From NCBI RefSeq assembly GCF_003439925.1, contig NZ_QQRR01000002.1, positions 744,001-808,000 of the forward strand: 64,000 bases of DNA, written 5' to 3'. The position numbers and the translations under genes were made by a program. Below, piece after piece: positions 1-64,000 of this stretch; positions within the stretch are counted from its first letter, which is position 1, and every line of letters begins with the position of its first letter. A model generated the notes under the pieces. The model ran no database searches. It had not been told where the DNA came from and saw nothing but the letters and a program-made list of their open reading frames with translations. This DNA comes from Haloprofundus halophilus. Lineage in GTDB: Archaea > Halobacteriota > Halobacteria > Halobacteriales > Haloferacaceae.

Positions 1-113
1 GCGTCGCCGTGGTCGTCCCACGTCTCGGCCCACTCGCGGAACTGGTCGCGGGCTTTGTTGTTGCCGCGTATCGCCGACAGCGACCGAGGGCGATACTTCT
101 CCGTCCAATCCAT
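1..113 (-). CDS. rfcL: Replication factor C large subunit, N-terminal fragment
   Basis: Only the first 37 or so codons are inside the window; the gene runs off the left edge. The start ATG is at 113 and the protein opens with MDWTEKYRP, then a GNNKA segment and acidic residues. This matches the conserved N-terminus of haloarchaeal RfcL (RfcB), the large subunit of the clamp loader that places PCNA on primed DNA. The WTEKYRP box is a family hallmark. The AAA+ Walker motifs would lie outside the window, so the call rests on the N-terminus alone. Confidence 0.85.
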   Translation of the reverse strand, partial: MDWTEKYRPRSLSAIRGNNKARDQFREWAETWDDHGD

Positions 114-275
114 TACTCGGACAGAGGCGAGTGCCGCGTTTAGTGGTTCCGGAGCGTCGGTCGGCGCGTTTCGCTCTCCGCCGGCGACGGCGTTTCGACC
201 TCGAACGGTTCGACGGCCCGACTGTGCCGTACGGGAGTACGAAGCGGTATGGCGCCCTCTCTGGACTACCCTCAC

Positions 276-1076
276 ATGGAGGACCACTCGACACACGACC
301 ACGGTGAATCGTCGCCGGAGACGGCCGACCCCGTCCGAGGCTACGCGCCGAACGGACACGCCGCACCGGGCGGGTTGGCCGTCGCGGCGAACGGACTCCG
401 ACTCGACCCCGCAGAGACCCGCTTCACCCCGGGAACGAGCGCCGAGTGGACGTTCCGTATCGTCGACGACGACGGGAAGGTCGTCACCGACTTCGAGGAG
501 GCACACGGCGAGCGAAGCCACCTCGTCGTCGTCCGACGGGACCTGACTCGGTTCCAGCATCTCCACCCGGAACTGACGTCGGACGGCACGTGGCGCGTCG
601 ACGATTTCGCACTCTCCGACTCGGGAGTGTATCGGGCGTTCGTCGACGTCGTCGTGGACGGGCGGCCGACGACGCTCGGGTTCGACCTCTTCGCGTCGGG
701 GGCGGGAACGGGAACGGAAACGGTCGCCGAGCGACCCGACTCGTCGCGCCGGGCGACCGCAGACGGGTACGACATCGAACTGCTCACAGACGGGGTTGTG
801 GCCCGAGAATCGAGCCGGCTGACGTTCGAGGTTCGGCGCGACGGCGACCCCGTCTCGAAGCTGGATGAGTACCTCGGCGCGCTCGGTCACCTCGTCGCGC
901 TCCGCGAAGGCGACCTCGCGTACCTGCACGTTCATCCGGAGGGGACTGACCCCGACAGTGGTCAGGTCGCGTTCCAGGCGCGGTTTCCGACATCGGGGCG
1001 GTATCGACTGTTCCTCCAGACGAGGCCTGAGGGTGAACTGGTGACGACAGCCTTCGACGTTCGCGTCCGTCAGTAG
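276..1076 (+). CDS. Two-domain His-rich FixH/YtkA-like protein, possibly metal-associated
   Basis: A cytosolic-looking protein of about 266 residues with no signal peptide and a His-rich start (HSTHDH). It contains two similar beta-rich domains. Each has a 'LVVVRRDL...HLHP' or 'LVALREGD...HVHP' core, so the protein looks like an internal duplication. Related proteins in actinobacteria are usually unnamed secreted or copper-associated proteins, and the HxHP motifs could bind metal; that is inference. An ATG at 249 in the same frame would add nine residues (MAPSLDYPH). I prefer 276 because the protein then begins with the acidic, His-rich segment. The function is unproven. Confidence 0.75.
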   Translation: MEDHSTHDHGESSPETADPVRGYAPNGHAAPGGLAVAANGLRLDPAETRFTPGTSAEWTFRIVDDDGKVVTDFEEAHGERSHLVVVRRDLTRFQHLHPELTSDGTWRVDDFALSDSGVYRAFVDVVVDGRPTTLGFDLFASGAGTGTETVAERPDSSRRATADGYDIELLTDGVVARESSRLTFEVRRDGDPVSKLDEYLGALGHLVALREGDLAYLHVHPEGTDPDSGQVAFQARFPTSGRYRLFLQTRPEGELVTTAFDVRVRQ

Positions 1077-1194
1077 TCGTCGACGCGTCGACTCGCATCC
1101 TGACTCGACGTTCGTCTCCACGTTATTGTCACCGATTCACGTCGATAGGGGCTCTTATGCCGACCTTCGCGGAGTACTCTCACGGTGAAATCGC

Positions 1195-1794
1195 GTGGCT
1201 AAATTTCTGGTGTGCTACGGCACCGGTGAGGGACAGACGGCGAAAGTCGCCGAGCGACTCGCGGAGCGACTCGGCGAGCGGGGACACGAGGCGACGGCGG
1301 TGAACGCGGGAGACCGGTCGGGTGACCGCTCGGTGGCCGCGTTCGACGCCGTCCTCGTCGGCGCGTCGATACACGCCGGAAAGCACCAACCCGCCGTCGT
1401 GGAGTTCGTCGAAGCGAACCGTGACGCGATGGCGACCAAACCGACGGGGTTCTTTCAGGTGTCGCTGTCCTCGGCGGACGAAGAGGGGGAGGCGCAGGCG
1501 GCGGGGTACGTCGATTCGTTCGTCTCCGAAACCGACTGGCATCCGGACCGCATCGGACTGTTCGGTGGCGCGCTCCGCTACTCGGAGTACGGCTTCCTCA
1601 AACGGTTGCTGATGAAGCAGATCGCCAAACGCACGCTTCCCGACGTCGACACCTCCCGGGACGTGGAGTTCACCGACTGGGCGGAGGTCGACGCGTTCGC
1701 CGCCGATTTCGCGGCGTTCGCCGAGGGCCGGCTCGGCGTCGTCCCGCCCGGAACCGACGCATCCGACGGCTCCCGAGCGGAGTCGAGCGAGTAG
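1195..1794 (+). CDS. Flavodoxin-domain protein (HemG-like protoporphyrinogen oxidase family)
   Basis: A 199-residue protein starting at GTG 1195. The N-terminus (FLVCYGTGEGQTAKVAERLA) is a flavodoxin FMN-phosphate loop, and 'VGASIHAGKHQPAVVEFV' is typical of the flavodoxin/HemG group. The family binds FMN and transfers electrons; the HemG branch oxidises protoporphyrinogen IX. Haloarchaeal members are normally annotated only as flavodoxin-domain proteins, so a haem role is not certain. The C-terminal 20 residues are acidic and Ser-rich and probably disordered. A TATA-like CTTATG near 1153-1158 would place the transcript start near 1182. Confidence 0.82.
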   Translation: MAKFLVCYGTGEGQTAKVAERLAERLGERGHEATAVNAGDRSGDRSVAAFDAVLVGASIHAGKHQPAVVEFVEANRDAMATKPTGFFQVSLSSADEEGEAQAAGYVDSFVSETDWHPDRIGLFGGALRYSEYGFLKRLLMKQIAKRTLPDVDTSRDVEFTDWAEVDAFAADFAAFAEGRLGVVPPGTDASDGSRAESSE

Positions 1795-1859
1795 GGCGGA
1801 CGCGAGAGCGACCCCGAGGAGCCAGACAGTTTTTGCACGAGTGTGACATATGTACTCGT

Positions 1860-2318
1860 ATGGTGAGTTCACGGTCCGTCGAGGTGAGCGACGAAGCGCG
1901 CGACGAGTTCCTCGGCAACGGCGGGACGGGTGTCATCTCGTTCAACGCCGCCGAGAGCGACGACGCACCGTACGCCAGGCCGGTCTCGTACGGCTACGAC
2001 CCGTCGGATACGACGTTCTTCTTCAGACTCGCGTTCGGTCCCGAGAGCGAGAAACGCGAAGTCGTCGGCGCGAGCGCTCCGGTCACCTTCGTGGTGCACG
2101 ACCGGGGAGACGAGGGCTGGCAGAGCGTCGTCGCCTCCGGCAGACTGGAGAGAGTGACCGAAGCGGCTATCGACTCGGACGTCGTGCAGGCGATTCGACG
2201 CGTCCACATCCCGCTCGTCGACGTCTTCGAGCGCCACCCGCGGGAGTTGGAGTTCGAGTTCTACCGACTCGTCGCGGACTCGGTGAGCGCCCGAAAGGAG
2301 GCGCAGGCGGAGAGCTAA
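1860..2318 (+). CDS. Pyridoxamine 5'-phosphate oxidase-family (FMN split-barrel) protein
   Basis: A 152-residue protein from ATG 1860 (MVSSRSVEVSDEA); an ATG at 1833 in the same frame would add nine residues. The sequence 'FLGNGGTGVISFNAAESDDAPYARPVSYGYD' followed by 'TFFFRLAFGPESEK' is the split-barrel pattern of small FMN- or F420-binding proteins that haloarchaea carry in many copies. Such proteins are flavin-dependent reductases or oxidases of unknown substrate. The residues do not show whether the cofactor is FMN or F420. It stands alone on the plus strand, with no operon partner. Confidence 0.82.
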   Translation: MVSSRSVEVSDEARDEFLGNGGTGVISFNAAESDDAPYARPVSYGYDPSDTTFFFRLAFGPESEKREVVGASAPVTFVVHDRGDEGWQSVVASGRLERVTEAAIDSDVVQAIRRVHIPLVDVFERHPRELEFEFYRLVADSVSARKEAQAES

Positions 2319-2462
2319 CCGACCACCGAGGCGGGATGTCGGCTGACGCCCGAGTACGGTCGCCTCTGCCACCGAAACCGTTTAGCCAGCAACTTTCAAA
2401 ACGTCAGGTACGAACACGATGGATATCGCAGCTGACTTACGACGGCCACGCGCTCGTCCCTG

Positions 2463-3689
2463 ATGACCGGCGAGGCTCGACGTCCCGACACCGACACCGG
2501 TCCCCTCGACGGCGTGACCGTTCTCGACGCCTCTCGCGTTCTCGTCGGACCGTTCTGTACGATGCAGTTGGGCGACCTCGGCGCGGACGTCATCAAGATA
2601 GAGCTCCCCGGCAGCGGCGACCAGACCCGCGGGTGGCACCCGCCGACGCACGGCGACTCCGAGGAGAGCGCGTACTACCTGAGCGTCAACCGCAACAAGC
2701 GCTCGTTGACGCTCGACCTCGCCTGCGACGAGGGGCGCGACGTGTTTCGCACCCTCGCCGGCGAAGCGGACGTCGTCGTCTCGAACTTCCGCGTCGGGAA
2801 GATGGCCGAGTACGGTCTCGACTACCGGACGCTGAAGCGGGACAATCCCGGCCTCGTCTACTGCGCGCTATCGGGCTACGGCGAGTGGGGCCCCGACCGC
2901 GACCGGCCGGCGTACGACCTCATCATGCAGGCCGAAGGCGGTCTGATGAGCATCACCGGCGAGGAGGACGGCGCGCCGGTACGCGTCGGCGTCGCTATCG
3001 CCGACATCGGCGCGGGGATGTACGCGACGCAGGCCATCCTCGCCGCGCTGTTCGAGCGCGAACTCGGCGACGGCACCGGCCAGAAGGTGGACGTCTCGCT
3101 GCTCGACGGGCAGGTGGCGTGGATGAGCTACATGGCCTCGTACTACTTCGCAACGGGGGTCTCACCGGGGCGGATGGGGAGCAAACACCCGACCATCGCC
3201 CCCTATCGAGCGTTCCCCACCGAAGACGGCTACGTCGTCGTCGCCGTCCCCTCGCCCACCCTCTGGCCGAAGTTCTGCACGGCCATCGGCTACGAGGAAC
3301 TCGTCGACGACGAGCGCTTCGCCGACAACGCCGCGCGGGTCGAACACCGCGACGAACTCGACGCGATACTGGAAGCCGAGTTCGAGACGCACACCACCGA
3401 GGAACTGCTGGCGCTGTTCGACGAGTTCGGCGTCCCCGCCAGCGACGTGAAGGATATGGAAGACGTGTTCGAGAACCCGCAAGTTCGCGCCCGAGGGATG
3501 CGACAGTCGGTGACGCATCCGACCGCCGGCGAGGTGGAGCTGTCGGGCAGTCCGATGCACCTCTCGAAGACGCCGACCTCCATCCGCCGACATCCGCCGC
3601 TTCTCGGCGAGCACACCGTCGAGATACTCCGCGAGTTCGGTTATCCGGACGACGAGATAGAGCGATTCGCCGAAGACGGCGTCGTCTGA
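2463..3689 (+). CDS. CaiB/BaiF (class III) CoA-transferase family protein
   Basis: A 408-residue protein matching the class III CoA transferases in length. It has the N-terminal 'PLDGVTVLDASRVLVGPFCTMQLGDLGADVIKIE' pattern, then NRNKRSLTLDL and 'YDLIMQAEGG', and a C-terminal 'RRHPPLLGEHT' motif. The aspartate within 'QAEGGLMS...' and 'DVSLLDGQ' surroundings is typical. These enzymes move CoA between carboxylic acids (formate/oxalate, carnitine, succinate with aromatic acids). The natural acids cannot be inferred here because neighbouring genes give no pathway. The start ATG 2463 gives the usual short acidic lead before the family core. Confidence 0.9.
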   Translation: MTGEARRPDTDTGPLDGVTVLDASRVLVGPFCTMQLGDLGADVIKIELPGSGDQTRGWHPPTHGDSEESAYYLSVNRNKRSLTLDLACDEGRDVFRTLAGEADVVVSNFRVGKMAEYGLDYRTLKRDNPGLVYCALSGYGEWGPDRDRPAYDLIMQAEGGLMSITGEEDGAPVRVGVAIADIGAGMYATQAILAALFERELGDGTGQKVDVSLLDGQVAWMSYMASYYFATGVSPGRMGSKHPTIAPYRAFPTEDGYVVVAVPSPTLWPKFCTAIGYEELVDDERFADNAARVEHRDELDAILEAEFETHTTEELLALFDEFGVPASDVKDMEDVFENPQVRARGMRQSVTHPTAGEVELSGSPMHLSKTPTSIRRHPPLLGEHTVEILREFGYPDDEIERFAEDGVV

Positions 3690-3809
3690 TTCGCTCTCGG
3701 TTATTCGGCCGTTCTCCCGGCTATTCGACCGTACTTCCGGACGCCGACGCCGTGCTACTCACTAACTCACCGTGACAACTCTTTTTCACATACCGCGAGA
3801 CGAGCGACC

Positions 3810-4451
3810 ATGTTCCCCGAGACGGTCGAGACCGAACGTCTCCGCTTGGAGCGCCTCGGTCCCGATACGGTCGACGTCTACGAGTTCTACGCGATTACGT
3901 CGTCGACGGAGATGGACGAGGTGGTTCGTCACCACACGCAGTCGCGACACGAGACGCCGAAAGAGAGCGCCGACTACCTCGACGAGAAGGCCGAAAAGTG
4001 GGAGAGCGGCGAGGGCGCGCAGTACGTCGTCCGTCCGCGCGAGGGCGAAGACGGCGCGGGCGAGTTCGCGGGCGTCACCGGTCTCGGGTTCCAGTGGGAC
4101 AAACAGAGCGCCGTCATGGGACTGTGGCTCCGCAAGCGGTTCTGGGGTCGCGGCTACTCCGGCGAGCGCGCGGCGGCGCTGTTACACGTCGCCTTCGCCG
4201 AACTGGACCTCGAACTCGCGTCGCCCGCGCACACGCCAGAGAACGAACAGTCCAAGCGCGCTATCGAGAAGTACGTTGAGAGGTTCGGCGGTCAGTACGA
4301 AGGAATCCTCAGAAACTGGGTGCCCGCCGAGATGACGACTACGGGAGAGCCGTGGAACCTCCATCGCTACTCCATCTCCCAAGACGAGTGGCGCGCCGCC
4401 GTCGACGACGAGGCTATCGAGACGCCGGAGGTGCGAGTCAGCTATGAGTAG
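3810..4451 (+). CDS. GNAT family N-acetyltransferase, RimJ/RimL type (first of a tandem pair)
   Basis: A 213-residue GNAT protein of the RimJ/RimL group. It begins with the family pattern 'ETERLRLERLGPDTVDVYEFY' and carries the acetyl-CoA-binding region around 'GLWLRKRFWGRGYSGERAAAL', followed by 'PENEQSKRAIEKYV'. It would acetylate an amino group of a protein terminus or small molecule; the acceptor is unknown. The next gene is a paralogue that overlaps its last 8 bases. The pair shares 47 identical bases (4131-4177 and 4780-4826), which points to recent duplication or gene conversion. Confidence 0.88.
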   Translation: MFPETVETERLRLERLGPDTVDVYEFYAITSSTEMDEVVRHHTQSRHETPKESADYLDEKAEKWESGEGAQYVVRPREGEDGAGEFAGVTGLGFQWDKQSAVMGLWLRKRFWGRGYSGERAAALLHVAFAELDLELASPAHTPENEQSKRAIEKYVERFGGQYEGILRNWVPAEMTTTGEPWNLHRYSISQDEWRAAVDDEAIETPEVRVSYE

Positions 4452-5088
4452 CGACCTCTTTCCGACGGTCATCGAGACGGAGCGCCTCCGACTCGAACCC
4501 CGAACGCCCGACTACGTCGACGTGCACGAACTGTACCGCATCTGCTCGCCGTCGCCGGAGATGGACGAAATCACTCGGTATCTCCCGTGGTCGCCGCACG
4601 AAACTCCCAAGGAGACGTTTGACTTCCTGCGTCGGGGGCGGCAGCACCGCGAGAACCACGAGACGGTCGACTACGTCATCAGACCACGAGAGAAGGAGGA
4701 CGGTGCTGGGGAGATCGCCGGATTCGGCGGGTTGAACCTCCAGTGGGACCGCCGCAGCGCCGGACTCGGTCTCTGGCTTCGCAAGCGGTTCTGGGGTCGC
4801 GGCTACTCCGGCGAGCGCGCGGCGGCACTTTTCGAACTCGCGTTCGAGCGTCTGGACCTCGAACTCGTCCGCGTGGCCCACGACCCGAAGAACGAGAACT
4901 CCCGACGCGCCATCGAGAAGTACGTCGACAGATTCGGCGGCCAGTGCGACGGCACGTTCCGCAACGCGGCGGCGACTGTCGACGGCGAAGTCGTCGACCA
5001 GACGCACTACACGGTAACGCAGAGACAGTGGCGCGAAGCCGGTGGTGACGCCGAGCAGACGGTCCGAATGTGGTGGCGCGACGACTGA
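4444..5088 (+). CDS. GNAT family N-acetyltransferase, RimJ/RimL type (second of a tandem pair)
   Basis: A 214-residue paralogue of the preceding gene, starting at ATG 4444 inside its 3' end (8-base overlap), so the two are probably co-transcribed and translationally coupled. The same landmarks occur in order: 'ETERLRLEPRTPDYVDVHELY', a 'GLWLRKRFWGRGYSGERAAAL' acetyl-CoA loop and 'PKNENSRRAIEKYVDRFGGQ'. The C-terminus diverges from the first copy, which may mean a different acceptor. No substrate can be assigned. It converges on the amidohydrolase gene 6 bases away. Confidence 0.88.
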   Translation: MSSDLFPTVIETERLRLEPRTPDYVDVHELYRICSPSPEMDEITRYLPWSPHETPKETFDFLRRGRQHRENHETVDYVIRPREKEDGAGEIAGFGGLNLQWDRRSAGLGLWLRKRFWGRGYSGERAAALFELAFERLDLELVRVAHDPKNENSRRAIEKYVDRFGGQCDGTFRNAAATVDGEVVDQTHYTVTQRQWREAGGDAEQTVRMWWRDD

Positions 5089-5094
5089 TTTCGA

Positions 5095-6273
5095 TTACTC
5101 CGCGTCCGGCAGCGACCCGGCAACGAGTTCGCCGCCCTTCAGCACCGCCTCGGGGTTGTTGAGCAGCGTCACGTCGTCGGTGGGGTCGCCGTCGACGACC
5201 ACGAGGTCGGCGTGGGTCCCGGTTTCGAGCGTCCCCGCCCCTTCCAGACCGATCGCGTCGGCGGCCGTCTCGGTCATCGCCCGGATCGCCTCCGCCTCGC
5301 TCATGCCGTACTCGGCCATGAACGACACCTCGGTCGCGTTCGAGCCGTGGGCGTTGAACGGCGTCCCGGCGTCGGTGCCGCCGGCGATTCTCACGCCCGC
5401 CTCGACGGCCCGGCGGAACGAGTCGATGTGACGTTCGTACACGTCGCGCGTCTTCCTCGCGCTCTCCTCGGTCGCCATCTCGGTGTTGCGGATGATGTGG
5501 TACGGCGCGGAGAGCGTCGGCACGAGCGTCACGTCCTCGTCGACGAGCATCTCGATGGCCTCGTCGTCGAGAAACGTCCCGTGTTCGACCGTGTCGACGC
5601 CCGCCGCGACGGCGGCTTTGACGCCCTCGCCGCCGTGGGCGTGCGTCGCCGCGTGGACGCCGCGGCGGTGCGCTTCGTCGACGATGGCGTGCAGTTCCTC
5701 GTCGGTCATCGCCACCGCGTCGGGGTCGCTACCGGGCGTCGTCACCCCGCCGGTGGTCATGAACTTGATGAACTCCGCGCCCTGCTTTTTCTGCTCGCGG
5801 ACCGCCTTTCGGGCGTCGTCGGGGCCGTCTATCTCCCGGCCGAGGTGGTGGCCGTGACCGCCGGTGATGGTGATGGAACGGCAGTTGGCGACCATTCGCG
5901 GCCCCGGCACGTCGCCGCTGTCGACGGCGCGCTTCAGGACGGGGTCGATGTCGCGCGCGCCCATCGCTCGGACGCCCGTCACGCCCGATTCGAGCGTTCG
6001 GCGGGCGTTTCGCGCCTCGACCAGCGCGAGCTCCGCGTCGCTCATGCCGACGACTTCCTCGACGCTCACCTCTCCGGAGAGCGAGAAGTGAACGTGCGCG
6101 TCGACGAGCCCCGGAAGCACCGTACGACCGGGCAGCGAGACGACCGATTCGTCCGCGTCGGCGTCGGCGTCCACGTCGCCGACGGCGAGTATCTGCCCCG
6201 TATCTGCGTCGACGCGAATCGACCCTTCACGGGTCTCTCCTCGGTCGAACAACAGCACGTCTCGAAGAATCAT
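5095..6273 (-). CDS. Metal-dependent amidohydrolase (imidazolonepropionase/prolidase-like)
   Basis: A 392-residue amidohydrolase. It shows the N-terminal small beta domain, then the metal-binding 'VDAHVHFSLSG' (HxH), 'EFIKFMTTGGV' where the bridging Lys is expected, 'HAATHAHGGEGV' with later metal His residues, and 'AGGTDAGTPF' with the catalytic Asp. The C-terminal 'GTHADLVVVDGDPTDDV' strand is standard. The closest named relatives are imidazolonepropionase-like and dipeptidase-like hydrolases, so it probably hydrolyses a cyclic amide or a peptide-like amide. It diverges from the membrane-protein gene at 6400, with a strong palindrome between them. Confidence 0.85.
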   Translation of the reverse strand: MILRDVLLFDRGETREGSIRVDADTGQILAVGDVDADADADESVVSLPGRTVLPGLVDAHVHFSLSGEVSVEEVVGMSDAELALVEARNARRTLESGVTGVRAMGARDIDPVLKRAVDSGDVPGPRMVANCRSITITGGHGHHLGREIDGPDDARKAVREQKKQGAEFIKFMTTGGVTTPGSDPDAVAMTDEELHAIVDEAHRRGVHAATHAHGGEGVKAAVAAGVDTVEHGTFLDDEAIEMLVDEDVTLVPTLSAPYHIIRNTEMATEESARKTRDVYERHIDSFRRAVEAGVRIAGGTDAGTPFNAHGSNATEVSFMAEYGMSEAEAIRAMTETAADAIGLEGAGTLETGTHADLVVVDGDPTDDVTLLNNPEAVLKGGELVAGSLPDAE

Positions 6274-6344
6274 CGTCGCCCCCTACTGTCGGCGGAGGCT
6301 TGAACGTGTCTTTCTACGGTGTGTGTTTCCATACGACACATCTC

Positions 6345-6363
6345 GGCCACGTGTCACGTGGCC
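6345..6363. promoter_or_regulatory. Perfect 19-bp palindrome in a divergent promoter region (operator candidate)
   Basis: GGCCACGTG T CACGTGGCC is a perfect inverted repeat with 9-base arms and a single central base. It ends a few bases before a TATA-like run (TACTTTTCA, centre near 6373) that lies 26-27 bp before ATG 6400. A regulator bound here would cover the BRE/TATA of the membrane-protein gene and could also affect the divergent amidohydrolase. The binding protein is unknown. Confidence 0.6.
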
Positions 6364-6399
6364 AGAAAGTACTTTTCACCACGCTAGTTCCGAGTGGAT

Positions 6400-6996
6400 A
6401 TGACAGAGACGAACAGCGGCCGGTTCGGTGCGCTCGCCGCTGCGGGCGGGGCCCTCGTCGGGGGTATCGCGTACGCGTTCGGCTACGCGATGACGTACGT
6501 GGTCGCGAGTTCGGAGATTCAAAACTCCGGTGCGCAGCAACTCCTGGAGGTGTTGACCGGCGAATCGGCGACGTGGAAAGCCGTCGGCTGGGTGTTCTAC
6601 AACGCTCACTTCGTCGACACCGATATACCCGGACTGTTCGGCGCGTCGCGCGCGGTAAACTTCGTGGCGGAGGTCGAGGCGTTCCCCACGATGCTGTACG
6701 TCCTCCCGCCGGTGCTGCTCCTGCTCGCGGGAGCCGCCGTCGCGCGGACGGCCGGCGTCACCGACCCGACGGGCGGAGCGAAAGCGGGCGCGGCGGTGCT
6801 CCTCGGCTACTTCGCGCTCTCGGTCGCCGGTGCGTTCGCCTTCGCCGTCCCGGTCGGTCAGACGGCGACGGCCGAACCGGACTTCGTCGCGGCCGTACTC
6901 GTCGCCGGCGTCGTCTACCCCGCCGTCTTCGGAACGCTGGGGGGCGTCGTCGCCGGGACGGTTCAGAGCTCTCGGGCGACCATCTCGCCCCAGTGA
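6400..6996 (+). CDS. Hypothetical multi-pass membrane protein
   Basis: A 198-residue protein from ATG 6400, chosen over GTG 6394 because the TATA-like element near 6373 fits a leaderless start there. At least four hydrophobic segments are visible, roughly residues 10-35, 80-115, 125-150 and 160-190. The first and last are Gly/Ala-rich ('AAAGGALVGGIAYAFGYAM', 'LVAGVVYPAVFGTLGGVVAG'). I recognise no family motif. The layout resembles many small haloarchaeal integral membrane proteins of unknown role. Its last 34 bases overlap the convergent acetyltransferase gene. Confidence 0.75.
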   Translation: MTETNSGRFGALAAAGGALVGGIAYAFGYAMTYVVASSEIQNSGAQQLLEVLTGESATWKAVGWVFYNAHFVDTDIPGLFGASRAVNFVAEVEAFPTMLYVLPPVLLLLAGAAVARTAGVTDPTGGAKAGAAVLLGYFALSVAGAFAFAVPVGQTATAEPDFVAAVLVAGVVYPAVFGTLGGVVAGTVQSSRATISPQ

Positions 6997-7451
6997 GCGA
7001 AGCCGAACCGTTCGTAGAACGCCCGCGCTCGCTCGTTCTCGCCGTCGACGTCGAGCACTATCCGGTCGAGCGGGAGCTCCTGCGCCCGCGCCGCGTCGAG
7101 CGCTGCCTCCAGTAGTTCGTCGGCGACGCCCGTCCCGCGGTGGTCGGGCGCGACGTAGATCTCGTTGAGCACGGCGGCGTCCCAGATCATCGACAGCGAC
7201 GCCGGCAGGACGAACGTGTAGCCGACCAGTTCGCCCCCGTCGCTCTCGGCGACGTGGACCGCCCGCTCGTCCTCCTCGACGCAGCGGTCGACCCACTCGC
7301 GGTAGCGCTCGCGGTAGTCATCGGTCAGTTTCGCCTCGTACTTCTCGCGCTTGTCGTCGCCGCCGGTCCCGTCGCCGAGGCCAAGTTCGAAGGCGCGTTT
7401 CAATCTCCAGAGTTCGCTGTACTCCTCGGTCGCGTACGGTCGAATCTCCAT
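6963..7451 (-). CDS. GNAT family N-acetyltransferase
   Basis: A 162-residue GNAT protein. The core 'YTFVLPASLSMIWDAAVLNEIYVAPDHRGTGVADELLEAALDAARA' holds the acetyl-CoA pyrophosphate loop (RGTGVA), and 'LDVDGENERARAFYERFGF' is the classical C-terminal GNAT motif. It is a different subfamily from the tandem pair at 3.8-5.1 kb. The acceptor is unknown. Its 3' end overlaps the convergent membrane-protein gene by 34 bases. The start ATG 7451 gives the usual 'MEIRPY' GNAT opening. Confidence 0.9.
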   Translation of the reverse strand: MEIRPYATEEYSELWRLKRAFELGLGDGTGGDDKREKYEAKLTDDYRERYREWVDRCVEEDERAVHVAESDGGELVGYTFVLPASLSMIWDAAVLNEIYVAPDHRGTGVADELLEAALDAARAQELPLDRIVLDVDGENERARAFYERFGFAHWGEMVAREL

Positions 7452-7476
7452 GCCGAGGGGTCGTCCACCGACGGTA

Positions 7477-8214
7477 TCAGTGGTTCGAAGCCGGCGGTTC
7501 GTCGGACGCCCGGACCCGGCCGTTCTCTCGCAACCGCGCCCCGACGACGACGGCGCTCACGAGCACGAGCATCAACTGCGTGCCCGAGGAGACGACGGGG
7601 AAGACGCGCTCGACGTTCTCGGGTTCCGCGCCGGGCGAGGGGTCGACGCCCGTCCGGTAGTGGCGCGTCTCCGTCGTCGCCCGCGGCTCCTCGGGTGCGA
7701 ACTCGACGAACGTCTGCACGACGCCGCGCTGGTTCGAGAGGTACAGGTGGCCGTTTATCGAGTAGAAGCCGTCGTACAGCGGGTAGAACGCGTTGATACC
7801 GTTCGTGAACAGGTCGGGGAAGATGCCGCCGAACGCGAGCGCCGCGAGCGCGGCCCATCCGAGGCGAACGCCGCGGCCGCCGAACCGGTCGCGGAGCCGA
7901 GAGCCTCCACGGAGACGAGTATCGTAGACGAGTCCACCGCCCAGAAGCGTCGGCAACAGCAGCGTGTGGAGCAGCGAACGATGCGCGCCCACGAGGACGA
8001 ACCCGAAGAACGTGTCGAGGTCGGGAGTCGCGGCGGCGACGAGGACGACGGCGAGCGCGCGGCGGTCGAACTCGTCGCCGAGAAGCGCAACCCCGACGAG
8101 CGCGCCGAGAGCGAGGTGGACGACGGTCGACGGCACGTCCGGAGATAGCAGAGCGAGCGTATGTACGTTGCGCCGCTTCGGGGGCTGTTTCGAGTCCGTC
8201 GGAGAAATCGTCAT
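7477..8214 (-). CDS. YdjM/DUF457-type membrane-bound metal-dependent hydrolase
   Basis: A 245-residue membrane protein of the LexA-regulated YdjM-like family (DUF457). It has 'PSTVVHLALGALVGVALLG' at the N-terminus, 'AAATPDLDTFFGF' and 'GAHRSLLHTLLLPTLLGG', the last two carrying the family's Asp and His residues. Hydrophobic segments lie near residues 30-50, 55-80, 85-105 and 125-150, with one at the C-terminus. Homologues are annotated as inner-membrane metal-dependent hydrolases, but the substrate is unknown. It is divergently transcribed from the HTH gene at 8301, sharing a short promoter region. Confidence 0.82.
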   Translation of the reverse strand: MTISPTDSKQPPKRRNVHTLALLSPDVPSTVVHLALGALVGVALLGDEFDRRALAVVLVAAATPDLDTFFGFVLVGAHRSLLHTLLLPTLLGGGLVYDTRLRGGSRLRDRFGGRGVRLGWAALAALAFGGIFPDLFTNGINAFYPLYDGFYSINGHLYLSNQRGVVQTFVEFAPEEPRATTETRHYRTGVDPSPGAEPENVERVFPVVSSGTQLMLVLVSAVVVGARLRENGRVRASDEPPASNH

Positions 8215-8268
8215 TCGTCGAACCCCCCTTTCGATACCCTTTTGTCCGGTCGCCGACCCACACCGCCT

Positions 8269-8304
8269 ATGTGGCAGTCCGTCCGCGGAGGGCTTCGCCG
8301 ATGA
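8269..8304 (+). other. Leaderless 11-codon micro-ORF overlapping the HTH gene start
   Basis: A CCCTTTTG element centred near 8243 would put the transcript start close to 8269, exactly at an ATG. This opens a micro-ORF (MWQSVRGGLRR) that stops at TGA 8302-8304, overlapping the ATG 8301-8303 of the regulator (ATGA). Termination-reinitiation would couple the two. A GTG at 8271 in frame with the regulator is the competing explanation. Confidence 0.4.
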
Positions 8305-9008
8305 CCGAAACGCCGAGAGAGGACCTCGCGCGCCGAATCGCCGGCGAAGTGACGCTCAGCGACGAACCCGGAGCGACGCTCCGGAAGTGGCGTACCGACT
8401 TCGACATCTCTCAGACCGAGCTCGCGGCGCAGTTGGACGTCTCCTCGTCGGTTATCTCCGACTACGAGAGCGGCCGCCGCGAGAGCCCGGGCATCGGCGT
8501 CATCCGGCGGATGGTCGACTCGCTGCTCGACATCGACGAACAGCGCGGCGGCGGGCGGATTCGTCAGTACGCCCGGGTGCTCTCGGCGGGGTTCGAGAGC
8601 GACATCGTCCACGACCTCCGGGAGTACTCCACGACGGTTCCGCTGGACCGACTCTACGACGCGATGGACGCGACCGAACTCGTCCGCGGCGACGAGGACA
8701 GGGTCAGCGGACACACCGTCATCGACAGCATTCAGGCGATAACGCGGCTCTCCTCCGACGAGTTCTACCGGCTGTACGGCCAGAGCACGAACCGAGCGCT
8801 CGTCTTCACCGGCGTCACCCGCGGGGAGTCGCCGCTGGTGGCGATGCGCGTCGTCAACCCGACGCCGAACGCCGTCGTCCTCCACGGCGTCGAGGAAGAC
8901 GACCTCTGGGAACACGCCCCGGCGCTGGCGCGCATCGACGGCTTCTCGCTCGCCGTCTCCAACCGAGACTTGGACGAGATGCTCGACGACCTGCGCGAGC
9001 TGCCGTAG
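8301..9008 (+). CDS. Helix-turn-helix transcriptional regulator (COG1709-type)
   Basis: A 235-residue protein with an XRE/lambda-repressor-like HTH near residues 28-75: 'TLRKWRTDFDISQTELAAQLDVSSSVISDYESGRRESPG'. A conserved archaeal C-terminal domain follows ('YSTTVPLDRLYDAMDATEL', 'RALVFTGVTRGESPLVAMRVVNPTPNAVVLHG'). This architecture is the archaeal COG1709 family of predicted regulators, whose ligand and targets are mostly unknown. ATG 8301 gives the acidic 'MTETPREDLARR' opening; a GTG at 8271 would add ten basic residues. A micro-ORF overlaps this start. Confidence 0.87.
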   Translation: MTETPREDLARRIAGEVTLSDEPGATLRKWRTDFDISQTELAAQLDVSSSVISDYESGRRESPGIGVIRRMVDSLLDIDEQRGGGRIRQYARVLSAGFESDIVHDLREYSTTVPLDRLYDAMDATELVRGDEDRVSGHTVIDSIQAITRLSSDEFYRLYGQSTNRALVFTGVTRGESPLVAMRVVNPTPNAVVLHGVEEDDLWEHAPALARIDGFSLAVSNRDLDEMLDDLRELP

Positions 9009-9026
9009 TCGGCGTTCCGACCGACT

Positions 9027-9251
9027 CTATCGTCGAAGTGTCGACTCTCCCGGGCCGGTGTCGATGTGGTGTACCGCCTTCGGCGAGAGCAATCGACCGC
9101 TCGGGAGTTCGACCCACCCTGTCGCCAGCACGCGAATCCGCCCTTCGTGCAGCACCGTCTCCTGTTCGAAGTCGCCGTAGACGACGGCGTCTCGGTACTC
9201 CCGCTCGAACAGATCAGAGAACATCTCCCAGAGCGAAGCTGTCGGCACCAT
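9027..9251 (-). CDS. Small conserved-looking hypothetical protein
   Basis: A 74-residue protein with no recognised domain. It contains 'DLFEREYRDAVVYGDFEQETVLHEGRIRVLATGWVELPSGRLLSP', which looks like a compact beta-sheet protein with good codon bias. A TATA-like CTTTTAATC (minus strand, centre near 9276) lies 26 bp upstream of ATG 9251, which supports a real leaderless gene. It converges with the HTH gene 18 bases away. Function unknown. Confidence 0.7.
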   Translation of the reverse strand: MVPTASLWEMFSDLFEREYRDAVVYGDFEQETVLHEGRIRVLATGWVELPSGRLLSPKAVHHIDTGPGESTLRR

Positions 9252-9319
9252 GCCAGAATGTCACACTGACTGATTAAAAGCGTAGCGTCGATCGTTCCGT
9301 CGACGGCGTGAAATCGCCG

Positions 9320-9694
9320 TCACTCGGCCGCAATCGCCCGACTGCTGTGTTCCTCCACGAACCCGACTATCGCGTCCGTCCCCTGGAACCCCTCTGCGAG
9401 TCGGCCGACGAGTTCGCCGTCCTCGAACAGCAGGAGCGTCGGGACGCTCCGAACGTCGAATCGCTCGATGAGGTCGGGGTCGTCGCGGGGGTTCAGCATC
9501 GCCACGGTGACGTCGGTCGCGCGGGCGACGTTGCCGACGACGGGTTCGATGGACTGACAGAGCGTGCAGCCTTTCGTGTAGAGGTCGACGAGCACGAGGT
9601 CGTCCTCGGCGACGAGGTCGTCGAGTTCCTCGCCCGAGGAGAGCCGAATCGGTTTGCGTCGCTGTGCGTCGGCGTCGGCGGCGTCTGCGGTCAC
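9320..9694 (-). CDS. Thioredoxin-family protein
   Basis: A 124-residue thioredoxin-fold protein. The redox motif is CTLC in 'LYTKGCTLCQSIEP', close to the classical WCGPC site. It is followed by 'VTVAMLNPRDDPDLIERFDVRSVPTLLLFEDGE' with the cis-Pro of the fold. It would catalyse thiol-disulfide exchange in the cytoplasm. The start is GTG 9694, supported by a TTAAAAG box centred near 9719 on the minus strand. The Ala/Asp-rich first 12 residues are an extension before the fold. It is monocistronic or lies downstream of the 101-residue membrane protein. Confidence 0.9.
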   Translation of the reverse strand: MTADAADADAQRRKPIRLSSGEELDDLVAEDDLVLVDLYTKGCTLCQSIEPVVGNVARATDVTVAMLNPRDDPDLIERFDVRSVPTLLLFEDGELVGRLAEGFQGTDAIVGFVEEHSSRAIAAE

Positions 9695-9766
9695 GGCTCA
9701 CGGTACTCGCTCTGCGTTAAAAGTGGTTGCGCGGTTCGGCCGCCGGGTCGCACGGTTGCCGTGCGC

Positions 9767-10072
9767 TCACCCGAACAGCGACTTGTTTCGGGCGTCCTGA
9801 ATCGCGTACGCCGCCCCCAGAATCGCCACGCCGAGGAACACTTCGGTGTACCCCGGCGGTGTCGGATTCGGCAGCAGCGACCACGCGAAGATGGCGAGGC
9901 TGAGGAGGACGAGGAGCCAGATACGCCACTTGCCGAGGAGTCGCCTTCCGAAGCCGGTGTCGTTCGACCGCTCTTCTTCCAGTCTCCCGGTACCTGAGTC
10001 GGCTCGAATGGCCTCCTCTCCGGTTTCGGCGTCCGTGCCGGTTTCGACGTCCGTATCGTTGCGAACAGACAT
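9767..10072 (-). CDS. Hypothetical small membrane protein
   Basis: A 101-residue protein with an acidic, probably disordered N-terminal half (residues 1-45) and two closely spaced hydrophobic segments (about 48-66 'WRIWLLVLLSLAIFAWSLL' and 75-92 'EVFLGVAILGAAYAI'), then 'QDARNKSLFG'. No family is recognised. It lies upstream of the thioredoxin gene on the same strand with a 72-base gap, so the two may be co-transcribed. No function can be assigned. Confidence 0.65.
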   Translation of the reverse strand: MSVRNDTDVETGTDAETGEEAIRADSGTGRLEEERSNDTGFGRRLLGKWRIWLLVLLSLAIFAWSLLPNPTPPGYTEVFLGVAILGAAYAIQDARNKSLFG

Positions 10073-10155
10073 CCGTTCTCACCACTTGACAGTACGGTGT
10101 CGACTCTCAAAGGGAGAAGGCAGGAATACAAAAGCCGTTGAAGTGGAGGCCGAAG

Positions 10156-11493
10156 CTACTCGACGTACTCGTACTTGCGCTCGTTCATCCGGCCCCACCC
10201 GGTGAAGACGAACTCGTCCACGGGCGCGGTGAACTCCTCGACTTCCGTCTCCTTCTGGTGGTTGTGGACGTCGTGGACCTGCTCGTACTCGCTGTAGCTG
10301 AGTTCGTAGCGGCGTTCGAGCTGCTCGTCGACGTTGAGCGCGTGAATCTCGTCGAGCCAGTTATCGCAGACCGTCTCGGCGTGTATCTCCGCCTGCGCGC
10401 CGGAGCCGTAGGAACCGACGAGCAGCCGTTCGCCCGAGAGCGACCGACCCGCCTCGGCGGCGTTCTTCAGCGCGCTGATGCGGGCGATGTGGACCGACCC
10501 GGTGTACCAGTTGCCGACCTGCTCGGAGATGGCGAGCGTCGGTTCGATGGCGCGAGCGTACCACTCGCTGTAGTTGTCGGTCTGCTTCAGCGCGTCCATG
10601 TAGTCGCGGATAGCCGCCTCGTACTCCTCCCAGGAGCCGAAGTCGGCCTCGCGGGGCTGGCGACCGATCTCGTCGGCCATCGCGGCCTCGACGTCGGTAC
10701 CGCGGGTCATGTGCCGATACCCCAGCAGCGCCGCCTTCCGGACCATCCCGGGGAACGGCGTGTGGAAGGGGATGTACTCGAAGTCGTCGGGGTGGGTGTC
10801 GCCCGCGACGCTCTCGTAATCTTCGAGCGCCTCGCGCATGCGGGCGAGGTACACCTGCACCGAGCGCTTGCCGTCGACGCTCGGGAACTGCTGGTTCGGC
10901 TTGAGGAAGTCCGTCTCGTCGGCGGAGCCGTACCCCTGTTCGGTCGAGAGTTCGACGAGGTCGGGGTCCTCGGAGATGAGCATCGCCACCGCGCCGGCAC
11001 CCTGCGTCGCCTCGCCGGGGTCGCCGCGCTCGTACAGCGCGGTGTCGGTGGCGATGACGAGCGCCGACCGACCGCGGTTGCGACCCGCCTGTATCCAGTT
11101 GTACGCGTCGTCTAAGCTCTGGGTTCCCGCGATGCAGGCGAACTTCCGCTCGCCTTTGTTCGCGTGGTGGAAGTCCTCGTCGTACAGCTGTTCGAGACAG
11201 CCGGCGATGTACGTCGAGACGGGCTTGGAGTTGTCGAAGGAGCTCTCGGTGGCCACGTCGATGCGGCCGATGTCGTCGGGCGTCAGGCCGCGGCGTTCCA
11301 TCAGTCGCTTGGCCGCGTTCGCGCCCATCGTGACGATGTCCTCGTACACGTCGGGGAACGAGGAGGCTTCGAGACCGATTCCCTTCGTGTACTTCTCGGG
11401 GTCCTCCCCTTTCACCGGTGCGAACGTTCCGGGGAGGTCGAGGACGAGCTTTCCCGTCCAGATTTCGACGGCGTCGATACCGACTGCAGTCAT
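10156..11493 (-). CDS. hmgB: Hydroxymethylglutaryl-CoA synthase
   Basis: A 445-residue HMG-CoA synthase, the mevalonate-pathway enzyme that condenses acetyl-CoA with acetoacetyl-CoA; it feeds archaeal isoprenoid lipids. The catalytic Cys is about residue 120 in 'GERKFACIAGTQS', the general base Glu about 83 in 'DVATESSFDNSKP', and the His lies in 'YIPFHTPFPGM'. The length and the long internal region match the eukaryote/haloarchaeal-type enzyme rather than the ~350-residue form of other archaea. A TATATGGG-type box centred near 11519 sits 26 bp upstream of ATG 11493, which supports a leaderless start. Symbols mvaB and hmgB are both in use. Confidence 0.95.
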   Translation of the reverse strand: MTAVGIDAVEIWTGKLVLDLPGTFAPVKGEDPEKYTKGIGLEASSFPDVYEDIVTMGANAAKRLMERRGLTPDDIGRIDVATESSFDNSKPVSTYIAGCLEQLYDEDFHHANKGERKFACIAGTQSLDDAYNWIQAGRNRGRSALVIATDTALYERGDPGEATQGAGAVAMLISEDPDLVELSTEQGYGSADETDFLKPNQQFPSVDGKRSVQVYLARMREALEDYESVAGDTHPDDFEYIPFHTPFPGMVRKAALLGYRHMTRGTDVEAAMADEIGRQPREADFGSWEEYEAAIRDYMDALKQTDNYSEWYARAIEPTLAISEQVGNWYTGSVHIARISALKNAAEAGRSLSGERLLVGSYGSGAQAEIHAETVCDNWLDEIHALNVDEQLERRYELSYSEYEQVHDVHNHQKETEVEEFTAPVDEFVFTGWGRMNERKYEYVE

Positions 11494-11556
11494 GTGTGAG
11501 TGATAATGAACGTCGGTATATGGGCCTGTCGATGGGTGGTTCGTCAGGTGTCGAAC

Positions 11557-13209
11557 TCAGAACGAGCCGACGGTGAACGTCATCGACTTCGCGGACCCGT
11601 CGGCGAAGTAGAGCGTGACGGTGAGTCGCTCGTTCTGCATGTCCACGGAGTCGCCGGAGTTCCCGGACCCGCTCTCGTAGAAACGGAGCAACGAGAACGT
11701 GATATCGCTACCCGACTCCGCAGTCGCTCGCCGAATCAGCGTCACTCGGTCTCCGAGAGTGTACCGACTGTTACCGCCGTCGCCCGCTTCGTAGTAGCCC
11801 GACTCGTCGGTTTCGAGGTGCATCTCGTGCTGTCCGGCGCCCTGTCCGCCGTTCCTCTCGCGCAGTTTACCCGCCGCGGCGGTGTCGACGGTTATCGCCT
11901 CGACGACCGCCGGCCCGGGACCGTCGTTCGAGACGCTGAATCGAACGGTGGACGACCCGCTGAACGGCTCCGCGTCGTCGTTGTAGCGCACGTCGCTCGC
12001 GGCCGTTCCGCCGTTCCCGCCGTCACCGTCGCCGCCGCTGGCGGTCCCCGATACCGTCAGGTCGAACGTCGCGCGCTCCGCCTCGGTGTCGGCGTCGCCG
12101 AACCCGACCTCGACTTCGACGCTCTCGCTCTGCGACGAGCCCTCCGGTGGCTCGTAGACGACGCGCACCTGCCCCTCGCCGTCGGTTTTCGTTCCTTCCG
12201 GGAACGTCACGCTACCGCCACCGTCGGTCACCTCGGCGGTCACGTCTTCGCCGATGACTGGGTTTCCGAACTCGTCGCGCACCTCCGCGACGAGCGTCCG
12301 AGTCGTTCCGGCTCGTACCGTCGAACCGTCGCCCTCCACGTCGGTGACGTACGCCGCCTCCGTCTCGCCGACGTTCGACCCCACGCCGACCTTCGCCATC
12401 CGGAGCGAGTACGTCTCGTCGGCTTCGAGTGTCATCGTCAGGATGCCGTCGTCGACGGCGACGTCCTCGACGTACCCGCCTTCGGTCTCCGATTCGAGCA
12501 GTTTGCGCCAGTCGTCCTCCGACAACTCCGTCGCCAGCGATATTCGAATCGGCTCCCCGTCGCTCGTCACCGTCGTCGTTCGCGTCGATGCGCTCACCGA
12601 CCGCACGTCGAGCGGTTCTACTCCAGTTCGCTCTCTCGACAGCTCACCGCCGAGTGCGACGAGCGAGATGCGCCGTCCGTCGACGAGCGTCTGGTCGCTC
12701 TGCGGCAGCGCCGCGCCGTCGTCGAAGCGGTTGTAGACGACGGAGTTCTCGTACACCGTCGTCGGGGGGTTCTGGTACTGGGCGTAGTCGGGCGTGTACT
12801 CCAGCGACCGCGTCTCGAACGTCCGAACGTCGTCGCCCGTCCAGTAGTCGGCCGTCTCCGCGTCGACGGCTCTCGCGTTCTCGATGACGATGCCGTCGGC
12901 GACGCTCTCTGTCGTCGAGAGCCGTCCGCTCGCCGGCGGCGGGTTGACGAAGAGCACCCGGTTCGGATACTGCGCCCCGAGAGAGACCGAGATCGGGTGC
13001 GTCGTTCCGGTGCCCGCGCTCCGCAGAATCGCGTTTCTGGCGTCCAGCAGGTCCGATTGGACGCGCTGGTTGTGGTCGAACTCGACCCGCTCGTTGTCCG
13101 CCGGGACGACCTGGACCTGATACATCGACAGCGAGAGTATCAGCACACCGAACAGGAGGACGAAACCCACCTGGACGGTGACAGCACGTCGGTCGTCCCG
13201 AAAGTTCAT
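11557..13209 (-). CDS. Surface-anchored protein with N-terminal membrane segment and Ig-like domain
   Basis: A 550-residue protein. A short basic lead (MNFRDDRRA) is followed by one hydrophobic segment at about residues 9-30 ('VTVQVGFVLLFGVLILSLSMYQVQ'), which resembles the archaeal pilin/DUF-type surface proteins. A large extracellular region contains a bacterial-Ig-like stretch near residues 290-380 ('RAGTTRTLVAEVRDEFGNPVIGEDVTAEVTDGGG'). A Gly/Asp-rich linker follows near 395-410, and a second beta-domain begins at 'SSTVRFSVSNDGPGPAVV'. It is probably an externally exposed envelope protein. A palindrome overlaps its promoter. No enzymatic motif is visible. Confidence 0.78.
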   Translation of the reverse strand: MNFRDDRRAVTVQVGFVLLFGVLILSLSMYQVQVVPADNERVEFDHNQRVQSDLLDARNAILRSAGTGTTHPISVSLGAQYPNRVLFVNPPPASGRLSTTESVADGIVIENARAVDAETADYWTGDDVRTFETRSLEYTPDYAQYQNPPTTVYENSVVYNRFDDGAALPQSDQTLVDGRRISLVALGGELSRERTGVEPLDVRSVSASTRTTTVTSDGEPIRISLATELSEDDWRKLLESETEGGYVEDVAVDDGILTMTLEADETYSLRMAKVGVGSNVGETEAAYVTDVEGDGSTVRAGTTRTLVAEVRDEFGNPVIGEDVTAEVTDGGGSVTFPEGTKTDGEGQVRVVYEPPEGSSQSESVEVEVGFGDADTEAERATFDLTVSGTASGGDGDGGNGGTAASDVRYNDDAEPFSGSSTVRFSVSNDGPGPAVVEAITVDTAAAGKLRERNGGQGAGQHEMHLETDESGYYEAGDGGNSRYTLGDRVTLIRRATAESGSDITFSLLRFYESGSGNSGDSVDMQNERLTVTLYFADGSAKSMTFTVGSF

Positions 13210-13229
13210 GGACGGGACAAGTCGTCGGG

Positions 13230-13246
13230 GCAGTAAAAGTTACTGC
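13230..13246. promoter_or_regulatory. Perfect 7-3-7 inverted repeat over the promoter of the surface-protein gene
   Basis: GCAGTAA AAG TTACTGC is a perfect inverted repeat. It covers the A/T-rich element centred near 13236, which sits 26 bp before the ATG at 13209. It also lies 29 bases after the DUF2150 stop codon. It could therefore be an operator for the surface protein or a stem-loop ending the DUF2150 transcript. Confidence 0.45.
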
Positions 13247-13274
13247 TCCGGCGACTGTCCGGCCGTCGAACACG

Positions 13275-13853
13275 TCACTCGTCGTCTTCGACGACTTCGG
13301 GGTCGCTCATCGCGCTCTGGAGGCTGTCGAGACCGTTGACCCACTCGGAAACGAGACCGTACTCCAGTTCCTCGGCGACCGACATGTCCAGTTCCGACCC
13401 GTCGATGATGTGCGTGCCGGCCTGGACGAGATAGCCCAGCGCGGCGTCGAGGTCGTCCTCCGCCTCGGCGTCGGCGGCGGCGTAGACGTACTCCTCGACG
13501 GGCGCGTCGCCGACGGTGCCGCTGTTGACGTACTCCTCGGCGGCGTAGAAGACGCAGACGAGACTCGTCTGGACGCCGTCGATGAGCATCAGTTTCTCCT
13601 CGTCTTCGAGCGAGGGTTCCGAGAGGACGATGTCGCGAATCTTCGCGATCTCGTCGAGCGCTCGTCCCTCGTCGAGCGAGTCGTCCTCGTACGCGGAGAC
13701 GATTTTGGCGACGGCGATGGCCGCGTCGTCCTGCAGGTTCAACAGCAGTCGGGCGGAGTCCTCGTTCTCGGGGTCCAGCTCCTCTTCTTCGACGCGGGTC
13801 AGCCAGTTTTGCCACCGTTCCTCCGTGTAGAACGTTTCCTCGGGGTCAACCAT
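13275..13853 (-). CDS. DUF2150 family protein
   Basis: A very acidic 192-residue protein with the DUF2150 pattern 'FYTEERWQNWLTRVEEEELDPENEDSARLLLNLQDDAAIAVAKIVSAY' and a helical remainder. The family is archaeal and uncharacterised. The predicted all-alpha, soluble structure and lack of catalytic motifs do not suggest an enzyme class. A GCATTTGAG-like TATA element centred near 13883 supports ATG 13853 as a leaderless start. It is not obviously in an operon. Confidence 0.88.
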   Translation of the reverse strand: MVDPEETFYTEERWQNWLTRVEEEELDPENEDSARLLLNLQDDAAIAVAKIVSAYEDDSLDEGRALDEIAKIRDIVLSEPSLEDEEKLMLIDGVQTSLVCVFYAAEEYVNSGTVGDAPVEEYVYAAADAEAEDDLDAALGYLVQAGTHIIDGSELDMSVAEELEYGLVSEWVNGLDSLQSAMSDPEVVEDDE

Positions 13854-14051
13854 ATCTCACCCGAACGCTGCAGTACTCAAATGCCTTTCTTCTCAGCGGA
13901 CACAACGTGTGAACGCCTCACTCGGTGGCGACTCGGGGGCGAATTTCGCCGACCGAACGGCGTCTGACGCAGCGTCCTCGCCGAAGAAAGTCAAAATAAG
14001 TGACAGTTTTCGGTGCACAGAGGTCTCACCGCGGCTTCGGTCGCGCGTCCG

Positions 14052-14900
14052 TCACCCGTCGAGCGTCGCCTCCGTGTCGATACCGTAGACGCGCTTCGGC
14101 GTCTCGACGTGTGCGTTCCGCATCGCGTCCTCGTACCCCTCCTCCAGCAGCCAGCGGACGCGACGCGGCACCGTCTTCGGCCCCAGTACGGCGCCCGGTC
14201 GGTCCGGGTCGTCGACGAAGTCCGTCTCCATCAGGAACGGTTCGTTCGCTTCGACGGCGACGCGGAGTCGGTCCTTCTCGCTCATCACGCTCGGCGTCGG
14301 GCCGCGGAGTCTCCCGGCCGCGTAGTGTTTGACGACGTTCTCGGCCGGGAGGCCCCGCGCTTCGGCCCACTCCGCGATGTCGGTGAGGTCCTCGCTCGCT
14401 TCGGTGTGCAGTTGCACCGCGCAGTCGCGCTCCGCGCCGAGCGAGAGCGCGTGCTTCAGCACGTCGTTGGAGGCGTCCCAGACGTCGTCGGACACCTCGT
14501 AGTGGGGGCGGCCCGACTTCAACGCCAGCGCGCGTCCCTCGGCGACGAACTCGGCGGCGACGTCGAGCCCGGCGCACATCAGGTCGCGGGCGTCTTCGGG
14601 CGCGAAACCGCGCTCGTCGGTCAGACGGGTGACGAGGCCGGGGTGGACGCCGAGCACCGGCCACGCGCGCCCGTCGAGCACCTCGTTCGCCTCGGCGACT
14701 GCGCCGAGCGTCTCCTCGAAGACGGCGCGAAACTCCTCGCCCGTCTCGGCTTCGACGCCGAGATGCCACGACGGCTTGTTGACGACGAGCAGGTGCGTAC
14801 CGCCGAGGCGCGCGAACTCCTCGACGGCCTCGACGCCCCGGCCGTGCCGCGGGTCGAGGTGGAGGTGGTTGTCCAACACCGGCGTGTCGAGTTCGTCCAT
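14052..14900 (-). CDS. TatD-related metal-dependent hydrolase (COG1099 type)
   Basis: A 282-residue TIM-barrel hydrolase. The N-terminal 'VLDNHLHLDPRHGRG' gives the HxH metal pair, and 'VLGVHPGLVTRL', 'CAVQLHTEASEDL', 'VVKHYAAG' and 'LMETDFVDDPDRPG' give the later His and Asp ligands in the order expected for TatD-like/urease-superfamily hydrolases. Archaeal members are 'predicted metal-dependent hydrolases' without known substrate; DNase or RNase activity is possible by analogy with TatD. The C-terminal 'VETPKRVYGI' is typical of the archaeal subgroup. An A/T-rich element near 14928 supports ATG 14900. Confidence 0.88.
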   Translation of the reverse strand: MDELDTPVLDNHLHLDPRHGRGVEAVEEFARLGGTHLLVVNKPSWHLGVEAETGEEFRAVFEETLGAVAEANEVLDGRAWPVLGVHPGLVTRLTDERGFAPEDARDLMCAGLDVAAEFVAEGRALALKSGRPHYEVSDDVWDASNDVLKHALSLGAERDCAVQLHTEASEDLTDIAEWAEARGLPAENVVKHYAAGRLRGPTPSVMSEKDRLRVAVEANEPFLMETDFVDDPDRPGAVLGPKTVPRRVRWLLEEGYEDAMRNAHVETPKRVYGIDTEATLDG

Positions 14901-14984
14901 GGGCGTCGTCGGAGCGAGAGAGAGAAAAATCTGGCCGAGTCGACCGGCGGATTCGCCTGTCGGTTCCGACGCTTCCGGCGGCGT

Positions 14985-15437
14985 TTACTCGCCTAAGGTG
15001 ATGCTTTCGGTGGCCGAGTTCCGAAGCGCGTCCGAGCGTCCGTGCGCGCCCGGCGCGATAGCCAGCGTTCGAATCCCTCTGGCGTTGGCCATCTCCAAGA
15101 CCGGTTTGAAATCCGTGTCGCGCGAGGCGATAGCCAGCGTCCCCGCGCTCTCCTCGACCGCGAACCGCGTCGCGTCGACGGCGAGCTTCACGTCCACGTC
15201 GCCGCTGGTGACGACCACCTCGAATCCGCGGGCTTCGGCGGCCTGAATCAGTCCCGGCGTCGCGTGCTCGTCGAGGTACAGACGAATCGTCACGAGTCGG
15301 CCCGCCTTCTCGGCGGCCTCCCGCACGTCGTCGAGGTCGACGTCGAACTCGTCGCGCAGAATGTTCGGCCCGTCGACGAACAGCGCGACGCCTCTGTCGC
15401 GCCCCGATTCGTCCGTGAGCCGTCCGAGCAACTCCAT
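14985..15437 (-). CDS. NYN/PIN-like domain protein (TIGR00288-type)
   Basis: A 150-residue protein of the NYN (PIN-like) nuclease fold. It contains 'VALFVDGPNILRDEFDVDLDDV' with the first catalytic Asp, 'VVVTSGDVDVKLAVDATRFA' and 'LAIASRDTDFKPVLEMA' with the remaining acidic metal-binding residues. The family is predicted to cleave RNA and is widespread in archaea, but no substrate is known. A CATATAG element centred near 15464 fits a leaderless ATG at 15437. There is no antitoxin-like neighbour, so a toxin role is unlikely. Confidence 0.88.
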   Translation of the reverse strand: MELLGRLTDESGRDRGVALFVDGPNILRDEFDVDLDDVREAAEKAGRLVTIRLYLDEHATPGLIQAAEARGFEVVVTSGDVDVKLAVDATRFAVEESAGTLAIASRDTDFKPVLEMANARGIRTLAIAPGAHGRSDALRNSATESITLGE

Positions 15438-15513
15438 ACTCCCGAACTTTGCCGGGAAACTATATGCGTGCTGATTCGGCCGGAGTGCGTGGTGATTCGG
15501 TCGAAGAGGTTAG

Positions 15514-15534
15514 TTCTAAGCTATGAGCTAAGAA
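15514..15534. promoter_or_regulatory. Imperfect 9-3-9 inverted repeat upstream of the halolysin promoter
   Basis: TTCTAAGCT ATG AGCTAAGAA has 9-base arms with one mismatch. It lies 13 bases before the strong TTTTATAAG box of the protease gene, a good place for an activator or repressor site. The regulator is unknown. Confidence 0.5.
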
Positions 15535-15547
15535 TGTTTTGCCATCC

Positions 15548-15556
15548 TTTTATAAG
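15548..15556 (+). promoter_or_regulatory. Strong TATA box of the halolysin gene
   Basis: TTTTATAAG within a markedly A/T-rich stretch (about 15540-15600) in an otherwise GC-rich region. Its centre (15552) predicts a transcript start near 15578 and a leader of about 39 bases before ATG 15617. A second A/T run (AATTATATAC, 15591-15600) could give a leaderless transcript instead. Confidence 0.6.
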
Positions 15557-15616
15557 ATATTACTAATAAAGTATGAAAATAATTATATACCGAGTGTGTG
15601 AAAGTCAGGCGCAGCC

Positions 15617-17224
15617 ATGCCAAACGAAGACACACCGTCGTGGAAACGTCGTGGATTTCTGAAGACGACCGGTGCGCTCGGCCTCGTCGGCCTGAGCGGC
15701 GTCGGGGCGGCGACGCCGGGACGCAGCCCCGGTCCGAAGGAGGACGAGATTCTCGTCGGCGTCTCGAAGACCGCGGACAGTCCGAAGGCGGAAGTCGAGA
15801 AAGCCGTACCGGGCAACGCCCGCGTCGTCCACGAGAACAAGCAACTCGGCTACGTCGCCGTGAAGTTCCCGTCGGAGGCGTCCGAAACCGCCCGCGAGAA
15901 CTTCGTCGAGGCGGTCACGAAGCGCGAGAAAGTCAAGTACGCCGAGAAGAACGAGACGCTCGAAGCACTGTACACGCCGTCGGACGAGCGCTACTCCGAC
16001 CAGTACGCGCCCCAGCAGGTCAACGCCGACGTGGCGTGGGATACGACGCTCGGCAGTTCCGACGTCACCATCGCCGTCATCGACCAGGGCGTCATGTACG
16101 ACCACCCGGACCTCGCCGACCAGTTCGGCTCGAGCGAGGGCTACGACTTCGTCGACGACGACTCCGACCCCTATCCGGACGACCTCGAAAACGAGTATCA
16201 CGGCACGCACGTCGCCGGCATCGCGGCGGCGACGACGGACAACGGCGAGGGCATCTCCGGCATCAGCAACTCCACGCTGCTGTCGGGTCGCGCGCTCTCC
16301 GAGGAGGGCAGCGGTTCGACCGCCGACATCGCCGACGCCGTCCAGTGGGCCGCAGACCAGGGCGCGGACGTCATCAACCTCTCGCTCGGCGGCGGCGGCT
16401 ACACGGACACGATGAAGAACGCCGTCTCGTACGCCTACGACGCCGGGTCGCTCGTCGTCGCGGCCGCGGGCAACGACTACGGGTCGTCGGTCTCGTACCC
16501 GGCGGCGTACAGCGAGTGTCTCGCCGTCTCCGCGCTCGACGAGAACGAGTCGCTGGCGAGTTACTCGAACGTCGGTCCCGAGATCGAACTCGCCGCGCCC
16601 GGTTCGAACGTCCTCTCGACGTGGACGACGAGCACCGAGTACGACAGCATCTCCGGCACGTCGATGGCGACGCCCGTCGTCTCCGGCGTCGCCGGGCTGA
16701 CGCTCGCCGCCTACAGCCTCACGAACGAGGAACTCCGCACCCACCTCAAGAACACGGCCGTCGACGTCGGCCTCTCCAGCGACGAACAGGGCAGCGGCCG
16801 CGTCGACGCCGGCAACGCCGTCACGACCGAACCCGGCAGCGGCGGTGGCGGCGACGACGGCGGCGACGACGGCGGCGACGACGGTGGCGACGGCGGCGGC
16901 GACGACTCCACGTCGGCCTCGGTCGACGGCTCGCTCAGCGGCTACTGGGACTCGAAGTGCTGGAGCTACGGCTTCGAGTACGACGGTCCCTCGAAGGTCG
17001 TCGTCGAACTCTCCGGCCCGTCGGACGCCGACTTCGACCTCTACGTCGACGAGGGCTCCGGCTCCTGTCCGACGACCGGCGACTACGACTACCGCTCGTG
17101 GACGACCGACAGTCAAGAGACTATCACCATCGACGACCCCGACGACTCCGCGGACCTGACGGTGCTCGTCGACTCCTACAGCGGGAGCGGCGACTACACC
17201 CTCACCATCACCGAGTACCAGTAA
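15617..17224 (+). CDS. Halolysin-type S8 subtilisin-like serine protease, Tat-exported
   Basis: A 535-residue extracellular protease. Residues 1-33 are a Tat signal (KRRGFLK then a hydrophobic run), and 40-125 are an I9-like propeptide. The catalytic domain carries Asp156 ('AVIDQG'), His195 ('HGTHVAG'), the oxyanion Asn286 ('AAAGN') and Ser349 ('GTSMATP'). A Gly/Asp linker (about 407-430) leads to a C-terminal PPC-like beta domain (about 433-535) with two Cys residues. Halolysins are folded, exported through Tat and autoprocessed outside the cell. The A/T-rich promoter with an inverted repeat suggests regulated expression, in line with starvation-induced halolysins. Confidence 0.95.
   Translation: MPNEDTPSWKRRGFLKTTGALGLVGLSGVGAATPGRSPGPKEDEILVGVSKTADSPKAEVEKAVPGNARVVHENKQLGYVAVKFPSEASETARENFVEAVTKREKVKYAEKNETLEALYTPSDERYSDQYAPQQVNADVAWDTTLGSSDVTIAVIDQGVMYDHPDLADQFGSSEGYDFVDDDSDPYPDDLENEYHGTHVAGIAAATTDNGEGISGISNSTLLSGRALSEEGSGSTADIADAVQWAADQGADVINLSLGGGGYTDTMKNAVSYAYDAGSLVVAAAGNDYGSSVSYPAAYSECLAVSALDENESLASYSNVGPEIELAAPGSNVLSTWTTSTEYDSISGTSMATPVVSGVAGLTLAAYSLTNEELRTHLKNTAVDVGLSSDEQGSGRVDAGNAVTTEPGSGGGGDDGGDDGGDDGGDGGGDDSTSASVDGSLSGYWDSKCWSYGFEYDGPSKVVVELSGPSDADFDLYVDEGSGSCPTTGDYDYRSWTTDSQETITIDDPDDSADLTVLVDSYSGSGDYTLTITEYQ
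16840..16905 (+). repeat. Short Gly/Asp codon repeat in the halolysin linker
   Basis: Iterations of the 9-base unit GGCGACGAC, with GGT/GGC variants, encode the flexible Gly/Asp linker between the protease and C-terminal domains. Length variation by slippage would be expected between strains. Confidence 0.7.
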
Positions 17225-17338
17225 CTCGGTAGCGATAGAATCGTCAGCCATCGACTCCGGTCCCTGTTCTCGTCGCGCCGCATCCGTCGTCGACCCGCCG
17301 GTCCGGGCATCGCTACACGTCGCTCAGTCTCCAAAACT

Positions 17339-17370
17339 TGTACAATTTCTAAAATTTGTACAATTTGTAC
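17339..17370. repeat. Clustered TTGTACAA palindromes in a convergent intergenic region
   Basis: TTGTACAA occurs at 17339-17346 and again at 17356-17363, followed by a partial third copy (TTTGTAC, to 17370), within a 30-base A/T-rich island. It sits between the converging halolysin and SDR genes, where no promoter is needed. The rest of the 259-base gap (17225-17483) is GC-rich with nothing recognisable. It could be a protein-binding site or transcription-end element. Confidence 0.5.
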
Positions 17371-17483
17371 GCGCGCTAGTTCGCACCGCCTCGGTCCCGT
17401 ACGCGTGTTGTTCGACTTCTGGATGTCGGCGGCGCGTCCTACCCCGACGGCTCGCCGGACGCCCCGCCGCTCCCGGTTTCGCC

Positions 17484-18323
17484 TCAGATCGGTTCGGTGT
17501 CCAACTCGAACGGCGGCGGTTGCGTGCCGTCCGTGTCGGTGAAGCCGTACTCGCGCGCGAGGTCGCCGGTGACGAGTACCTGCCCCGACTTCCCCATCAT
17601 GTCGGGGTCGGCGGCGAGCGCGGTGACGGCGCGGCCGACGTACTCCGGAGAGTGCGTCTCTTCGGGCACTTCCTCGCCCGTCTCCTCGAACGCGCGGACG
17701 ACGCGCTCGGTTCGGACGAACCCCGGATACAGCGAGACTGCCGCGACGCCGCGGTCGCGGAGTTCGTGGGCCATCGCCTTCGCCATCCGGTCGACGGCCG
17801 TCTTGGCGACGTCGTACATCACGCTGCCCCGATACTTGTCGCCGTCACCCGAGGAGACGTTGACGACGAGACCCTCTCCCCGGTCGACCATCCGTCGGGC
17901 GGCGAGTCGACTCGCGGCGTAGTGCGCGCGGACGCCGGCGTCGAACATCCCGGACCAGCGGTCCATCGACTGCGTCCAGAACGGGTCGTCGAACGTCTCG
18001 TCGAAGCCCTCGTAGCCGCCCCAGACGTTGTTGACGAGCAGGTCGACGCGGCCCTGTTCGTCGTCGACTCGCGCGAACAGCGCCTCCACGTCGGCGTCGA
18101 CGGTGTGGTCGCACCGGACGGCGATACCCTCGCCGCCCCGGTCGGCGACGAGTTCGGCCGTCTCGGTGACCGTCCCCGGCAGATTCTCGGTCGTGTCGTC
18201 GGCGACACTCCGGCCGGTCACGTAGACGGTCGCACCCGCGTCACCGAGCGAGAGGGCGATACCGCGGCCGACGCCCCTGCTCGCACCGGTGACGACGGCG
18301 ACGGTATCGGAGAGGTTCGGCAT
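17484..18323 (-). CDS. SDR-family oxidoreductase (DHRS1-like)
   Basis: A 279-residue short-chain dehydrogenase. It has the cofactor loop 'VTGASRGVGRGIA', the 'LVNNVWGG' motif (NNAG position) and the catalytic Ser ('NVSSGDGDKYRGS') with YDVAK in place of YxxxK. The 'WGGYEG' segment and long C-terminus are typical of DHRS1-like SDRs. Substrate unknown. It begins 15 bases after the EF-1alpha stop codon on the same strand, so the two are probably co-transcribed, an odd pairing for a translation factor. Confidence 0.9.
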   Translation of the reverse strand: MPNLSDTVAVVTGASRGVGRGIALSLGDAGATVYVTGRSVADDTTENLPGTVTETAELVADRGGEGIAVRCDHTVDADVEALFARVDDEQGRVDLLVNNVWGGYEGFDETFDDPFWTQSMDRWSGMFDAGVRAHYAASRLAARRMVDRGEGLVVNVSSGDGDKYRGSVMYDVAKTAVDRMAKAMAHELRDRGVAAVSLYPGFVRTERVVRAFEETGEEVPEETHSPEYVGRAVTALAADPDMMGKSGQVLVTGDLAREYGFTDTDGTQPPPFELDTEPI

Positions 18324-18338
18324 AAAAAGCGGACCGGG

Positions 18339-19607
18339 TTACCGCTCGTTGACCTTCAGCACCTTGCCCGCGGCGATGGTCTGACCCATGTCGCGGATGG
18401 CGAACGAGCCGAGTTCCGGAATCTCGCTCGACGGCTCGATGCTGAGCGGTTTCTGCGGGCGCAGGGTGACGATGGCGGCGTCGCCGGCTTTGATGAAGTC
18501 CGGGTTCTCCTCGGCGACCTCGCCCGAGGCGGGGTCGAGTTTCTGGTCGATGGACTCGATGGTGCAGGCGACCTGCGCCGTGTGGGCGTGGACGACCGGC
18601 GTGTAGCCCGCGGTGACGACCGAGGGGTGCTGCATCACGACGATCTGCGCCTGGAACGTCTCGGCGACTTTCGGCGGGTCGTCGGCGGGACCGCAGACGT
18701 CGCCGCGGCGGATGTCGTCCTTGCCGACGCCGCGCACGTTGAAGCCGACGTTGTCGCCGGGTTCGGCGCGGTCGACCTCCTCGTGGTGCATCTCGATGGT
18801 CTTCACTTCACCCGAGACGTCCGACGGCTGGAACGAGACCTGTGCGCCCGTCTCGAGGATACCGGTCTCGACGCGGCCGACCGGGACGGTCCCGATACCC
18901 GAAATCGTGTAGACGTCCTGGATGGGGAGGCGCAGCGGCGCGTCCGTCGGCGGCGACATCTCGGGGAGGTTGTTCAGCGCCTCCAGTACCGTGGGCCCGT
19001 CGAACCACGTCATGTTCTCGGAGTGCTCGGCGATGTTGTCGCCCTCGAACGCCGAGATGGGGATGAAGCGCGCGTCGTCGGTGTCGAAGCGGACCTGGGT
19101 GAGCAGCTGCTTCACGTCGTCGACGACCTCGCGGTAACGGTCCTCCTCGTAGTCGACGGTGTCCATCTTGTTCACCGCGACGATGAGCGTCTCGATACCG
19201 AGCGTCCGCGAGAGGAACACGTGTTCGCGCGTCTGCGGCGCGACGCCGTCGTCGGCGGCGACGACCAACACGGCGTGGTCGGCCTGCGACGCGCCCGTAA
19301 TCATGTTCTTGACGAAGTCGCGGTGACCGGGCGTGTCGACGATGGTGAAGTAGTACTTGTCCGTGTCGAAGCGCTGGTGGGCGATGTCGATGGTGACGCC
19401 GCGCTCTCGCTCTTCGGCCAAGTTGTCCATCACGTAGGCGAACTCGAAGCCGCCTTTCCCTTTCTCGGCGGCCTCCTCTCGGTGCTGCTCGATGACGTGC
19501 TCCGGTACCGACCCCGTCTCGAACAGCAGACGCCCGACGAGCGTGCTCTTGCCGTGGTCGACGTGACCGATGATAGCTAAGTTCTGGTGTGGTTTGTCCT
19601 GTGACAT
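18339..19607 (-). CDS. tuf: Translation elongation factor EF-1 alpha
   Basis: A 422-residue aEF-1A, the GTPase that delivers aminoacyl-tRNA to the ribosome. G-domain motifs are complete: GHVDHGKST (14-22), DTPGH (91-95) and NKMD (146-149). The beta-barrel domains II and III are intact, for example '[21 protein letters not shown]'. The usual archaeal partner rps10 does not follow it; an SDR gene does. The G domain appears less typical (for example DTPGH rather than the DCPGH I recall for haloarchaeal copies) than the very conserved C-terminal half, so it may be a second paralogue. A TATA-like ATAAACC centred near 19642 lies upstream. Confidence 0.95.
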
Positions 19608-19792
19608 GGTAACGCAGGCGCCGCGCGCCTGTCAGGTGGTTTATGTTGTACGAGAGCAAAACGGTTGCCTCCAGTACGTCGGTTGAACACACTTACCGTT
19701 GACACTATACGGAACGAACGATACTCGGCGTCGACAGAGTGTCGTCGAAATATAAGGAGTCCGTGAGCGCCGAGGGCGTCGGGAGGCGTGGT

Positions 19793-20218
19793 CTACGCCG
19801 AGTAGCCCGGCGACTGCGACTCGATGACGTCGGCGATGCTCGTCATCTCCTCGCCGACGGTGGCCACCACGTCGTCGAGCGTGACGATGCCGACGAGTTT
19901 GCCGTCGTCGTCGACGACGGGGAGTCGGCGTACCTTCGCCTCGCCGAGTTTCTTCGCCACGGCGAACCCTTCCTCGTTCTGGTTGATGGTCTCGGGGTTC
20001 TCCGCCATGACGTCTTCGGCGGTCATCTCCGAGATGTCGTCGTGTTCGCCGACAGCGAGCGCGATCTCCCTGTCGGTGACGATACCGCGCGGTTCGTCGT
20101 CTTCGACGACGACGACGGAACCGACGCCCTCCGACGAGAACTGCTGCGCGATCTCCTCGATTGTCGTGCTCGGGTCGACCGTGACGACGTCTTCGGTTGC
20201 GAGGTCACCAACTGGCAT
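19793..20218 (-). CDS. CBS-domain pair protein
   Basis: A 141-residue protein consisting of two CBS motifs: '[42 protein letters not shown]' and 'AEDVMAENPETINQNEEGFAVAKKLGEAKVRRLPVVDDDGKLVGIVTLDDVV'. Such Bateman modules bind adenine nucleotides or S-adenosylmethionine and sense energy or metabolite status. No effector domain is attached, so it must act on another protein. I use ATG 20218 (MPVGDL); a GTG at 20236, in frame, lies 26 bp from an A/T-rich element near 20262 and could be the leaderless start. Confidence 0.88.
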   Translation of the reverse strand: MPVGDLATEDVVTVDPSTTIEEIAQQFSSEGVGSVVVVEDDEPRGIVTDREIALAVGEHDDISEMTAEDVMAENPETINQNEEGFAVAKKLGEAKVRRLPVVDDDGKLVGIVTLDDVVATVGEEMTSIADVIESQSPGYSA

Positions 20219-20423
20219 AGCATCTACTAGCCCCACACTGACCGTGGTAACCGTAGGGCCTGTATTTGCGCGGCGGGTCGGGGGCGGCCGAGACGGCCTG
20301 CAGGCGGGTCGCCGCGGACAAATTCCACAATTTTTGAGAGTTCCATAGTGTGTAGGGTGTTCAGACGACGTTCGCTTCGTACCGATTGGAAGGGGGCGAC
20401 GGCCGACGACCGGACGACTCGTC

Positions 20424-21623
20424 TCAGTCGTCGGTCGCTAGCAGATACCGCTCCAGCAACCGCTCGTAGACGCGGGCGGTCGCGACCAGGTCGGAGACGG
20501 CGACGGACTCGTCGACGGTGTGGGCGTCGTCTTCGATGGTCCCCGGACCGAACAGCACGGCGGGGATGCCGCGGGGGATGAGATGGCGGGTGTCGCTGCC
20601 GGCGTTGAACCCGACGACGTCGCTCTCGACGCCGACTTCGCCGGCGGCGGCGACCGTTTGCCGAACCAGCGGGTGGTCGGCGTCGATACCCGCGGCGTCG
20701 ACGGTGAGCGTCCGGCGGAGCTCGAACTCGACGGGCGGCGCGTCGACGAGACCCGACTCGACGGCCGCTCGCATCCGTTCGTCGTAGTTCTCGGGTTCCG
20801 GTCCCTCGGGGAGCGTCCGCCACGAGACGGTCGCTCGGGCCTCGCCGGGGACGACGTGCGGGGCGGACCCGCCTTCGATTTCCGTGACGGTGATGGTCGG
20901 GCCGGGTTCGAGAATCGGGTGGTCCTCGGCGGCGACTTCCTCGGCGAGGTCGGCGACGCCGTTCAGCGCGCAACGGAGGCCGTCGATGGCGTTGATGCCA
21001 CGGTCCGGGCGGCCGGAGTGGCTCTCGCGGCCGTACACGACCAGTTCCCAATCGAGCGCGCCGTACTGCGCGATGGCGACATGGAGGTCCGTCGGTTCGC
21101 CGACGACCGCGGCGTCGACGTCGCCGACTGCCTCCGCGATTCGCTCGGTGCCCGGACCGCCGCGTTCCTCGTCGATGGCGAAGCCCAGGACGACCTCGCC
21201 GGGGTCGGCGGAGCTGTCGGAGTCGTCGTCGCCGGTCAGAAACGCCTCGGCAGCGACGACTTTGGCGGCGAGAGCACCCTTCATGTCCGCGACGCCGCGA
21301 CCGACGAGACGGTCGCCATCGGGGCCGTCGCTCTCGCGCCGGAGTTCGTACGGGTCGCCCGTCCAGTCGTCGGCGTTGGCGGGAACGACGTCGGTGTGGC
21401 CGGTCAGGAGCAATCGGCCGTGTTCGGGGTTTCCTGCGCGTGCGACGAGATTCGGTCGCCCCGGTTCGAGTTCCTCGCGCTCGAGCGTCCATTCGACGGG
21501 ACTGGCTTCGAGATACTCGACCAGCGCGTCGACGACGGGGCCCTCGCCGCCCGGCGGGTTCGGACTGGGGCGTTCGACGAGCGTCCAGGTCAACTCGACG
21601 ACTGCCGACTCGGTGATCTTCAC
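20424..21623 (-). CDS. M20-family deacylase/peptidase (ArgE/DapE type)
   Basis: A protein of about 399 residues. M20 metallopeptidase landmarks are present: 'LLLTGHTDVVPA' (metal His and catalytic Asp), 'VGRGVADMKGALA' (bridging Asp), 'IDEERGGPGTE' (catalytic Glu pair) and a late 'GSDTRHLIPRGIPAVLFGPG' metal His. It would remove an acyl group from an amino acid (acetylornithine or succinyl-diaminopimelate type); the exact substrate cannot be told. I chose GTG 21623 because a CTATACG box centred near 21651 sits 26-28 bp upstream and the upstream in-frame codons look non-coding. Confidence 0.88.
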   Translation of the reverse strand: MKITESAVVELTWTLVERPSPNPPGGEGPVVDALVEYLEASPVEWTLEREELEPGRPNLVARAGNPEHGRLLLTGHTDVVPANADDWTGDPYELRRESDGPDGDRLVGRGVADMKGALAAKVVAAEAFLTGDDDSDSSADPGEVVLGFAIDEERGGPGTERIAEAVGDVDAAVVGEPTDLHVAIAQYGALDWELVVYGRESHSGRPDRGINAIDGLRCALNGVADLAEEVAAEDHPILEPGPTITVTEIEGGSAPHVVPGEARATVSWRTLPEGPEPENYDERMRAAVESGLVDAPPVEFELRRTLTVDAAGIDADHPLVRQTVAAAGEVGVESDVVGFNAGSDTRHLIPRGIPAVLFGPGTIEDDAHTVDESVAVSDLVATARVYERLLERYLLATDD

Positions 21624-21745
21624 GGCTCCCGCTCTCGCGGAGCGCGTATAGCCCCGTCGACGCCGGAAAAACCCGCTGACAAGCTGTTCTCCGCGTCGAT
21701 TTCCGACGACGACGGCGTTAAGCGACCCGACCGTCACGCTCCCGT

Positions 21746-22963
21746 ATGACCGAAGAACTCGTGACGCGAGGCGACGTCGAAGCGGCCGCGGAACGCCTCG
21801 ACGGCGTCGTCAAGCGCACGCCCGTCGATAGCTCCCGTACGTTCGCCGAGCGCTGCGGAGCCGACAGCGTCCACCTCAAACTCGAATCGCTCCAGCGAAC
21901 GGGATCGTTCAAGATCCGCGGCGCGTCGAACCGCATCGCTCAGTTGAGCGAATCCGAACTCGACGGCGGCATCGTCGCGGCCAGCGGCGGCAACCACGCG
22001 CAGGGCGTCGCGTCGGCGGCGGCGGCCCACGGCGCGGACGCGACTATCGTGATGCCCGAGGTGACGCCGATGGCGAAGATCGAGGCGACGCGGGGCTACG
22101 GCGCGGAGGTCGTTGTCCACGGCGACGTGTACCAGGAGTCGTACGAGCGAGCGATGGCTATCGCCGAGGAGCGGGGCGCGACGTTCGTCCACCCGTTCGA
22201 CGACCGCGCGGTCATCGCCGGGCAGGGAACCGTCGGGCTCGAAATCGTCGAGGACGTGCCCGACGTCGACACCGTCGTCGTCGCCATCGGTGGCGGGGGG
22301 CTCATCTCGGGCATCGCAACGGCGGTAAAAGCGCACACCGACGCGCGGGTCGTCGGTGTCCAGACCGAGGGCTGCGCGCACATGAGCGAGTCGCTCGAAC
22401 GGGGCGAGGTGTACGAGCGCGACTCCATCGACACCATCACCGAGGGCATCGCGGCCAGCAAGACGGAAGCGTACACGTTCCGGCACGTCAGCGAACGCGT
22501 CGACGAAGTGGTGAACGTCACCGACGCCGACGTAACCGCGGCGATGGCGCTCCTCGCCGAGCGTTCGAAACTCGTCACCGAATCGGCCGGAGCCGTCGCC
22601 CTCGCGGCGCTGGTCGGCGACTACCTCGACGTGACCGGCGAGACGGTGGCGGTGCCGGTCTGCGGCGCGAACATCGACCTCACGCAGTTCGCCGACTACG
22701 CCAAAGCCGGCCTCGCCGAACTGGGGCGATACCGGACGCTTCGGCTGACCGTCGACGACTGGCCGGGGTCGCTGGGTGCCGTGGCCGAAGCCGTCGAAGG
22801 GGCGGGTGCGACCGTCGACGAGATATCGCGTCTGCCGCCGCGCTCGGGCGTCGACCCGGCGCAGACGGAACTCTCCGTGGCCGTCGAGGGCAGCGGTCCC
22901 GACCACCTCGACCGGGTCGTCGCCGCGCTGGACGAACGTCCGGAAGTCGGCACCGTCGACTGA
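21746..22963 (+). CDS. ilvA: Threonine ammonia-lyase
   Basis: A 405-residue PLP enzyme that deaminates threonine to 2-oxobutanoate, the first step to isoleucine. The PLP Lys is about residue 56 in 'RTGSFKIRGA'; 'ASGGNHAQGVA' and the phosphate loop 'VVAIGGGGLISG' follow. A C-terminal ACT-like domain (about 325-405, 'RTLRLTVDDWPGSLGAVAEAVEGAGA') suggests feedback control. Serine/threonine dehydratases of the catabolic type (TdcB) have a similar core, so biosynthetic versus catabolic use is not certain. A TTAAGC element near 21718 fits a leaderless start. Confidence 0.92.
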   Translation: MTEELVTRGDVEAAAERLDGVVKRTPVDSSRTFAERCGADSVHLKLESLQRTGSFKIRGASNRIAQLSESELDGGIVAASGGNHAQGVASAAAAHGADATIVMPEVTPMAKIEATRGYGAEVVVHGDVYQESYERAMAIAEERGATFVHPFDDRAVIAGQGTVGLEIVEDVPDVDTVVVAIGGGGLISGIATAVKAHTDARVVGVQTEGCAHMSESLERGEVYERDSIDTITEGIAASKTEAYTFRHVSERVDEVVNVTDADVTAAMALLAERSKLVTESAGAVALAALVGDYLDVTGETVAVPVCGANIDLTQFADYAKAGLAELGRYRTLRLTVDDWPGSLGAVAEAVEGAGATVDEISRLPPRSGVDPAQTELSVAVEGSGPDHLDRVVAALDERPEVGTVD

Positions 22964-23180
22964 TTACGCACCCGGAAACTGCAGAAGGTTCGAGCCGGCG
23001 GTCCGCAACATCGCGACCACGCCGTTTTCGTATCTCCACATTTGGTTTACGTGGACTGTTACGACGGGGACTCCGAACGTCGTCGAGCGGCGCGAACAGC
23101 CTCGACGACCCGCCAGTGGGCGTGAAAGCGGAAGAGACGGAGAAACAATAGAGACGGAGAAACAGCAGGGATGGGGGAAC

Positions 23181-23288
23181 TCAGAAGATTCTCATCGCGC
23201 GACTCATCTCGGCAAAAGTTGCAGTGCGGCGTTCGGTAGTAGTGGCGACCTCGGTCTGAGTCTGCTCAGAAATCTTTGCTACAATCAT
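23181..23288 (-). CDS. Candidate leaderless 35-residue microprotein
   Basis: A 35-codon frame from ATG 23288, starting MIVAKISEQ and ending with AEMSRAMRIF. A textbook TTTATATA box (23311-23318, minus strand) is centred 26 bp upstream, so the ATG falls on the predicted transcript start. The peptide is Thr-rich with a mildly basic C-terminal half. I recognise no family, and a promoter for an untranslated RNA would look the same. Confidence 0.4.
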   Translation of the reverse strand: MIVAKISEQTQTEVATTTERRTATFAEMSRAMRIF

Positions 23289-23310
23289 AGTAAATACCAC
23301 CACGAGCAGG

Positions 23311-23318
23311 TATATAAA
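23311..23318 (-). promoter_or_regulatory. TATA box for a minus-strand transcript at about 23288
   Basis: TTTATATA on the minus strand, one of the clearest haloarchaeal TATA boxes in the window. It points away from gcvT, so it must drive the microprotein candidate or a short RNA. Confidence 0.55.
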
Positions 23319-23516
23319 CCTTCGTCCGACACGTCGGTTCGGAGCGCGTCCAACTCGCGTCGTTTCACACGTTCGTGCATAGAGAACCGGTGAATTCCGG
23401 GTTCGAGGCCGACGAACTCGTCTCTCTCGTACTCCCGATGCACAGACGCGCATATCGTCGGTAGTCACGCGGGAGGAGATACCAAAGCATTACTTACCCC
23501 GAACCAAGCCACTGAT

Positions 23517-24629
23517 ATGGCCCATCGGAAGCCGCCACTGCGGGAGGTCCACGCCGACCGCGGGGCGAAGTTCACCGGGTTCGGCGGGTGGGAGATGCCG
23601 GTGGAGTTCGACTCCATCCGCACCGAACACGCCGCGGTCCGCGATTCGGCGGGCATCTTCGACGTCTCGCACATGAGCGAGATCGAGGTGTCCGGGCCGG
23701 ACGCGACCGAGTTGATGCAGCGACTCACGACCAACGACGTGACGGCGCTCGACCCGGGCGACTCGCAGTACTCCTGCATCACCGACGAGTCGGGCGTCAT
23801 CCTCGACGACACCGTCGTCTACGCGCTGCCCGACGAGTTGGACAACTCCGACTCGGCGGACCCGACGTATCTGTTCATCCCGAACGCGGGCCACGACGAG
23901 CAGATGTACGAGCGGTGGACCAGCCACCGCGACGAGTGGGGTCTCGACGCCGCCGTCGACGACCAGACCGAGGAGTGGGCGATGTTCGCCGTCCAGGGGC
24001 CGGACGCGCCCGGCCTCGTCGCCGACGCGGCGGGCTCCGACGTTCTCGACTGCTCGCGGTTCGAGGCGACGTACGCCGAGATTGCGGGCGCGGACTGTCT
24101 CGTCGCACGCACGGGCTACACCGGCGAAGACGGTTTCGAGGTGCTCTGTCCGTGGGACGCCGCCGAGTCCGTCTGGAGCGAGTTCGACTGCCAGCCCTGC
24201 GGCCTCGGCGCGCGCGACACGCTCCGAATCGAGATGGGGTTCCTGCTGTCCGGAGAGGATTTCGACCCCGAGGAGGAGCCGCGGAACCCCTACGAGGCGG
24301 GCATCGCGTTCACCGTCGACCTCGACACCGAGTTCGTCGGGCGCGACGCGCTCGAACGGGCGAAAGAAGACGGCGTCGACGAGCGGTTCGTCGGCCTGAA
24401 ACTCGCCGAACGCGGCATCGCCCGCCACGGCTACGAACTCCGCGACGAAAGCAGGGAGAAAATCGGTCACGTGACCAGCGGGACGATGAGTCCGACGCTC
24501 GGAGAAGCTATCGCGCTGGGCTACGTTCGAACCGACCACGCGGAACCGGACACGCGCGTCCGGGTCGTCGTTCGCGGCGACGAAAAGCGCGCACAGATCG
24601 TGAACACACCGTTTCTGGAGAACAAATAG
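23517..24629 (+). CDS. gcvT: Glycine cleavage system T protein (aminomethyltransferase)
   Basis: A 370-residue GcvT. It releases ammonia from the aminomethyl-lipoyl arm of GcvH and moves the methylene group to tetrahydrofolate. Landmarks are 'FTGFGGWEMPVEFDSIRTEHAAVRDSAGIFDVSHM' near the N-terminus, 'ARTGYTGEDGFEV' and 'LGARDTLRIEMGFLLSGEDF', and a C-terminal 'GHVTSGTMSPTLGEAIALGYV'. It is the first gene of gcvT-gcvH-gcvPA-gcvPB and its stop abuts the gcvH start without a gap. Dihydrolipoamide dehydrogenase is not in this operon. Confidence 0.97.
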   Translation: MAHRKPPLREVHADRGAKFTGFGGWEMPVEFDSIRTEHAAVRDSAGIFDVSHMSEIEVSGPDATELMQRLTTNDVTALDPGDSQYSCITDESGVILDDTVVYALPDELDNSDSADPTYLFIPNAGHDEQMYERWTSHRDEWGLDAAVDDQTEEWAMFAVQGPDAPGLVADAAGSDVLDCSRFEATYAEIAGADCLVARTGYTGEDGFEVLCPWDAAESVWSEFDCQPCGLGARDTLRIEMGFLLSGEDFDPEEEPRNPYEAGIAFTVDLDTEFVGRDALERAKEDGVDERFVGLKLAERGIARHGYELRDESREKIGHVTSGTMSPTLGEAIALGYVRTDHAEPDTRVRVVVRGDEKRAQIVNTPFLENK

Positions 24630-25007
24630 ATGTTCGAAGTACCTGACGACCTGCGGTACATGGAATCGCACGAGTGGACCAGCACCGACGACGTGGCGCG
24701 AATCGGTATCACCGACTTCGCCCAGGACGAACTCGGCGACGTGGTGTTCGTGGAACTGCCCGACGAGGGGAGCGAACTCACCAAGGGCGACGAGTTCGGC
24801 GTCGTCGAGAGCATCAAGGCGGTGTCGGACCTCTACGCGCCCATCTCGGGCACCGTCGTCGGCGTCAACGAGGCGCTGTTCGACCAGCCCGAACTCGTCA
24901 ACGACGACCCGTACGCGGAGGGGTGGATGCTCGAAGTCGAACCGGCGGACGACGGAGAGTTCGACGAGCTACTGACGGCAGAGGAGTATCGCGAGCAGAC
25001 CGAATGA
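24630..25007 (+). CDS. gcvH: Glycine cleavage system H protein
   Basis: A 125-residue lipoyl carrier. The lipoylated Lys is about residue 63 in '[18 protein letters not shown]', and the '[23 protein letters not shown]' hammerhead region is typical. It shuttles the aminomethyl intermediate between the P, T and L proteins. The ATG follows the gcvT stop directly, and the TGA overlaps the gcvPA ATG by 4 bases (ATGA), so the operon is translationally coupled. Confidence 0.97.
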
Positions 25008-26332
25008 CGCGAGAACGAGGCAGTCCGTACGCACCGCACGCGGAGGGCGAGACCGCCGCGATGCTCGACGCCGTCGGCGTCGACGACGAGGAGGCGCTGT
25101 TCGACATCCCCGAGGGCGTTCGCTTCGACGGCGAGTTCGGCATCGAACCGCGAAGCGAGCAGGCGCTTCGGCGCGAACTGACGGCGCTGCTCGGGAGAAA
25201 CGACGACCTCACGGAGTTCATGGGACGCGGGCACTACGACCACTACGTCCCCTCCATCGTCGACAACCTCTCGCAGCGCGCGGAGTTCCTGACGAGCTAC
25301 ACCCAGTACCAGCCCGAGATCACGCAGGGGTTCCTGCAGGCGCTGTTCGAGTACCAGTCGATGCTGGTCGAACTCACCGGGCTTCCGGTGGCGAACTGCT
25401 CGATGTACGACTCGGCGACGGCGCTCGCCGAGGCCGCTCGTCTCGCGGACCGAGTTCGACAGGCCAGCGGCACGCGGGTATTCGTCCCCGAGTTCCTGCG
25501 CTCGGGCAAGCGCGGCGTCCTCGACAACTACCTCGCCGGGACGGAGATGACCGTCGAGACGTACCCGATGGACGACGGCAACGTCGACGTCGAGGCGCTC
25601 GCCGAACTCGTCGACGACGAGACGGCGATGGTCTACGCGGAGAACCCGACGGTTCGCGGGAGTATCGAGGAGCGACTCGCCGAGATCGGCGAACTCGCCT
25701 CGGAGAACGACGCGCTGTTCTGTCTCGGCACGGACCTCGTCGCGCTCGCGCTCCTCGAAGAACCCGCGAGCGTCGGCGCTGACGTCGTCGTCGGCGAGGC
25801 CGGCGTGCTCGGCCTTCCGAACGCGTACGGCATGGGTCTCGGCCTGTTCGCCACGCGCGAGGAGTATCTCCGACAGGTTCCCGGCCGCCTCGTCGGCGTG
25901 AGCGAAGACGCTGCCGACAGGCGCGCGTACACGCTGACGCTGCAGACGCGCGAGCAGCACATCCGCCGCGAGCGTGCCACGAGTAACATCTGCACGAATC
26001 AGGCGTGGGTGGCGCTCCGCGCGGCCATCCACCTCGCGTGGCTCGGCCCCTCGGAACTCGTCGACCTCGCGGAGGACTGCGTCCGCGACGCGGCCGCCCT
26101 CGCAGAGCGCCTCGACGCGCTCGTGGGGCTCAAAGCGCCGGTGCACGACCGCCACCACTTCCGCGAGTTCGTCGTCCGCTGCGACCAGCCGGCGGCGGCC
26201 ATCGCCGGGGACCTCGAAACCGAGGGATACGCGGTCCACGTCGTCGGCGAACACCTCCTACAGGTGTGTATCACCGACGCGAACGCGCACAAGGCGGACG
26301 AACTCGTCGCGGCCTTCGAGGGGGTGCTCTGA
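25004..26332 (+). CDS. gcvPA: Glycine dehydrogenase (aminomethyl-transferring) subunit 1
   Basis: A 442-residue alpha subunit of the split P protein. It shows '[49 protein letters not shown]', the region typical of GcvPA, and '[14 protein letters not shown]'. With GcvPB it decarboxylates glycine and loads the aminomethyl group on GcvH. The start is ATG 25004, which overlaps the gcvH stop; upstream in-frame codons run through gcvH and are not part of the protein. The stop overlaps gcvPB by one base. Confidence 0.96.
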
Positions 26333-27762
26333 TGATTCACGACCAGGCGAGATACGTCGAGAACGGTCAGTACGAACCGCTGCTGTCGGAGAAAGGGACG
26401 AGCGAGGTCGACGTCGGCGGCGACGACTCGCCGCTTCCCGACGACCTGACGCGCGACTCCGTCGAGCTCCCGGCGCTCTCGGAACCCGAGTTGGCCCGTC
26501 ACTACACGCGGCTCTCGCAGATGAACTGGAGCATCGACAGCGGACCGTACCCGCTCGGCTCCTGTACGATGAAGTACAACCCCAAGTTCACCGAGGAGGT
26601 CGCCGCCGACCCCAAGGGCGCGGTGCATCCCGACCGCTCGGCGCGGAGCGTGCAGGGGAGCCTCGGACTGCTCCACGGCTTGCAGGAGTACCTCGCCAGA
26701 ATCGGCGGCATGGACGCCGTCACGCTCCAACCGCCCGCCGGGGCCGCCGGCGAGTTCGCGGGCATCCTCGTCGCGAAGGCGTACCACGAGGCCAACGGCG
26801 AGGACAGAGACGAGGTTATCATCCCCGCCAGCGCCCACGGCACGAACTTCGCCAGCGCGGCGATGGCCGGCTACGACGTGGTCGAACTCCCCTCCGCCGA
26901 GGACGGCCGCGTCGACGTCGAGGCGCTCGAAGCCGCCGTCGGCGACGACACCGCGGCGCTGATGCTGACGAACCCGAACACCGTCGGACTGTTCGAGCGC
27001 GACATCGAGCGGATCGCGGAGACGGTCCACGACGCGGGCGGGTTGCTCTACTACGACGGTGCGAACCTCAACGCGTTGCTCGGCCGCGCTCGGCCGGGCG
27101 ACATGGGGTTCGACATCATGCACTACAACGTCCACAAGACGTTCGCGACGCCGCACGGCGGCGGCGGTCCCGGCGCCGGTCCGGTCGGCGTCGTCGACGA
27201 ACTCGCCGAGTTCCTCCCCGCGCCGCGGGTGCGCGAGCGGTCGTCCGGCTCCGGCTACGAGCTGTTCGACCCCGAGCGGTCGGTCGGGAAAGTCCACGGC
27301 TTCCAAGGTAACTGGCTCGTGCTCGTCAAGGCGTACGCCTACATCGCGCGTCTCGGCGATGAGGGACTGCTCGACGCGAGCGCCAAGGCCGTGCTGAACG
27401 CGAACTACCTCGGTTCGCAGGTGGAGTTCGACATCCCGTACGGCCCGTTCCACCACGAGTTCGCGGCCACCGCCGGCGAGAAGGACGCCGCCGACGTGGC
27501 GAAGCGGATGCTCGACTACGGCGTCCACCCGCCGACGACGAAGTGGCCCGAGATGGTGCCGGAGGCGATGCTGACGGAACCGACCGAGATAGAGACGAAG
27601 AAGTCGCTCGACGACCTCGCCGCGGCGTTCAACGCCGCCGCCGGCGACGACGAGGAGACGCTCGCCGACGCGCCGTCGCGGACGACCGCCCGACGCATCG
27701 ACCAGGTGAGCGCCGCGCGCAATCCGCGACTGTCGTGGCAGGCGCTCGACGGCGACGAGTAA
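26332..27762 (+). CDS. gcvPB: Glycine dehydrogenase (aminomethyl-transferring) subunit 2
   Basis: A 476-residue PLP-binding beta subunit of the P protein. The Schiff-base Lys is about residue 269 in 'MHYNVHKTFATPHGGGGPG', and 'GSCTMKYNPK' and 'PASAHGTNFASAAM' are conserved. It starts at ATG 26332, sharing one base with the gcvPA stop (TGATG). It is the last gene of the operon; the next gene is convergent. Its role is glycine decarboxylation with CO2 release. Confidence 0.97.
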   Translation: MIHDQARYVENGQYEPLLSEKGTSEVDVGGDDSPLPDDLTRDSVELPALSEPELARHYTRLSQMNWSIDSGPYPLGSCTMKYNPKFTEEVAADPKGAVHPDRSARSVQGSLGLLHGLQEYLARIGGMDAVTLQPPAGAAGEFAGILVAKAYHEANGEDRDEVIIPASAHGTNFASAAMAGYDVVELPSAEDGRVDVEALEAAVGDDTAALMLTNPNTVGLFERDIERIAETVHDAGGLLYYDGANLNALLGRARPGDMGFDIMHYNVHKTFATPHGGGGPGAGPVGVVDELAEFLPAPRVRERSSGSGYELFDPERSVGKVHGFQGNWLVLVKAYAYIARLGDEGLLDASAKAVLNANYLGSQVEFDIPYGPFHHEFAATAGEKDAADVAKRMLDYGVHPPTTKWPEMVPEAMLTEPTEIETKKSLDDLAAAFNAAAGDDEETLADAPSRTTARRIDQVSAARNPRLSWQALDGDE

Positions 27763-27767
27763 CGCAG

Positions 27768-28160
27768 TTACTCCTCGTCGAGCACGACGCCGTCGTCTTT
27801 GACGTTCGGCGCGCCGACGACGAGCACCGTCCCGCTCTCGACGGCGGTCAACCGCCGCCTCGCCTGCGGTTCGACGACGACGTAGTCGTCGGGAACGAGT
27901 TCGAGCGTCTCGTCTTCGATTCGGAACTCGAATCGACCGTCGAGAACCGCGTACAGCTCCTCTTGTTCCTCCTGGTAGTGGTACGGCGTCGATTCGCCTC
28001 TCTCGAACGTCCAGACGTTCGGCCGCATCTGCGCGGGACGGAGGTGGTAGCCGACCGGTTTCACGCGTGCGTCGGCTACATCCGCCTCGTGGGCGTCGAC
28101 GTCCGCGAGATTGATTCGTGAGTACACGGCGGGCAGTTCGTCACAGAGTATCAAAGGCAT
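27768..28160 (-). CDS. Cupin-domain protein
   Basis: A 130-residue cupin. The first motif is seen around 'TPYHYQEEQEELYAVLDGRFEF' (metal His and Glu), and a second, weaker one around 'VPDDYVVVEPQARRRL', where His is replaced. It is a single-domain beta-barrel that may bind metal. The family covers isomerases, dioxygenases and sugar-binding regulators, so the function is open. It converges with gcvPB five bases away. Confidence 0.85.
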   Translation of the reverse strand: MPLILCDELPAVYSRINLADVDAHEADVADARVKPVGYHLRPAQMRPNVWTFERGESTPYHYQEEQEELYAVLDGRFEFRIEDETLELVPDDYVVVEPQARRRLTAVESGTVLVVGAPNVKDDGVVLDEE

Positions 28161-28373
28161 TTCTCGGTCGACGCGTGTCCGACGACGCGGGAAACTGTTC
28201 GGCGGACTTCACACTTCCCCGTAGACGATTTTTCGATATCGCAATAATTAGTGTATGCGTCGCCGGTCAGTCTCCGACGACGCCTCTAGAGCAGGCAGAT
28301 AAATCGGCGAACTCCGGAAGTACAGTCCGAGCTGTCGGCGGTCAGACTGAGCGAGAGAACTACTCGGCGGTCG

Positions 28374-28535
28374 TTACTGCGTGCTGTCGATGCCGTCGAT
28401 GAGGACGAATCCGTAGTTGCACTCGGTGCAGCGCCACTTCGTCTTCTCGCCGAGGTGGACGTTCGTACTGGCCGAGCGGTAGAACTCCTGGCTCCCGCCG
28501 CAACTCGGGCAGTCGTGTTCCATTTCGAGGCTCAT
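28374..28535 (-). CDS. Small zinc-finger protein (CPxCG-related)
   Basis: A 53-residue protein with two Cys pairs: 'HDCPSCGGSQEFYR' and 'KWRCTECNYGFVLIDG', which form one zinc ribbon. Haloarchaea encode dozens of such micro zinc-finger proteins, most of unknown role and some linked to swarming or biofilm formation. I chose ATG 28535 (MSLEMEHDC). The in-frame extension to 28679 is basic and looks non-coding. Confidence 0.82.
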   Translation of the reverse strand: MSLEMEHDCPSCGGSQEFYRSASTNVHLGEKTKWRCTECNYGFVLIDGIDSTQ

Positions 28536-28799
28536 GTCGGTATCTCGCGCGTGTGGTGTGTTGAAGATGTTGGTTCGGCGTCGGTCGCCATCGGCGGGGG
28601 CGCGGAGAGAACCCCGGATACTGTCGATTACGCGGCGGCGTCGAGCGGCGTGTACCGAGTCGCTGGACCACCCATACACTGTATACTACGATACCGAGTT
28701 TCGATCGACTGCCGTCCGCGACCCGGTTCGCCGCACCGATTTTCGACCGACTGTCCCCGCGGGCGAACCTCTTTGACGGGCGCGCACCTACGACCGGGC

Positions 28800-29042
28800 A
28801 TGGTCACCGAACTCTACGCGCTGGACGGCTGTCCGTACTGCGAGAAGGTCCACGACGCGCTGCAGGAGAACGACGTCGATTACGAGACGCACTGGACGGA
28901 GGCGATGCACTCCGACCGGGACGAAGTCAAGCGCGTGAGCGGCCAGCGTGCCGTTCCATTTCTCGTCGACACCGACCGCGGAGTGACGATGGGCGAGAGC
29001 GAGAACATCCTCCGGTACATCGAGAAGACGCTGGCGCGATGA
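28800..29042 (+). CDS. Glutaredoxin/GST-N-terminal-like thiol-redox protein
   Basis: An 80-residue single-domain protein of thioredoxin fold. The redox motif is CPYC in 'YALDGCPYCEKVHDAL', with a cis-Pro in 'GQRAVPFLVD' and a C-terminal 'MGESENILRYIEKTL' that resembles GST N-terminal domains. It would reduce disulfides with a small thiol, in haloarchaea probably gamma-glutamylcysteine rather than glutathione (inference). Its TGA overlaps the next gene's ATG (ATGA), which links it to cobalamin adenosyltransferase. Confidence 0.88.
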   Translation: MVTELYALDGCPYCEKVHDALQENDVDYETHWTEAMHSDRDEVKRVSGQRAVPFLVDTDRGVTMGESENILRYIEKTLAR

Positions 29043-29572
29043 AGATCTACACCGGCCGCGGTGACGAGGGACTGACCGACCTCAAGGACATGTCGCGCGT
29101 CTCGAAGACGAGTCCGCGCATCGAGGCCTACGGCACCGTCGACGAGGCGAACGCGCTCGTCGGCACGCTTCGACCGACCGGCTACGAAGACATCGACGAG
29201 ATACTCGAACGCGTCCAGAACCATCTGCACATCATCCAGGCGGACTTTGCGAACCCCGACCCCGACGAGGGCGACCCGCAGGTGCGCGAGAAACACGTCG
29301 AACGGCTAGAACAGTGGATCGACGAGATAGACGAGGAGCTCGAACCGCTGCAGTCGTTCATCCTGCCGGGCGGGAGCGAGTCGGGGGCGGCGCTGCACCA
29401 CGCTCGGGCGGTGGTCCGCCGGGCCGAACGCCGCGCCGTCGCGCTCGCCAGCGACGAACCGGTGAACGACCACGCGGTGACGTATCTCAACCGGCTGTCG
29501 GACGCGCTGTTCGTCTTCGGACGGGCGGTCAACGCCCACGACGGCGAGAAGGAGGAGTCGCCGACGTACTGA
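29039..29572 (+). CDS. Corrinoid adenosyltransferase, PduO type
   Basis: A 177-residue ATP:cob(I)alamin adenosyltransferase. The N-terminal 'MKIYTGRGDEGLTDL' is the PduO ATP-binding motif, and 'EAYGTVDEANALVGTL', 'SFILPGGSESGAALHHARAVVRRAER' and 'YLNRLSDALFVFGRAVN' are family signatures. It attaches the adenosyl group to reduced cobalamin to make coenzyme B12. It is translationally coupled to a glutaredoxin, which might help keep the corrinoid or thiols reduced (inference). Confidence 0.95.
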   Translation: MKIYTGRGDEGLTDLKDMSRVSKTSPRIEAYGTVDEANALVGTLRPTGYEDIDEILERVQNHLHIIQADFANPDPDEGDPQVREKHVERLEQWIDEIDEELEPLQSFILPGGSESGAALHHARAVVRRAERRAVALASDEPVNDHAVTYLNRLSDALFVFGRAVNAHDGEKEESPTY

Positions 29573-29692
29573 CCGCTCGTCGGAGCGAGACTGAGAGAAC
29601 CCGGTGAGTCCGAGATGATGCCCACGGACGCCGGGGTCGGGACAGATGCGGTGTCTGACGAGACCGGACAGGCACGGTCACAACACCGTGTT

Positions 29693-29706
29693 TTAGGTTA
29701 GCCTAA
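29693..29706. promoter_or_regulatory. DtxR/IdeR/SirR-like iron box, copy 1
   Basis: TTAGGTTAGCCTAA matches the well-known core of the DtxR operator (TTAGGTTAGCCTAACCTAA). It is a near-perfect palindrome in a region where such A/T-rich words are rare. The gene it controls is not obvious. Confidence 0.65.
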
Positions 29707-29727
29707 GATTGGCAAAAAGCGTTACGA

Positions 29728-29743
29728 TTTAGGTTTACCTAAA
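29728..29743. promoter_or_regulatory. DtxR/IdeR/SirR-like iron box, copy 2
   Basis: TTTAGGTTTACCTAAA is an almost perfect 16-base palindrome of the same TTAGG...CCTAA type. Its centre is 36 bp from that of copy 1. Paired boxes suggest cooperative binding of two repressor dimers over a promoter. Confidence 0.65.
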
Positions 29744-29861
29744 ACGCCTCGGAACGCGCGAATATGCGGAGAATCGAGTCGGCGGCGGCGATGTCGGTCG
29801 GAAGACGCCGCGGTCGGACAAGAAAATCCTTAAGTCCTATCCGCGGGTACGACCGAGTGCC

Positions 29862-29936
29862 GGGTTGGTGATCTAGTCTGGTTATGATACCTCCTTCACA
29901 CGGAGGAAGTCGGCAGTTCAAATCTGCCCCAACCCA
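29862..29936 (+). tRNA. tRNA-Val (anticodon CAC)
   Basis: A 75-base tRNA. The acceptor arm pairs GGGTTGG (29862-29868) with CCAACCC (29929-29935), with discriminator A at 29936. The anticodon stem CCTCC/GGAGG encloses TTCACAC (anticodon CAC, reading GTG), and the T arm is GGCAG-TTCAAAT-CTGCC. No intron and no encoded CCA are seen. A TTAAG element centred near 29831 is at promoter distance. Confidence 0.96.
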
Positions 29937-30188
29937 TCTTCTGATTCCTCGCGACGACGAGCGATAGCAACGGCGTAGCGCGGGCAGGACAAAGCGTTCG
30001 CGGAATCGAACGTGACGACGGCATTCGAACTCGGGAGTGAAGCGAACGGAGCGAGCGGAACGACCGAAGCTCGAACTGCTCCATTCCTTCGATGGAACGG
30101 GCGCGGACGCGCCTCTGAGTCCGATTTGCCGCCGCGCGCACGTCTCTCGACACCACACCAGCACTCCTGACCTGTTGCGAAACAGTTT
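29937..30188. other. Intergenic region between tRNA-Val and the TetR promoter
   Basis: About 250 bases with no gene-like frame of good codon bias. I see no duplicated tRNA 3' end that would mark an integrated element. A T-rich TCTTCTGATTCC directly after the tRNA may help end its transcript. The tetR promoter lies at the right end. Confidence 0.5.
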
Positions 30189-30204
30189 AACTGACCGGTC
30201 GGTT
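30189..30204. promoter_or_regulatory. TetR-type operator overlapping the tetR promoter
   Basis: AACTGACCGGTCGGTT is a 16-base near-perfect palindrome (one symmetric mismatch). It overlaps the TATA-like GTTTAAC (30185-30191) of the TetR/MATE operon, so binding would block transcription. It fits autoregulation by the downstream repressor. Confidence 0.65.
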
Positions 30205-30218
30205 AGTACGACCAAGAC

Positions 30219-30238
30219 CTGACCGACCAGTCAGTCGG
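30219..30238. promoter_or_regulatory. Second TetR-type operator in the tetR leader
   Basis: CTGACCGACCAGTCAGTCGG is a 20-base imperfect palindrome that repeats the TGACCG/CGGTCA half-sites of the first operator. It ends 13 bases before the tetR ATG, within the predicted leader. Two sites would allow tight repression. Confidence 0.6.
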
Positions 30239-30251
30239 AAGTCGACCCGAG

Positions 30252-30863
30252 ATGAGCGAGGACACTACGGACGAACTGATGCGCGCGACGTACCGCGCGC
30301 TCTGCGAGCGGGGGTACGCCGCGTTGACGATGCGCGACATCGCCGACGAGTGCTCGAAGAGCAAAGCGACTCTCCACTACCACTTCGACGGCAAACACGA
30401 CCTCCTGGTCTCGTTTCTGGAGTTCCTCGACGAGCGGTTCGCCCGGAAAATCGCGGCCATCGACGCCGACGACCCGACGACGGAACTGTTCGCACTCCTC
30501 GACGTCGCCTGTCCGTCCGCCGAAAGCGACGACGCCGGCGAGTTTCAGACGGCGATGCTCGAACTGACCGCACAGGCCCCGTACGAAGAGGAGTACCGAG
30601 AGCGACTGCTCGCCTTCGAGAGCCGCCTTCGCGCGGAGTTCGAGGGAGTCATCGACTCCGGCGTCGAGTCGGGCGCGTTCGACGGCGACGTCGACCCCGA
30701 ACGGACCGCCGAGTTCCTCCTCACCGCCATCGACGGCGCGCAGACCAGGCGGGTCGCGGTCGGTCACGACGCAGACAAGATGAGACAGATGATATACGAC
30801 TACGTACAGACGACCGTGTTAGCGGACGAATCGCCGAGACGAACCGAGGTGCGCGCCGAGTGA
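30252..30863 (+). CDS. TetR/AcrR family transcriptional repressor
   Basis: A 203-residue TetR protein. The N-terminal HTH ('GYAALTMRDIADECSKSKATLHYHFDGKHDLLVSFLEF', about residues 20-57) is canonical, followed by an all-helical ligand-binding domain. Its stop overlaps the GTG start of a MATE exporter by 4 bases, and two palindromes lie in its promoter. It very probably represses this operon until a compound exported by the MATE pump binds. The ligand is unknown. Confidence 0.93.
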   Translation: MSEDTTDELMRATYRALCERGYAALTMRDIADECSKSKATLHYHFDGKHDLLVSFLEFLDERFARKIAAIDADDPTTELFALLDVACPSAESDDAGEFQTAMLELTAQAPYEEEYRERLLAFESRLRAEFEGVIDSGVESGAFDGDVDPERTAEFLLTAIDGAQTRRVAVGHDADKMRQMIYDYVQTTVLADESPRRTEVRAE

Positions 30864-32362
30864 GCTTGCTCGACCGCATCGACAGCGTGTTCAAAGGCCC
30901 CGAGGACGTCGACCTCACCTCCGGCGGCATCGTGAAACCGCTGTTCTACCTCTCTTTGCCCATCGTCCTCACGAACCTGATGCAGACGGCGTACAACCTC
31001 GCGGACACGTTCTGGCTCGGCCAGTACGACACCGCCGCGCTCGCGGCCATCAGTTTCGCGTTCCCGATGGTGTTTCTGCTCATCTCCATCGGGACGGGCT
31101 TCTCCGTCGCCGGGAGCGTCCTCGTCGCCCAGCACACCGGCGCGAACGACGAGGAGAAAGCGGAGTACGCGGCGTCGCAGACGGTGACGTTCTCGCTTCT
31201 CGCCGCGCTCGTCCTCGGACTGGTCGGCTTCGTCTTCGTCGAGCAACTGCTGAGCGTCTTCGGGGCCTCCCCCGAGGTGCTCCCGATGGCGACGAGCTAC
31301 ATGCAGGTCATCTCGCTCGGCCTCATGTTCATGTTCGGCTTCTTCGTCTTCGTCGCGCTGATGCGCGGCTACGGCGACACCGTCACGCCGATGCTCGTCA
31401 TGTTCGGCTCCGTCGTCCTCAACATCTTCCTCGACCCGTTTCTCATCTTCGGGTTCGACGACAACCCGCTGTTCGCGATGCTCGGCGCGGAGAGCCTCCA
31501 GACGACGCTGTTCGCCGCGACGGGGTACACCGGGTCGGGCATCACCGGCGCCGCCGTCGCCACCATCTTCTCGCGGGCGCTCGCGCTGGCCGTCGGGTTG
31601 GCTATCATGTTCAACGGCACCCGCGGCGTGGAGATCCACCTCCGCGACATGGCTCCGAACTTCGGCTACGCGCGGAAGCTGCTCGCCATCGGCCTCCCAG
31701 CGTCCGTCGAGGGTTCCGGCCGAGCCATCTCCATCAACCTGCTGCTCATCGTCGTCGGGCTGTTCTCGACGAACGTCGTCGCCGCCTACGGCGTCGGGAC
31801 GCGGGTGCTGTCGGTCATCTTCCTGCCGGCGCTCGCCGTCGCCCGCGGCGTCGAGACGATGACCGGTCAGAACATCGGGGCGAACAAGCCCGACCGCGCC
31901 GAGAAGGCCGCCAACAGCGCCGCGCTGACGATGTTCGTCGTCCTCTCGGCGTTGGGCGTGCTCACCTGGTTCGGTGCCCGACCCATCGTCGGCGTGTTCA
32001 CCGACAACCAGGAGGTCATCAGCATCGGCGCGGAGTTCCTCCGCTACGTCGCGCCGACGTTCGGATTCATCGGCATCGTCCAGTCGTTCGTCGGTAGCTT
32101 CCGCGGCGCGGGCAAGACCGTCGTCGCCGCCGTCATCTCGGTGTCGATGCTCGGCCTCGTCCGCCTCCCGGTGGCCTTCTTCGGAGCGGCCGACTTCGGA
32201 CTCGGCCTCGGGTCGTCGGGTATCTGGCTCGGATTCGCCGTCTCGAACGTCGTCGGGGGCGTCATCGCCATCCTCTGGTACCGCCGGGGGACGTGGCGCG
32301 ATGTCGACATCTCGTCGGACCGGAGCGTGCCGAGCGTCGAAGCCGAACCGACAGACGACTGA
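30860..32362 (+). CDS. MATE family efflux transporter
   Basis: A 500-residue, 12-helix multidrug and toxin extrusion protein. The N-terminal 'GGIVKPLFYLSLPIVLTNLMQTAYNLADTFWLGQYDTAALAAISFAFP' and the mid-protein repeat 'LLAIGLPASVEGSGRAISINLLLIVVG' are the two MATE halves. It uses a sodium or proton gradient to export organic compounds. It starts at GTG 30860, overlapping the TetR stop (GTGA), so it is co-translated with its presumed regulator. A Ser/Glu-rich tail of about 15 residues ends the protein. Confidence 0.93.
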   Translation: MSLLDRIDSVFKGPEDVDLTSGGIVKPLFYLSLPIVLTNLMQTAYNLADTFWLGQYDTAALAAISFAFPMVFLLISIGTGFSVAGSVLVAQHTGANDEEKAEYAASQTVTFSLLAALVLGLVGFVFVEQLLSVFGASPEVLPMATSYMQVISLGLMFMFGFFVFVALMRGYGDTVTPMLVMFGSVVLNIFLDPFLIFGFDDNPLFAMLGAESLQTTLFAATGYTGSGITGAAVATIFSRALALAVGLAIMFNGTRGVEIHLRDMAPNFGYARKLLAIGLPASVEGSGRAISINLLLIVVGLFSTNVVAAYGVGTRVLSVIFLPALAVARGVETMTGQNIGANKPDRAEKAANSAALTMFVVLSALGVLTWFGARPIVGVFTDNQEVISIGAEFLRYVAPTFGFIGIVQSFVGSFRGAGKTVVAAVISVSMLGLVRLPVAFFGAADFGLGLGSSGIWLGFAVSNVVGGVIAILWYRRGTWRDVDISSDRSVPSVEAEPTDD

Positions 32363-32502
32363 CCCTCGGCCGACAGACGACCAACTGTCGTCACCGACGC
32401 GTCCGCGTCTCGCGTTCTCCGTCGTCGAACCGTCGTACTGCCGAGACGGTCGTCTCAGCCTGCGAAACCATCAATATCCGGCGTTCACTATCCTCGGGGC
32501 GG

Positions 32503-32790
32503 ATGGAACTGCTGTTTCGGGTACTGGTCGCCGGGTTCGTCATCGTCGCGCCGTCGGCGCTGTTTCTCGGTCTCTGGCACGGCCTCCACACGCTCCGAGA
32601 CGACCGCCTCGTCGAGCGACTGCTCGACGAGACCGACGAGGAGTTCGGGCGCAGCGGCCTGTTCGCTCTGACGCCGACGGCGCGCCGCAGTCGACGCTCC
32701 GGCGCGGTCGCCTGCAGAGCGTGCGGGACACCGAATCCGCGCGGCGTTCGCTTCTGTCACGGCTGTCTGTCGAAACTCGACACCGCGTAG
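32503..32790 (+). CDS. Membrane-anchored zinc-ribbon protein
   Basis: A 95-residue protein with one N-terminal transmembrane segment (about residues 4-26, 'LFRVLVAGFVIVAPSALFLGLWHGL'), a charged linker, and a C-terminal zinc ribbon 'CRACGTPNPRGVRFCHGCLSKL'. Such proteins are common and uncharacterised in haloarchaea; the ribbon would face the cytoplasm or the outside depending on topology. ATG 32503 is preferred because an A/T-rich CAATATCC element lies 26 bp upstream and the upstream frame is basic and non-coding. Confidence 0.8.
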   Translation: MELLFRVLVAGFVIVAPSALFLGLWHGLHTLRDDRLVERLLDETDEEFGRSGLFALTPTARRSRRSGAVACRACGTPNPRGVRFCHGCLSKLDTA

Positions 32791-32828
32791 AACGGAAGAG
32801 AGATAGGTGGTCGCCGTTCGAGTCGTCT

Positions 32829-33512
32829 TTAGACGCGACGGAGTGCGACCGCAACCGCACCCAGGAGACCGACGAGCGCCACGACGACGCCGAAGCCGGG
32901 TCCATCGGTGCTGGTTTCGCCGTCTTCGGTCGCCTCGTCGGCACCGTCGTCTTCGGCGGTTTCGGAGGATTCGGTCGTCGTCTCCTCGGAGCTCTCACCG
33001 TCTTCGGTAGTCGTCTCGTCGCCCGCCGACGTGGTGGTTTCACCGCTCGTACCGTCGCTGGTCACGTACGCCGTGCTGCTGATGGGCGCGCCGTTCTCTC
33101 GGTACGGGGCGTCTGCGGACTCGTTGAACGCCTCGTCACCGTCGTCGGTGTACGCGGTCGCGATGGTCACCTGGTCGCCGGTGAACGAGTCGTTGAGCGA
33201 CACCGTGACGTTCGTCTGCTCGCCCGATTCGAGGTAGTCGGAGTGGCCGACGAGGTTGCCGCCCTCGTCGAAGATGGCGACGTAACCGCCGTTCGAGAGG
33301 TTCGCCTCCTCGACGACGACGCTCTGGTTCTCGACGGTCTGGTCGTTGTATTCGAGCGTCGCGGTTCCGTTCGCGGAGTCGTTCGCGGTTCCGTCAGACT
33401 GTGCAGCGACCGTCCCCGTCGTCGCGGGTGCGAGGAGGGCCATCGTCGCGGCGAGCACGGTGAACGCCACGACGGCGGTCAACGCGGTGCGTCGGATTGT
33501 AGATTGCTTCAT
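32829..33512 (-). CDS. DUF7282-like surface protein with PGF-CTERM anchor
   Basis: A 227-residue exported protein. A Sec-type signal (about 1-38, basic start, hydrophobic run, ending near VAAQ) is followed by a beta domain with the DUF7282-type pattern 'VVVEEANLSNGGYVAIFDEGGNLVGHSDYL', then a Thr/Glu/Ser-rich stalk (about 155-200) likely to be O-glycosylated. The C-terminus 'DGPGFGVVVALVGLLGAVAVALRRV' is a PGF-CTERM tail, the substrate signal for archaeosortase A, which replaces it with a lipid anchor. ATG 33512 is chosen over upstream in-frame ATGs that precede a non-coding, basic stretch. Confidence 0.9.
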   Translation of the reverse strand: MKQSTIRRTALTAVVAFTVLAATMALLAPATTGTVAAQSDGTANDSANGTATLEYNDQTVENQSVVVEEANLSNGGYVAIFDEGGNLVGHSDYLESGEQTNVTVSLNDSFTGDQVTIATAYTDDGDEAFNESADAPYRENGAPISSTAYVTSDGTSGETTTSAGDETTTEDGESSEETTTESSETAEDDGADEATEDGETSTDGPGFGVVVALVGLLGAVAVALRRV

Positions 33513-34026
33513 CGTTGTCTCTGGTTCCGGTGCCGTCCGGTCGTCACGGTCGGTGTCCGGCACGCACCTGGAACTCGGCCTACACGTTCTCAACCAGTGG
33601 TAAATTGTTTTGGAAACCGAACGCCCCGGACTGTCACGACCCACGGTACTGCGTTCCACGGCGTGGTAAACCACCCCGTCCATCTGTCGTGGTCGTTGGT
33701 GACGAACGTATCAGATTCTCGAAAAACTCATAAGTGAGTAAATCCTCGTATCGAATATGCACTGGAAACACCGACGCGACGCACCGACCGCAGAGCGAAA
33801 GAAGAAAGAGACGGACGCCGGCACCCGCTGGTCGTTCATCGCGGCGGCGACGATTGCCGCGTAACGACGCCATCCAACGATACCACACCGCCGACGGCCG
33901 GCGGACGCCTCTCCTCCACCTCGACGGTGCACTCCCCGGCATCGTCGACGACGTCTCGGACGACCACGTCTGACCGACCCGATTCTTCGGCGGTTGACAT
34001 TTATCCGATACTCGCGTAGACGACGT
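33513..34026. other. 514-base gap between the surface protein and the bat-like regulator
   Basis: It contains the divergent promoter of the surface protein (A/T-rich element near 33600-33608, implying a leader of about 60 bases), a candidate microprotein at 33757-33864, and a TTTAT box centred near 34002 for the regulator at 34027. Nothing else is recognisable. Confidence 0.5.
33757..33864 (+). CDS. Candidate leaderless 35-residue basic microprotein
   Basis: A 35-codon frame starting MHWKHRRD with a very basic middle (ERKKKE) and a hydrophobic C-terminus (WSFIAAATIAA). A CATAAG element (33729-33734) embedded in the small palindrome ACTCA-TAAG-TGAGT sits about 26 bp before the ATG. This suggests a leaderless, possibly regulated gene. 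An antisense frame overlaps it, and I recognise no homologue. Confidence 0.35.
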   Translation: MHWKHRRDAPTAERKKKETDAGTRWSFIAAATIAA

Positions 34027-34677
34027 ATGAGTCACATCGCCGAATTCGAGCTATCGAGTCCGGACCTCGCGTTACTGTCGACGCTGGACGCGGCGCCGTC
34101 GATGCGCATCCGCGTCGAGGAGGTACTCTCGGCGGACGACTCGGCGCCGTTGTACCTTCTGTTCTGGGCGACCGGCGGCGACTTCGAGGCGTTCGAGGCT
34201 GCGCTCGAAGACGACGAGACCGTGCTCTCGGTCGACGTACTCGACACGTTCGAGACCCAGAAACTGTACCGAGTACGCATCGACCCGGACGTGGTGCTCT
34301 ACCCTATGGCGGCGGCCGTCGGCGCCTCCCGGTTGGAGATAACCGCCACGCACGACAGCTTCGACATGCGGATGCGTTTTCCCGACCGGGAGGCGCTCGC
34401 CGAGTTCCGCCGCCGCGTCCGCGAACGCGGGGTGTCGTTCACGCTCAAACGGCTGTACACGCCCGAGAGCCCGGAGACGACCGAACGGTACGGGCTCTCC
34501 GAGAAGCAGCGAACGGCGCTCCGGTCGGCGGTGCGGATCGGCTACTTCGACGTCCCCCGGCGCGCGAGTCTCGACGAACTCGCCGACGAGCTCGGTATCT
34601 CGGGACAAGCGGCGTCCGAGCGGCTCCGCCGCGGGACGGTCAGGCTCGTCCGCAACACTATCGAGGCGGAGTCGTAG
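34027..34677 (+). CDS. Bacterio-opsin activator (bat)-like HTH regulator
   Basis: A 216-residue regulator of the haloarchaeal bat-like family. The C-terminal HTH_10 ('YGLSEKQRTALRSAVRIGYFDVPRRASLDELADELGISGQAASERLRRG', about 155-210) is diagnostic, and the N-terminal half is the usual sensor-like region without a PAS or GAF motif that I can name. Haloarchaea have many paralogues controlling diverse genes, so the target is unknown. A TTTAT box centred near 34002 sits 26 bp before ATG 34027, so it is probably leaderless. Confidence 0.92.
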   Translation: MSHIAEFELSSPDLALLSTLDAAPSMRIRVEEVLSADDSAPLYLLFWATGGDFEAFEAALEDDETVLSVDVLDTFETQKLYRVRIDPDVVLYPMAAAVGASRLEITATHDSFDMRMRFPDREALAEFRRRVRERGVSFTLKRLYTPESPETTERYGLSEKQRTALRSAVRIGYFDVPRRASLDELADELGISGQAASERLRRGTVRLVRNTIEAES

Positions 34678-34720
34678 CGAGAAAAGAGAGTGCGAACGGT
34701 CGCCGGCGGGTCCAACCCGA

Positions 34721-35590
34721 TTAGAGGAACGACTCGATGTTGTCGGCGACTTCCTCGGGCGTGTCGCCGACGGGAACGCCCACGTCGTTGAGCGCGTCGA
34801 TCTTGCTCTCGGCGGTGCCGGTACCGCTACCGGAGACGATAGCGCCGGCGTGACCCATGCGCTTGCCCGGCGGCGCGGTCCGGCCGGCGATGAAGCCGGC
34901 GACGGGCGTGTCCATGTGTTCGTCGATGAACGCGGCGGCTTCCTCCTCGTCTTCGCCGCCGATCTCGCCGCACATGACGACGGCCTCGGTCTCGTCGTCC
35001 TCCTCGAACAGCGAGAGGGCGTCGACGAAGTCGGTGCCGATGATGGGGTCGCCGCCGATGCCGATGGCGGTCGTCTGACCGATGCCGCGGGCGGTGAGGT
35101 TGTCGACGACCTGGTACGTCAGCGTCCCCGAGCGGGAGACGAGACCCACGTTGCCGTCGGCGAAGATGTTGCCGGGGAGGATGCCGAGTTTCGCCTCGCC
35201 GGGCGTGATGATGCCGGGGCAGTTCGGGCCGAGCAGACGGGTGTCGACCTCCGAGAGCCGCTTGTTCACCTTCGCCATGTCCTGGGTCGGGATGCCCTCG
35301 GTGATGGCGACGGCGAGGTCGAGGTCGGTGTCGAGCGCCTCGAAGATGGCGTCGGCGGCGAACGCCGGCGGGACGAAGATGACCGAGGCGTCGGCGTCTT
35401 CCTCGCGGACGGCCTCGTCGACGGTGTCGTACACCGGGATGCCGTCGACCTCCTGGCCGCCTTTGCCGGGGACCGCGCCCGCGACGACGTTCGTCCCGTA
35501 CGCCTCCATCTGGCCGGTGTGGAACTTGCCCTCGCCGCCGGTGATGCCCTGTACCACTACGCGCGTGTCGTCGTCTACGAGAATGCTCAT
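34721..35590 (-). CDS. sucD: Succinate-CoA ligase (ADP-forming) subunit alpha
   Basis: A 289-residue alpha subunit. The phosphohistidine is about residue 247 in '[13 protein letters not shown]', the CoA-binding region is '[28 protein letters not shown]', and '[12 protein letters not shown]' is conserved. With SucC it converts succinyl-CoA to succinate with formation of ATP in the citric acid cycle. It overlaps sucC by 4 bases and is the second gene of the operon, so the subunits are made in equal amounts. Confidence 0.97.
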
Positions 35591-36732
35591 TGGCTCGCCT
35601 CCTGTGCGTTTTCGACCGCCCGCTGGACCGCCTCCTCCAGCGTCTCTTCGACCTCCACGAGGTCGGTGTTCAGAATCTCCATGCCCTCCTCGGCGTTGGT
35701 GCCGGCGAGGCGGACGACGACCTTCTTCGGAATCTCGTCGAACGATTCGAGCGCCTCGTTGATGCCTTTGGCCACCTCGTCGCCGCGGGTGATGCCGCCG
35801 AAGATGTTGAAGACGACCGCGTCGACGTTCTCGTCGGAGAACACCATGTCGAGCGCGTTCGTCACGCGCTCGGCTTTCGCGCCGCCGCCGATGTCGAGGA
35901 AGTTCGCGGGCTCGCCGCCGTAGTAGTCGACGAGGTCGAGCGTCGTCATGACGAGCCCCGCGCCGTTGCCGATGATGCCGACGTTGCCGTCGAGGCGGAC
36001 GTAGTCGAAGCCGTACTCGCCGGCTTTCCGTTCGAGGTCGTCCTCGTACGTCTCCTCTTCCATCTCGGCGAGTTCCGGCTGGCGGAACAGCGCGTCGTCG
36101 TCGATGTTCATCACGGCGTCGGCCGCGACGACGTCGCCGTCCGACGTGATCATCACGGGGTTGATCTCGATGTCGGAGGCGTCGCGCTCCTCGTAGAGGT
36201 CGTACAGCGTCGTGAGAATCGAGGAGACACCGCGTGCGACCGACTGGTCGACGCCGGCGTCGTAGACGGCCTTCCGCGCCTGGTACGGGTGCAGGCCGAA
36301 CGCCGGGTCGATGTGCTCACGAGCGATGGCGTCGGGGTTCTCCTCGGCGACTTCCTCGATGTTGACGCCGCCCTCCGTGGAGACCATGGCGACGGGTTTG
36401 CCCTCGCCGCGGTCCATCGTTACACCGACGTACAGTTCGTTCGTGAAGTCGACGCCGGCCTCGACGAGCACCTGTTCGACGGTGTAGCCTTTCAGGTCCA
36501 TCCCGAGGATGTCGTCGGCGTACTCCCGGGCCTCCTCGGCGTCGGAGGCGAGTTTGATGCCGCCGGCCTTCCCGCGGCCGCCGACGTGAACCTGCGCTTT
36601 GATAGCGACGGGGTAGCCGATCTCCTCGGCCGCCGACACTGCCTCGTCGACGTTCGTCGCGAGCTGCGACTCCGGAATCGGAATCCCGGCGTCGGCGAAG
36701 ATATCCTTCGCCTGATACTCGTGAAGCTTCAT
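35587..36732 (-). CDS. sucC: Succinate-CoA ligase (ADP-forming) subunit beta
   Basis: A 381-residue beta subunit with an N-terminal ATP-grasp fold ('[23 protein letters not shown]', '[21 protein letters not shown]') and a C-terminal CoA-ligase domain ('[44 protein letters not shown]'). It is the first gene of sucCD. A GATTTAAGC element (36758-36766, minus strand) is centred about 28 bp before ATG 36732, which supports a leaderless start. Confidence 0.97.
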
Positions 36733-37028
36733 GCGTACGTGTGAGGGTTCGACTGGCGCTTAAATCCCGTTCATTCGTGACACAGCGGCGCGTGGTTGCG
36801 AACGGGAATCGCGGAGCACGACCGGGACGCGGAATTTTCGGAGCCGACTCGGAAAGAAGGCTCAATACGCTGGGAGACGTAGGATACGACGCCTCGTAGT
36901 GTCCGGTCACTCGCGCCCACGATACATCCCGCTACGGGGCGCCTCGGTTCGGCGACCCGCGGTGGTCCGCGACGTGTGACCACCGCGTCGGACTGAGCCT
37001 TTATTCGTTCTCGGCGAGAGCCACACCT
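36733..37028. other. Divergent promoter region of sucC and the SDR gene
   Basis: 296 bases that hold TATA-like boxes for both sides: GATTTAAGC at 36758-36766 (minus) and CTTTATTC near 36999-37006 (plus, centre 37002, 27 bp before ATG 37029). The middle is featureless. Confidence 0.55.
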
Positions 37029-37805
37029 ATGTCAGTACTCGATAGTTTCGGACTCGACGGACGCACCGCCGTCGTCACCGGCGGCAACCGCGGTATCGGC
37101 CGCGAGATCGCCGACGCGCTCGCGGAGGCGGGCGCGAACGTCGTCGTCGCCAACCGCGACGGAGAGTCGGGGACGGTGGCCGCCGAGGAACTCGAAGACG
37201 ACTGGGGCGTCGAGACGCTCGCGGTCCCCGTCGACGTGGCGGACGAAGCGGAGGTTCGCGCGATGGTCGATGCGACGGTCGACCGCTTCGGCGGCGTCGA
37301 CGTGCTCGTCAACAACGCGGGCATCGTCGTCCACGAAGCCGCCGAGGAGATGACCGTCGACGAGTGGGACGCGGTGATGCAGGTCAACGTCCGCGGGGTC
37401 TTTCTCTGCTCGAAGTACGCCGGCATCGAGATGATGGATTCCGGTGGGACTATCCTCAACGTCTCCTCGATGTCCGCCCGCGTCGCCAACTACCCGCAGC
37501 GGCAGGTCGCTTACAACGCCTCGAAAGGCGCGGTCGAATCCTTCACCCGACAGCTGGCCTCCGAGTGGGCCGAACACGACATCCGGGTGAACTGCCTCGC
37601 GCCGGGCTACATCCGCACCGACAACACCGACCAGGCCGACGACGTGGACCCGAACATCGACGAGGTGTGGCGCTCGGAGATGCTGATGGACGAGATTCCC
37701 GGCCCCGAGGCCGTCGCGCCCGCGGCGCTGTACCTCGCCAGCGACGCCTCCTCGTACGTCACCGGCGCGTCGCTCGTCGTCGACGGCGGCTACACGGTCA
37801 GATAG
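37029..37805 (+). CDS. SDR-family oxidoreductase (3-oxoacyl-ACP reductase/glucose dehydrogenase-like)
   Basis: A 258-residue classical SDR. Motifs in order are 'VTGGNRGIGREIA' (cofactor loop), 'DVLVNNAGIV', the catalytic Ser in 'LNVSSMSARV', 'YNASKGAV' (YxxxK), and the C-terminal 'SSYVTGASLVVDGGY'. The Asn-Arg after beta-2 ('VVVANRDG') is compatible with NADP(H). Substrate not known; sugar or polyol dehydrogenases share this pattern. A TTTATT element centred at 37002 supports the leaderless ATG 37029. Confidence 0.92.
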   Translation: MSVLDSFGLDGRTAVVTGGNRGIGREIADALAEAGANVVVANRDGESGTVAAEELEDDWGVETLAVPVDVADEAEVRAMVDATVDRFGGVDVLVNNAGIVVHEAAEEMTVDEWDAVMQVNVRGVFLCSKYAGIEMMDSGGTILNVSSMSARVANYPQRQVAYNASKGAVESFTRQLASEWAEHDIRVNCLAPGYIRTDNTDQADDVDPNIDEVWRSEMLMDEIPGPEAVAPAALYLASDASSYVTGASLVVDGGYTVR

Positions 37806-37820
37806 TCGGCGGACCTACGT

Positions 37821-38036
37821 TCACTCGTCCTCGTCGGCGTACAGTCGCACCAAACGGCACTCCGGGCAGACGTAACCGTAAACCGTCGGCGTCCGTCTGA
37901 GTCCGAGTCTCCCGAGTAGCCCCTCGCGCGCGTGGTCGGTCCGCAGCTTCAGTCGTTCCTGTTGTATCGTCGTCACCGGGTCCGCGCGCTCCATCGTAAC
38001 GCCGCAGTCGGGGCAACGGTGCGTATCCGAGGGCAT
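37821..38036 (-). CDS. Small zinc-ribbon protein (tandem pair, copy 1)
   Basis: A 71-residue protein with two CPxC pairs: 'HRCPDCGVTMERADPVTTI' at the N-terminus and 'YVCPECRLVRLYADEDE' at the C-terminus. They probably form one zinc ribbon around a central loop. The next gene on the same strand is a paralogue with the same ends. A GTAAACC element on the minus strand near 38064 lies at promoter distance. The role is unknown; protein- or nucleic-acid-binding is possible. Confidence 0.85.
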   Translation of the reverse strand: MPSDTHRCPDCGVTMERADPVTTIQQERLKLRTDHAREGLLGRLGLRRTPTVYGYVCPECRLVRLYADEDE

Positions 38037-38099
38037 AGGTGAGATACGCGTCGCTGGGCGAAAGGGGTTTACGCCGTTTCGGGTGGGCGCGCGCGGAGG

Positions 38100-38288
38100 C
38101 TACACGTCGGCGTAAAATCGCACGAGTCCGCAGTCCGGACAGAGCATCGCGTCGACGTACGAACCCTTCAAATCCAGCGCACCGAGGATTCCGCCGCCGG
38201 AGTCGACGCGGATCCCGTCGCCGTTGTAGGTCGTCTCGTGGTTCACGCCCTCCATCGAAACGTCGCAGTCGGGGCAGCGGGGAGCCAT
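38100..38288 (-). CDS. Small zinc-ribbon protein (tandem pair, copy 2)
   Basis: A 62-residue paralogue of the preceding gene, with 'PRCPDCDVSMEGVNHETTY' and 'AMLCPDCGLVRFYADV'. The two copies share the CPDC-x-x-ME...LVRxYAD frame but differ in the middle, so they are an old duplication. ATG 38288 is used; the in-frame ATG at 38300 would add four basic residues. It is divergent from the MDR reductase gene, with a compact shared promoter region. Confidence 0.85.
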   Translation of the reverse strand: MAPRCPDCDVSMEGVNHETTYNGDGIRVDSGGGILGALDLKGSYVDAMLCPDCGLVRFYADV

Positions 38289-38340
38289 ACGTCGGCGCAC
38301 GTCGCCCCCTTTTATCGCTCCTGCGGTCTTCGCTCTCTGT

Positions 38341-39297
38341 ATGCGCGCAGCCAGATTCCACGAGCACGGTGGCCCCGAGGTACTGACCGTCGACGACGTC
38401 GACTCGCCCGAACCCGGTTATGGCGACGTAATCGTCGACGTTCGCGCCATCGGCGTCAACCCGGTAGACACCTACTTCCGAGAGGGCGCATATCCCGTCC
38501 CGTCGCTACCGTTCACGCCCGGTTCGGACCTCGCGGGCGTCGTCTCGGCGGTCGGCGACGGCGTCGACCGGTTCGCGCCGGGCGACCGCGTCTTCGGTAC
38601 CGGCCTCGGCAACGGGATGCACGGCACCTACGCCGAGGAAGTCGCCGCGCCCGCCGAGTTCCTCGCAACGCTCCCGGAAGGGGCCTCCTTCGAGGACGGC
38701 GCGGCGCTCGCGCTCGTCGGGATGACCGCGTGGCAGGCGCTCGTCGCGCACGCGGAGCTGGAGCCCGCAGAGCTGGCGCTCGTCCACGGCGGCAACGGCG
38801 GCGTCGGCCACGTCGCCATCCAACTCGCCGAGACGATGGGCGCGCGCGTCCTCACGACGGCGAATCCCGACTACCGCGACAGGTTGGAAGCGCTCGGCGC
38901 GGAGACGGTGTTCGACTACGGTCGAAACGACCTGACGGAGTCCGTCCAGCGCGTCGGCGCGCCCGAAGTCGTCGTCGACACGCGGATGGACGAGTACATG
39001 CAGTTCGACGCCGACGTGGCCGCGCAGGGCGCGCGAGTCGTCTGCCTCGGCAACTCGACCGAGCAGGCGGGTCTCTCCGCGGTCGGCGCGGCCAAGAGCA
39101 AAGACGTTCGCTTCCAGTTCATGACGATGTACAACACGCCCGACAAGGCGGCGGTGTTGGCGCGCCTCGGCGACCTGCTCGCCCGCGGCGAGGTCGTCCC
39201 CGAAATCGAGCGGACGTACAGTCTGGACGAGGCGGGCGAAGCGCAGCGCGCGGTGCTGGAGGAGAGCTTCCTCGGCAAGTTGGTCATCACGACCTGA
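38341..39297 (+). CDS. NADPH:quinone reductase-like MDR oxidoreductase
   Basis: A 318-residue zinc-independent medium-chain dehydrogenase of the quinone-oxidoreductase type. It has 'AARFHEHGGPEVLTVDDV' at the start, 'GSDLAGVVSAVGDGV', and the nucleotide loop 'LVHGGNGGVGHVAIQLAETMGARVLTT'. The structural and catalytic zinc Cys residues of alcohol dehydrogenases are absent, as expected for this branch. It probably reduces quinones or activated alkenes with NADPH. A TTTTAT element centred near 38313 lies 28 bp before ATG 38341. Confidence 0.9.
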   Translation: MRAARFHEHGGPEVLTVDDVDSPEPGYGDVIVDVRAIGVNPVDTYFREGAYPVPSLPFTPGSDLAGVVSAVGDGVDRFAPGDRVFGTGLGNGMHGTYAEEVAAPAEFLATLPEGASFEDGAALALVGMTAWQALVAHAELEPAELALVHGGNGGVGHVAIQLAETMGARVLTTANPDYRDRLEALGAETVFDYGRNDLTESVQRVGAPEVVVDTRMDEYMQFDADVAAQGARVVCLGNSTEQAGLSAVGAAKSKDVRFQFMTMYNTPDKAAVLARLGDLLARGEVVPEIERTYSLDEAGEAQRAVLEESFLGKLVITT

Positions 39298-39360
39298 GCG
39301 GCTCGGAGTGAGGCCTCGCCGCCGCGACTTTATGGCGCTCGCCGCCGACTCCTTCCCCGT

Positions 39361-40071
39361 ATGACAGTGAGCTTCGACTTCAGCGACAGAGTCGCCGTCG
39401 TCACCGGCGCGTCGGGTGCGCTCGGCAGCGCCGTCGCCGAGGCGTTCCGGGACGCGGGCGCGACCGTCGCCGCCTGCGACGTGGTGGAACCGAGCAGCGA
39501 CGACGCCCGACTCGACGCCGGTGACGGCATCGAGTTCTACAAAGCCGACTTCACCGACGAAGACGCCGTCTCCGAGACGATGGCGCGAATCGCCGACGAC
39601 CACGGTCGAATCGACTACCTCGCCAACATCGCGGGGACGTGGCGCGGCGGGTCGCCAATCGAGGAGACGGAGGTGGACACGTTCGACTTCCTCTTCGACG
39701 TGAACCTGAAGACGATGTTTCTGGCCTCGAAGCACGCGATTCCCCACCTGAAGGACGAGGAGGGTGCCATCGTCTCCGTCTCCGCGCGGTCGTCGCTCGA
39801 AGGCGGCGAGGGCGACGGCATCTACCGGGCGTCGAAGGCGGGCGTGCGACTCCTGACCGAGACCATCGCCGAGGAGAACAAGGGGACGGTGAGAGCGAAC
39901 GCGGTGATGCCGAGCGTCATCGATACGCCGCAGAATCGGGAGATGATGGAGGACGCCGACTTCGACAGATGGGTGAAACCGGAGGAGATCGCGCGGGTCG
40001 TCATGTTCCTCTGTTCGGACGGTGCGGCGGTGACCAGCGGTGCGGCAGTGCCCGTCTACGGCGAGGCGTAG
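39361..40071 (+). CDS. SDR-family oxidoreductase
   Basis: A 236-residue SDR. It has 'VTGASGALGSAVAEAF', 'YLANIAGTW' in place of NNAG, the catalytic Ser in 'VSVSARSSLEGG', 'YRASKAGV' (YxxxK), and 'TSGAAVPVYGEA' at the C-terminus. The ANIAG variant and short length suggest an atypical subgroup. Substrate unknown. A CTTTATG element centred near 39332 supports ATG 39361. It follows the MDR gene with a 63-base gap and has its own promoter. Confidence 0.9.
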   Translation: MTVSFDFSDRVAVVTGASGALGSAVAEAFRDAGATVAACDVVEPSSDDARLDAGDGIEFYKADFTDEDAVSETMARIADDHGRIDYLANIAGTWRGGSPIEETEVDTFDFLFDVNLKTMFLASKHAIPHLKDEEGAIVSVSARSSLEGGEGDGIYRASKAGVRLLTETIAEENKGTVRANAVMPSVIDTPQNREMMEDADFDRWVKPEEIARVVMFLCSDGAAVTSGAAVPVYGEA

Positions 40072-40154
40072 ACTCGCGGCACTCGCCCCGTCGTGTCGAC
40101 GTCGCTACCGCGAGTACCGTCGAAAAACACTGCGAAGCGCCCGGCGGGGCGCGT

Positions 40155-41483
40155 TCAGAAGTACGTTTCCTGCAGGAAGCCGATGTAGTCCATCGTGCCC
40201 AGCGCCAGCGTGACGAGCAGGATGAGGATGACCGGAATGCGGAGCATCCAGATCCAGTACGTCTCGAACGCGCCGTCGCCGTTGCGACCCTGCGCGAGCT
40301 CCGCCAGCGAATCCTCCGCGTACGCCCAGCCGACGAAGATGGCCATCAGCGTGCCGCCGAGGACGAGCAGGATGTTGTTGGCGAACAGGTCGTACGTGTC
40401 GAGGTACGTGAGGTCCAGCGCCGTCGGGATGCCGACGACGAACAGGATGCCCGCGATGACGACCGTCGCTACCTTCCGGTCGACGCCGAAGTTGTCGATG
40501 GCGTAGGAGACGACGACTTCGAGGATGCTGAACGCGCTCGTGAGCGCCGCGATGCCCAGCATGAAGAAGAACACGAAGCCGATGACGTTACCGGCCGGCA
40601 GTTCGCCGAACGCCGCGGCGAGACTGATGAACACCGCGCCGGCACCGCCGGAGCCGGGTTCTGTACCCTGCGCGAACAGGAACGGGAAGACGACGAGACC
40701 GGAGAGGAACGCGATGAACGTGTCGATGGCGACGACGGTCAGTCCGTCGCCGAGCAGATTGCGGTCCTCGCCGAGGTAGGACGCGTAGGTAATCATCACG
40801 CCCATCCCGAGCGAGAGGGTGAAGAACGCCTGTCCGGCGGCGTCGGGGATGATAGAGAAGATGTTCGCGGAGATCTCGGCGAAGTCCGGCGAGAGGTAGT
40901 ACGAGTACGCCTCGCCCGCCGAGTCGAGCGTCGCGCCGTAGGCGGCGAGAATCGCGAGCAGCACGATGACACTCGGAACCATCACCTTGGCCGCGCGTTC
41001 GAGGCCGTCGCGGATGCCGAGTGCGACGACGCCGGCGACGAGGCCCATGAAGACGGCGTGGAAAATGACGGCGTTCGTTCCGGACGCCGTCGAGAGGAAG
41101 TACTCCTCGGGTGCGCCGAAGTACGCCCCGGAGACGCTCCCGATGATGTACTGTAGCACCCACCCACCGACGACGCTGTAGTACGAGAGGATGATGAATC
41201 CGGCTAACGCGCCGATCGCGCCGATGAACGTCCACGCCGGTTTCCCGAGCCGTTCGAAGGCGTTCACCGGATTGCGCTGCGACCGCCTCCCGATGACGAA
41301 CTCCACGAGGAGAACCGGTAGTCCGACGACGGCGATAAAGAGCAGGTAGACGACGAGGAACGCCGACCCACCCGCTTCCCCCGTCAGGAAGGGGAAGCGC
41401 CAAATGTTACCTAATCCCACTGCGCTACCGACCGCTGCCAAGATGAATCCGAGCCGTGTGGCCCAGGTTTCTCGTGCAGGCAT
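40155..41483 (-). CDS. Sodium-dependent transporter, NSS/SNF family (1)
   Basis: A 442-residue neurotransmitter:sodium-symporter family protein with about 11-12 helices. The signature 'RETWATRLGFILAAVGSAVGLGNIWRFPFLTGEAGG' in helix 1 includes the unwound sodium and substrate site. It probably imports an amino acid or related amine with sodium. It is divergent from a second NSS gene at 41803 and similar to it. A TTATAAA box (41508-41514) is centred 28 bp before ATG 41483, so it is leaderless. Confidence 0.93.
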   Translation of the reverse strand: MPARETWATRLGFILAAVGSAVGLGNIWRFPFLTGEAGGSAFLVVYLLFIAVVGLPVLLVEFVIGRRSQRNPVNAFERLGKPAWTFIGAIGALAGFIILSYYSVVGGWVLQYIIGSVSGAYFGAPEEYFLSTASGTNAVIFHAVFMGLVAGVVALGIRDGLERAAKVMVPSVIVLLAILAAYGATLDSAGEAYSYYLSPDFAEISANIFSIIPDAAGQAFFTLSLGMGVMITYASYLGEDRNLLGDGLTVVAIDTFIAFLSGLVVFPFLFAQGTEPGSGGAGAVFISLAAAFGELPAGNVIGFVFFFMLGIAALTSAFSILEVVVSYAIDNFGVDRKVATVVIAGILFVVGIPTALDLTYLDTYDLFANNILLVLGGTLMAIFVGWAYAEDSLAELAQGRNGDGAFETYWIWMLRIPVILILLVTLALGTMDYIGFLQETYF

Positions 41484-41802
41484 GTGATGCCATATCTAAG
41501 AACTATCTTATAAACCCGCGTTATCTTCTCGCACAGTGGCACGTGGTAACGTCCGTATTTTTTAACAGTCACTACCGTGAACACTTTTTCGCGTCTGCAC
41601 ATCCGCAGAATATGTGACTTCGTATTCATGTGTCGAATCGTCACCGGAGACGGATTTCGAGCGAAAAATCGGTCCCGAAACCGCCGGAAGAGCGCCTATA
41701 ATCCGTTATTTTTGCGCGCTGAGAGTTCTTCGACTCGAAACGCACTTTAGCGATGTCGGGCCAATGCCAAGCAATGACACGAGACGGACGGGCGATGCGC
41801 AC
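41484..41802. other. Divergent promoter region between two NSS transporter genes
   Basis: 319 bases. A clear TTATAAA box (41508-41514, minus strand) serves the left gene. On the right, CACTTTAGC (centre near 41745) would place a transcript start near 41771. The words GTGGCACGTGGTAAC (41536-41550) contain CACGTG, like the palindrome at 6345. No gene is seen. Confidence 0.5.
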
Positions 41803-43230
41803 ATGACACGAGAGACGTGGGGGACGCGAATCGGCTTCATCCTCGCGGCGGTGGGGAGTGCGGTCGGGTTGGGCAACATCTGGCGGTTCCCCTGGGTCGC
41901 CGCCGAACAGGGCGGCAGCGCCTTCCTCGTCGTCTACCTCCTCGTCGTGCTCGCCGTCGGCGTCCCCGGACTGCTCGGCGAGTTCGTCATCGGCCGGCGG
42001 TCGAACCGTAACCCCGTCGGGGCGCTTCGTTCGCTGTCGGGGTCGAAGAACTGGGGCCGAATCGGCTTCTTCAGCGTCGTCGCCTCCGTCGCGCTGCTGT
42101 CGTTCTACAGCGTCGTCGGCGGGTGGATTCTCCGCTACTTCGTCGAGAGCGGAGCCGCGCTCCTCGGCGGCGGCGCGCCGTACTTCTCGAACCCCGGGGA
42201 GTACTTCGGCGCGGCCGCGTTCGGTCTCGACGCCGTCTTCTTCCACGTGCTGTTTCTCGCGCTCACCGCCGGTATCGTCCTCGCGGGCGTCCGCCGCGGC
42301 ATCGAAGTCGGGACGACGGTGATGATGCCCGCGGTGTTCGTGCTCCTCGTCGCGCTCGCGGTGTGGGCGTCGACGCGCGCCGGTGCCGCCGGCGGCTACG
42401 AGTTCTTCCTGCGCTTCGACGCCGCGACAGTACGGGAGAACTTCTTCCAGGTGCTCGGTCCGGCAGCCGGACAGGCGCTGTTCACGCTCTCGCTCGGCGC
42501 GGGGACGATGATAACGTACGCCTCCTACCTCGGCGAAGACCGCTCGCTGCCCGCGGACGCGACGACCATCGCCGTGCTCAACACGGCCGTCGGCGTTCTC
42601 GCGGGGCTCGTCGTCTTCCCGCTGCTGTTCTCGCTCGGTATCGACCCCGCGTCGACGGGCACCGGCGAAGGGGCGCTGTTCGTCGGCCTCGCGGGCGCGT
42701 TCTCGCAACTGCCCGGCGGCATCGTCATCGCGACGGCCTTTTTCGCCGTCGTCACGCTGGCGGCGCTGTCGAGTTCCATCAGCATGCTCGAAATCCCCGT
42801 CTCGTATCTCGTCGACGAACACGGGATGCAGCGCCGCAACGCGGTCGGTCTCCTGTCGGCCCTCGTCGCGGTGACGGGGAGCGTCTGTGCGCTTCGGCCG
42901 AGCGTCTTCGGCTTCGTCGCCGGGACGCTCGTCGACATCCTTCTCACCGCTGGCCTCGCGGTGTTCCTCGTCTTCGTCGGCTGGGTGATGGGCCGAGACG
43001 CCCTCGGCGAGTTCCGGGCCGGGAGCGGGACGTTCGCCCGCGCGCTCGCGGACCCGTGGCGCGTCGCCGTCGGCGTCGTCATCCCCCTGTTTCTGGTGTT
43101 CACGCTCCTGACGACGTTCGGCGTCGACGCGCGCGTCGGTTTCTGGCCCACCGTCGCTCTCGCGGCCGTCGTCGCCGCCGCCACTATCCTCGGCGCGCGC
43201 GCCTCGCGGCGACTCCCGAGAGCGAACTGA
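41803..43230 (+). CDS. Sodium-dependent transporter, NSS/SNF family (2)
   Basis: A 475-residue paralogue of the left neighbour with the same 'RETWGTRIGFILAAVGSAVGLGNIWRFPWVAAEQGG' signature and about 12 helices. The first residues after MTRETWGTR align with typical family starts, so I use ATG 41803. ATG 41764 in frame would add 13 residues and fits a leaderless transcript from the TTTAG element near 41745 equally well. The substrate is probably an amino acid, but it may differ from that of the first copy. Confidence 0.92.
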   Translation: MTRETWGTRIGFILAAVGSAVGLGNIWRFPWVAAEQGGSAFLVVYLLVVLAVGVPGLLGEFVIGRRSNRNPVGALRSLSGSKNWGRIGFFSVVASVALLSFYSVVGGWILRYFVESGAALLGGGAPYFSNPGEYFGAAAFGLDAVFFHVLFLALTAGIVLAGVRRGIEVGTTVMMPAVFVLLVALAVWASTRAGAAGGYEFFLRFDAATVRENFFQVLGPAAGQALFTLSLGAGTMITYASYLGEDRSLPADATTIAVLNTAVGVLAGLVVFPLLFSLGIDPASTGTGEGALFVGLAGAFSQLPGGIVIATAFFAVVTLAALSSSISMLEIPVSYLVDEHGMQRRNAVGLLSALVAVTGSVCALRPSVFGFVAGTLVDILLTAGLAVFLVFVGWVMGRDALGEFRAGSGTFARALADPWRVAVGVVIPLFLVFTLLTTFGVDARVGFWPTVALAAVVAAATILGARASRRLPRAN

Positions 43231-43240
43231 CTCGCTCGGC

Positions 43241-44014
43241 TCAGGCGGTGTTGACGACCCCGCCGTCGACGACGATGGACTCGGCGGTGACGTACGACGC
43301 GAGGTCGCTCGCCAGGAACGTGGTGATGCCCGCGACTTCCTCGGGTTGCCCGAACCGTCGGAGCAGAATCGTTCCTTTCAGCTGTTCGCCCTCCTCGGTG
43401 CCGACCATCGGCGAGTCCTCCGTCGTCATCGCCGTCTCGATGACGCCGGGGTGGACGACGTTCACGCGGATGTCGTCGGGCCCCAGTTCGGCCGCGAGCG
43501 AGTAGGTGAACAGCCGAACGCCGCCTTTCGACGCCGCGTAGGGCGTGATGCCGCCGTAGCCGACGATGCCGGCGACACTCGACATGTTGACGATACTCCC
43601 TCCCTCGCCGCGCTCGACCATCCGAATCGCCGCCGCCTTCGACCCGTTGACGACGCCGTCGAGGTTGACGCGGAGCAGATTTCGATATTCGTCGAGGTCC
43701 AACTCGATCAGCGGCGCCTGCGGGCCGACGATGCCCGCGTTGTTCACCATCACGTCGACGCCGCCGAACTCGTCTGCGGCCTCCACGGCGGCGACGCAGT
43801 CGTCGTAGTCGGAGACGTCGCACTCGACGAACGTCGCCTCCCCGCCGTACTCCTCGACGAGTTCGTGCGTCGGCGTTCCGCCTTCACGCGGGTCCTCGCG
43901 GATGTCGGCGACGACGACCGACGCCCCGTGTTCGGCGAACTGCTCGGCGATTGCGCGTCCGTTACCGCTCGATGCGCCCGTGACTACCGCTGTCTTTCCG
44001 TCTAAGAGTGTCAT
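43241..44014 (-). CDS. SDR-family oxidoreductase
   Basis: A 257-residue classical SDR. It has '[16 protein letters not shown]', '[11 protein letters not shown]', the catalytic Ser in '[13 protein letters not shown]', 'YAASKGGV' (YxxxK), and '[13 protein letters not shown]' at the end. 'VVVADIRED' after beta-2 carries Asp, which favours NAD(H). The substrate is unknown. ATG 44014 is chosen; in-frame codons upstream to 44044 and beyond run into a tandem repeat and look non-coding. It is divergent from pccB, with which it shares the promoter region. Confidence 0.9.
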
Positions 44015-44080
44015 CGCGGTGAAGATAACGTCGAATGGTACCATAGCACTTGGCACACGCGGGTTGATACGTCGGGTCGG

Positions 44081-44122
44081 TGACGAACCGGGCGTCGAGA
44101 CTGACGAACCGGGCGTCGAGAC
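44081..44122. repeat. Perfect 21-bp tandem duplication
   Basis: The 21-base word beginning TGACGAACCGGGCGTCGAGA is repeated exactly once (44081-44101 and 44102-44122) in the promoter region between the SDR gene and pccB. It could vary in copy number between strains. Confidence 0.75.
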
Positions 44123-44229
44123 GGTTGACGGGGTGTCGGTCGCCGGCGGGGTGAGATATCGACGACTGTCGAACCAGGTTTTGCCGTATTGCGGAAACCC
44201 TTTTGCACATCGAACGGACGTTCGTGACA

Positions 44230-44253
44230 ATGCACGTTGGTGGTCCGGTATGA
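44230..44253 (+). other. Leaderless 7-codon micro-ORF overlapping the pccB start
   Basis: A CCCTTTTG element centred near 44203 places the transcript start at about 44229, directly before ATG 44230. The micro-ORF reads MHVGGPV and stops at TGA 44251-44253, overlapping pccB ATG 44250-44252. The layout repeats that of the HTH gene at 8269-8304. Confidence 0.4.
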
Positions 44254-45800
44254 CGATGGACGACCGTATCGAAGAGCTCCGACAGAAACGCGAAGAAGCC
44301 CGCAAGGGCGGCGGTGAGGACCGAATCGAGTCTCAGCACGAGAAGGGGAAGATGACGGCGCGCGAGCGCATCGACTACTTCCTCGACGACGGGACGTTCC
44401 ACGAGTTCGACCAGTTCCGCACCCACCGAACCCACAAGTTCGGGATGGAGGAGAAACAGCTGTACGGCGACGGCGTCGTCACCGGCTACGGCGAGGTCGA
44501 CGGTCGGACCGTCTTCGTCTTCGCCCACGACTTCACCGTCTTCGGCGGGTCGCTCGGCGAGGTGTTCGCCGAGAAAGTCTGCAAACTGATGGACCAGGCG
44601 ATGGAAGTGGGCGCGCCCATCGTCGGTCTCAACGACTCCGCGGGCGCGCGGATTCAGGAGGGCGTCACGTCGCTCGGCGGGTTCGCCGACATCTTCACGC
44701 GCAACCAGAAGGCCAGCGGCGTCGTCCCGCAGATTTCGGCCATCATGGGACCGTGCGCCGGCGGCGCGGTGTACTCGCCGGCCATCACCGACTTCATCTT
44801 CATGGTGAAGGACACGAGCCACATGTTCATCACCGGCCCCGACGTCATCAAGACGGTCACCGGCGAGGAGGTGACGTTCGAGGAACTCGGCGGCGCGGTC
44901 ACCCACGGGTCGACCTCCGGCGTCTCACACTTCGCCGTCGACTCCGAGGAGGAGGCGCTCGACAAGATCGCGCGCCTGCTCTCGTATCTCCCGCAGAACA
45001 ACGTCGAGGACCCGCCGCGCGTCGACCCGTGGGACGACCCCGAGCGCGCGGACGAGGAACTGACGAACATCGTTCCGGACCAACCTCGGAAGCCGTACGA
45101 CATGCACGATGTCGTCGACCGCGTCTGCGACGAACACTCGTTCTTCGAGGTCCACGAGGGGTTCGCGAAGAACATCGTCGTCGGCTTCGCCCGCCTCGAC
45201 GGCCACGCCGTCGGCGTCGTTGCCAACCAACCGCGCGTGAACGCCGGGACGCTCGACATCCAGGCCTCCGAGAAAGGCGCGCGCTTCGTCCGCTTCTGCG
45301 ACGCGTTCAACATCCCCATCCTCACGTTCGTCGACGTACCGGGCTTCCTCCCCGGCACCGACCAGGAACACAACGGCATCATCCGCCACGGCGCGAAACT
45401 GCTGTACGCCTACTCCGAGGCGACCGTCCCGCTCCTGACGGTCATCACGCGCAAAGCCTACGGCGGCGCGTACGACGTGATGGCGTCGAAGCACCTCGGC
45501 GCGGACGTGAACTACGCGTGGCCGACGGCCGAAATCGCCGTCATGGGGCCGCAAGGAGCGGTGAACATCCTCTACCGCGAGGAACTCGCCGAGGCCGACG
45601 ACCCCGACGCCCGCCGCGACGAACTCATCGAGGAGTACCGCGAGGAGTTCGCCAACCCCTACACGGCGGCGGACCGCGGCTTCCTCGACGACGTCATCGA
45701 ACCGACGGAGACGCGGGCGCGACTCGTCGACGACCTGCACATGCTGAAGTCGAAACGCGAGCAGACGCCCGACAAGAAGCACGGGAACCTCCCGATATGA
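44250..45800 (+). CDS. pccB: Acyl-CoA (propionyl/acetyl-CoA) carboxylase, carboxyltransferase subunit
   Basis: A 516-residue carboxyltransferase beta subunit. It transfers CO2 from carboxybiotin to propionyl- or acetyl-CoA. Conserved landmarks are '[23 protein letters not shown]', '[14 protein letters not shown]', '[14 protein letters not shown]' (oxyanion Gly-Gly), '[35 protein letters not shown]' and '[10 protein letters not shown]'. It begins a locus with pccX (4-base overlap), a membrane protein, pccA and, further on, birA. Haloferax PCC is needed for propionate assimilation. A micro-ORF overlaps its ATG. ATG 44256 in frame is an alternative start. Confidence 0.95.
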
Positions 45801-46132
45801 GCCTCGACGCGGACGCGAAAGGCGAGCAAGCCGGAGACGCGAACGGCGAGGCGACCCGCCAGCACCTCGCCGACGCCTCGGCGGACCTCGTGATTCCCGC
45901 AGACGCGGACGCCGACGAAGCCGCGGCCATCGCCGCCGTCGTCGGCGCACACCTCCGGGACCAGCAGGCGGCCGCAGCGGCCGCCGCCGCGTCGGAGTCA
46001 GAGGAGACGTGGGACGGGAGTCGGTGGCGCTTCGCCGGGCGCGTCGACGCGCTGCAGGGCCGGGCCGTCCGCGTTCCCGACGGCGCGCCGACCGACGCGT
46101 GGACCGCCGCGGGTCGAACCGACCGGTTCTGA
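45797..46132 (+). CDS. pccX: Small third subunit of propionyl-CoA carboxylase (PccX-like)
   Basis: A 111-residue, Ala/Asp-rich protein whose ATG overlaps the pccB stop by 4 bases. It has '[73 protein letters not shown]'-type composition: a helix, a flexible Ala/Glu stretch, and a C-terminal basic-aromatic tail. It matches in place and style the PccX subunit shown in Haloferax mediterranei to be essential for the enzyme. It is related to the OadG/epsilon-like small subunits. The assignment rests mainly on position and the C-terminal segment. Confidence 0.82.
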
Positions 46133-46305
46133 CCGACGACGGTCGCCGGGGGTTCTCTGGCTGCAGTACGTGACCGGGACCTCACGTAGCGTCTCTCGAC
46201 CGTTCGGGTTCGATTCCCCTCTCCGTCACGTAGACACGTTGACCACTCCACGGAGACGACAGTTCACCGAGCGCTTTTGGTAGTCGACGCCGAGTTCCAC
46301 ACAGT

Positions 46306-46671
46306 ATGGCAGACACAGACGCTCCGACCGAAGAGACGCCCTCCCGGAGCGACGGCGGTCAGCCAACGACCTCGACTTCGACCTCGTCGGAGTCGGCAGA
46401 GCCGACCGCGCTGACCCTCGGTGACCTCGTCGGGACGACCGAACGGAACCGAACCGGCTCCACTGCGGGGTGGCTGTTCCGCCACGCGCTGTACGTCGGC
46501 GGGATTCTGCTCGTCGGCTTCGTCGTCCTCCCCGAACTGATGCTCTCGGTCGGCGCGGGGTGGCCCGTCGGCCTCGCGTGGGCGTTCGCGGAGTCGCTCC
46601 GCTACGGTTCGGTCATCCTCGCCGGGATGTACGCGGTGAACGTCGCCGTCTCGGACGCGCTCGAGCGGTAG
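46306..46671 (+). CDS. Hypothetical two-helix membrane protein inside the PCC locus
   Basis: A 121-residue protein. About 45 polar, Ser/Thr/Glu-rich residues are followed by two hydrophobic segments, about 63-85 ('ALYVGGILLVGFVVLPELML') and 90-115. No family is recognised. It lies between pccX and pccA with gaps of 173 and 109 bases and its own CTTTTG element centred near 46276, 30 bp before ATG 46306. A role as a membrane partner of the carboxylase is only a guess from position. Confidence 0.7.
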   Translation: MADTDAPTEETPSRSDGGQPTTSTSTSSESAEPTALTLGDLVGTTERNRTGSTAGWLFRHALYVGGILLVGFVVLPELMLSVGAGWPVGLAWAFAESLRYGSVILAGMYAVNVAVSDALER

Positions 46672-46780
46672 CCGTCGCTGCGGCGCCGAGCGCCGTAAAC
46701 GAGCTTTTTCTTCGAAGTTGACGACATCGACTCCGGACCGATAGAATGAGGTTCCGCATCCGAATATGGAAAGGCAAGAA

Positions 46781-48574
<1,794 letters not shown>

Positions 48575-48579
48575 CGCCG

Positions 48580-48679
48580 CGTCCGTCGTTTCCGATTCGC
48601 ACTGCATCCGTCGTTTCCGACTCGTACTGCATCCGTCGTTTCCGACTCGTACTGCGTCCGTCGCTTCCGACCCGTACCG
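48580..48679. repeat. Four 25-bp tandem repeats after pccA
   Basis: Four units of CRTCCGTCGYTTCCGAYTCG plus YACYG run head to tail at 48580, 48605, 48630 and 48655; units 2 and 3 are identical. They lie between pccA and the convergent ATP-grasp gene. There are no spacers, so this is not a CRISPR array. It is a candidate minisatellite or transcript-end element. Confidence 0.8.
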
Positions 48680-48765
48680 CGTTCGTTCGCCGTACGCTCT
48701 CGCCCCGTCTCGTCTCTCTGTCATCACCCGTCGAGCGACCGCAAACGGACCGGTCCAGTCGCCTC

Positions 48766-50070
48766 TCAGCTCGTGTTCGGCGTCGACGCGGGGTCTTCGG
48801 GCTCGGCGGAACGCTTTTTCCGGTCGTCGGTGAGTCGCCGCGAGGCCAACACCGCCGACTGTATCAACGCGCCGGCGGCGGGAGCGGGGTCGTCCCACGC
48901 CGGGATGCTGTGTCGGTAGCCGCCGAGGGCGCGTCCGAACGTGCCGAGGGAACTGACGGGGCGCTCGGAGACGTTCTCGCCGAGCCACTTGAGGTCCTCG
49001 TAGAACAGTCGCTGCATCCGCTCGCCGGCGGGATACTCGCCGTCGTGGTGAGGCGTCTCGCCAAGCAGTTGCTGGAAGTGCAGCCACGGGAAGTCGACGC
49101 CGCAGGAGACGGCGAAGGGGACAGACCCCCAGTACCGTCCGTTGACCTCGATGAGGTAGTACTCGTCGTCGTCGGTCCGCATGAACTCGACCATCGCCGG
49201 ACCCGTCCACTCCAGCGCCCCGACGACCTCCTCGGCGTAACGCCGCATCTTCTCGTCGCGCATCGACTCCAGCACCGCGGAGTTCCCGCCGGAGGAGGGG
49301 AACGTCCGGACGCGTCGCTCCTGGAACTGTGCGAGCACCTCGCCCTCGTCCGCGAGGACGACTGCCGCCGTCGTCTCGCCGGGGACGTACTCCTGGACGA
49401 TCGGTTCGTGGCCCTTCAGATGGCTGTTGCGGCCGACGAGCACCTGGTACGTCGAGACGAGCGCCGCCTCCGTCTCGACGTAGTTCACGTCGTCGATGAG
49501 GTCCGTGTGCGCCTGCCCGTCGTCGAGCACCGTCTTGCTGCGGTACTTCACGACCGCCGGCAGCGACATCCCGTCGGCGAGGTCGACGACACCCGCGTAG
49601 TCGTCTCGCTGACGGGTCTCCGGCGTCGGCACGTCGAGGTCCGCGGCGAGGTCGAACAGCGCCCCCTTGTCGTACGCCTTGTCGAACGTCTCGGGGTCCT
49701 CGACGGCGACTTTCGCGCCCGTCTCCTCCAGTTCGGCTTTGTGGTGCGAGCACACCAGCGAACTCGTGTCCGAGACCGGAATCACGGCGAATACGTCGTT
49801 GGCCGCCAGATACCCCCGGAGGTCGTCGACGAACTGACGGTAATCCGACGCCGGGTCCGGGTAGACGTATCTGCCGTCGGCGTACCGCGAAAACATGCCG
49901 AGGCCCGTCCGACTCGTCCCGCCGACAGTCACGTCGACGCCCCGTCGACCGAGCGAGCGCACGACGCGCAACGCCGCCGGTCCGTCACCGTCCAGCACCA
50001 GAACCCGCGGGGGGTCGGACGCTGTCTTCGGAGCGGTCGGTTGTGACTCGGGGTGCTGCCGATTTGGCAT
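48766..50070 (-). CDS. ATP-grasp domain carboxylate-amine ligase-like protein
   Basis: A 434-residue ATP-grasp enzyme. An N-terminal Rossmann-like part ('RVLVLDGDGPAALRVVRSLGRRGVDVTVGG') precedes the ATP-grasp lobes ('LPAVVKYRSKT', 'EPIVQEYVPGETTAAVVL') and the metal-binding 'YYLIEVNGRYWGSVPFAVSCGVDFP'. It would ligate an acid to an amine or other nucleophile through an acyl phosphate; the substrate is unknown. Similar proteins occur near haloarchaeal glycosylation genes. ATG 50070 fits a TTATACC box near 50131, with a leader of about 35 bases. It converges with pccA. Confidence 0.88.
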   Translation of the reverse strand: MPNRQHPESQPTAPKTASDPPRVLVLDGDGPAALRVVRSLGRRGVDVTVGGTSRTGLGMFSRYADGRYVYPDPASDYRQFVDDLRGYLAANDVFAVIPVSDTSSLVCSHHKAELEETGAKVAVEDPETFDKAYDKGALFDLAADLDVPTPETRQRDDYAGVVDLADGMSLPAVVKYRSKTVLDDGQAHTDLIDDVNYVETEAALVSTYQVLVGRNSHLKGHEPIVQEYVPGETTAAVVLADEGEVLAQFQERRVRTFPSSGGNSAVLESMRDEKMRRYAEEVVGALEWTGPAMVEFMRTDDDEYYLIEVNGRYWGSVPFAVSCGVDFPWLHFQQLLGETPHHDGEYPAGERMQRLFYEDLKWLGENVSERPVSSLGTFGRALGGYRHSIPAWDDPAPAAGALIQSAVLASRRLTDDRKKRSAEPEDPASTPNTS

Positions 50071-50299
50071 GTGGGACAGAACGTCGCGGAAGGTGAAAAA
50101 GCCAGCATGAGAGGTTGTTGACATAGGTATAAGCGTACTGGCCGACCGCCCCCGAAAACGCGAACCATTTCTAAATTTGAAAGTAACATCTTCCTGTCAG
50201 CAAGCACACCGATGCGCTCGCTCTGGGCCTCGGCGCCGAGGCGAGCGCCGACGGTCCGTGACCGCCGCGTTCATTGCGACTGCCCACCGATTCGCCCGC

Positions 50300-51262
50300 A
50301 TGAGTGACACGCGGCGGGCGGTTCTGGACGCGTTGGCCGACGACGTCGTCTCCGGCCCGGCACTCGCCGAAGCGCTCGGTATCTCACGAGCGGCGGTGTG
50401 GAAACAGATAGAGGCGTTACGGGCCGACGGGTTCGTCGTCGAGAGTACGGACGCCGGATACGAACTGAGAGACGTTCCGGAGTACGGCGCGTCGGCGGTC
50501 GAACTCGGCCTCGACGCGCCGGTAGCCGTCGAGTATCACGAACGCCTCGGCAGCACCAACGACCGCGGCCGCGAACTCGCCGCCGAAGGCGCGGCCGACG
50601 TCGCCGTGCTGGCCGACGAACAGGTCGGCAGTCGAGGTCGACTCGACCGCGAGTGGACCGCGCCGAGCGGTGGAATCTGGCTGAGTCTCGTCCTCCGTCC
50701 GTCGCGGCCCCCCGCACACGTGCCGCTGTTCACGCTCGCCGCGGCCGTTGCGACGACGAAGGCGGCGCGGGAGGCGGGCGTCCCCGCCGAGATCAAGTGG
50801 CCGAACGACGTGCTCGTCCCCGTCTCTGACGACGCGGCAGACGGTGAGACGCTCGGCCGCGGTGGCCGAAAACTCGCCGGCATCCTCACCGAGATGGAGG
50901 GGGAAGCCGACCGGGTCTCGTGGTTAGTCGTCGGCATCGGCGTCAACGCCAACGTCGACGCCGAGGCGCTTCCGGCGGGCGCGACGACTATCCGCGAGCG
51001 AGCCGGCGACGTGAACCGTCGACTGTTCGCCCAGCGCCTCATCGAGGAGTTCTACGCGCTCCGCGACGACCCGGAGTCGGTACTCCCGGCGTGGCGAGAG
51101 TACAGCGCGACGCTCGGCCGGCGAGTCCGCGTCGAGACGCCGGGAGGGAGCGTCGAGGGCGAGGCCGTCGACGTGGTGCACCCGGGCGCGCTCGTCGTCG
51201 ACACCGACGACGGCGAGGTGACCGTCCACGCCGGCGACTGCGAACACCTCCGCTCGGCGTAG
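50300..51262 (+). CDS. birA: Biotin-protein ligase with N-terminal HTH (BirA)
   Basis: A 320-residue bifunctional BirA. The HTH (residues 3-55, 'VVSGPALAEALGISRAAVWKQIEALRADGFVVE') is followed by the ligase core with 'LGSTNDRG' (85-90), the biotinyl-AMP loop GSRGRLDREW (110-119) and KWPNDV (166-171), and a C-terminal SH3-like domain. It activates biotin and attaches it to PccA; as a repressor it may also control biotin or carboxylase genes. It sits 1.7 kb from pccA, divergent from the ATP-grasp gene, a sensible location for the enzyme that activates PCC. Confidence 0.94.
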   Translation: MSDTRRAVLDALADDVVSGPALAEALGISRAAVWKQIEALRADGFVVESTDAGYELRDVPEYGASAVELGLDAPVAVEYHERLGSTNDRGRELAAEGAADVAVLADEQVGSRGRLDREWTAPSGGIWLSLVLRPSRPPAHVPLFTLAAAVATTKAAREAGVPAEIKWPNDVLVPVSDDAADGETLGRGGRKLAGILTEMEGEADRVSWLVVGIGVNANVDAEALPAGATTIRERAGDVNRRLFAQRLIEEFYALRDDPESVLPAWREYSATLGRRVRVETPGGSVEGEAVDVVHPGALVVDTDDGEVTVHAGDCEHLRSA

Positions 51263-51328
51263 TCCGGCGACCGAGAGAACCTCCGCTCGGCGGAGCGCGA
51301 CCCGACGAGACGCCGAAGTCGACGGCGC

Positions 51329-51784
51329 TCAGGCGGGTTGCCCGGGCGGTTCGTCGGCGACGTGGACCGTCAACACCGGGACGTTCGACCCGCGGACGAC
51401 TTTCTCGGCGACGCTGCCCAACAGCAGGCGGTCGATGCCGCCGCGGCCGTGCGTCCCCATCACGATGAGGTCACAGTTCTCGCGCTCGGCGTAGCTGACG
51501 ATTTCGCGGCTCGGCGAGCCGTCGACGACGGCGGCTTCGACCGGCACGCCGCGCTCGGTGGCGATTCGTCGAACGTCCTCGACGGCCGTCTCGGCGTCAG
51601 AGCGGAGCATCTCGTCGATGCCGTCCCAGGACGACTCCATGGGCAGACCCGCGTAGCTCGCCGTGTTGACGACGTAGATGGCGTGTATGGTCGCGTCGTG
51701 GGCTTCGGCGAGGTCGACGGCGTGGCCGACCGCACGCTGGACGCCGTCGGAGCCGTCGGTCGGAACGAGAATCCGTTCGTACAT
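51329..51784 (-). CDS. Universal stress protein (UspA family)
   Basis: A 151-residue Usp starting 'MYERILVPTDGSDGVQRAV'. The ATP-binding motif 'VMGTHGRGGIDRLLLGSVAEKVVRGSNVPVLTV' is intact, so it is of the ATP-binding type. Usp proteins accumulate under stress and have undefined molecular roles. ATG 51784 is chosen as in most family members; the in-frame ATG at 51790 would add two residues and lies closer to the predicted transcript start from TTATTAA (51821-51827, minus strand). Confidence 0.93.
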   Translation of the reverse strand: MYERILVPTDGSDGVQRAVGHAVDLAEAHDATIHAIYVVNTASYAGLPMESSWDGIDEMLRSDAETAVEDVRRIATERGVPVEAAVVDGSPSREIVSYAERENCDLIVMGTHGRGGIDRLLLGSVAEKVVRGSNVPVLTVHVADEPPGQPA

Positions 51785-51850
51785 CCCCATGCGATATCGT
51801 ACCAAGCTACTGCCGGAGGGTTAATAACTGTTCGCGCGGCGAGGCGGTGC

Positions 51851-52864
51851 TCAGAGGACGACGCGTTCGACGTCCGAGACGCCCGCGCGGCGGACGACGG
51901 CGCGGACGGGGTCGCGGACGCCCGAGAGGTTGTCGGAGTCGCCGTCGAGGACGAGCAGTTTCGCGTCGCGGCCCTCCTCGACGAGTCCGCAGTTCAGTCC
52001 GGCGATCTCCGCGCCGTTGACCGTCGCCATCCGGAGCACTTCGGCGGCGGAGACGTCGGCGAGTTTGGCGGCGAACTCCATCTCGCGGAACATCGACGGG
52101 CTGTTCAGCATCACGTTGTCGGTGCCGAGCGCCACTGTCGTCCGGTCGACCAGTTCGCGGATAGGCGGCACCCCGACGTTCGTCACGAGGTTCGAGCGCG
52201 GACAGACGACGATAGGCACTTTCCGGTCGGCGACGCGTTCGAGGTGCAGCGGTTCGGGGTGAACCATGTGGACGAGGAACTCCGGTTCGAGGTCGAGCGC
52301 CGGGTTGATGTCGTCAGGGTCGCGCTCGCCCGCGTGGATGCCGAACAGCTTCCCGGCTTCGCGGGTCGCGTTGCGGACGCTGCCGAACTCGCCGTCGCGC
52401 GCGCCGCTGGCCCCGAACCCGTCGGAGATCTCCATCGCGTCGGCCGTCTCTCGGCCGAGTACGACCGGCAGGAGGTCGACGTCCGCCGCGGCCGCGCGAA
52501 TCGCGTCGACGCCCTCGCGGCCGCCCTCGCGGAACTCGATGCAGGCGGCGGTGCCGCCCGACTGCATGTACCGCAGCGACCGGCGCATCGCCGAAATCTT
52601 CTCGGACTGACTCGCCTGCCGGAGCAGGCGGTGTTTGAGGCCGTCCGGCGGGGCGACGAGTTCGTCGAGGCTCAAACCGCCACCGGCCTCTTTCGCTATC
52701 GAGTCGCCGATGTGGGTGTGCGCGTTGACGAACGCGGGGGCGATTATCGACGTGGAGTCCGTCGACGCCTCCTCGACTGCCTGTATCGTGCCGTCTTCGA
52801 CGACGACCCGTCCCTCTATCGGGTCGAACTCCCGACCGACGAGGACGGTTCCCTCCAGTTCCAT
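51851..52864 (-). CDS. Amidohydrolase (cytosine deaminase/chlorohydrolase-like)
   Basis: A 337-residue amidohydrolase. The metal site is built from 'FVNAHTHIGDS' (HxH), 'LFGIHAGERDP', 'FLVHMVHPEPLHL' and 'VALGTDNVMLNSPSMF' (catalytic Asp). This deaminase-type pattern suggests hydrolysis of an amino group on a nucleobase or pterin-like ring; the family also includes S-adenosylhomocysteine deaminases. The substrate is uncertain. It is alone on the minus strand, 81 bases before the tandem HD genes. Confidence 0.85.
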   Translation of the reverse strand: MELEGTVLVGREFDPIEGRVVVEDGTIQAVEEASTDSTSIIAPAFVNAHTHIGDSIAKEAGGGLSLDELVAPPDGLKHRLLRQASQSEKISAMRRSLRYMQSGGTAACIEFREGGREGVDAIRAAAADVDLLPVVLGRETADAMEISDGFGASGARDGEFGSVRNATREAGKLFGIHAGERDPDDINPALDLEPEFLVHMVHPEPLHLERVADRKVPIVVCPRSNLVTNVGVPPIRELVDRTTVALGTDNVMLNSPSMFREMEFAAKLADVSAAEVLRMATVNGAEIAGLNCGLVEEGRDAKLLVLDGDSDNLSGVRDPVRAVVRRAGVSDVERVVL

Positions 52865-52945
52865 CGTCTGGGGCGAGACGGTGCCGTGGCTTGAAACCCT
52901 CGTTCCGTCGCGCGACCCGCACGGACCGGTCTACGGGGCCGCGAA

Positions 52946-54169
52946 TCAGTCGAACTGGTCGAGCGTTGTCGCCTCGCCGGCGCGGACGTCGTTGACGAGC
53001 GCGCCCTCGATGTCGAGGCCGAGTTCGTCGGCCGCGGCGCGGCCGACCGCCCCCGCCACGTCGGCCGGCGCGTAGACGCCGAGTCGCCACTGGTTCTTCT
53101 GGGCGGTCCGGAGCGCGTTGACCAGCGGCGACTGTCGACCCAACTGTCGAATATCGCCGTTGACGACGACTCGACTCGTCGACTCTCTCATCGACGGTTT
53201 GGCGGGGACGTCGACGACGACGTGTTCGGGCTCGACGCCGACGGCGTCGGCGACGCTCGCCTCGACCTCGCGAATCTCCCCGTGAGGCGCGTCCAGAACG
53301 GACTCCGGTACGTCGGAGAGTTCGGCCCAGACGCCGCGCTTGTAGAGGTCCCGGCCGTCGAGGCGGCGGGCGAACTCGGCGGTCTCGTCGATGTTCCGGA
53401 GCGCGACGAGCAGGTCGTGGTCGTCCATCCGCCGGAGTCGCTCGGCGGTACAGTCCGTGTCGGCGAGGAGATGCTCGGCGGCGCGTCGCAGCATCGCCTT
53501 CGAGATGCGCGCGACCGGGTGCTGGTAGACGGTCGGGTTCATCAGCGCGCGAGCGACGAGCAGGCTCTCTGCGGTCTGGACGTTCCCCTCCGCGAGCACC
53601 AACTCGCCGTCGACGAACGTCAGTTCGCGGACGAGCCGCTCGTGGTCGATGGTGCCGTAGGGGACGCCGGTGTGGTGGGCGTCGCGGACGAGGTAGTCCA
53701 TCCGGTCGATGTCCAGTTCACCGGAGACGACCTGCCCGTACTTGCCTTCGCCGCGAACGAGTTCGGCGACGCGTGCCGGCTCCAGGTCGTGGTCGCGCAG
53801 CACCTCGCCGACGGTTCCCTCGGCGAGCAGTTCGTCGACGTCGTCGTGGTACTTGCCCGTGTGACGGTGCGTCAGCGCCTCGACGTTGTGACTGAACGGG
53901 CCGTGACCCACGTCGTGCAGGAGGGCGGCGGCACGGACGCGCTCGGCGTTCATACCCTCGACGCCGAGGTGGTCGAGCGCGCGGGAGGCGAGGTGGTAGA
54001 CGCCGAGGCTGTGCTCGAAGCGCGTGTGGTTCGCGGAGGGGTAGACGAACTGCACCGTCCCGAGCTGCTTGATGTGGCGGAGCCGCTGGACCTCCCGCGT
54101 GTCCAGCAGCGCCGCGGCGACGCCGTCGACCTCGATGTGGTCGTGGACGCTGTCCTTGATGGTGATCAT
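52946..54169 (-). CDS. HD-domain phosphohydrolase (SAMHD1/dGTPase-like), copy 1
   Basis: A 407-residue HD protein. 'RHIKQLGTVQFVYPSANHTRFEHSLGVYHLASRALDHLG' contains the first His of the HD site (FEH, His about 53), and 'AALLHDVGHGPFSHNVE' the HD pair (85-86), with 'DYLVRDAHHTGVPYGTID' further on. This is the SAMHD1/dNTP-triphosphohydrolase pattern of the COG1078 group, so it may hydrolyse dNTPs. ATG 54169 (MITIKDSVHD) is preferred over 54190. The neighbour at 54280 is a paralogue on the same strand with a 110-base gap. Confidence 0.9.
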   Translation of the reverse strand: MITIKDSVHDHIEVDGVAAALLDTREVQRLRHIKQLGTVQFVYPSANHTRFEHSLGVYHLASRALDHLGVEGMNAERVRAAALLHDVGHGPFSHNVEALTHRHTGKYHDDVDELLAEGTVGEVLRDHDLEPARVAELVRGEGKYGQVVSGELDIDRMDYLVRDAHHTGVPYGTIDHERLVRELTFVDGELVLAEGNVQTAESLLVARALMNPTVYQHPVARISKAMLRRAAEHLLADTDCTAERLRRMDDHDLLVALRNIDETAEFARRLDGRDLYKRGVWAELSDVPESVLDAPHGEIREVEASVADAVGVEPEHVVVDVPAKPSMRESTSRVVVNGDIRQLGRQSPLVNALRTAQKNQWRLGVYAPADVAGAVGRAAADELGLDIEGALVNDVRAGEATTLDQFD

Positions 54170-54279
54170 TGGTGGGCGATTCGGCGTCACCGCTTAAAAA
54201 CGGTCGGAGGTGCGGGTCGTCGTTCCCGTCCGCCCTCGCCCCCCTCGCCCCCTTCAGTCGGACGAACCGCTCGGAAGGC

Positions 54280-55437
54280 TCAGTCGTCGATGTCGAGTAT
54301 CGCGGCCGCGGCGTCGCCGACGGCCTCGACGTGTTCGTCGGGCGCGTACACCCCGAGTCGCCACTGCGCGCGTTCGGTGTTTCTGAGCGCGCCGACGAGT
54401 TCGGAGGCCTCCTCCAGCCGCCGGACCGTGCCGTCGACGACGACGTGGGTTTCGGACTCCTTGAGCGCCGGTCGGCTGGGAACGTCGACGATGACGTCGT
54501 CCGGGTCGACGCCCGCCGCGTCGGCGACGTCGCGCTCGGCGGCGCGAACGTCGTCGTGGCCGAGGTCCGGGACCCACGCCGGAACTTCCCAGAGGCCGGC
54601 CCAGACTGCGCGTTTGTACAGGTCGCGGCGCTCGATTCGTCGACCGAAGTCGGGCACCTCCCTGCCGAGTTCGACGAGCAGGTCGTGGTCGGCCATCCGG
54701 CGGAACTTTCGGACACTGAGGTCGGTCTCGTCGAGCAGGCGCTCGGAGGCGCGGTCCAACATCGCGCCCGCGATTCGCGAGACGTGGTGGCGATAGACGA
54801 CTCCGTTCATGAGGCTGCGCGCGAGGAGCATGCTCTCGGCGGTCTGGACGTTCCCCTCGGCGAGGACGAGGCGGCCCTCGCGCAGTCGGAGCGCGCGGAC
54901 GAGGCGGCCGTGGTCGATAGTGCCGTAGGGGACGCCGGAGTGGTGGGCGTCGCGGACGAGGTAATCCATCCGGTCGACGTCCAGTTCGCCCGAGACGAGC
55001 TGGCCCAGGTCGCCCTCGCCGCGGACGAGTCCGGCGACGCGCTCGGGGTCGAGGCCGTGGGCCCGGAGTACGTCGCCGGCGGCCGACGAGGCGAGCAGGT
55101 CGCCGATTTCGTCGTGGTGCTCGCCCGTCCGGCGCATGATGACCTCCTCGGTCTGGTGGCCGTAGGGGCCGTGACCGATGTCGTGCAGCAGCGCGGCCGC
55201 GCGGACGTGCGCCGCCCGGTCATCGTCGACGCCGAGGTGGTCGAGCGCGCGGGAGGCGAGGTGGTAGACGCCGAGACTGTGCTCGAAACGCGTGTGGTTC
55301 GCCGACGGGTAGACCAGACGCACGGTGGAGAGCTGTTTGATGTGTCGAAGCCGCTGCAGTTCGGGCGTGTCGAGGAGGGCGCGGGCGACGGGGTCCACCG
55401 AGATGTAGTCGTGGACGCTGTCCTTGATCGCGTTCAT
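54280..55437 (-). CDS. HD-domain phosphohydrolase (SAMHD1/dGTPase-like), copy 2
   Basis: A 385-residue paralogue of copy 1 that keeps all HD motifs ('NHTRFEHSLGVYHLASRALDHLGV', 'AALLHDIGHGPYGHQTEE', 'DYLVRDAHHSGVPYGTID'). The 28-residue 'YPSANHTRFEH...' core is identical, while the C-terminal third differs, so the pair may have divergent regulation or substrates. ATG 55437 (MNAIKDSVHDY) is chosen; upstream in-frame codons are Pro/Thr-rich and run toward cofD. Confidence 0.9.
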   Translation of the reverse strand: MNAIKDSVHDYISVDPVARALLDTPELQRLRHIKQLSTVRLVYPSANHTRFEHSLGVYHLASRALDHLGVDDDRAAHVRAAALLHDIGHGPYGHQTEEVIMRRTGEHHDEIGDLLASSAAGDVLRAHGLDPERVAGLVRGEGDLGQLVSGELDVDRMDYLVRDAHHSGVPYGTIDHGRLVRALRLREGRLVLAEGNVQTAESMLLARSLMNGVVYRHHVSRIAGAMLDRASERLLDETDLSVRKFRRMADHDLLVELGREVPDFGRRIERRDLYKRAVWAGLWEVPAWVPDLGHDDVRAAERDVADAAGVDPDDVIVDVPSRPALKESETHVVVDGTVRRLEEASELVGALRNTERAQWRLGVYAPDEHVEAVGDAAAAILDIDD

Positions 55438-55568
55438 GACGCCCGACTTCGCAATCGGAGAACAAATAGCCGTCTCACTCGGTGTCGGGGGTGAGTCGGG
55501 GCGAGTCGGCGTCGGAGGCGTCGCCGTGAAGGCCAGATACAAATCGTTGCCCGGTCAACCTCCGGCAA

Positions 55569-56564
55569 ATGGTCACCTTTCTCGCCGGCGGGACGGGCAC
55601 CCCGAAACTGCTCGACGGGCTCGGGGAGTCGAGATTCGACCCGAGCGAGACGGTCGTCGTCGGCAACACCGGCGACGACGTCGAACTCGGCGGCGTGCTC
55701 GTCTGTCCCGACCTCGACACGGTCTTGTTCGACGGCGGCGGCGTCCTCGACCGCGAGCGCTGGTGGGGAATCGACGGCGACACCACCGAGACCCACGAGG
55801 AGCTCCGCCGTCTCGCCGACGCCGCCGGACTCGACGACGGCCCGCGGTACCTCCCCGACGGCGCGCAGACGAGCGGGCGAGAGATCGCCCGTTGGCGACG
55901 CTTCTCGGGCGTCGCGGAGTTCATGGAACTCGGCGACAGGGACCGAGCCGTCCACGTGACGCGGACGAGTCTCGTGGACGAGGGCCACAGCCTCACCGAA
56001 GTCACCCGGATACTGGCCGACGCGTTCGGCCTCGACGTGACGCTGCTCCCGATGTCTGACGACCCCGTCGCCTCCGTCGTCCACACCGACGAGGGACCGA
56101 TGCACTTCCAGGAGTACTGGGTCGCTCGCCGCGCCGACCCCGCGGTCCGCGACGTGGAGTTCCGCGGAGCCGACGACGCCGGGCCGACCGACGCGGTGCT
56201 CGACGCGCTCGCCGCGCCAGTGGTCGTCGGTCCCTCCAACCCCGTGACGAGCATCGGTCCGATGCTCGCGGTTCCCGGCATCTGCGAGGCGCTGGAGTCG
56301 ACGCCGGTAGTCGCCGTCTCGCCGTTCGTCGAGGACACGGTGTTCTCCGGCCCCGCCGCCGAACTGATGCGCGGTGTCGGCTACGAGGCCAGTACCGCCG
56401 GCGTCGCCGAGGCGTACCCGTTCGCCGACGCGTTCGTCCTCGACGACGACGACGGAACCGAACTCGACCGGCCGGTCGTCAGAACCGACACGAAACTCGA
56501 CGGTCCCGACGACGCCGCGCGCGTGCTGGGCGCGGTCGAGACTGCACTGGAGGCGGTCTCGTGA
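55569..56564 (+). CDS. cofD: 2-phospho-L-lactate (enolpyruvyl) transferase for coenzyme F420
   Basis: A 331-residue CofD. It joins a lactyl or enolpyruvyl-phospho-guanosine donor to Fo to make F420-0. The N-terminal '[18 protein letters not shown]' is the GDP-binding loop, '[23 protein letters not shown]' is highly conserved, and '[21 protein letters not shown]' marks the Fo site. It is the first gene of a four-gene operon in which every junction overlaps by 4 bases. A GATACAAATC element near 55537 is at promoter distance. Confidence 0.95.
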
Positions 56565-57394
56565 GCGCTCCCAACCGGAGAGCCGAGCGACCGCCGCTCC
56601 GCCTCGCCGCCGCGAGCCTCAGCGGCGTGTCAGACTCCGAGTGGGCGAACGCGGCCGCTCCATACGTCGACGCGGCATTTCTCGGCGGTATCGCGTTGGA
56701 CGGCGTCTCGCGGGAGGCGGCGCGCGAACTCGTCGACCGCGGGCGCTCGGAGTTCCTCCCCGACGACCCGCTCTCGTTCGTCGACGCCGAGCTACGAGCG
56801 CTCTCCGACGCGCCGATTCGCGTCGGCGTCAACGTCCGCAGCGCGACTGTCTCGCCAGTTCGGGCAGTCGCGACCGTCTGCAGCGACCACGGTGCGATAC
56901 TGGAACTCAACGCCCACTGTCGCCAGGACGAACTCCTCGCGGTGGGATGCGGCGAGGCGCTTTTGGCCGACACCGACCGCCTCTGTCGGTACGTCGCCGC
57001 CGCGGCCGAGACCGGTGCGACCGTGAGCGTGAAGACCAGAACGGAGGTCTCGGGCGTCGACCTCCCGGAGACGGCCCGGCGCGTGGCCGACGCCGGCGCG
57101 ACGATGTTCCACGTCGACGCGATGGACTCCGAGCACGTCGTCGGCGAGGTCGCCGCGGCCGTCGGCGACGACCTCTACCTCGTCGCCAACAACGGCGTCC
57201 GCGACGCCGCCAGCGTCCGCGAGTACCTCGACTACGGCGCCGACGCGGTGAGCGTCGGGCGGCCGAGCGACGACCCCCGCGTTCTGAAGCGGGTGCGCGC
57301 CGCCGTCGACGAGCGGTTCGACGCGGACGATTCCGACGAATCCGACCCGTCCGACGATTCCGACGGATACGACGAATCGGAGGTCCCGGCGTGA
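56561..57394 (+). CDS. Dus-like FMN TIM-barrel protein in the F420 operon
   Basis: A 277-residue TIM-barrel protein resembling tRNA-dihydrouridine synthases. The catalytic Cys region reads '[23 protein letters not shown]' (NAHC instead of NMGCP), followed by '[11 protein letters not shown]' (FMN-binding Lys) and '[31 protein letters not shown]' (phosphate-binding). The altered active site and the pairing with cofactor genes leave room for a role other than tRNA modification. An acidic Ser/Asp tail (about 250-277) is probably disordered. It overlaps cofD and the next gene by 4 bases each. Confidence 0.8.
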
Positions 57395-58224
57395 CGCCCG
57401 CCGAGAACGCGGAGCTCGCGCTCCTCCTGGAGGTCTCGAGCACGCCGAAACCGGGCAACGTCGACCGAAATCGAGATCTGGACGACCTGCGGTTCGAACA
57501 TTTCCTCGCGGGTGCCGTCGGGTCGAGCGAAGGGCTCCGGATGGCCGCCGACGGCGCCCCCGTGGGGGCGGCGTTCGAGCGCGCCGTCGAGGGGATGAGT
57601 CGACAGGGCGGCGGCAACACGCAGTTCGGGTGTCTGTTGCTGCTCGTGCCGCTGGTGAGAGCCGCGGCGGAGAACGGCGACCTCACGCCCGAGACGGCGA
57701 CGAGCGTCGTCGAATCGACCACCGTCGCCGACGCCGCGGCGTTCTACCGCTCGTTCGAACACGTCGACGTCGCCGTCGACGACCCGCCGCACGACGCCCC
57801 CGAACTGGACGTTCGACGCGGGAGCGACGCGGTTCCCGCGCTCGAGTCCCGGGGACTGACGCTGTACGACGTGATGGAACTGAGCGCCGGCCGCGACGGC
57901 AACGCCCGCGAGTGGACCGGCGGGTTCCGGCGGACGTTCGCCGCCGCCGACGCGATCTGCGACGACGACGGTCCCGTTCCGGACCGCGCGGCGCGGGCGT
58001 TTCTCGACCTGCTCGTCGAGGAACCGGACACGCTCGTCGCCACCCGACACGGCGAGGAGGTCGCCGCCGCGGTTTCGGGGTGGGCCGCCGACGCTCGCGG
58101 CGACGAGGCGGCGACGGAGCGACTGGCGGAGGCACTCGTCGCCGAAGGTGTGAATCCGGGAACGACCGCCGACATCACCGCCGCGGCGCTGTTCGTCGCG
58201 CTCGAACGGGGGCTGCGCGTGTGA
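57391..58224 (+). CDS. CitG/MdcB-like triphosphoribosyl-dephospho-CoA synthase family protein
   Basis: A 277-residue helical protein starting at GTG 57391 (GTGA overlap). 'LLLEVSSTPKPGNVDRNRDLDDLRFEHFLAG', 'SRQGGGNTQFGCLLLLVPL' and the C-terminal 'AEGVNPGTTADITAAALFVAL' are the CitG family signatures. Bacterial CitG makes the prosthetic-group precursor of citrate lyase from ATP and dephospho-CoA. No citrate or malonate decarboxylase subunits are nearby; the partners are cofD, a Dus-like flavoprotein and DUF447. The archaeal branch may therefore act on a different nucleotide cofactor. Confidence 0.88.
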   Translation: MTPAENAELALLLEVSSTPKPGNVDRNRDLDDLRFEHFLAGAVGSSEGLRMAADGAPVGAAFERAVEGMSRQGGGNTQFGCLLLLVPLVRAAAENGDLTPETATSVVESTTVADAAAFYRSFEHVDVAVDDPPHDAPELDVRRGSDAVPALESRGLTLYDVMELSAGRDGNAREWTGGFRRTFAAADAICDDDGPVPDRAARAFLDLLVEEPDTLVATRHGEEVAAAVSGWAADARGDEAATERLAEALVAEGVNPGTTADITAAALFVALERGLRV

Positions 58225-58907
58225 GTGACGAACGCGGGGGCGGCGGAAGCGACCGGAGCGACCGAAGCGACCGAAGCGGCGGAAGCGACCGAAGCGGCGG
58301 AAGCGACGACGAGACGGACGCCGAATGGCCCGTCGAACTCCGAGGCGTCACGGAGTCGGTGGTGACGACGCTCGGGCCGAACGACCTGTGGAACGTCGCG
58401 GCGCTCGGGGTTCGCGCGCCCGCCGCTTCGGATACCTCGGCGACGGCGACGACGTGGGGGAACACCCGGACGCGCCGGAACTTCCACCGGCAGGGTGAGG
58501 GCGTCGTCCAGTTCGTCACCGACCCGCGGACGTTCGTCGCCGCCGCGGTGACGATACGCGAGGAGACAGAGCCAGTTCTCGACAGCGCCGACGCGTGGGT
58601 TCGCGTGGAAACCGACTGCGTCGACAGCGAGGAGCGCGGAGAGACGACGGTCGAGCGATGGGAACTCCGCCCCGTGGAGTCGGCCGTGGTCGAGACGGGC
58701 GTGCGAACCATCAATCGAGGGTTCTACGCCGTCGTTGACGCGACCGTCGCGGCGTCGCGGTTGGACGTGTCCGCTTACGACACCGACGCGCTGTTAGACC
58801 GCCTCACCTACTTCGAGGAGACGGTCGAGAAGTGCGGCGGCGACGCCGAGCGGGAGGCGTTCGAGCGGCTGAGCGCCGAGACGGGATGGCGGAAGCGACG
58901 CGATTGA
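58221..58907 (+). CDS. DUF447 family protein (predicted FMN-binding)
   Basis: A 228-residue protein starting at GTG 58221 (4-base overlap). A low-complexity Ser/Asp/Arg/Gly N-terminus (about residues 5-35) precedes the DUF447 domain, with 'VVTTLGPNDLWNVAALGV', 'TTWGNTRTRRNFHRQGEGVVQFVTDPRTFVAAAV' and 'RTINRGFYAVVDATVAASRL'. Structures of the family show a PNPOx-like FMN barrel; no reaction is known. The repeat-coded linker is unusual and probably specific to this lineage. It closes the cofD operon. Confidence 0.88.
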   Translation: MSDERGGGGSDRSDRSDRSGGSDRSGGSDDETDAEWPVELRGVTESVVTTLGPNDLWNVAALGVRAPAASDTSATATTWGNTRTRRNFHRQGEGVVQFVTDPRTFVAAAVTIREETEPVLDSADAWVRVETDCVDSEERGETTVERWELRPVESAVVETGVRTINRGFYAVVDATVAASRLDVSAYDTDALLDRLTYFEETVEKCGGDAEREAFERLSAETGWRKRRD

Positions 58908-59026
58908 CGGTGAGCAGACGACCCGGCTGTCGTCGAGGGGACCCGAGGCCACGAACCGTGTCACCGTCGTCCACACCGCGGGCGCGGAACGAATCGTTTT
59001 AGTGGGCTACGACGGAAGATTTCCGT

Positions 59027-59221
59027 ATGGCTATCAAACCCAAGTACGTCAAGCAGATGGGAACGCTGCTGCTGGAGAAGTACCCGCAGGCGTTCAACAC
59101 CGACTTCGAGACGAACAAGGAGAACGTCGACAAACTGACCAACGTCGATTCGAAGGGCGTCCGCAACCGCATCGCGGGCTACGTCACGCGCAAGAAGCAA
59201 TCGCAGGCGGCCGCAGCGTAA
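59027..59221 (+). CDS. rps17e: 30S ribosomal protein S17e
   Basis: A 64-residue ribosomal protein. It has the S17e pattern 'KPKYVKQMGTLLLEKYPQAFNTDFETNKENVDKLTNVDSKGVRNRIAGYVTRKKQ' and normal archaeal length. It belongs to the small ribosomal subunit and is not in a ribosomal operon here. A TTTTAGTG element centred near 59000 lies 27 bp upstream of ATG 59027, which is leaderless, consistent with strong expression. Confidence 0.97.
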   Translation: MAIKPKYVKQMGTLLLEKYPQAFNTDFETNKENVDKLTNVDSKGVRNRIAGYVTRKKQSQAAAA

Positions 59222-59326
59222 ACGTCCGTTTTTCGAGTTCGGATTCGAGACAGAGACGCCGAGCGACGCGAGTGTCGAGAGTCGCTTCGAGTGCCGAAAG
59301 TCGCTTCGAGTGCCGAAAAACCCGAC

Positions 59327-60712
59327 TCAGATAGTGTACTCGGACTCTTTCAGTTGGACGTAGCGTCCGTTGCGGAACTTGAACTTCCGTTTCTTGTACG
59401 CGCCCGCGAGGCGGGCGGCGTTGATACCCGTCCGACCGGCACCCTCCAGAACCTGCATGGCGCCCCCGCTGTCCATGAGCTTTCGCGCCGTTTCGAACGC
59501 CCAGTCCCAGTCGTCGGGGCCGTAGTCGTGGACGAGGTCGGCCATGGAGACGTTTCGGAGAATCTCGTCGTCTATCGCGTCCTTCCAGCGCCGGTTGTAC
59601 GCCGAGAGGTCGCCGGAGGCGGCGAGTTCGCCCGCGATAGCGCCGGTGCGGACGGCGACGTGGTCGCCGCCCTCGTGGAACGCGGAGGTCGCGCCCATCG
59701 CGCCGCCGACGACGGCGATGTCCGCGCCGACCGGCGAGTCGATGGGTCGCGTCGAGGAGATGGCGTACGTCTCCGTCCCGCCGCGCTTGCCGCGGTCTTC
59801 GACGAGCGGGAAGTCGTCGAGGTCGTACTCGTCGCCGTAGACGTGGTCGAGCAGCCGTCGGATGTACTCTTTGCCCTGCGGGATGCGCTCGTCCTCCGGG
59901 CGGAGGAGCGCGTACTTCTCTCTGTCTTCGACCTCGTCTATGTCCATCCCGATGGGCATCGTCAGGCCGACGCGACAGACGTTGTCGTCGTTCGGGAACA
60001 CCCACGGGTAAGCGGTGTGACCGGGCATGTACCCCCACCAGAACGTGATGGCCGACTTGATCTCCTCGAACAGTTCCTCGGGGAAGCGGCGGTACTCCTG
60101 GTAGGCGATGTGGTTCGACCGCCGCGAGGAGAGGCGTTCCGAGGCTTTCTCGCCGTCGGGGAGGTAACGGTCGAGCACGCGGTTGGTGACCGTTCGCTGG
60201 GGGCCGTCGGCCAGAATCAGGAAGTCGGCACCGACGTTCTCGCCGTCTTTGAGTTCGACGGTGTGTCGCGGGTCGTCGCCCGTCGCCGCGAGGTTCGTCT
60301 CGACGTTCTTCACCGAGGCTTTCACGCGGTACTCCGCGCCCGCGTCCTCGGCGCGTTGGCGCATCCAGTCGTCGAACCGGGCGCGGTGGAACGTGTAGCC
60401 GAACTCGTCGTACGACGATTCGATGCCCGTCGCCTGGAGCGTCAGCGACTCGTTCGGACCGACGAACTCCGCGCGGTCGAGCGTCTGGAGGACGATTCCG
60501 TCGGGCATCTCGTCGGGGTGGATTCCCATGATGTCCACCCAGTAGTCGAGGATGCCCGCGGCGTCCGTCGAGTCGGGACCGAGCTGTTCTCGGTCGGCCC
60601 GCGGGACGCCTTTCTCCATCACGACGGCCGTCGCTCCGGCGGACGCGGCCGCGTGCGCCGCTGCCGTACCGCCCGGACCGCCGCCGACGATGGCTACGTC
60701 TACGCGCTGCAT
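59327..60712 (-). CDS. Geranylgeranyl-reductase-family FAD-dependent oxidoreductase
   Basis: A 461-residue flavoprotein. The N-terminal 'VDVAIVGGGPGGTAAAHAAASAGATAVVMEKG' is the FAD dinucleotide fold, 'FLILADGPQRTVTNRVL' the GD-type motif, and 'DIAVVGGAMGATSAFHEGGDHVAVRTGAIAGELA' the C-terminal FAD contact. This pattern fits archaeal GGR/ETF-QO-like proteins that saturate isoprenoid chains of lipids or quinones. Its position beside no other lipid gene leaves the substrate open. ATG 60712 (MQRVDVAIVGGG) is used; upstream in-frame codons are basic and non-coding. Confidence 0.88.
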   Translation of the reverse strand: MQRVDVAIVGGGPGGTAAAHAAASAGATAVVMEKGVPRADREQLGPDSTDAAGILDYWVDIMGIHPDEMPDGIVLQTLDRAEFVGPNESLTLQATGIESSYDEFGYTFHRARFDDWMRQRAEDAGAEYRVKASVKNVETNLAATGDDPRHTVELKDGENVGADFLILADGPQRTVTNRVLDRYLPDGEKASERLSSRRSNHIAYQEYRRFPEELFEEIKSAITFWWGYMPGHTAYPWVFPNDDNVCRVGLTMPIGMDIDEVEDREKYALLRPEDERIPQGKEYIRRLLDHVYGDEYDLDDFPLVEDRGKRGGTETYAISSTRPIDSPVGADIAVVGGAMGATSAFHEGGDHVAVRTGAIAGELAASGDLSAYNRRWKDAIDDEILRNVSMADLVHDYGPDDWDWAFETARKLMDSGGAMQVLEGAGRTGINAARLAGAYKKRKFKFRNGRYVQLKESEYTI

Positions 60713-60834
60713 ACCTCGTATCCGGCAGTACTCCGCCATTAAAGGTCCGGAACGTTCCGCGCGGCGAACAGTCACTCAGCGAGCGAACGCCGGGGCTGTC
60801 GGAGGTTGCAGGGATTCGGGAGGGTGGGCGGCGG

Positions 60835-61305
60835 CTACTCCGCGGGCGTCGCCGAGTCGTCGCCGCAGGCGTCCGGACTCGACATCGACCAGATACCGAG
60901 TCGTCCCTCGTGGTCGACTTTCACCAGCAGTCGGTAACACGGCGCGTCGCCGAGGTCCGACAGCGCGAACGTCTCCCAGCTCTCGGCGTCGTCGAGGCGC
61001 GCGGAGATGACGTACGACCCCGGCGTCTCGCTCCAGGAGAGGTCAACCGTCTCGCCGTCGGAGACGTTGTTCTCGACACCGTCGAGGTCGTGCGAGGTCC
61101 AGTGGACGAGTTCGCCGTCGCGGCGGACGATGAGGTCGATGCTGTGGGAGTCGACGTGCGAGTTGCTGAGGTGGAGTTCGCCCAGTTGCGCCGACCCCTC
61201 GGACTCACCGAGAACGCCCGCGCTGGCGCACCCACTGACGAGGCCGGCGACGCCCACCCCGAACGCGCCCAGAACACGACGCCGCGTCGTCTGCGACCGT
61301 GACAT
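60835..61305 (-). CDS. Tat-exported lipoprotein of unknown function
   Basis: A 156-residue exported protein. The signal 'MSRSQTTRRRVLGAFGVGVAGLVSGC' has a Tat twin-arginine motif (RRRVLG) and a lipobox ending in Cys about 26, so it is anchored outside by a lipid. The mature part is a beta-rich domain ('LHLSNSHVDSHSIDLIVRRDGELVHWTS', 'SWSETPGSYVISARLDD', 'APCYRLLVKVDHEGRLGIW') similar to other small haloarchaeal Ig-like lipoproteins. No specific function is recognisable. Confidence 0.82.
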   Translation of the reverse strand: MSRSQTTRRRVLGAFGVGVAGLVSGCASAGVLGESEGSAQLGELHLSNSHVDSHSIDLIVRRDGELVHWTSHDLDGVENNVSDGETVDLSWSETPGSYVISARLDDAESWETFALSDLGDAPCYRLLVKVDHEGRLGIWSMSSPDACGDDSATPAE

Positions 61306-61437
61306 ACGCACCACCGAAACAGTCTTCGGATAAATACGTTCCGAGCGAGTGATGTGTTTTCTCCCGCCCCTCCGTCGAAGTAGGCCGCGACTGCCGAAGG
61401 GGGTGCACTCATACCGCTGGTCGGAAAACGGGGACGC

Positions 61438-62394
61438 ATGACCGACCCGGATATCGTCGTGCTGCGACAGAAGATTCACGGCCTCTCTGCGGAGGCGTAC
61501 GCCGAGACCCTGCGCGAGCGACTCCCCGATTACGACGTCGCGCTGGCGAAGACGCCCGCCGAAGAGCGCGAGTTCCTTCGGACGGCGCGCGTCGCCACCG
61601 GCTTCTCGCTCGACGCCGACGAGCTGGACGCCGCGCCGAACCTCGAACTGTTCGCCTGCGTCTACGCCGGGACGGGGCATCTGGACCTCGACGCCTTCGC
61701 GGAGCGGGGCGTCGCCGTCACCAACGCCTCGGGCGTTCACGGGCCCAACATCGCGGAGTACGCCCTCGGCGCGATTCTCTCGTTCGCCCGCGGGTTCGAC
61801 ACGGCGTGGCGACGCAAGGAGCGCGCCGAGTGGCGGTCGTACCAGGCCACCGAACTCCAGGGAAGCCGAGTGACCGTCGTCGGCCTCGGCGCTATCGGGG
61901 AGAGTATCGTCGACCGCCTCGCCCCGTTCGGCGTCGAGACGGTGGGCGTCCGCTACTCGCCGGAGAAGGGCGGCCCGACGGACGAAGTGTACGGCTTCGA
62001 CGAGATACACGAGGCGCTCGCCGACAGCGACTACGTCGTCGTCGCCGCGCCGCTAACCGAGACGACAGAGAAACTCATCGACGCGGAGGCGTTCCGGACG
62101 CTGCCGCCGCACGCGGTGCTCGTCAACGTCGGCCGCGGTCCCATCGTCGACACCGACGCGCTCGTTTCGACACTCCAGACGAACGGTCTCCGCGGCGCGG
62201 CGCTAGACGTGACCGACCCCGAACCGCTCCCGCAGGAACATCCGCTGTGGTCGTTCGACAACGTGCTCATCACGCCGCACAACGCGGGCCACACGCCGAA
62301 GTACTGGGAGCGCCGCGCGGACATTATCGCGCGGAACCTCGACAAGGTCGAGGAGACGGGCGAGTTCGAAAACTTGGAGAATCAGGCGGATTAG
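61438..62394 (+). CDS. D-2-hydroxyacid dehydrogenase
   Basis: A 318-residue NAD-dependent dehydrogenase. The cofactor loop is 'VTVVGLGAIGESIVDRL', and the catalytic residues are Arg in 'NVGRGPIVDTDAL', Glu in 'DVTDPEPLPQEHPLW' and His in 'ITPHNAGHTPKY'. It would reduce a 2-keto acid to the D-hydroxyacid or do the reverse. Phosphoglycerate, glyoxylate and lactate are possible substrates; the sequence does not decide. ATG 61438 gives the family-like start, with a CATACC element 26 bp upstream. Confidence 0.93.
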   Translation: MTDPDIVVLRQKIHGLSAEAYAETLRERLPDYDVALAKTPAEEREFLRTARVATGFSLDADELDAAPNLELFACVYAGTGHLDLDAFAERGVAVTNASGVHGPNIAEYALGAILSFARGFDTAWRRKERAEWRSYQATELQGSRVTVVGLGAIGESIVDRLAPFGVETVGVRYSPEKGGPTDEVYGFDEIHEALADSDYVVVAAPLTETTEKLIDAEAFRTLPPHAVLVNVGRGPIVDTDALVSTLQTNGLRGAALDVTDPEPLPQEHPLWSFDNVLITPHNAGHTPKYWERRADIIARNLDKVEETGEFENLENQAD

Positions 62395-62418
62395 AGCAGA
62401 CCGGTTACAATTCGCTCG

Positions 62419-63129
62419 CTACTCCACCGCGTTCCGCAGCGTCCCGATTCCCTCGTAGGTGATTTCGACCACGTCGCCCGGTTCGATGGTGCCGGGGTTC
62501 GCTGGGCTACCGAACGCGATTGCATCGCCAGGCTGGAAGGTGAATCGCTTCGAGAGGTAGGAGACGATTTCGTACGGACCGAACAGCATCAGTTCGGTGT
62601 TCGCCTCCTGTCGGCGCTCGCCGCTCACGTCGGTGTGCATGTCGAGGTTTCGCGGGTCCAGCTCCGTTTCAATCCACGGCCCCAACGGACCGGAGCCGTC
62701 GAACGCTTTTCTGGCCGTCCGGCCCTGCTGGTCGAGGGCGTCCACGTCGTTCATGATGGTGTAGCCGCGGACGTACTCCGGAACTTCGTCGACCGAGATG
62801 TCGTGGCACTCCTCGTCGACGACGGCGACGAGTTCGCCCGCGTACGTGAGTTCCTCCGTGAACGCGGGGTACAGAATCGGCTCCTCGTGGGCGATAACCG
62901 AGGTCGGCGGCTTGATGAAGAAGTCGGGTTCCTCGGGTCGCTCGTACTCCATCTGGTCGAGCGTCGCGGCGTAGTTGCGGCCGACGCAGTACAGCGCCGA
63001 CGGTTCGCACGGTGCGAGCAGGTCGCCGTCTTCACCGACGACGTACTCGCCGTCGTCTGCGAGGATGGTTCCGTCTCGGTACTCGCCCTCGCGCGGGCCG
63101 TCAGGGGTCTGGATACGGGCGATTCGCAT
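62419..63129 (-). CDS. Fumarylacetoacetate hydrolase family protein
   Basis: A 236-residue FAH-family enzyme. 'ALYCVGRNYAATLDQMEY', 'DFFIKPPTSVIAHEEPILYP', 'ELTYAGELVAVVDEECHDISVDE' and 'RGYTIMNDVDALDQQGR' match the metal-binding and active-site pattern, with the acidic metal ligands. Small FAH members act as acylpyruvases, oxaloacetate decarboxylases or sugar-acid hydratases. The C-terminal 'LQPGDAIAFGSPANPGTIEPGDVVEI' is conserved. It is convergent with the D-2-hydroxyacid dehydrogenase, and a shared keto-acid pathway is possible. Confidence 0.92.
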   Translation of the reverse strand: MRIARIQTPDGPREGEYRDGTILADDGEYVVGEDGDLLAPCEPSALYCVGRNYAATLDQMEYERPEEPDFFIKPPTSVIAHEEPILYPAFTEELTYAGELVAVVDEECHDISVDEVPEYVRGYTIMNDVDALDQQGRTARKAFDGSGPLGPWIETELDPRNLDMHTDVSGERRQEANTELMLFGPYEIVSYLSKRFTFQPGDAIAFGSPANPGTIEPGDVVEITYEGIGTLRNAVE

Positions 63130-63287
63130 GGTTGTTCGTCTTGTTGCGTCTCGAAAGGCGTACCGGAAACGGCGGAGCCTGCGCCTCAGAGTTCGGTGAG
63201 CCCACTATTCCGTGACCCCAGTCCACTCGATTGAAGTGTGGCGTCTGTGGCTATCCCTGGATTTTGACAGAAATTGCGTGCTGCATA

Positions 63288-63304
63288 CAGAGGATGCATC
63301 TCTG
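63288..63304. terminator. Short palindrome after the right-edge gene (possible terminator)
   Basis: CAGAGGATGCATCTCTG is an almost perfect palindrome centred on ATGCAT. It lies 10 bases beyond the stop codon of the minus-strand gene ending at 63314, followed on that strand by an A/T-richer stretch (AATTTCTGTC). It may be a weak terminator or the remnant of a mobile-element end. Confidence 0.35.
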
Positions 63305-63313
63305 ACTCCTTTA

Positions 63314-63934
63314 TCAGAGCGGCCACTCATTCCGTGTGAATAGGTCATCAAGGGCGTCAGGGAGAGTGTTGAGCTTGTAGTCTACCCACTTAGTGAACGG
63401 CGTGTGGTGCCTGATTTCTCTCCACTCGTCGTCTGTTTCCGCACTCACCTGCACTACACGCTCAAAGAATTCGAAGAGGTAGAGATGTTCTTGCTCCGCC
63501 ATCCCTGACTCAGGGTCTTCCCCCAGCCTGTAAATTCGCTTTGCCTCGGTGTACGCCTCCTCTACTCCAGCCAGCTCACCGACCAACCGAAAGTCACCGA
63601 TATATTCGTACCAGACGCCTCGACGGGCCCTCTCGAACCAATACTCATCTTCAGGGACGGGTAGATGGCGAGCGTTGAGGTCTTCAGCGACCAGAATCCC
63701 TTGCTTGCAACGGTTGACACACTGGTCACGAGTTCCAGCTAAACGATAACAGACGCCAGCGAGAAGAAACATGTATTCCCCTTTGCAAGCGGTCGTCGCG
63801 GGGAACCCAGGCGGAGAGTCACCGAGATACTCGTAAGCTGCCGCCGTGAACCAATCGCCAGCAGCAGAGAACTCGCCGCGCCTACGGTGAGCCTCGGCGT
63901 TTTCTACATGTTCCCATGCAGTTTCGCAGGTCAT
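63314..63934 (-). CDS. Hypothetical helical (TPR-like) protein at a compositional boundary
   Basis: A 206-residue protein. Its N-terminal half, 'AWEHVENAEAHRRRGEFSAAGDWFTAAAYEYLG' and 'GEYMFLLAGVCYRLAGTRDQC', resembles TPR or SNAP-like helix pairs. It is Cys- and aromatic-rich and much less acidic than its neighbours. Its DNA is lower in GC with different codon use, which suggests acquisition. No catalytic motif is seen. A GGTTATCAG element near 63967 fits a leaderless ATG at 63934. The function is unknown. Confidence 0.75.
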   Translation of the reverse strand: MTCETAWEHVENAEAHRRRGEFSAAGDWFTAAAYEYLGDSPPGFPATTACKGEYMFLLAGVCYRLAGTRDQCVNRCKQGILVAEDLNARHLPVPEDEYWFERARRGVWYEYIGDFRLVGELAGVEEAYTEAKRIYRLGEDPESGMAEQEHLYLFEFFERVVQVSAETDDEWREIRHHTPFTKWVDYKLNTLPDALDDLFTRNEWPL

Positions 63935-64000
63935 TGGACCAGATAATCACCACTCTCTGATAACCATTCGGCGGTACGCCCCGACCACTTCCGAGTCAGA

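Follow-up and report, generated by a model that had tools for sequence, protein, structure and literature searches.

RyhB, PrrF and FsrA are bacterial iron-sparing small RNAs under the control of Fur, with aconitase as a classic target, and MrsI of mycobacteria is an iron small RNA controlled by IdeR. Among bacteria such RNAs are textbook knowledge, and the top-ranked results from the open-access PubMed Central literature gave none for the archaea. IsrR of Staphylococcus is described, in passages of PMC11257911 and PMC9410917, as iron-repressed and Fur-controlled with iron-sulfur and TCA-cycle enzymes as its targets, and the former paper includes an aconitase assay. For the haloarchaea, a passage of PMC12482152 presents SHOxi of H. 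volcanii, 254 nt long and encoded on pHV3, as a stress small RNA that destabilises a metabolic mRNA, that of malic enzyme, by pairing.

The window considered here is a stretch of 64,000 nucleotides from Haloprofundus halophilus, in which two DtxR-type palindromes lie between a cobalamin adenosyltransferase gene and a tRNA-Val gene (Table 1). An earlier note on this DNA had drawn attention to the pair, and both palindromes prove to be real and exact, with centres 36 bp apart; the conservation check that it proposed finds operator A and operator B kept in all four congeners. Its view that on the minus strand nothing follows but antisense of the adenosyltransferase gene was wrong, since operator B is separated from that gene by an intergenic stretch of about 120 bp (29573-29692), which contains a conserved element. 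The two boxes are probably the operators of an iron-sparing RNA read from the minus strand, which would mask start codons and so be RyhB-like in function. The suggestion of an iron-regulated RyhB-type small RNA hence survives as to the small RNA and, probably, its job, the minus-strand element being conserved behind the boxes, and fails as to strand and coordinates. Downstream of the tRNA gene, at 30252-32362 on the plus strand of the window, a TetR-like regulator is by eye followed directly by a MATE-like transporter.

Table 1. Features of the locus, in positions of the window
Feature	Position	Strand	Remarks
Cobalamin adenosyltransferase gene (pduO type)	29039-29572	+	convergent neighbour; PF01923, E 3e-59
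Predicted small RNA	~29590-29690	-	~100 nt; 3' end uncertain
Hairpin 2	29600-29635	-	outer stem CCCGG/CCGGG, inner stem GUCC/GGAC
Loop motif M1	29616-29627	-	CCGUGGGCAUCA; predicted ferredoxin seed, complement of UGAUGCCCACGG at the ferredoxin (fdx) start codon
Linker motif M2	29639-29649	-	GCAUCUGUCCC here, GCGUCUGUCCC in several relatives; candidate aconitase seed
Hairpin 1	29649-29688	-	closing stem CGGUGUU/GACACCG
Operator B (putative)	29693-29706	.	TTAGGTTAGCCTAA, exact match; between the TATA-like element and the RNA start
TATA-like element	29713-29719	-	CTTTTTG, between the boxes; putative, with presumed spacing to the start
Operator A (putative)	29729-29742	.	TTAGGTTTACCTAA, exact match; upstream of the TATA-like element in the minus-strand promoter
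tRNA-Val(CAC)	29862-29936	+	ARAGORN; Rfam RF00005

The box motif is very probably an iron-regulon operator, because exact sites are rare, because others of them precede genes of iron-transport type and because Fe_dep_repress proteins are encoded in the same genome. The exact form TTAGGN4CCTAA occurs at 14 sites in the 3.47-Mb genome, two of which are operators A and B, and its reversed control pattern at none; with two mismatches allowed there is no excess in the window (four found against 3.6 expected). Among the other 12 exact boxes some precede genes with profile matches to Peripla_BP_2 (twice, one below cut-off) and FecCD, and others precede genes for an RGP-type protein and an FAD-dependent protein. 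Five matches to the Fe_dep_repress domain (PF01325) stand above cut-off in the genome, one of them only with neighbours in frame. As for a DtxR/Idr regulon, then, an operator palindrome common to iron-uptake genes is found together with an encoded repressor of the family. Nine of the 14 exact boxes are clustered within about 26 kb (G000:C1:704-730 kb, loci L032-L040), with iron ABC-transporter genes and the RGP-type protein (PF03214); here and below G000 is the window genome, and g, G and L numbers stand for genera, genomes and loci. Across the elements described below a box of the operator B type stands before the RNA in 36 of 36 (as part of the search pattern, and by inspection in G021). A second box is present with no or one mismatch in g1, g7, g18, g21, g22 and g25, and was not found in the elements of Haloferax (g28) or g55, which have one box only.

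From the usual spacing to the TATA-like element the 5' end of the RNA would lie near 29690-29688, and the placing of operators on either side of that element would fit repression by iron. A T-rich element is kept at the corresponding position in related loci (CTTTTTG, GTTTATG, GTTTTAG and CTTTTTA, for example). The covariance model matches the window genome at 29608-29690 (773608-773690 on its contig), and a pyrimidine-rich sequence stands 3' of hairpin 2 on the minus strand. Across five congeners the RNA region has a mean identity of 0.88, with 84 of 109 columns invariant. A conserved open reading frame on the minus strand was rejected by eye, the spacing of the motifs being variable and not a multiple of three. 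Rfam covariance models run at gathering thresholds over 28400-31000 matched only the tRNA, and membership by homology in RyhB or another described RNA family was set aside for want of any further match.

M1, the most conserved part of the RNA, belongs to a loop closed by a stem of variable sequence. Hairpin-2 stems differ among genera and yet pair (CCCGG/CCGGG, GGACC/GGTCC, GGCCGAC/GTCGGTC, CCGGGACGG/CCGTCCTGG, GATTCCGG/CCGGAATC), and a stem of at least four pairs encloses M1 in 36 of 36 elements searched, G377 being left out. When the flanks were shuffled the observed stem was reached at p <0.05 in 25 of the 36 elements, 15 of these being from Haloferax and not independent. The remaining 11 gave p >0.05 and include four of the five Haloprofundus elements, the stem of which is split by an internal loop of the kind that the test does not allow; p fell below 0.05 in one of five Haloprofundus, in neither of the two g18 and in one of four g55 elements. 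The mean folding z-score over 31 elements is −1.86, with 22 of them below −1.5, and the element of G024 folds no better than its shuffles (z +1.09). We are highly confident in predicting a conserved structured RNA gene on the minus strand behind the DtxR-type boxes.

Within the family the pattern of one box and the M1 core was found in 33 of 170 genomes, and its reversed control in none of the 170. After two were dropped (G035 and G446) and G021 was added from the model search, an RNA preceded by one box or more is counted in 32 of the 170 genomes and in seven of 28 genera, namely in g1 (5/5 genomes), g7 (1/1), g18 (2/2), g21 (1/4), g22 (3/3), g25 (5/5) and g28 (15/15). The covariance model, run over the same 170 genomes, gave matches with E 1.4e-5 or better in g1 (five genomes), g18 (two), g7 (one) and g22 (three), and weak ones, with E from 0.004 to 0.09, in four of the five g25 genomes. 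Identification of g28 as Haloferax is based on its PCNA, which is identical at 245 of 247 positions to PDB 3hi8, which we take to be the PCNA of H. volcanii. A scan of named genomes found the RNA also in Haloprofundus marisrubri (the sequence there being that of G002, a congener of the window genome), Halogeometricum limi, Halegenticoccus soli, Halobium salinum and Halogranum rubrum. The pattern matches in G035, G209:C1 and G446 and a second one in G411 were dropped as lying before or in apparent protein genes, and the weak model matches L067-L072 were not counted, being without a box or, in L070, having one with two mismatches only.

A strict sequence pattern found only eight of 392 genomes of the order. 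With the pattern of box and M1, eight genomes outside the family matched in a sample of 392 from the order, and three of these matches (G200, G159 and G170) are false, again lying before or in apparent protein genes. G377, the one genome of a third family in which it was found, has a box, a hairpin, an M2-like GGCUGUCCC and the same M1 in an interval bounded, as in the window, by pduO and tRNA-Val (G377:C17:2028-2095, L399), with a T-run after hairpin 2, and because another family has the RNA at the same place the locus is probably old. The pattern did not detect relatives of G377 in its own family, where diverged copies may exist. In g55, of another family, four of 11 sampled genomes have a box and M1 at a different locus (L263-L266), and exact M2 is present in two of the four, placed after M1 and not before it, so that the RNA either moved there with its modules swapped or evolved again. 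An exact M2 follows M1 in G024 (g21) as well. In at least L263 and L266 the g55 elements by eye adjoin an ACT-domain/SerB-like gene.

Ferredoxin appears quite likely to be a target of the RNA, through complementarity of M1 to the start of the ferredoxin message. In the window genome M1 is perfectly complementary there over 12 nt, and in four other genera over 12-14 nt. The protein concerned is the 129-residue haloarchaeal [2Fe-2S] ferredoxin (NF041393, PF00111). The M1 complement TGATGCCCAC has four sites in the window genome, these being the RNA gene, the ferredoxin start codon and two sites at which the match ends after 11 nt, and TGATGCCCACGG occurs only at the RNA gene and the ferredoxin start codon; among 978 ATG sites of the window no other matches M1 over more than 10 nt. 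The sequence ATGCCCACGG has three sites in the window genome, of which no more than two, leaving aside the RNA gene itself, could also occur in relatives, and the ferredoxin start is among its sites in seven of seven genomes of seven genera searched, 30 of the 45 sites having been inspected. The contiguous match at the ferredoxin start measures 12-14 nt in 16 of 26 genomes examined (12 in Haloprofundus), 10-11 nt in nine Haloferax and 8 nt in G024, a G-U pair interrupting it there. Ferredoxin starts were followed through 57 hand-chosen genomes of 168 with a match, related genomes among them not being independent: ATGCCCACGG stands at the start codon in 27 of 27 genomes bearing the RNA, and in 16 of the 30 without a detected RNA, the other 14 lacking it. 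At the level of genera the association between the RNA and ATGCCCACGG at this place is weak (p 0.02-0.06).

Aconitase is fairly likely to be a second predicted target in at least some genera. The M2 complement GGGACAGAYG has 121 sites in five genomes, 89 of which were inspected (six of 34 in G028), and stands at the start codon of aconitate hydratase in four of the five (G000, G010, G028 and G300), the protein of G028 matching NF005558 above cut-off; no aconitase start was found among the 20 sites of G021. M2 matches the aconitase start over 11 nt in G010, G028 and G300, which are of three genera (G010 and G300 by eye), and over eight contiguous nucleotides in the window genome, where seven other ATG sites of the window also reach eight. 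In two Haloferax genomes, of which 400 kb each were scanned, an aconitase matching M2 was not found; only the longer AcnA-type aconitase was seen, with a start that does not match. Whether M2 and the aconitase start had changed together in Haloferax was asked in these two stretches of 400 kb, which showed the longer aconitase type only. What is looked for in an iron-sparing small RNA, complementarity to the start region of mRNAs for iron proteins, is thus found for ferredoxin (12 nt) and aconitase (11 or 8 nt), together with a conserved structured RNA gene of its own, predicted from sequence.

The RNA could be real and regulated by iron and yet act on other mRNAs or on a protein, the matches to ferredoxin and aconitase being coincidence or relics, and to this we give a modest chance, well short of likely. 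By predicted duplex energy (RNAduplex) ferredoxin does not stand out, since 46% of the 978 ATG sites in this GC-rich DNA score equal or better, and because the energies fail to discriminate, the target calls were made from exact matches and conservation and not from energies. Start codons of conserved proteins are moreover themselves constrained, in the window genome M2 matches over a short run, the Haloferax stretches showed no M2-matching aconitase, and the sites of both search patterns were inspected in part. Against this, outside the RNA gene itself the window genome has the 12-nt complement of M1 only once, at the ferredoxin start codon, both M1 and M2 match start codons of iron-sulfur proteins, and M1 is the best conserved part of the RNA although the stem around it changes.

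That the RNA is an iron-regulated cis-antisense RNA whose purpose is control of the convergent adenosyltransferase gene, and with it of cobalamin metabolism, is very improbable. The gene does adjoin the RNA convergently in the window, as it does in several other genera, and an abundant antisense RNA to an adenosyltransferase gene is reported for H. volcanii in passages of PMC5892119. However, the conserved part is intergenic and does not lie over the gene, in Halobium the boxes and the RNA are about 1.1 kb away from it, the g55 candidates are in another locus altogether, and M1, M2 and the changes in the stems would be left without explanation. Antisense control as the main role, as the earlier note had allowed, is therefore disfavoured, and it may occur as a side effect.

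Least probable of all is regulation of the plus strand by the near-symmetric boxes, whether of tRNA-Val, of the short RNA formerly placed at 29755-29840 or, in the five loci of other genera where the boxes stand 5' of it, of a DUF7553-like gene, since in five congeners the plus-strand interval is the least conserved (20 of its 65 columns are invariant and identity averages 0.60, the figure for the minus-strand RNA being 0.88), the 40 nt that precede the tRNA show a conservation of their own (0.92), and the boxes persist in Haloprofundus and Halobium where the DUF7553-like gene is absent from the interval. This small gene of about 80-90 codons lies between the boxes and tRNA-Val in L006, L012, L013, L019 and L022, and the L006 protein, the one on which Pfam was run, is DUF7553 (PF24430).

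Under the favoured reading of an RNA that spares iron by masking start codons, a repressor presumably of DtxR/Idr type would, with iron present, occupy both sides of the TATA-like element and keep the RNA gene off. When iron is low a structured RNA of about 100 nt would be transcribed from the minus strand, and its hairpin-2 loop M1 would base-pair at the start codon of the mRNA for the [2Fe-2S] ferredoxin; the linker M2 would do so at that of the aconitase mRNA in several relatives, and perhaps more weakly in the window species. Translation of iron-sulfur proteins would be blocked in this way and scarce iron spared. TATA-like elements are seen by eye some 27-30 nt before the ferredoxin and aconitase start codons, and because of this the leaders of the two messages are suggested to be short or absent; in a message without a leader the 5' end coincides with the start codon, which is then a natural place for pairing. 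According to passages of PMC4983044, 72% of the protein-coding transcripts of H. volcanii are leaderless. In iron-starved H. volcanii the ferredoxin HVO_2995 is about two-fold down, as are several other iron-sulfur or ferredoxin-linked proteins, in the portions of PMC11349517 that bear on this, and these published data fit the iron-sparing reading without proving it. Since each of the 15 genomes of g28, which we identify as Haloferax, has the RNA, the model species H. volcanii and its established genetics should offer a way of testing it.

SHOxi is like the RNA described here in being haloarchaeal, and identity of the two was rejected by replicon and length, the one being 254 nt on pHV3 (in a passage of PMC12482152) and the other about 100 nt beside pduO and tRNA-Val. 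The abundant antisense RNA of H. volcanii in PMC5892119 is probably the same transcript, because strand and neighbour fit, provided that HVO_RS16235 is, as we infer, the pduO gene listed as HVO_2395 in part of PMC8305020; in the passages concerned it is classed as antisense and carries no link to iron or ferredoxin. A very abundant noncoding RNA of 111 nt is also described in H. volcanii, as sRNA_61 in passages of PMC12482152 and as STRG.2577.4 in passages of PMC5892119, and as ribosome-associated in one of the papers; its length is close to that expected for the iron RNA, a likeness of length alone.

IsrR differs in being bacterial and Fur-controlled, the sequences having been compared through Rfam only, and MrsI, also bacterial, is alike in that a DtxR-family repressor controls the RNA, a likeness by repressor type alone. 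With RyhB, PrrF and FsrA the haloarchaeal RNA would share control by an iron repressor and pairing, here predicted, near the start of mRNAs for iron proteins. In contrast to them it is archaeal, has operators of DtxR/Idr type and not of Fur, and would pair exactly at start codons; we know of no Hfq step for it. Here the sequence indicates both how the RNA would be controlled, through the DtxR-type boxes, and what its targets probably are. On balance we favour the view that this is the first iron-sparing regulatory RNA of the Archaea, under DtxR/Idr control and independent of RyhB, with two movable seed modules directed at the start codons of ferredoxin and aconitase in messages of little or no leader, and with a rearranged version, in swapped order and at a new locus, in a second haloarchaeal family. 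If so, a second domain of life arrived at the same route from iron repressor through RNA to ferredoxin and aconitase, here with pairing at the very start codons, an arrangement that would suit largely leaderless organisms such as H. volcanii.

Follow-up and report, generated by a model that had tools for sequence, protein, structure and literature searches.

The four-gene operon in the Haloprofundus halophilus window (the whole stretch of DNA analysed, 64,000 nucleotides, positions 744001 to 808000 of contig 2) probably combines two separate units, of which the citG-DUF447 pair serves as a module for the synthesis of a tetrahydromethanopterin (H4MPT)-type cofactor, acting together with a homologue of MptG. 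The firmest part of this reading is that the pair works in the same pathway as MptG, which we consider highly likely. The evidence comes from the gene order in haloarchaea, from the joint loss of the pair and MptG, and from the gene neighbourhoods of the two families in methanogens and methylotrophic bacteria.

Four open reading frames on the plus strand were confirmed, encoding, in order, CofD, an MJ0144-type flavin barrel resembling Dus enzymes, a CitG-like protein, and a DUF447 protein (Table 1). At each junction, the stop codon of one reading frame overlaps the start of the next. The sequence-only reading had described the junctions as 4-base overlaps of the type ATGA/GTGA; the length of 4 bases held at all three junctions, but the overlapping bases were GTGA every time and ATGA at 0/3. 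All four genes were present in 99 of 118 genomes of the order and were contiguous in 87 of these 99, and with this degree of contiguity the four-gene order is not a product of chance. The individual junctions are nevertheless not equally stable. In the order-level set, cofD and dus were neighbours in 100/104 genomes and dus and citG in 90/99, whereas citG and DUF447 were neighbours in 106/106 haloarchaea, and breaks in this last junction were found only elsewhere. In family f4, the operon is divided between dus and citG, and at three loci without dus (L085, L086, and L074), cofD lies immediately upstream of citG. The indivisible unit of the operon is citG-DUF447. Across the phylum, 137 genomes have both genes, which are adjacent in 119 of them, so the pairing is conserved beyond the genus. 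The phylum-level exceptions were mostly drafts from family f11 that retain both genes at separate sites, and the link between citG and DUF447 therefore does not depend on position alone.

Table 1. Features of the operon and its downstream flank (positions in the window)
Feature	Position	Strand	Match or basis
cofD, 2-phospho-L-lactate transferase (F420 synthesis), operon gene 1	55569..56564	+	TIGR01819
MJ0144-family flavin TIM-barrel (Dus-like)	56561..57394	+	PF01207, TIGR00736
NAHCRQ motif of barrel protein, residues 117-122	56909..56926	+	family alignment
CitG-like (PF01874) protein	57391..58224	+	221 bits
KPGNVD motif of CitG-like protein (E. coli CitG: KPGLVD)	57448..57465	+	alignment
GGNTQFG motif of CitG-like protein (E. 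coli CitG: GVNTHKG)	57610..57630	+	alignment
NPGTTAD motif of CitG-like protein (E. coli CitG: SPGGSAD)	58153..58173	+	alignment
DUF447, predicted FMN-binding split-barrel protein	58221..58907	+	PF04289, PF20766
rpS17e, flank downstream of citG-DUF447	59027..59221	+	directly after dus in pair-less genome

We compared the distribution of these genes in a set of 98 near-complete haloarchaeal genomes (≥90% complete). CitG was absent only from three genomes (G008, G060, and G119), and DUF447 was absent only from the same three. The MptG family (TIGR00144, beta-ribofuranosylaminobenzene 5'-phosphate synthase) was absent from these three and from G209. The latter genome is a more fragmented draft of 170 contigs and is also without Mch. 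Counted by genomes and not by loss events, the co-loss has a hypergeometric P of ~3e-5. As neighbours, citG and DUF447 may vanish together in one deletion. In the source genome, mptG (at 443258) lies on the same contig as the operon (at ~801400) but ~357 kb away from it, and at this distance its loss is a separate event. In a tree built from concatenated CofD and Dus-like proteins, G119 fell within genus g7 (support, 100%) and was well separated from G008 and G060, which belong to another lineage whose sister, G225, retains the genes. This separation indicates two independent triple losses, and the haloarchaeal correlation rests on these two loss events only. At the G060 site, the gene order is cofD-dus-rpS17e-asd, rpS17e coming immediately after dus, and at the G119 site, ~1.2 kb lies between dus and rpS17e, with no detectable similarity to citG or DUF447. 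MptG and DUF447 were present and CitG was not in families f27 and f34, whose genomes are incomplete; in f34, a haloarchaeal family, mptG directly adjoins DUF447. The neighbours of haloarchaeal mptG (genes for a KaiC/ArlH-like ATPase, a coiled-coil protein, TFS, and IlvD) were not informative. That CitG-like, DUF447, and MptG are lost and kept together argues for a functional tie among them, and the fact that the pair tracks MptG points to the methanopterin side. The earlier proposal that the CitG-like and DUF447 proteins belong together is thus borne out by their co-loss in haloarchaea and their adjacency across the phylum.

The two upstream genes behave differently. As judged by its sequence, the first gene is certainly cofD; its product scored 369.1 bits against the TIGR01819 equivalog model, above the cut-off of 257.45. 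CofD was present in 98/98 near-complete haloarchaeal genomes, and cofD is functionally separate from the citG-DUF447 pair. The barrel protein matched PF01207 with 37 bits and TIGR00736 with 131 bits, the latter below the cut-off of 218.7, and reached 18.5 bits against the DusB equivalog TIGR00737, for which the cut-off is 293. Its predicted fold was closest to Dus catalytic domains, a Dus barrel with the catalytic-loop cysteine (NAHC), and the A, H, C, and Q of the NAHCRQ motif are invariant in the family alignment. Past the barrel, the C terminus of the model consists of a single helix (residues 239 to 259) followed by a low-confidence tail. In the homologous methanogen proteins, the C terminus is formed by a Cys-rich domain, methanogenesis marker 9 (TIGR03277; 152 to 176 bits; cut-off, 96), which is absent from the haloarchaeal barrel proteins. 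The Dus-like gene is kept in all three genomes without citG-DUF447, and it is missing from G018, G154, G233, and family f32, which keep the pair, MptG, and CofD. Because the barrel and the pair were lost independently, the operon brings together two or more functional units. A single F420-tied pathway in which all four gene products act on a shared cofactor, as the sequence-only reading had proposed, would account for the 4-base overlaps, the contiguity in haloarchaea, and the placement of cofD immediately upstream of citG at loci that lack dus, but we rejected it as highly improbable on the loss pattern (CofD is universal and stays where the pair is absent, and the barrel is lost or kept independently), and it also conflicts with the split between dus and citG in family f4, with the location of bacterial pair loci in H4MPT clusters, and with Sulfolobus acidocaldarius, which has CitG and DUF447 and in which CofD was not found in a control scan.

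The CitG-like protein scored above the cut-off for PF01874, and a relative of it has been solved (3H9P). When it was aligned with E. coli CitG, the core motifs KPGxVD, NTxxG, and PGxxAD were all present. It thus shares its fold family and core motifs with the CitG/CitX system of citrate lyase (E. coli b0613/b0614), and these likenesses would suit a true dephospho-CoA triphosphoribosyl transferase that equips a citrate- or malonate-lyase-like carrier with its prosthetic group. Against the models for true CitG and MdcB, however, the protein reached only 18 to 23 bits, far under cut-offs of 272 to 282 (18.4 and 18.8 bits for the equivalogs TIGR03125 and TIGR03132, with cut-offs of 272.3 and 282.4, respectively). 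CitX and lyase genes are not next door, and none were found among the annotated neighbours of CitG-like relatives at the loci examined, which carry H4MPT genes instead. Together with the co-loss with MptG, these results make a true CitG function highly unlikely. The protein had no match in an anti-phage defence library.

The DUF447 protein matched both PF04289 (73.9 bits) and PF20766 (66.8 bits) above cut-off. The structures nearest to its model (pLDDT, 88.6) were 2IML and 2NR4, which are described as FMN-bound, and the next nearest folds were those of NAD(P)H-flavin reductases. On this model, the DUF447 protein is predicted to have an FMN split-barrel fold. The window protein shares its Pfam domains and predicted fold with the DUF447 FMN proteins 2IML, 2NR4, 2PTF, and 3B5M, but its identity to them is ≤28%, and the haloarchaeal protein has an N-terminal extension of ~40 residues that is rich in Asp and Ser.

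Outside the haloarchaea, both families were found in the company of methanopterin genes. In control scans of 14 named genomes, MptG and DUF447 both hit only M. jannaschii, Haloferax volcanii, S. acidocaldarius, and Methanosarcina acetivorans, and CitG matches were confined to those four archaea and E. coli, whose citrate lyase operon is genuine. Methanogen loci have the order barrel-citG-DUF447, followed in several by a dihydromethanopterin reductase gene (TIGR02700; 321 and 328 bits; cut-off, 251), and at L052 and L054, a dihydropteroate-synthase-like gene lies within 3 kb (TIGR00284 for L052). The methanogen cluster dus/mmp9-citG-DUF447-dihydromethanopterin reductase (L051, L049, and L078) has the barrel, CitG-like, and DUF447 genes in the same order as the haloarchaeon; in the haloarchaeon, by contrast, the marker 9 domain and the reductase gene are absent, and cofD stands at the front.

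In Proteobacteria, both families occur in H4MPT clusters, as the sequence-only reading had stated for the archaeal-type one-carbon clusters of methylotrophic bacteria. In these clusters, mch and myfB precede the CitG-like gene, and the DUF447 gene shares bases with its dihydropteroate-synthase-like and mfnB neighbours. Among bacterial citG loci with full flanks, MptG and Mch were each found within 10 kb in 57/58, and DUF447 was present in 28/28 tested bacterial genomes, in a sample that consists of Proteobacteria with the cluster only. The bacterial CitG-like gene occupies the position of orf7 in the published methylotroph gene island mch-orf5-orf7-fae-orf17 (PMC3615186), in which orf5 is now MyfB (PMC8141765). 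The H4MPT-linked C1 islands of methylotrophs, which also include orf19-orf20-afpA-orf21-orf22 (PMC3615186), share CitG-like and DUF447, together with MptG, with the haloarchaea, and the bacterial DUF447 likewise overlaps its neighbours by 4 bases. They differ in that the haloarchaeal citG and DUF447 genes are adjacent and lie behind cofD, in that Fae, MtdB, and methanofuran genes are not near the haloarchaeal pair, and in that folate use is what has been described for haloarchaea. CitG-like, DUF447, and MptG were found to co-occur as expected for an H4MPT module. The overlap of bacterial DUF447 with mfnB and the position of the CitG-like gene behind myfB could instead place the pair in methanofuran or methylofuran synthesis and not on the pterin side. 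We regard this as very unlikely, since the haloarchaeal pair is lost and kept with MptG, which belongs to the pterin side, and the methanogen pair adjoins dihydromethanopterin reductase.

An H4MPT-type module in haloarchaea has to be set against what is described for their one-carbon metabolism. In the published view, haloarchaea use tetrahydrofolate and have none of the enzymes specific for methanopterin, and their MptG homologue, HVO_2628, has been judged unlikely to make RFAP (PMC8305020). The haloarchaeal MptG scored 186 bits against the NF040726 equivalog, under the cut-off of 328; the MptG of bacterial H4MPT clusters, with 151 bits, is likewise under this cut-off. The motifs common to the methanogen and bacterial members are kept in haloarchaeal MptG, which is ~26 to 35% identical to them. 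Two further candidates were rejected. A second Pterin_bind protein (dihydropteroate synthase, PF00809) does not follow the triad of CitG-like, DUF447, and MptG, so that no special condensing enzyme was found with the PF00809 profile, and Mch, considered as a dependent user of the cofactor, is retained in genomes that lost the triad. Both results, along with folate being the described carrier (PMC8305020), are what might be seen if the haloarchaeal triad had been repurposed to make a different aryl or C-riboside metabolite and not a one-carbon carrier. Such repurposing seems unlikely to us, because the three families and the adjacency of the pair are as in H4MPT makers, and nothing positive was found for another product.

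The reading of the pair as part of an H4MPT-type module instead suggests that part of the methanopterin route still operates in haloarchaea. Either a methanopterin-like compound has been overlooked in haloarchaea, or the product of the triad is an aryl-ribityl molecule that is shortened or different, and we expect the haloarchaeal end product to be an H4MPT-like or a shortened aryl-ribityl compound. A more specific version, in which MptG, DUF447, and the CitG-like protein, the last as an ATP-using methanopterin ribosyltransferase, supply haloarchaea with a cofactor resembling methanopterin or with the ribosylated aryl-ribitol half of one, is possible but rather doubtful.

The chemistry of methanopterin suggests how the three proteins could act in sequence. 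In methanopterin, an aryl-ribityl chain is alpha-bonded to ribose 5-phosphate, which in turn is in a phosphodiester with 2-hydroxyglutarate. In the CitG reaction, ATP donates its triphosphoribosyl moiety to dephospho-CoA, an alpha bond is formed, and adenine leaves; from the resulting compound, CitX makes a phosphodiester, and pyrophosphate is released. By analogy with this pair of reactions, the CitG-like protein may ribosylate the aryl-ribityl arm with ATP, and DUF447 may reduce the arm. In the first step, MptG, which makes an aryl C-riboside from p-aminobenzoate and PRPP, would do so here as well. DUF447 with FMN would then reduce that arm, most simply by opening the ribofuranose reductively to a ribityl chain, and the para-amino group would aid the leaving of the benzylic C-O bond. 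In the third step, the CitG-like protein would transfer 5-triphosphoribosyl from ATP to a ribityl hydroxyl, with adenine released, which would yield the alpha-linked ribose 5-phosphate of methanopterin. The triphosphate would also be a ready donor for the phosphodiester, comparable to the use of the CitG product by CitX. A role of the CitG-like protein as a ribosyl transferase is a tentative assignment, for which we put the chances somewhat below even, and the assignment of DUF447 as the ring-opening reductase is more doubtful still. The usual assumption is that the ribosylation depends on PRPP instead of ATP, and DUF447 could equally act in another reduction of the route.

A gene inventory of Methanothermobacter from 2011 still estimated seven unknown proteins in methanopterin synthesis (PMC3087415). 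Among the papers searched, none connected CitG with both archaea and methanopterin, and none linked methanopterin to triphosphoribosyl or RFAP to haloarchaea. The present work puts forward two specific protein families for the non-pterin arm of the cofactor, one of them with a chemical precedent in CitG, and it calls into question whether haloarchaea really retained nothing that is specific to the methanopterin route. All of the families are present in Haloferax volcanii, which is genetically tractable.

The MptG model (beta-RFAP synthase family) gave a weak match or none in methanogen-group genomes G096, G056 and G144 and family f25, in which both CitG and DUF447 were present; perhaps MptG is divergent or replaced there. 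DUF447 was found in two copies each in bacterial genomes G246 and G264. CitG was not detected in families f27 and f34, in which DUF447 adjoins cofD and mptG, respectively, and whose genomes are 58-78% complete.

Upstream of cofD in the window, and transcribed divergently from it, lies a tandem pair of genes whose protein products resemble each other in sequence and, judged by eye from their translations, look like HD-domain phosphohydrolases. On the other side, a D-2-hydroxyacid dehydrogenase-like gene recurs close to rpS17e and asd in haloarchaea, including one genome that has lost the citG-DUF447 pair.

In methanogens, the gene immediately preceding citG-DUF447 encodes the MJ0144-type barrel fused to the methanogenesis marker 9 domain, an arrangement that ties marker 9 to the citG-DUF447 neighborhood.

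Features in the window and compared loci (own coordinates)
Feature	Locus	Coordinates	Strand	Remark
HD-domain phosphohydrolase-like protein 1	window	52946-54190	-	by eye from translation
HD-domain phosphohydrolase-like protein 2	window	54280-55542	-	by eye from translation
D-2-hydroxyacid dehydrogenase-like gene	window	61438-62394	+	
D-2-hydroxyacid dehydrogenase-like gene	L035	13093-14088		
D-2-hydroxyacid dehydrogenase-like gene	L083	10232-11188		
cofD directly before DUF447	L081	6764-8367		family f27
mptG directly beside DUF447	L079	6667-8429		family f34
Barrel-marker 9 fusion	L047	5759-6886		methanogen
Barrel-marker 9 fusion	L048	5927-6877		methanogen
Barrel-marker 9 fusion	L051	5886-7028		methanogen
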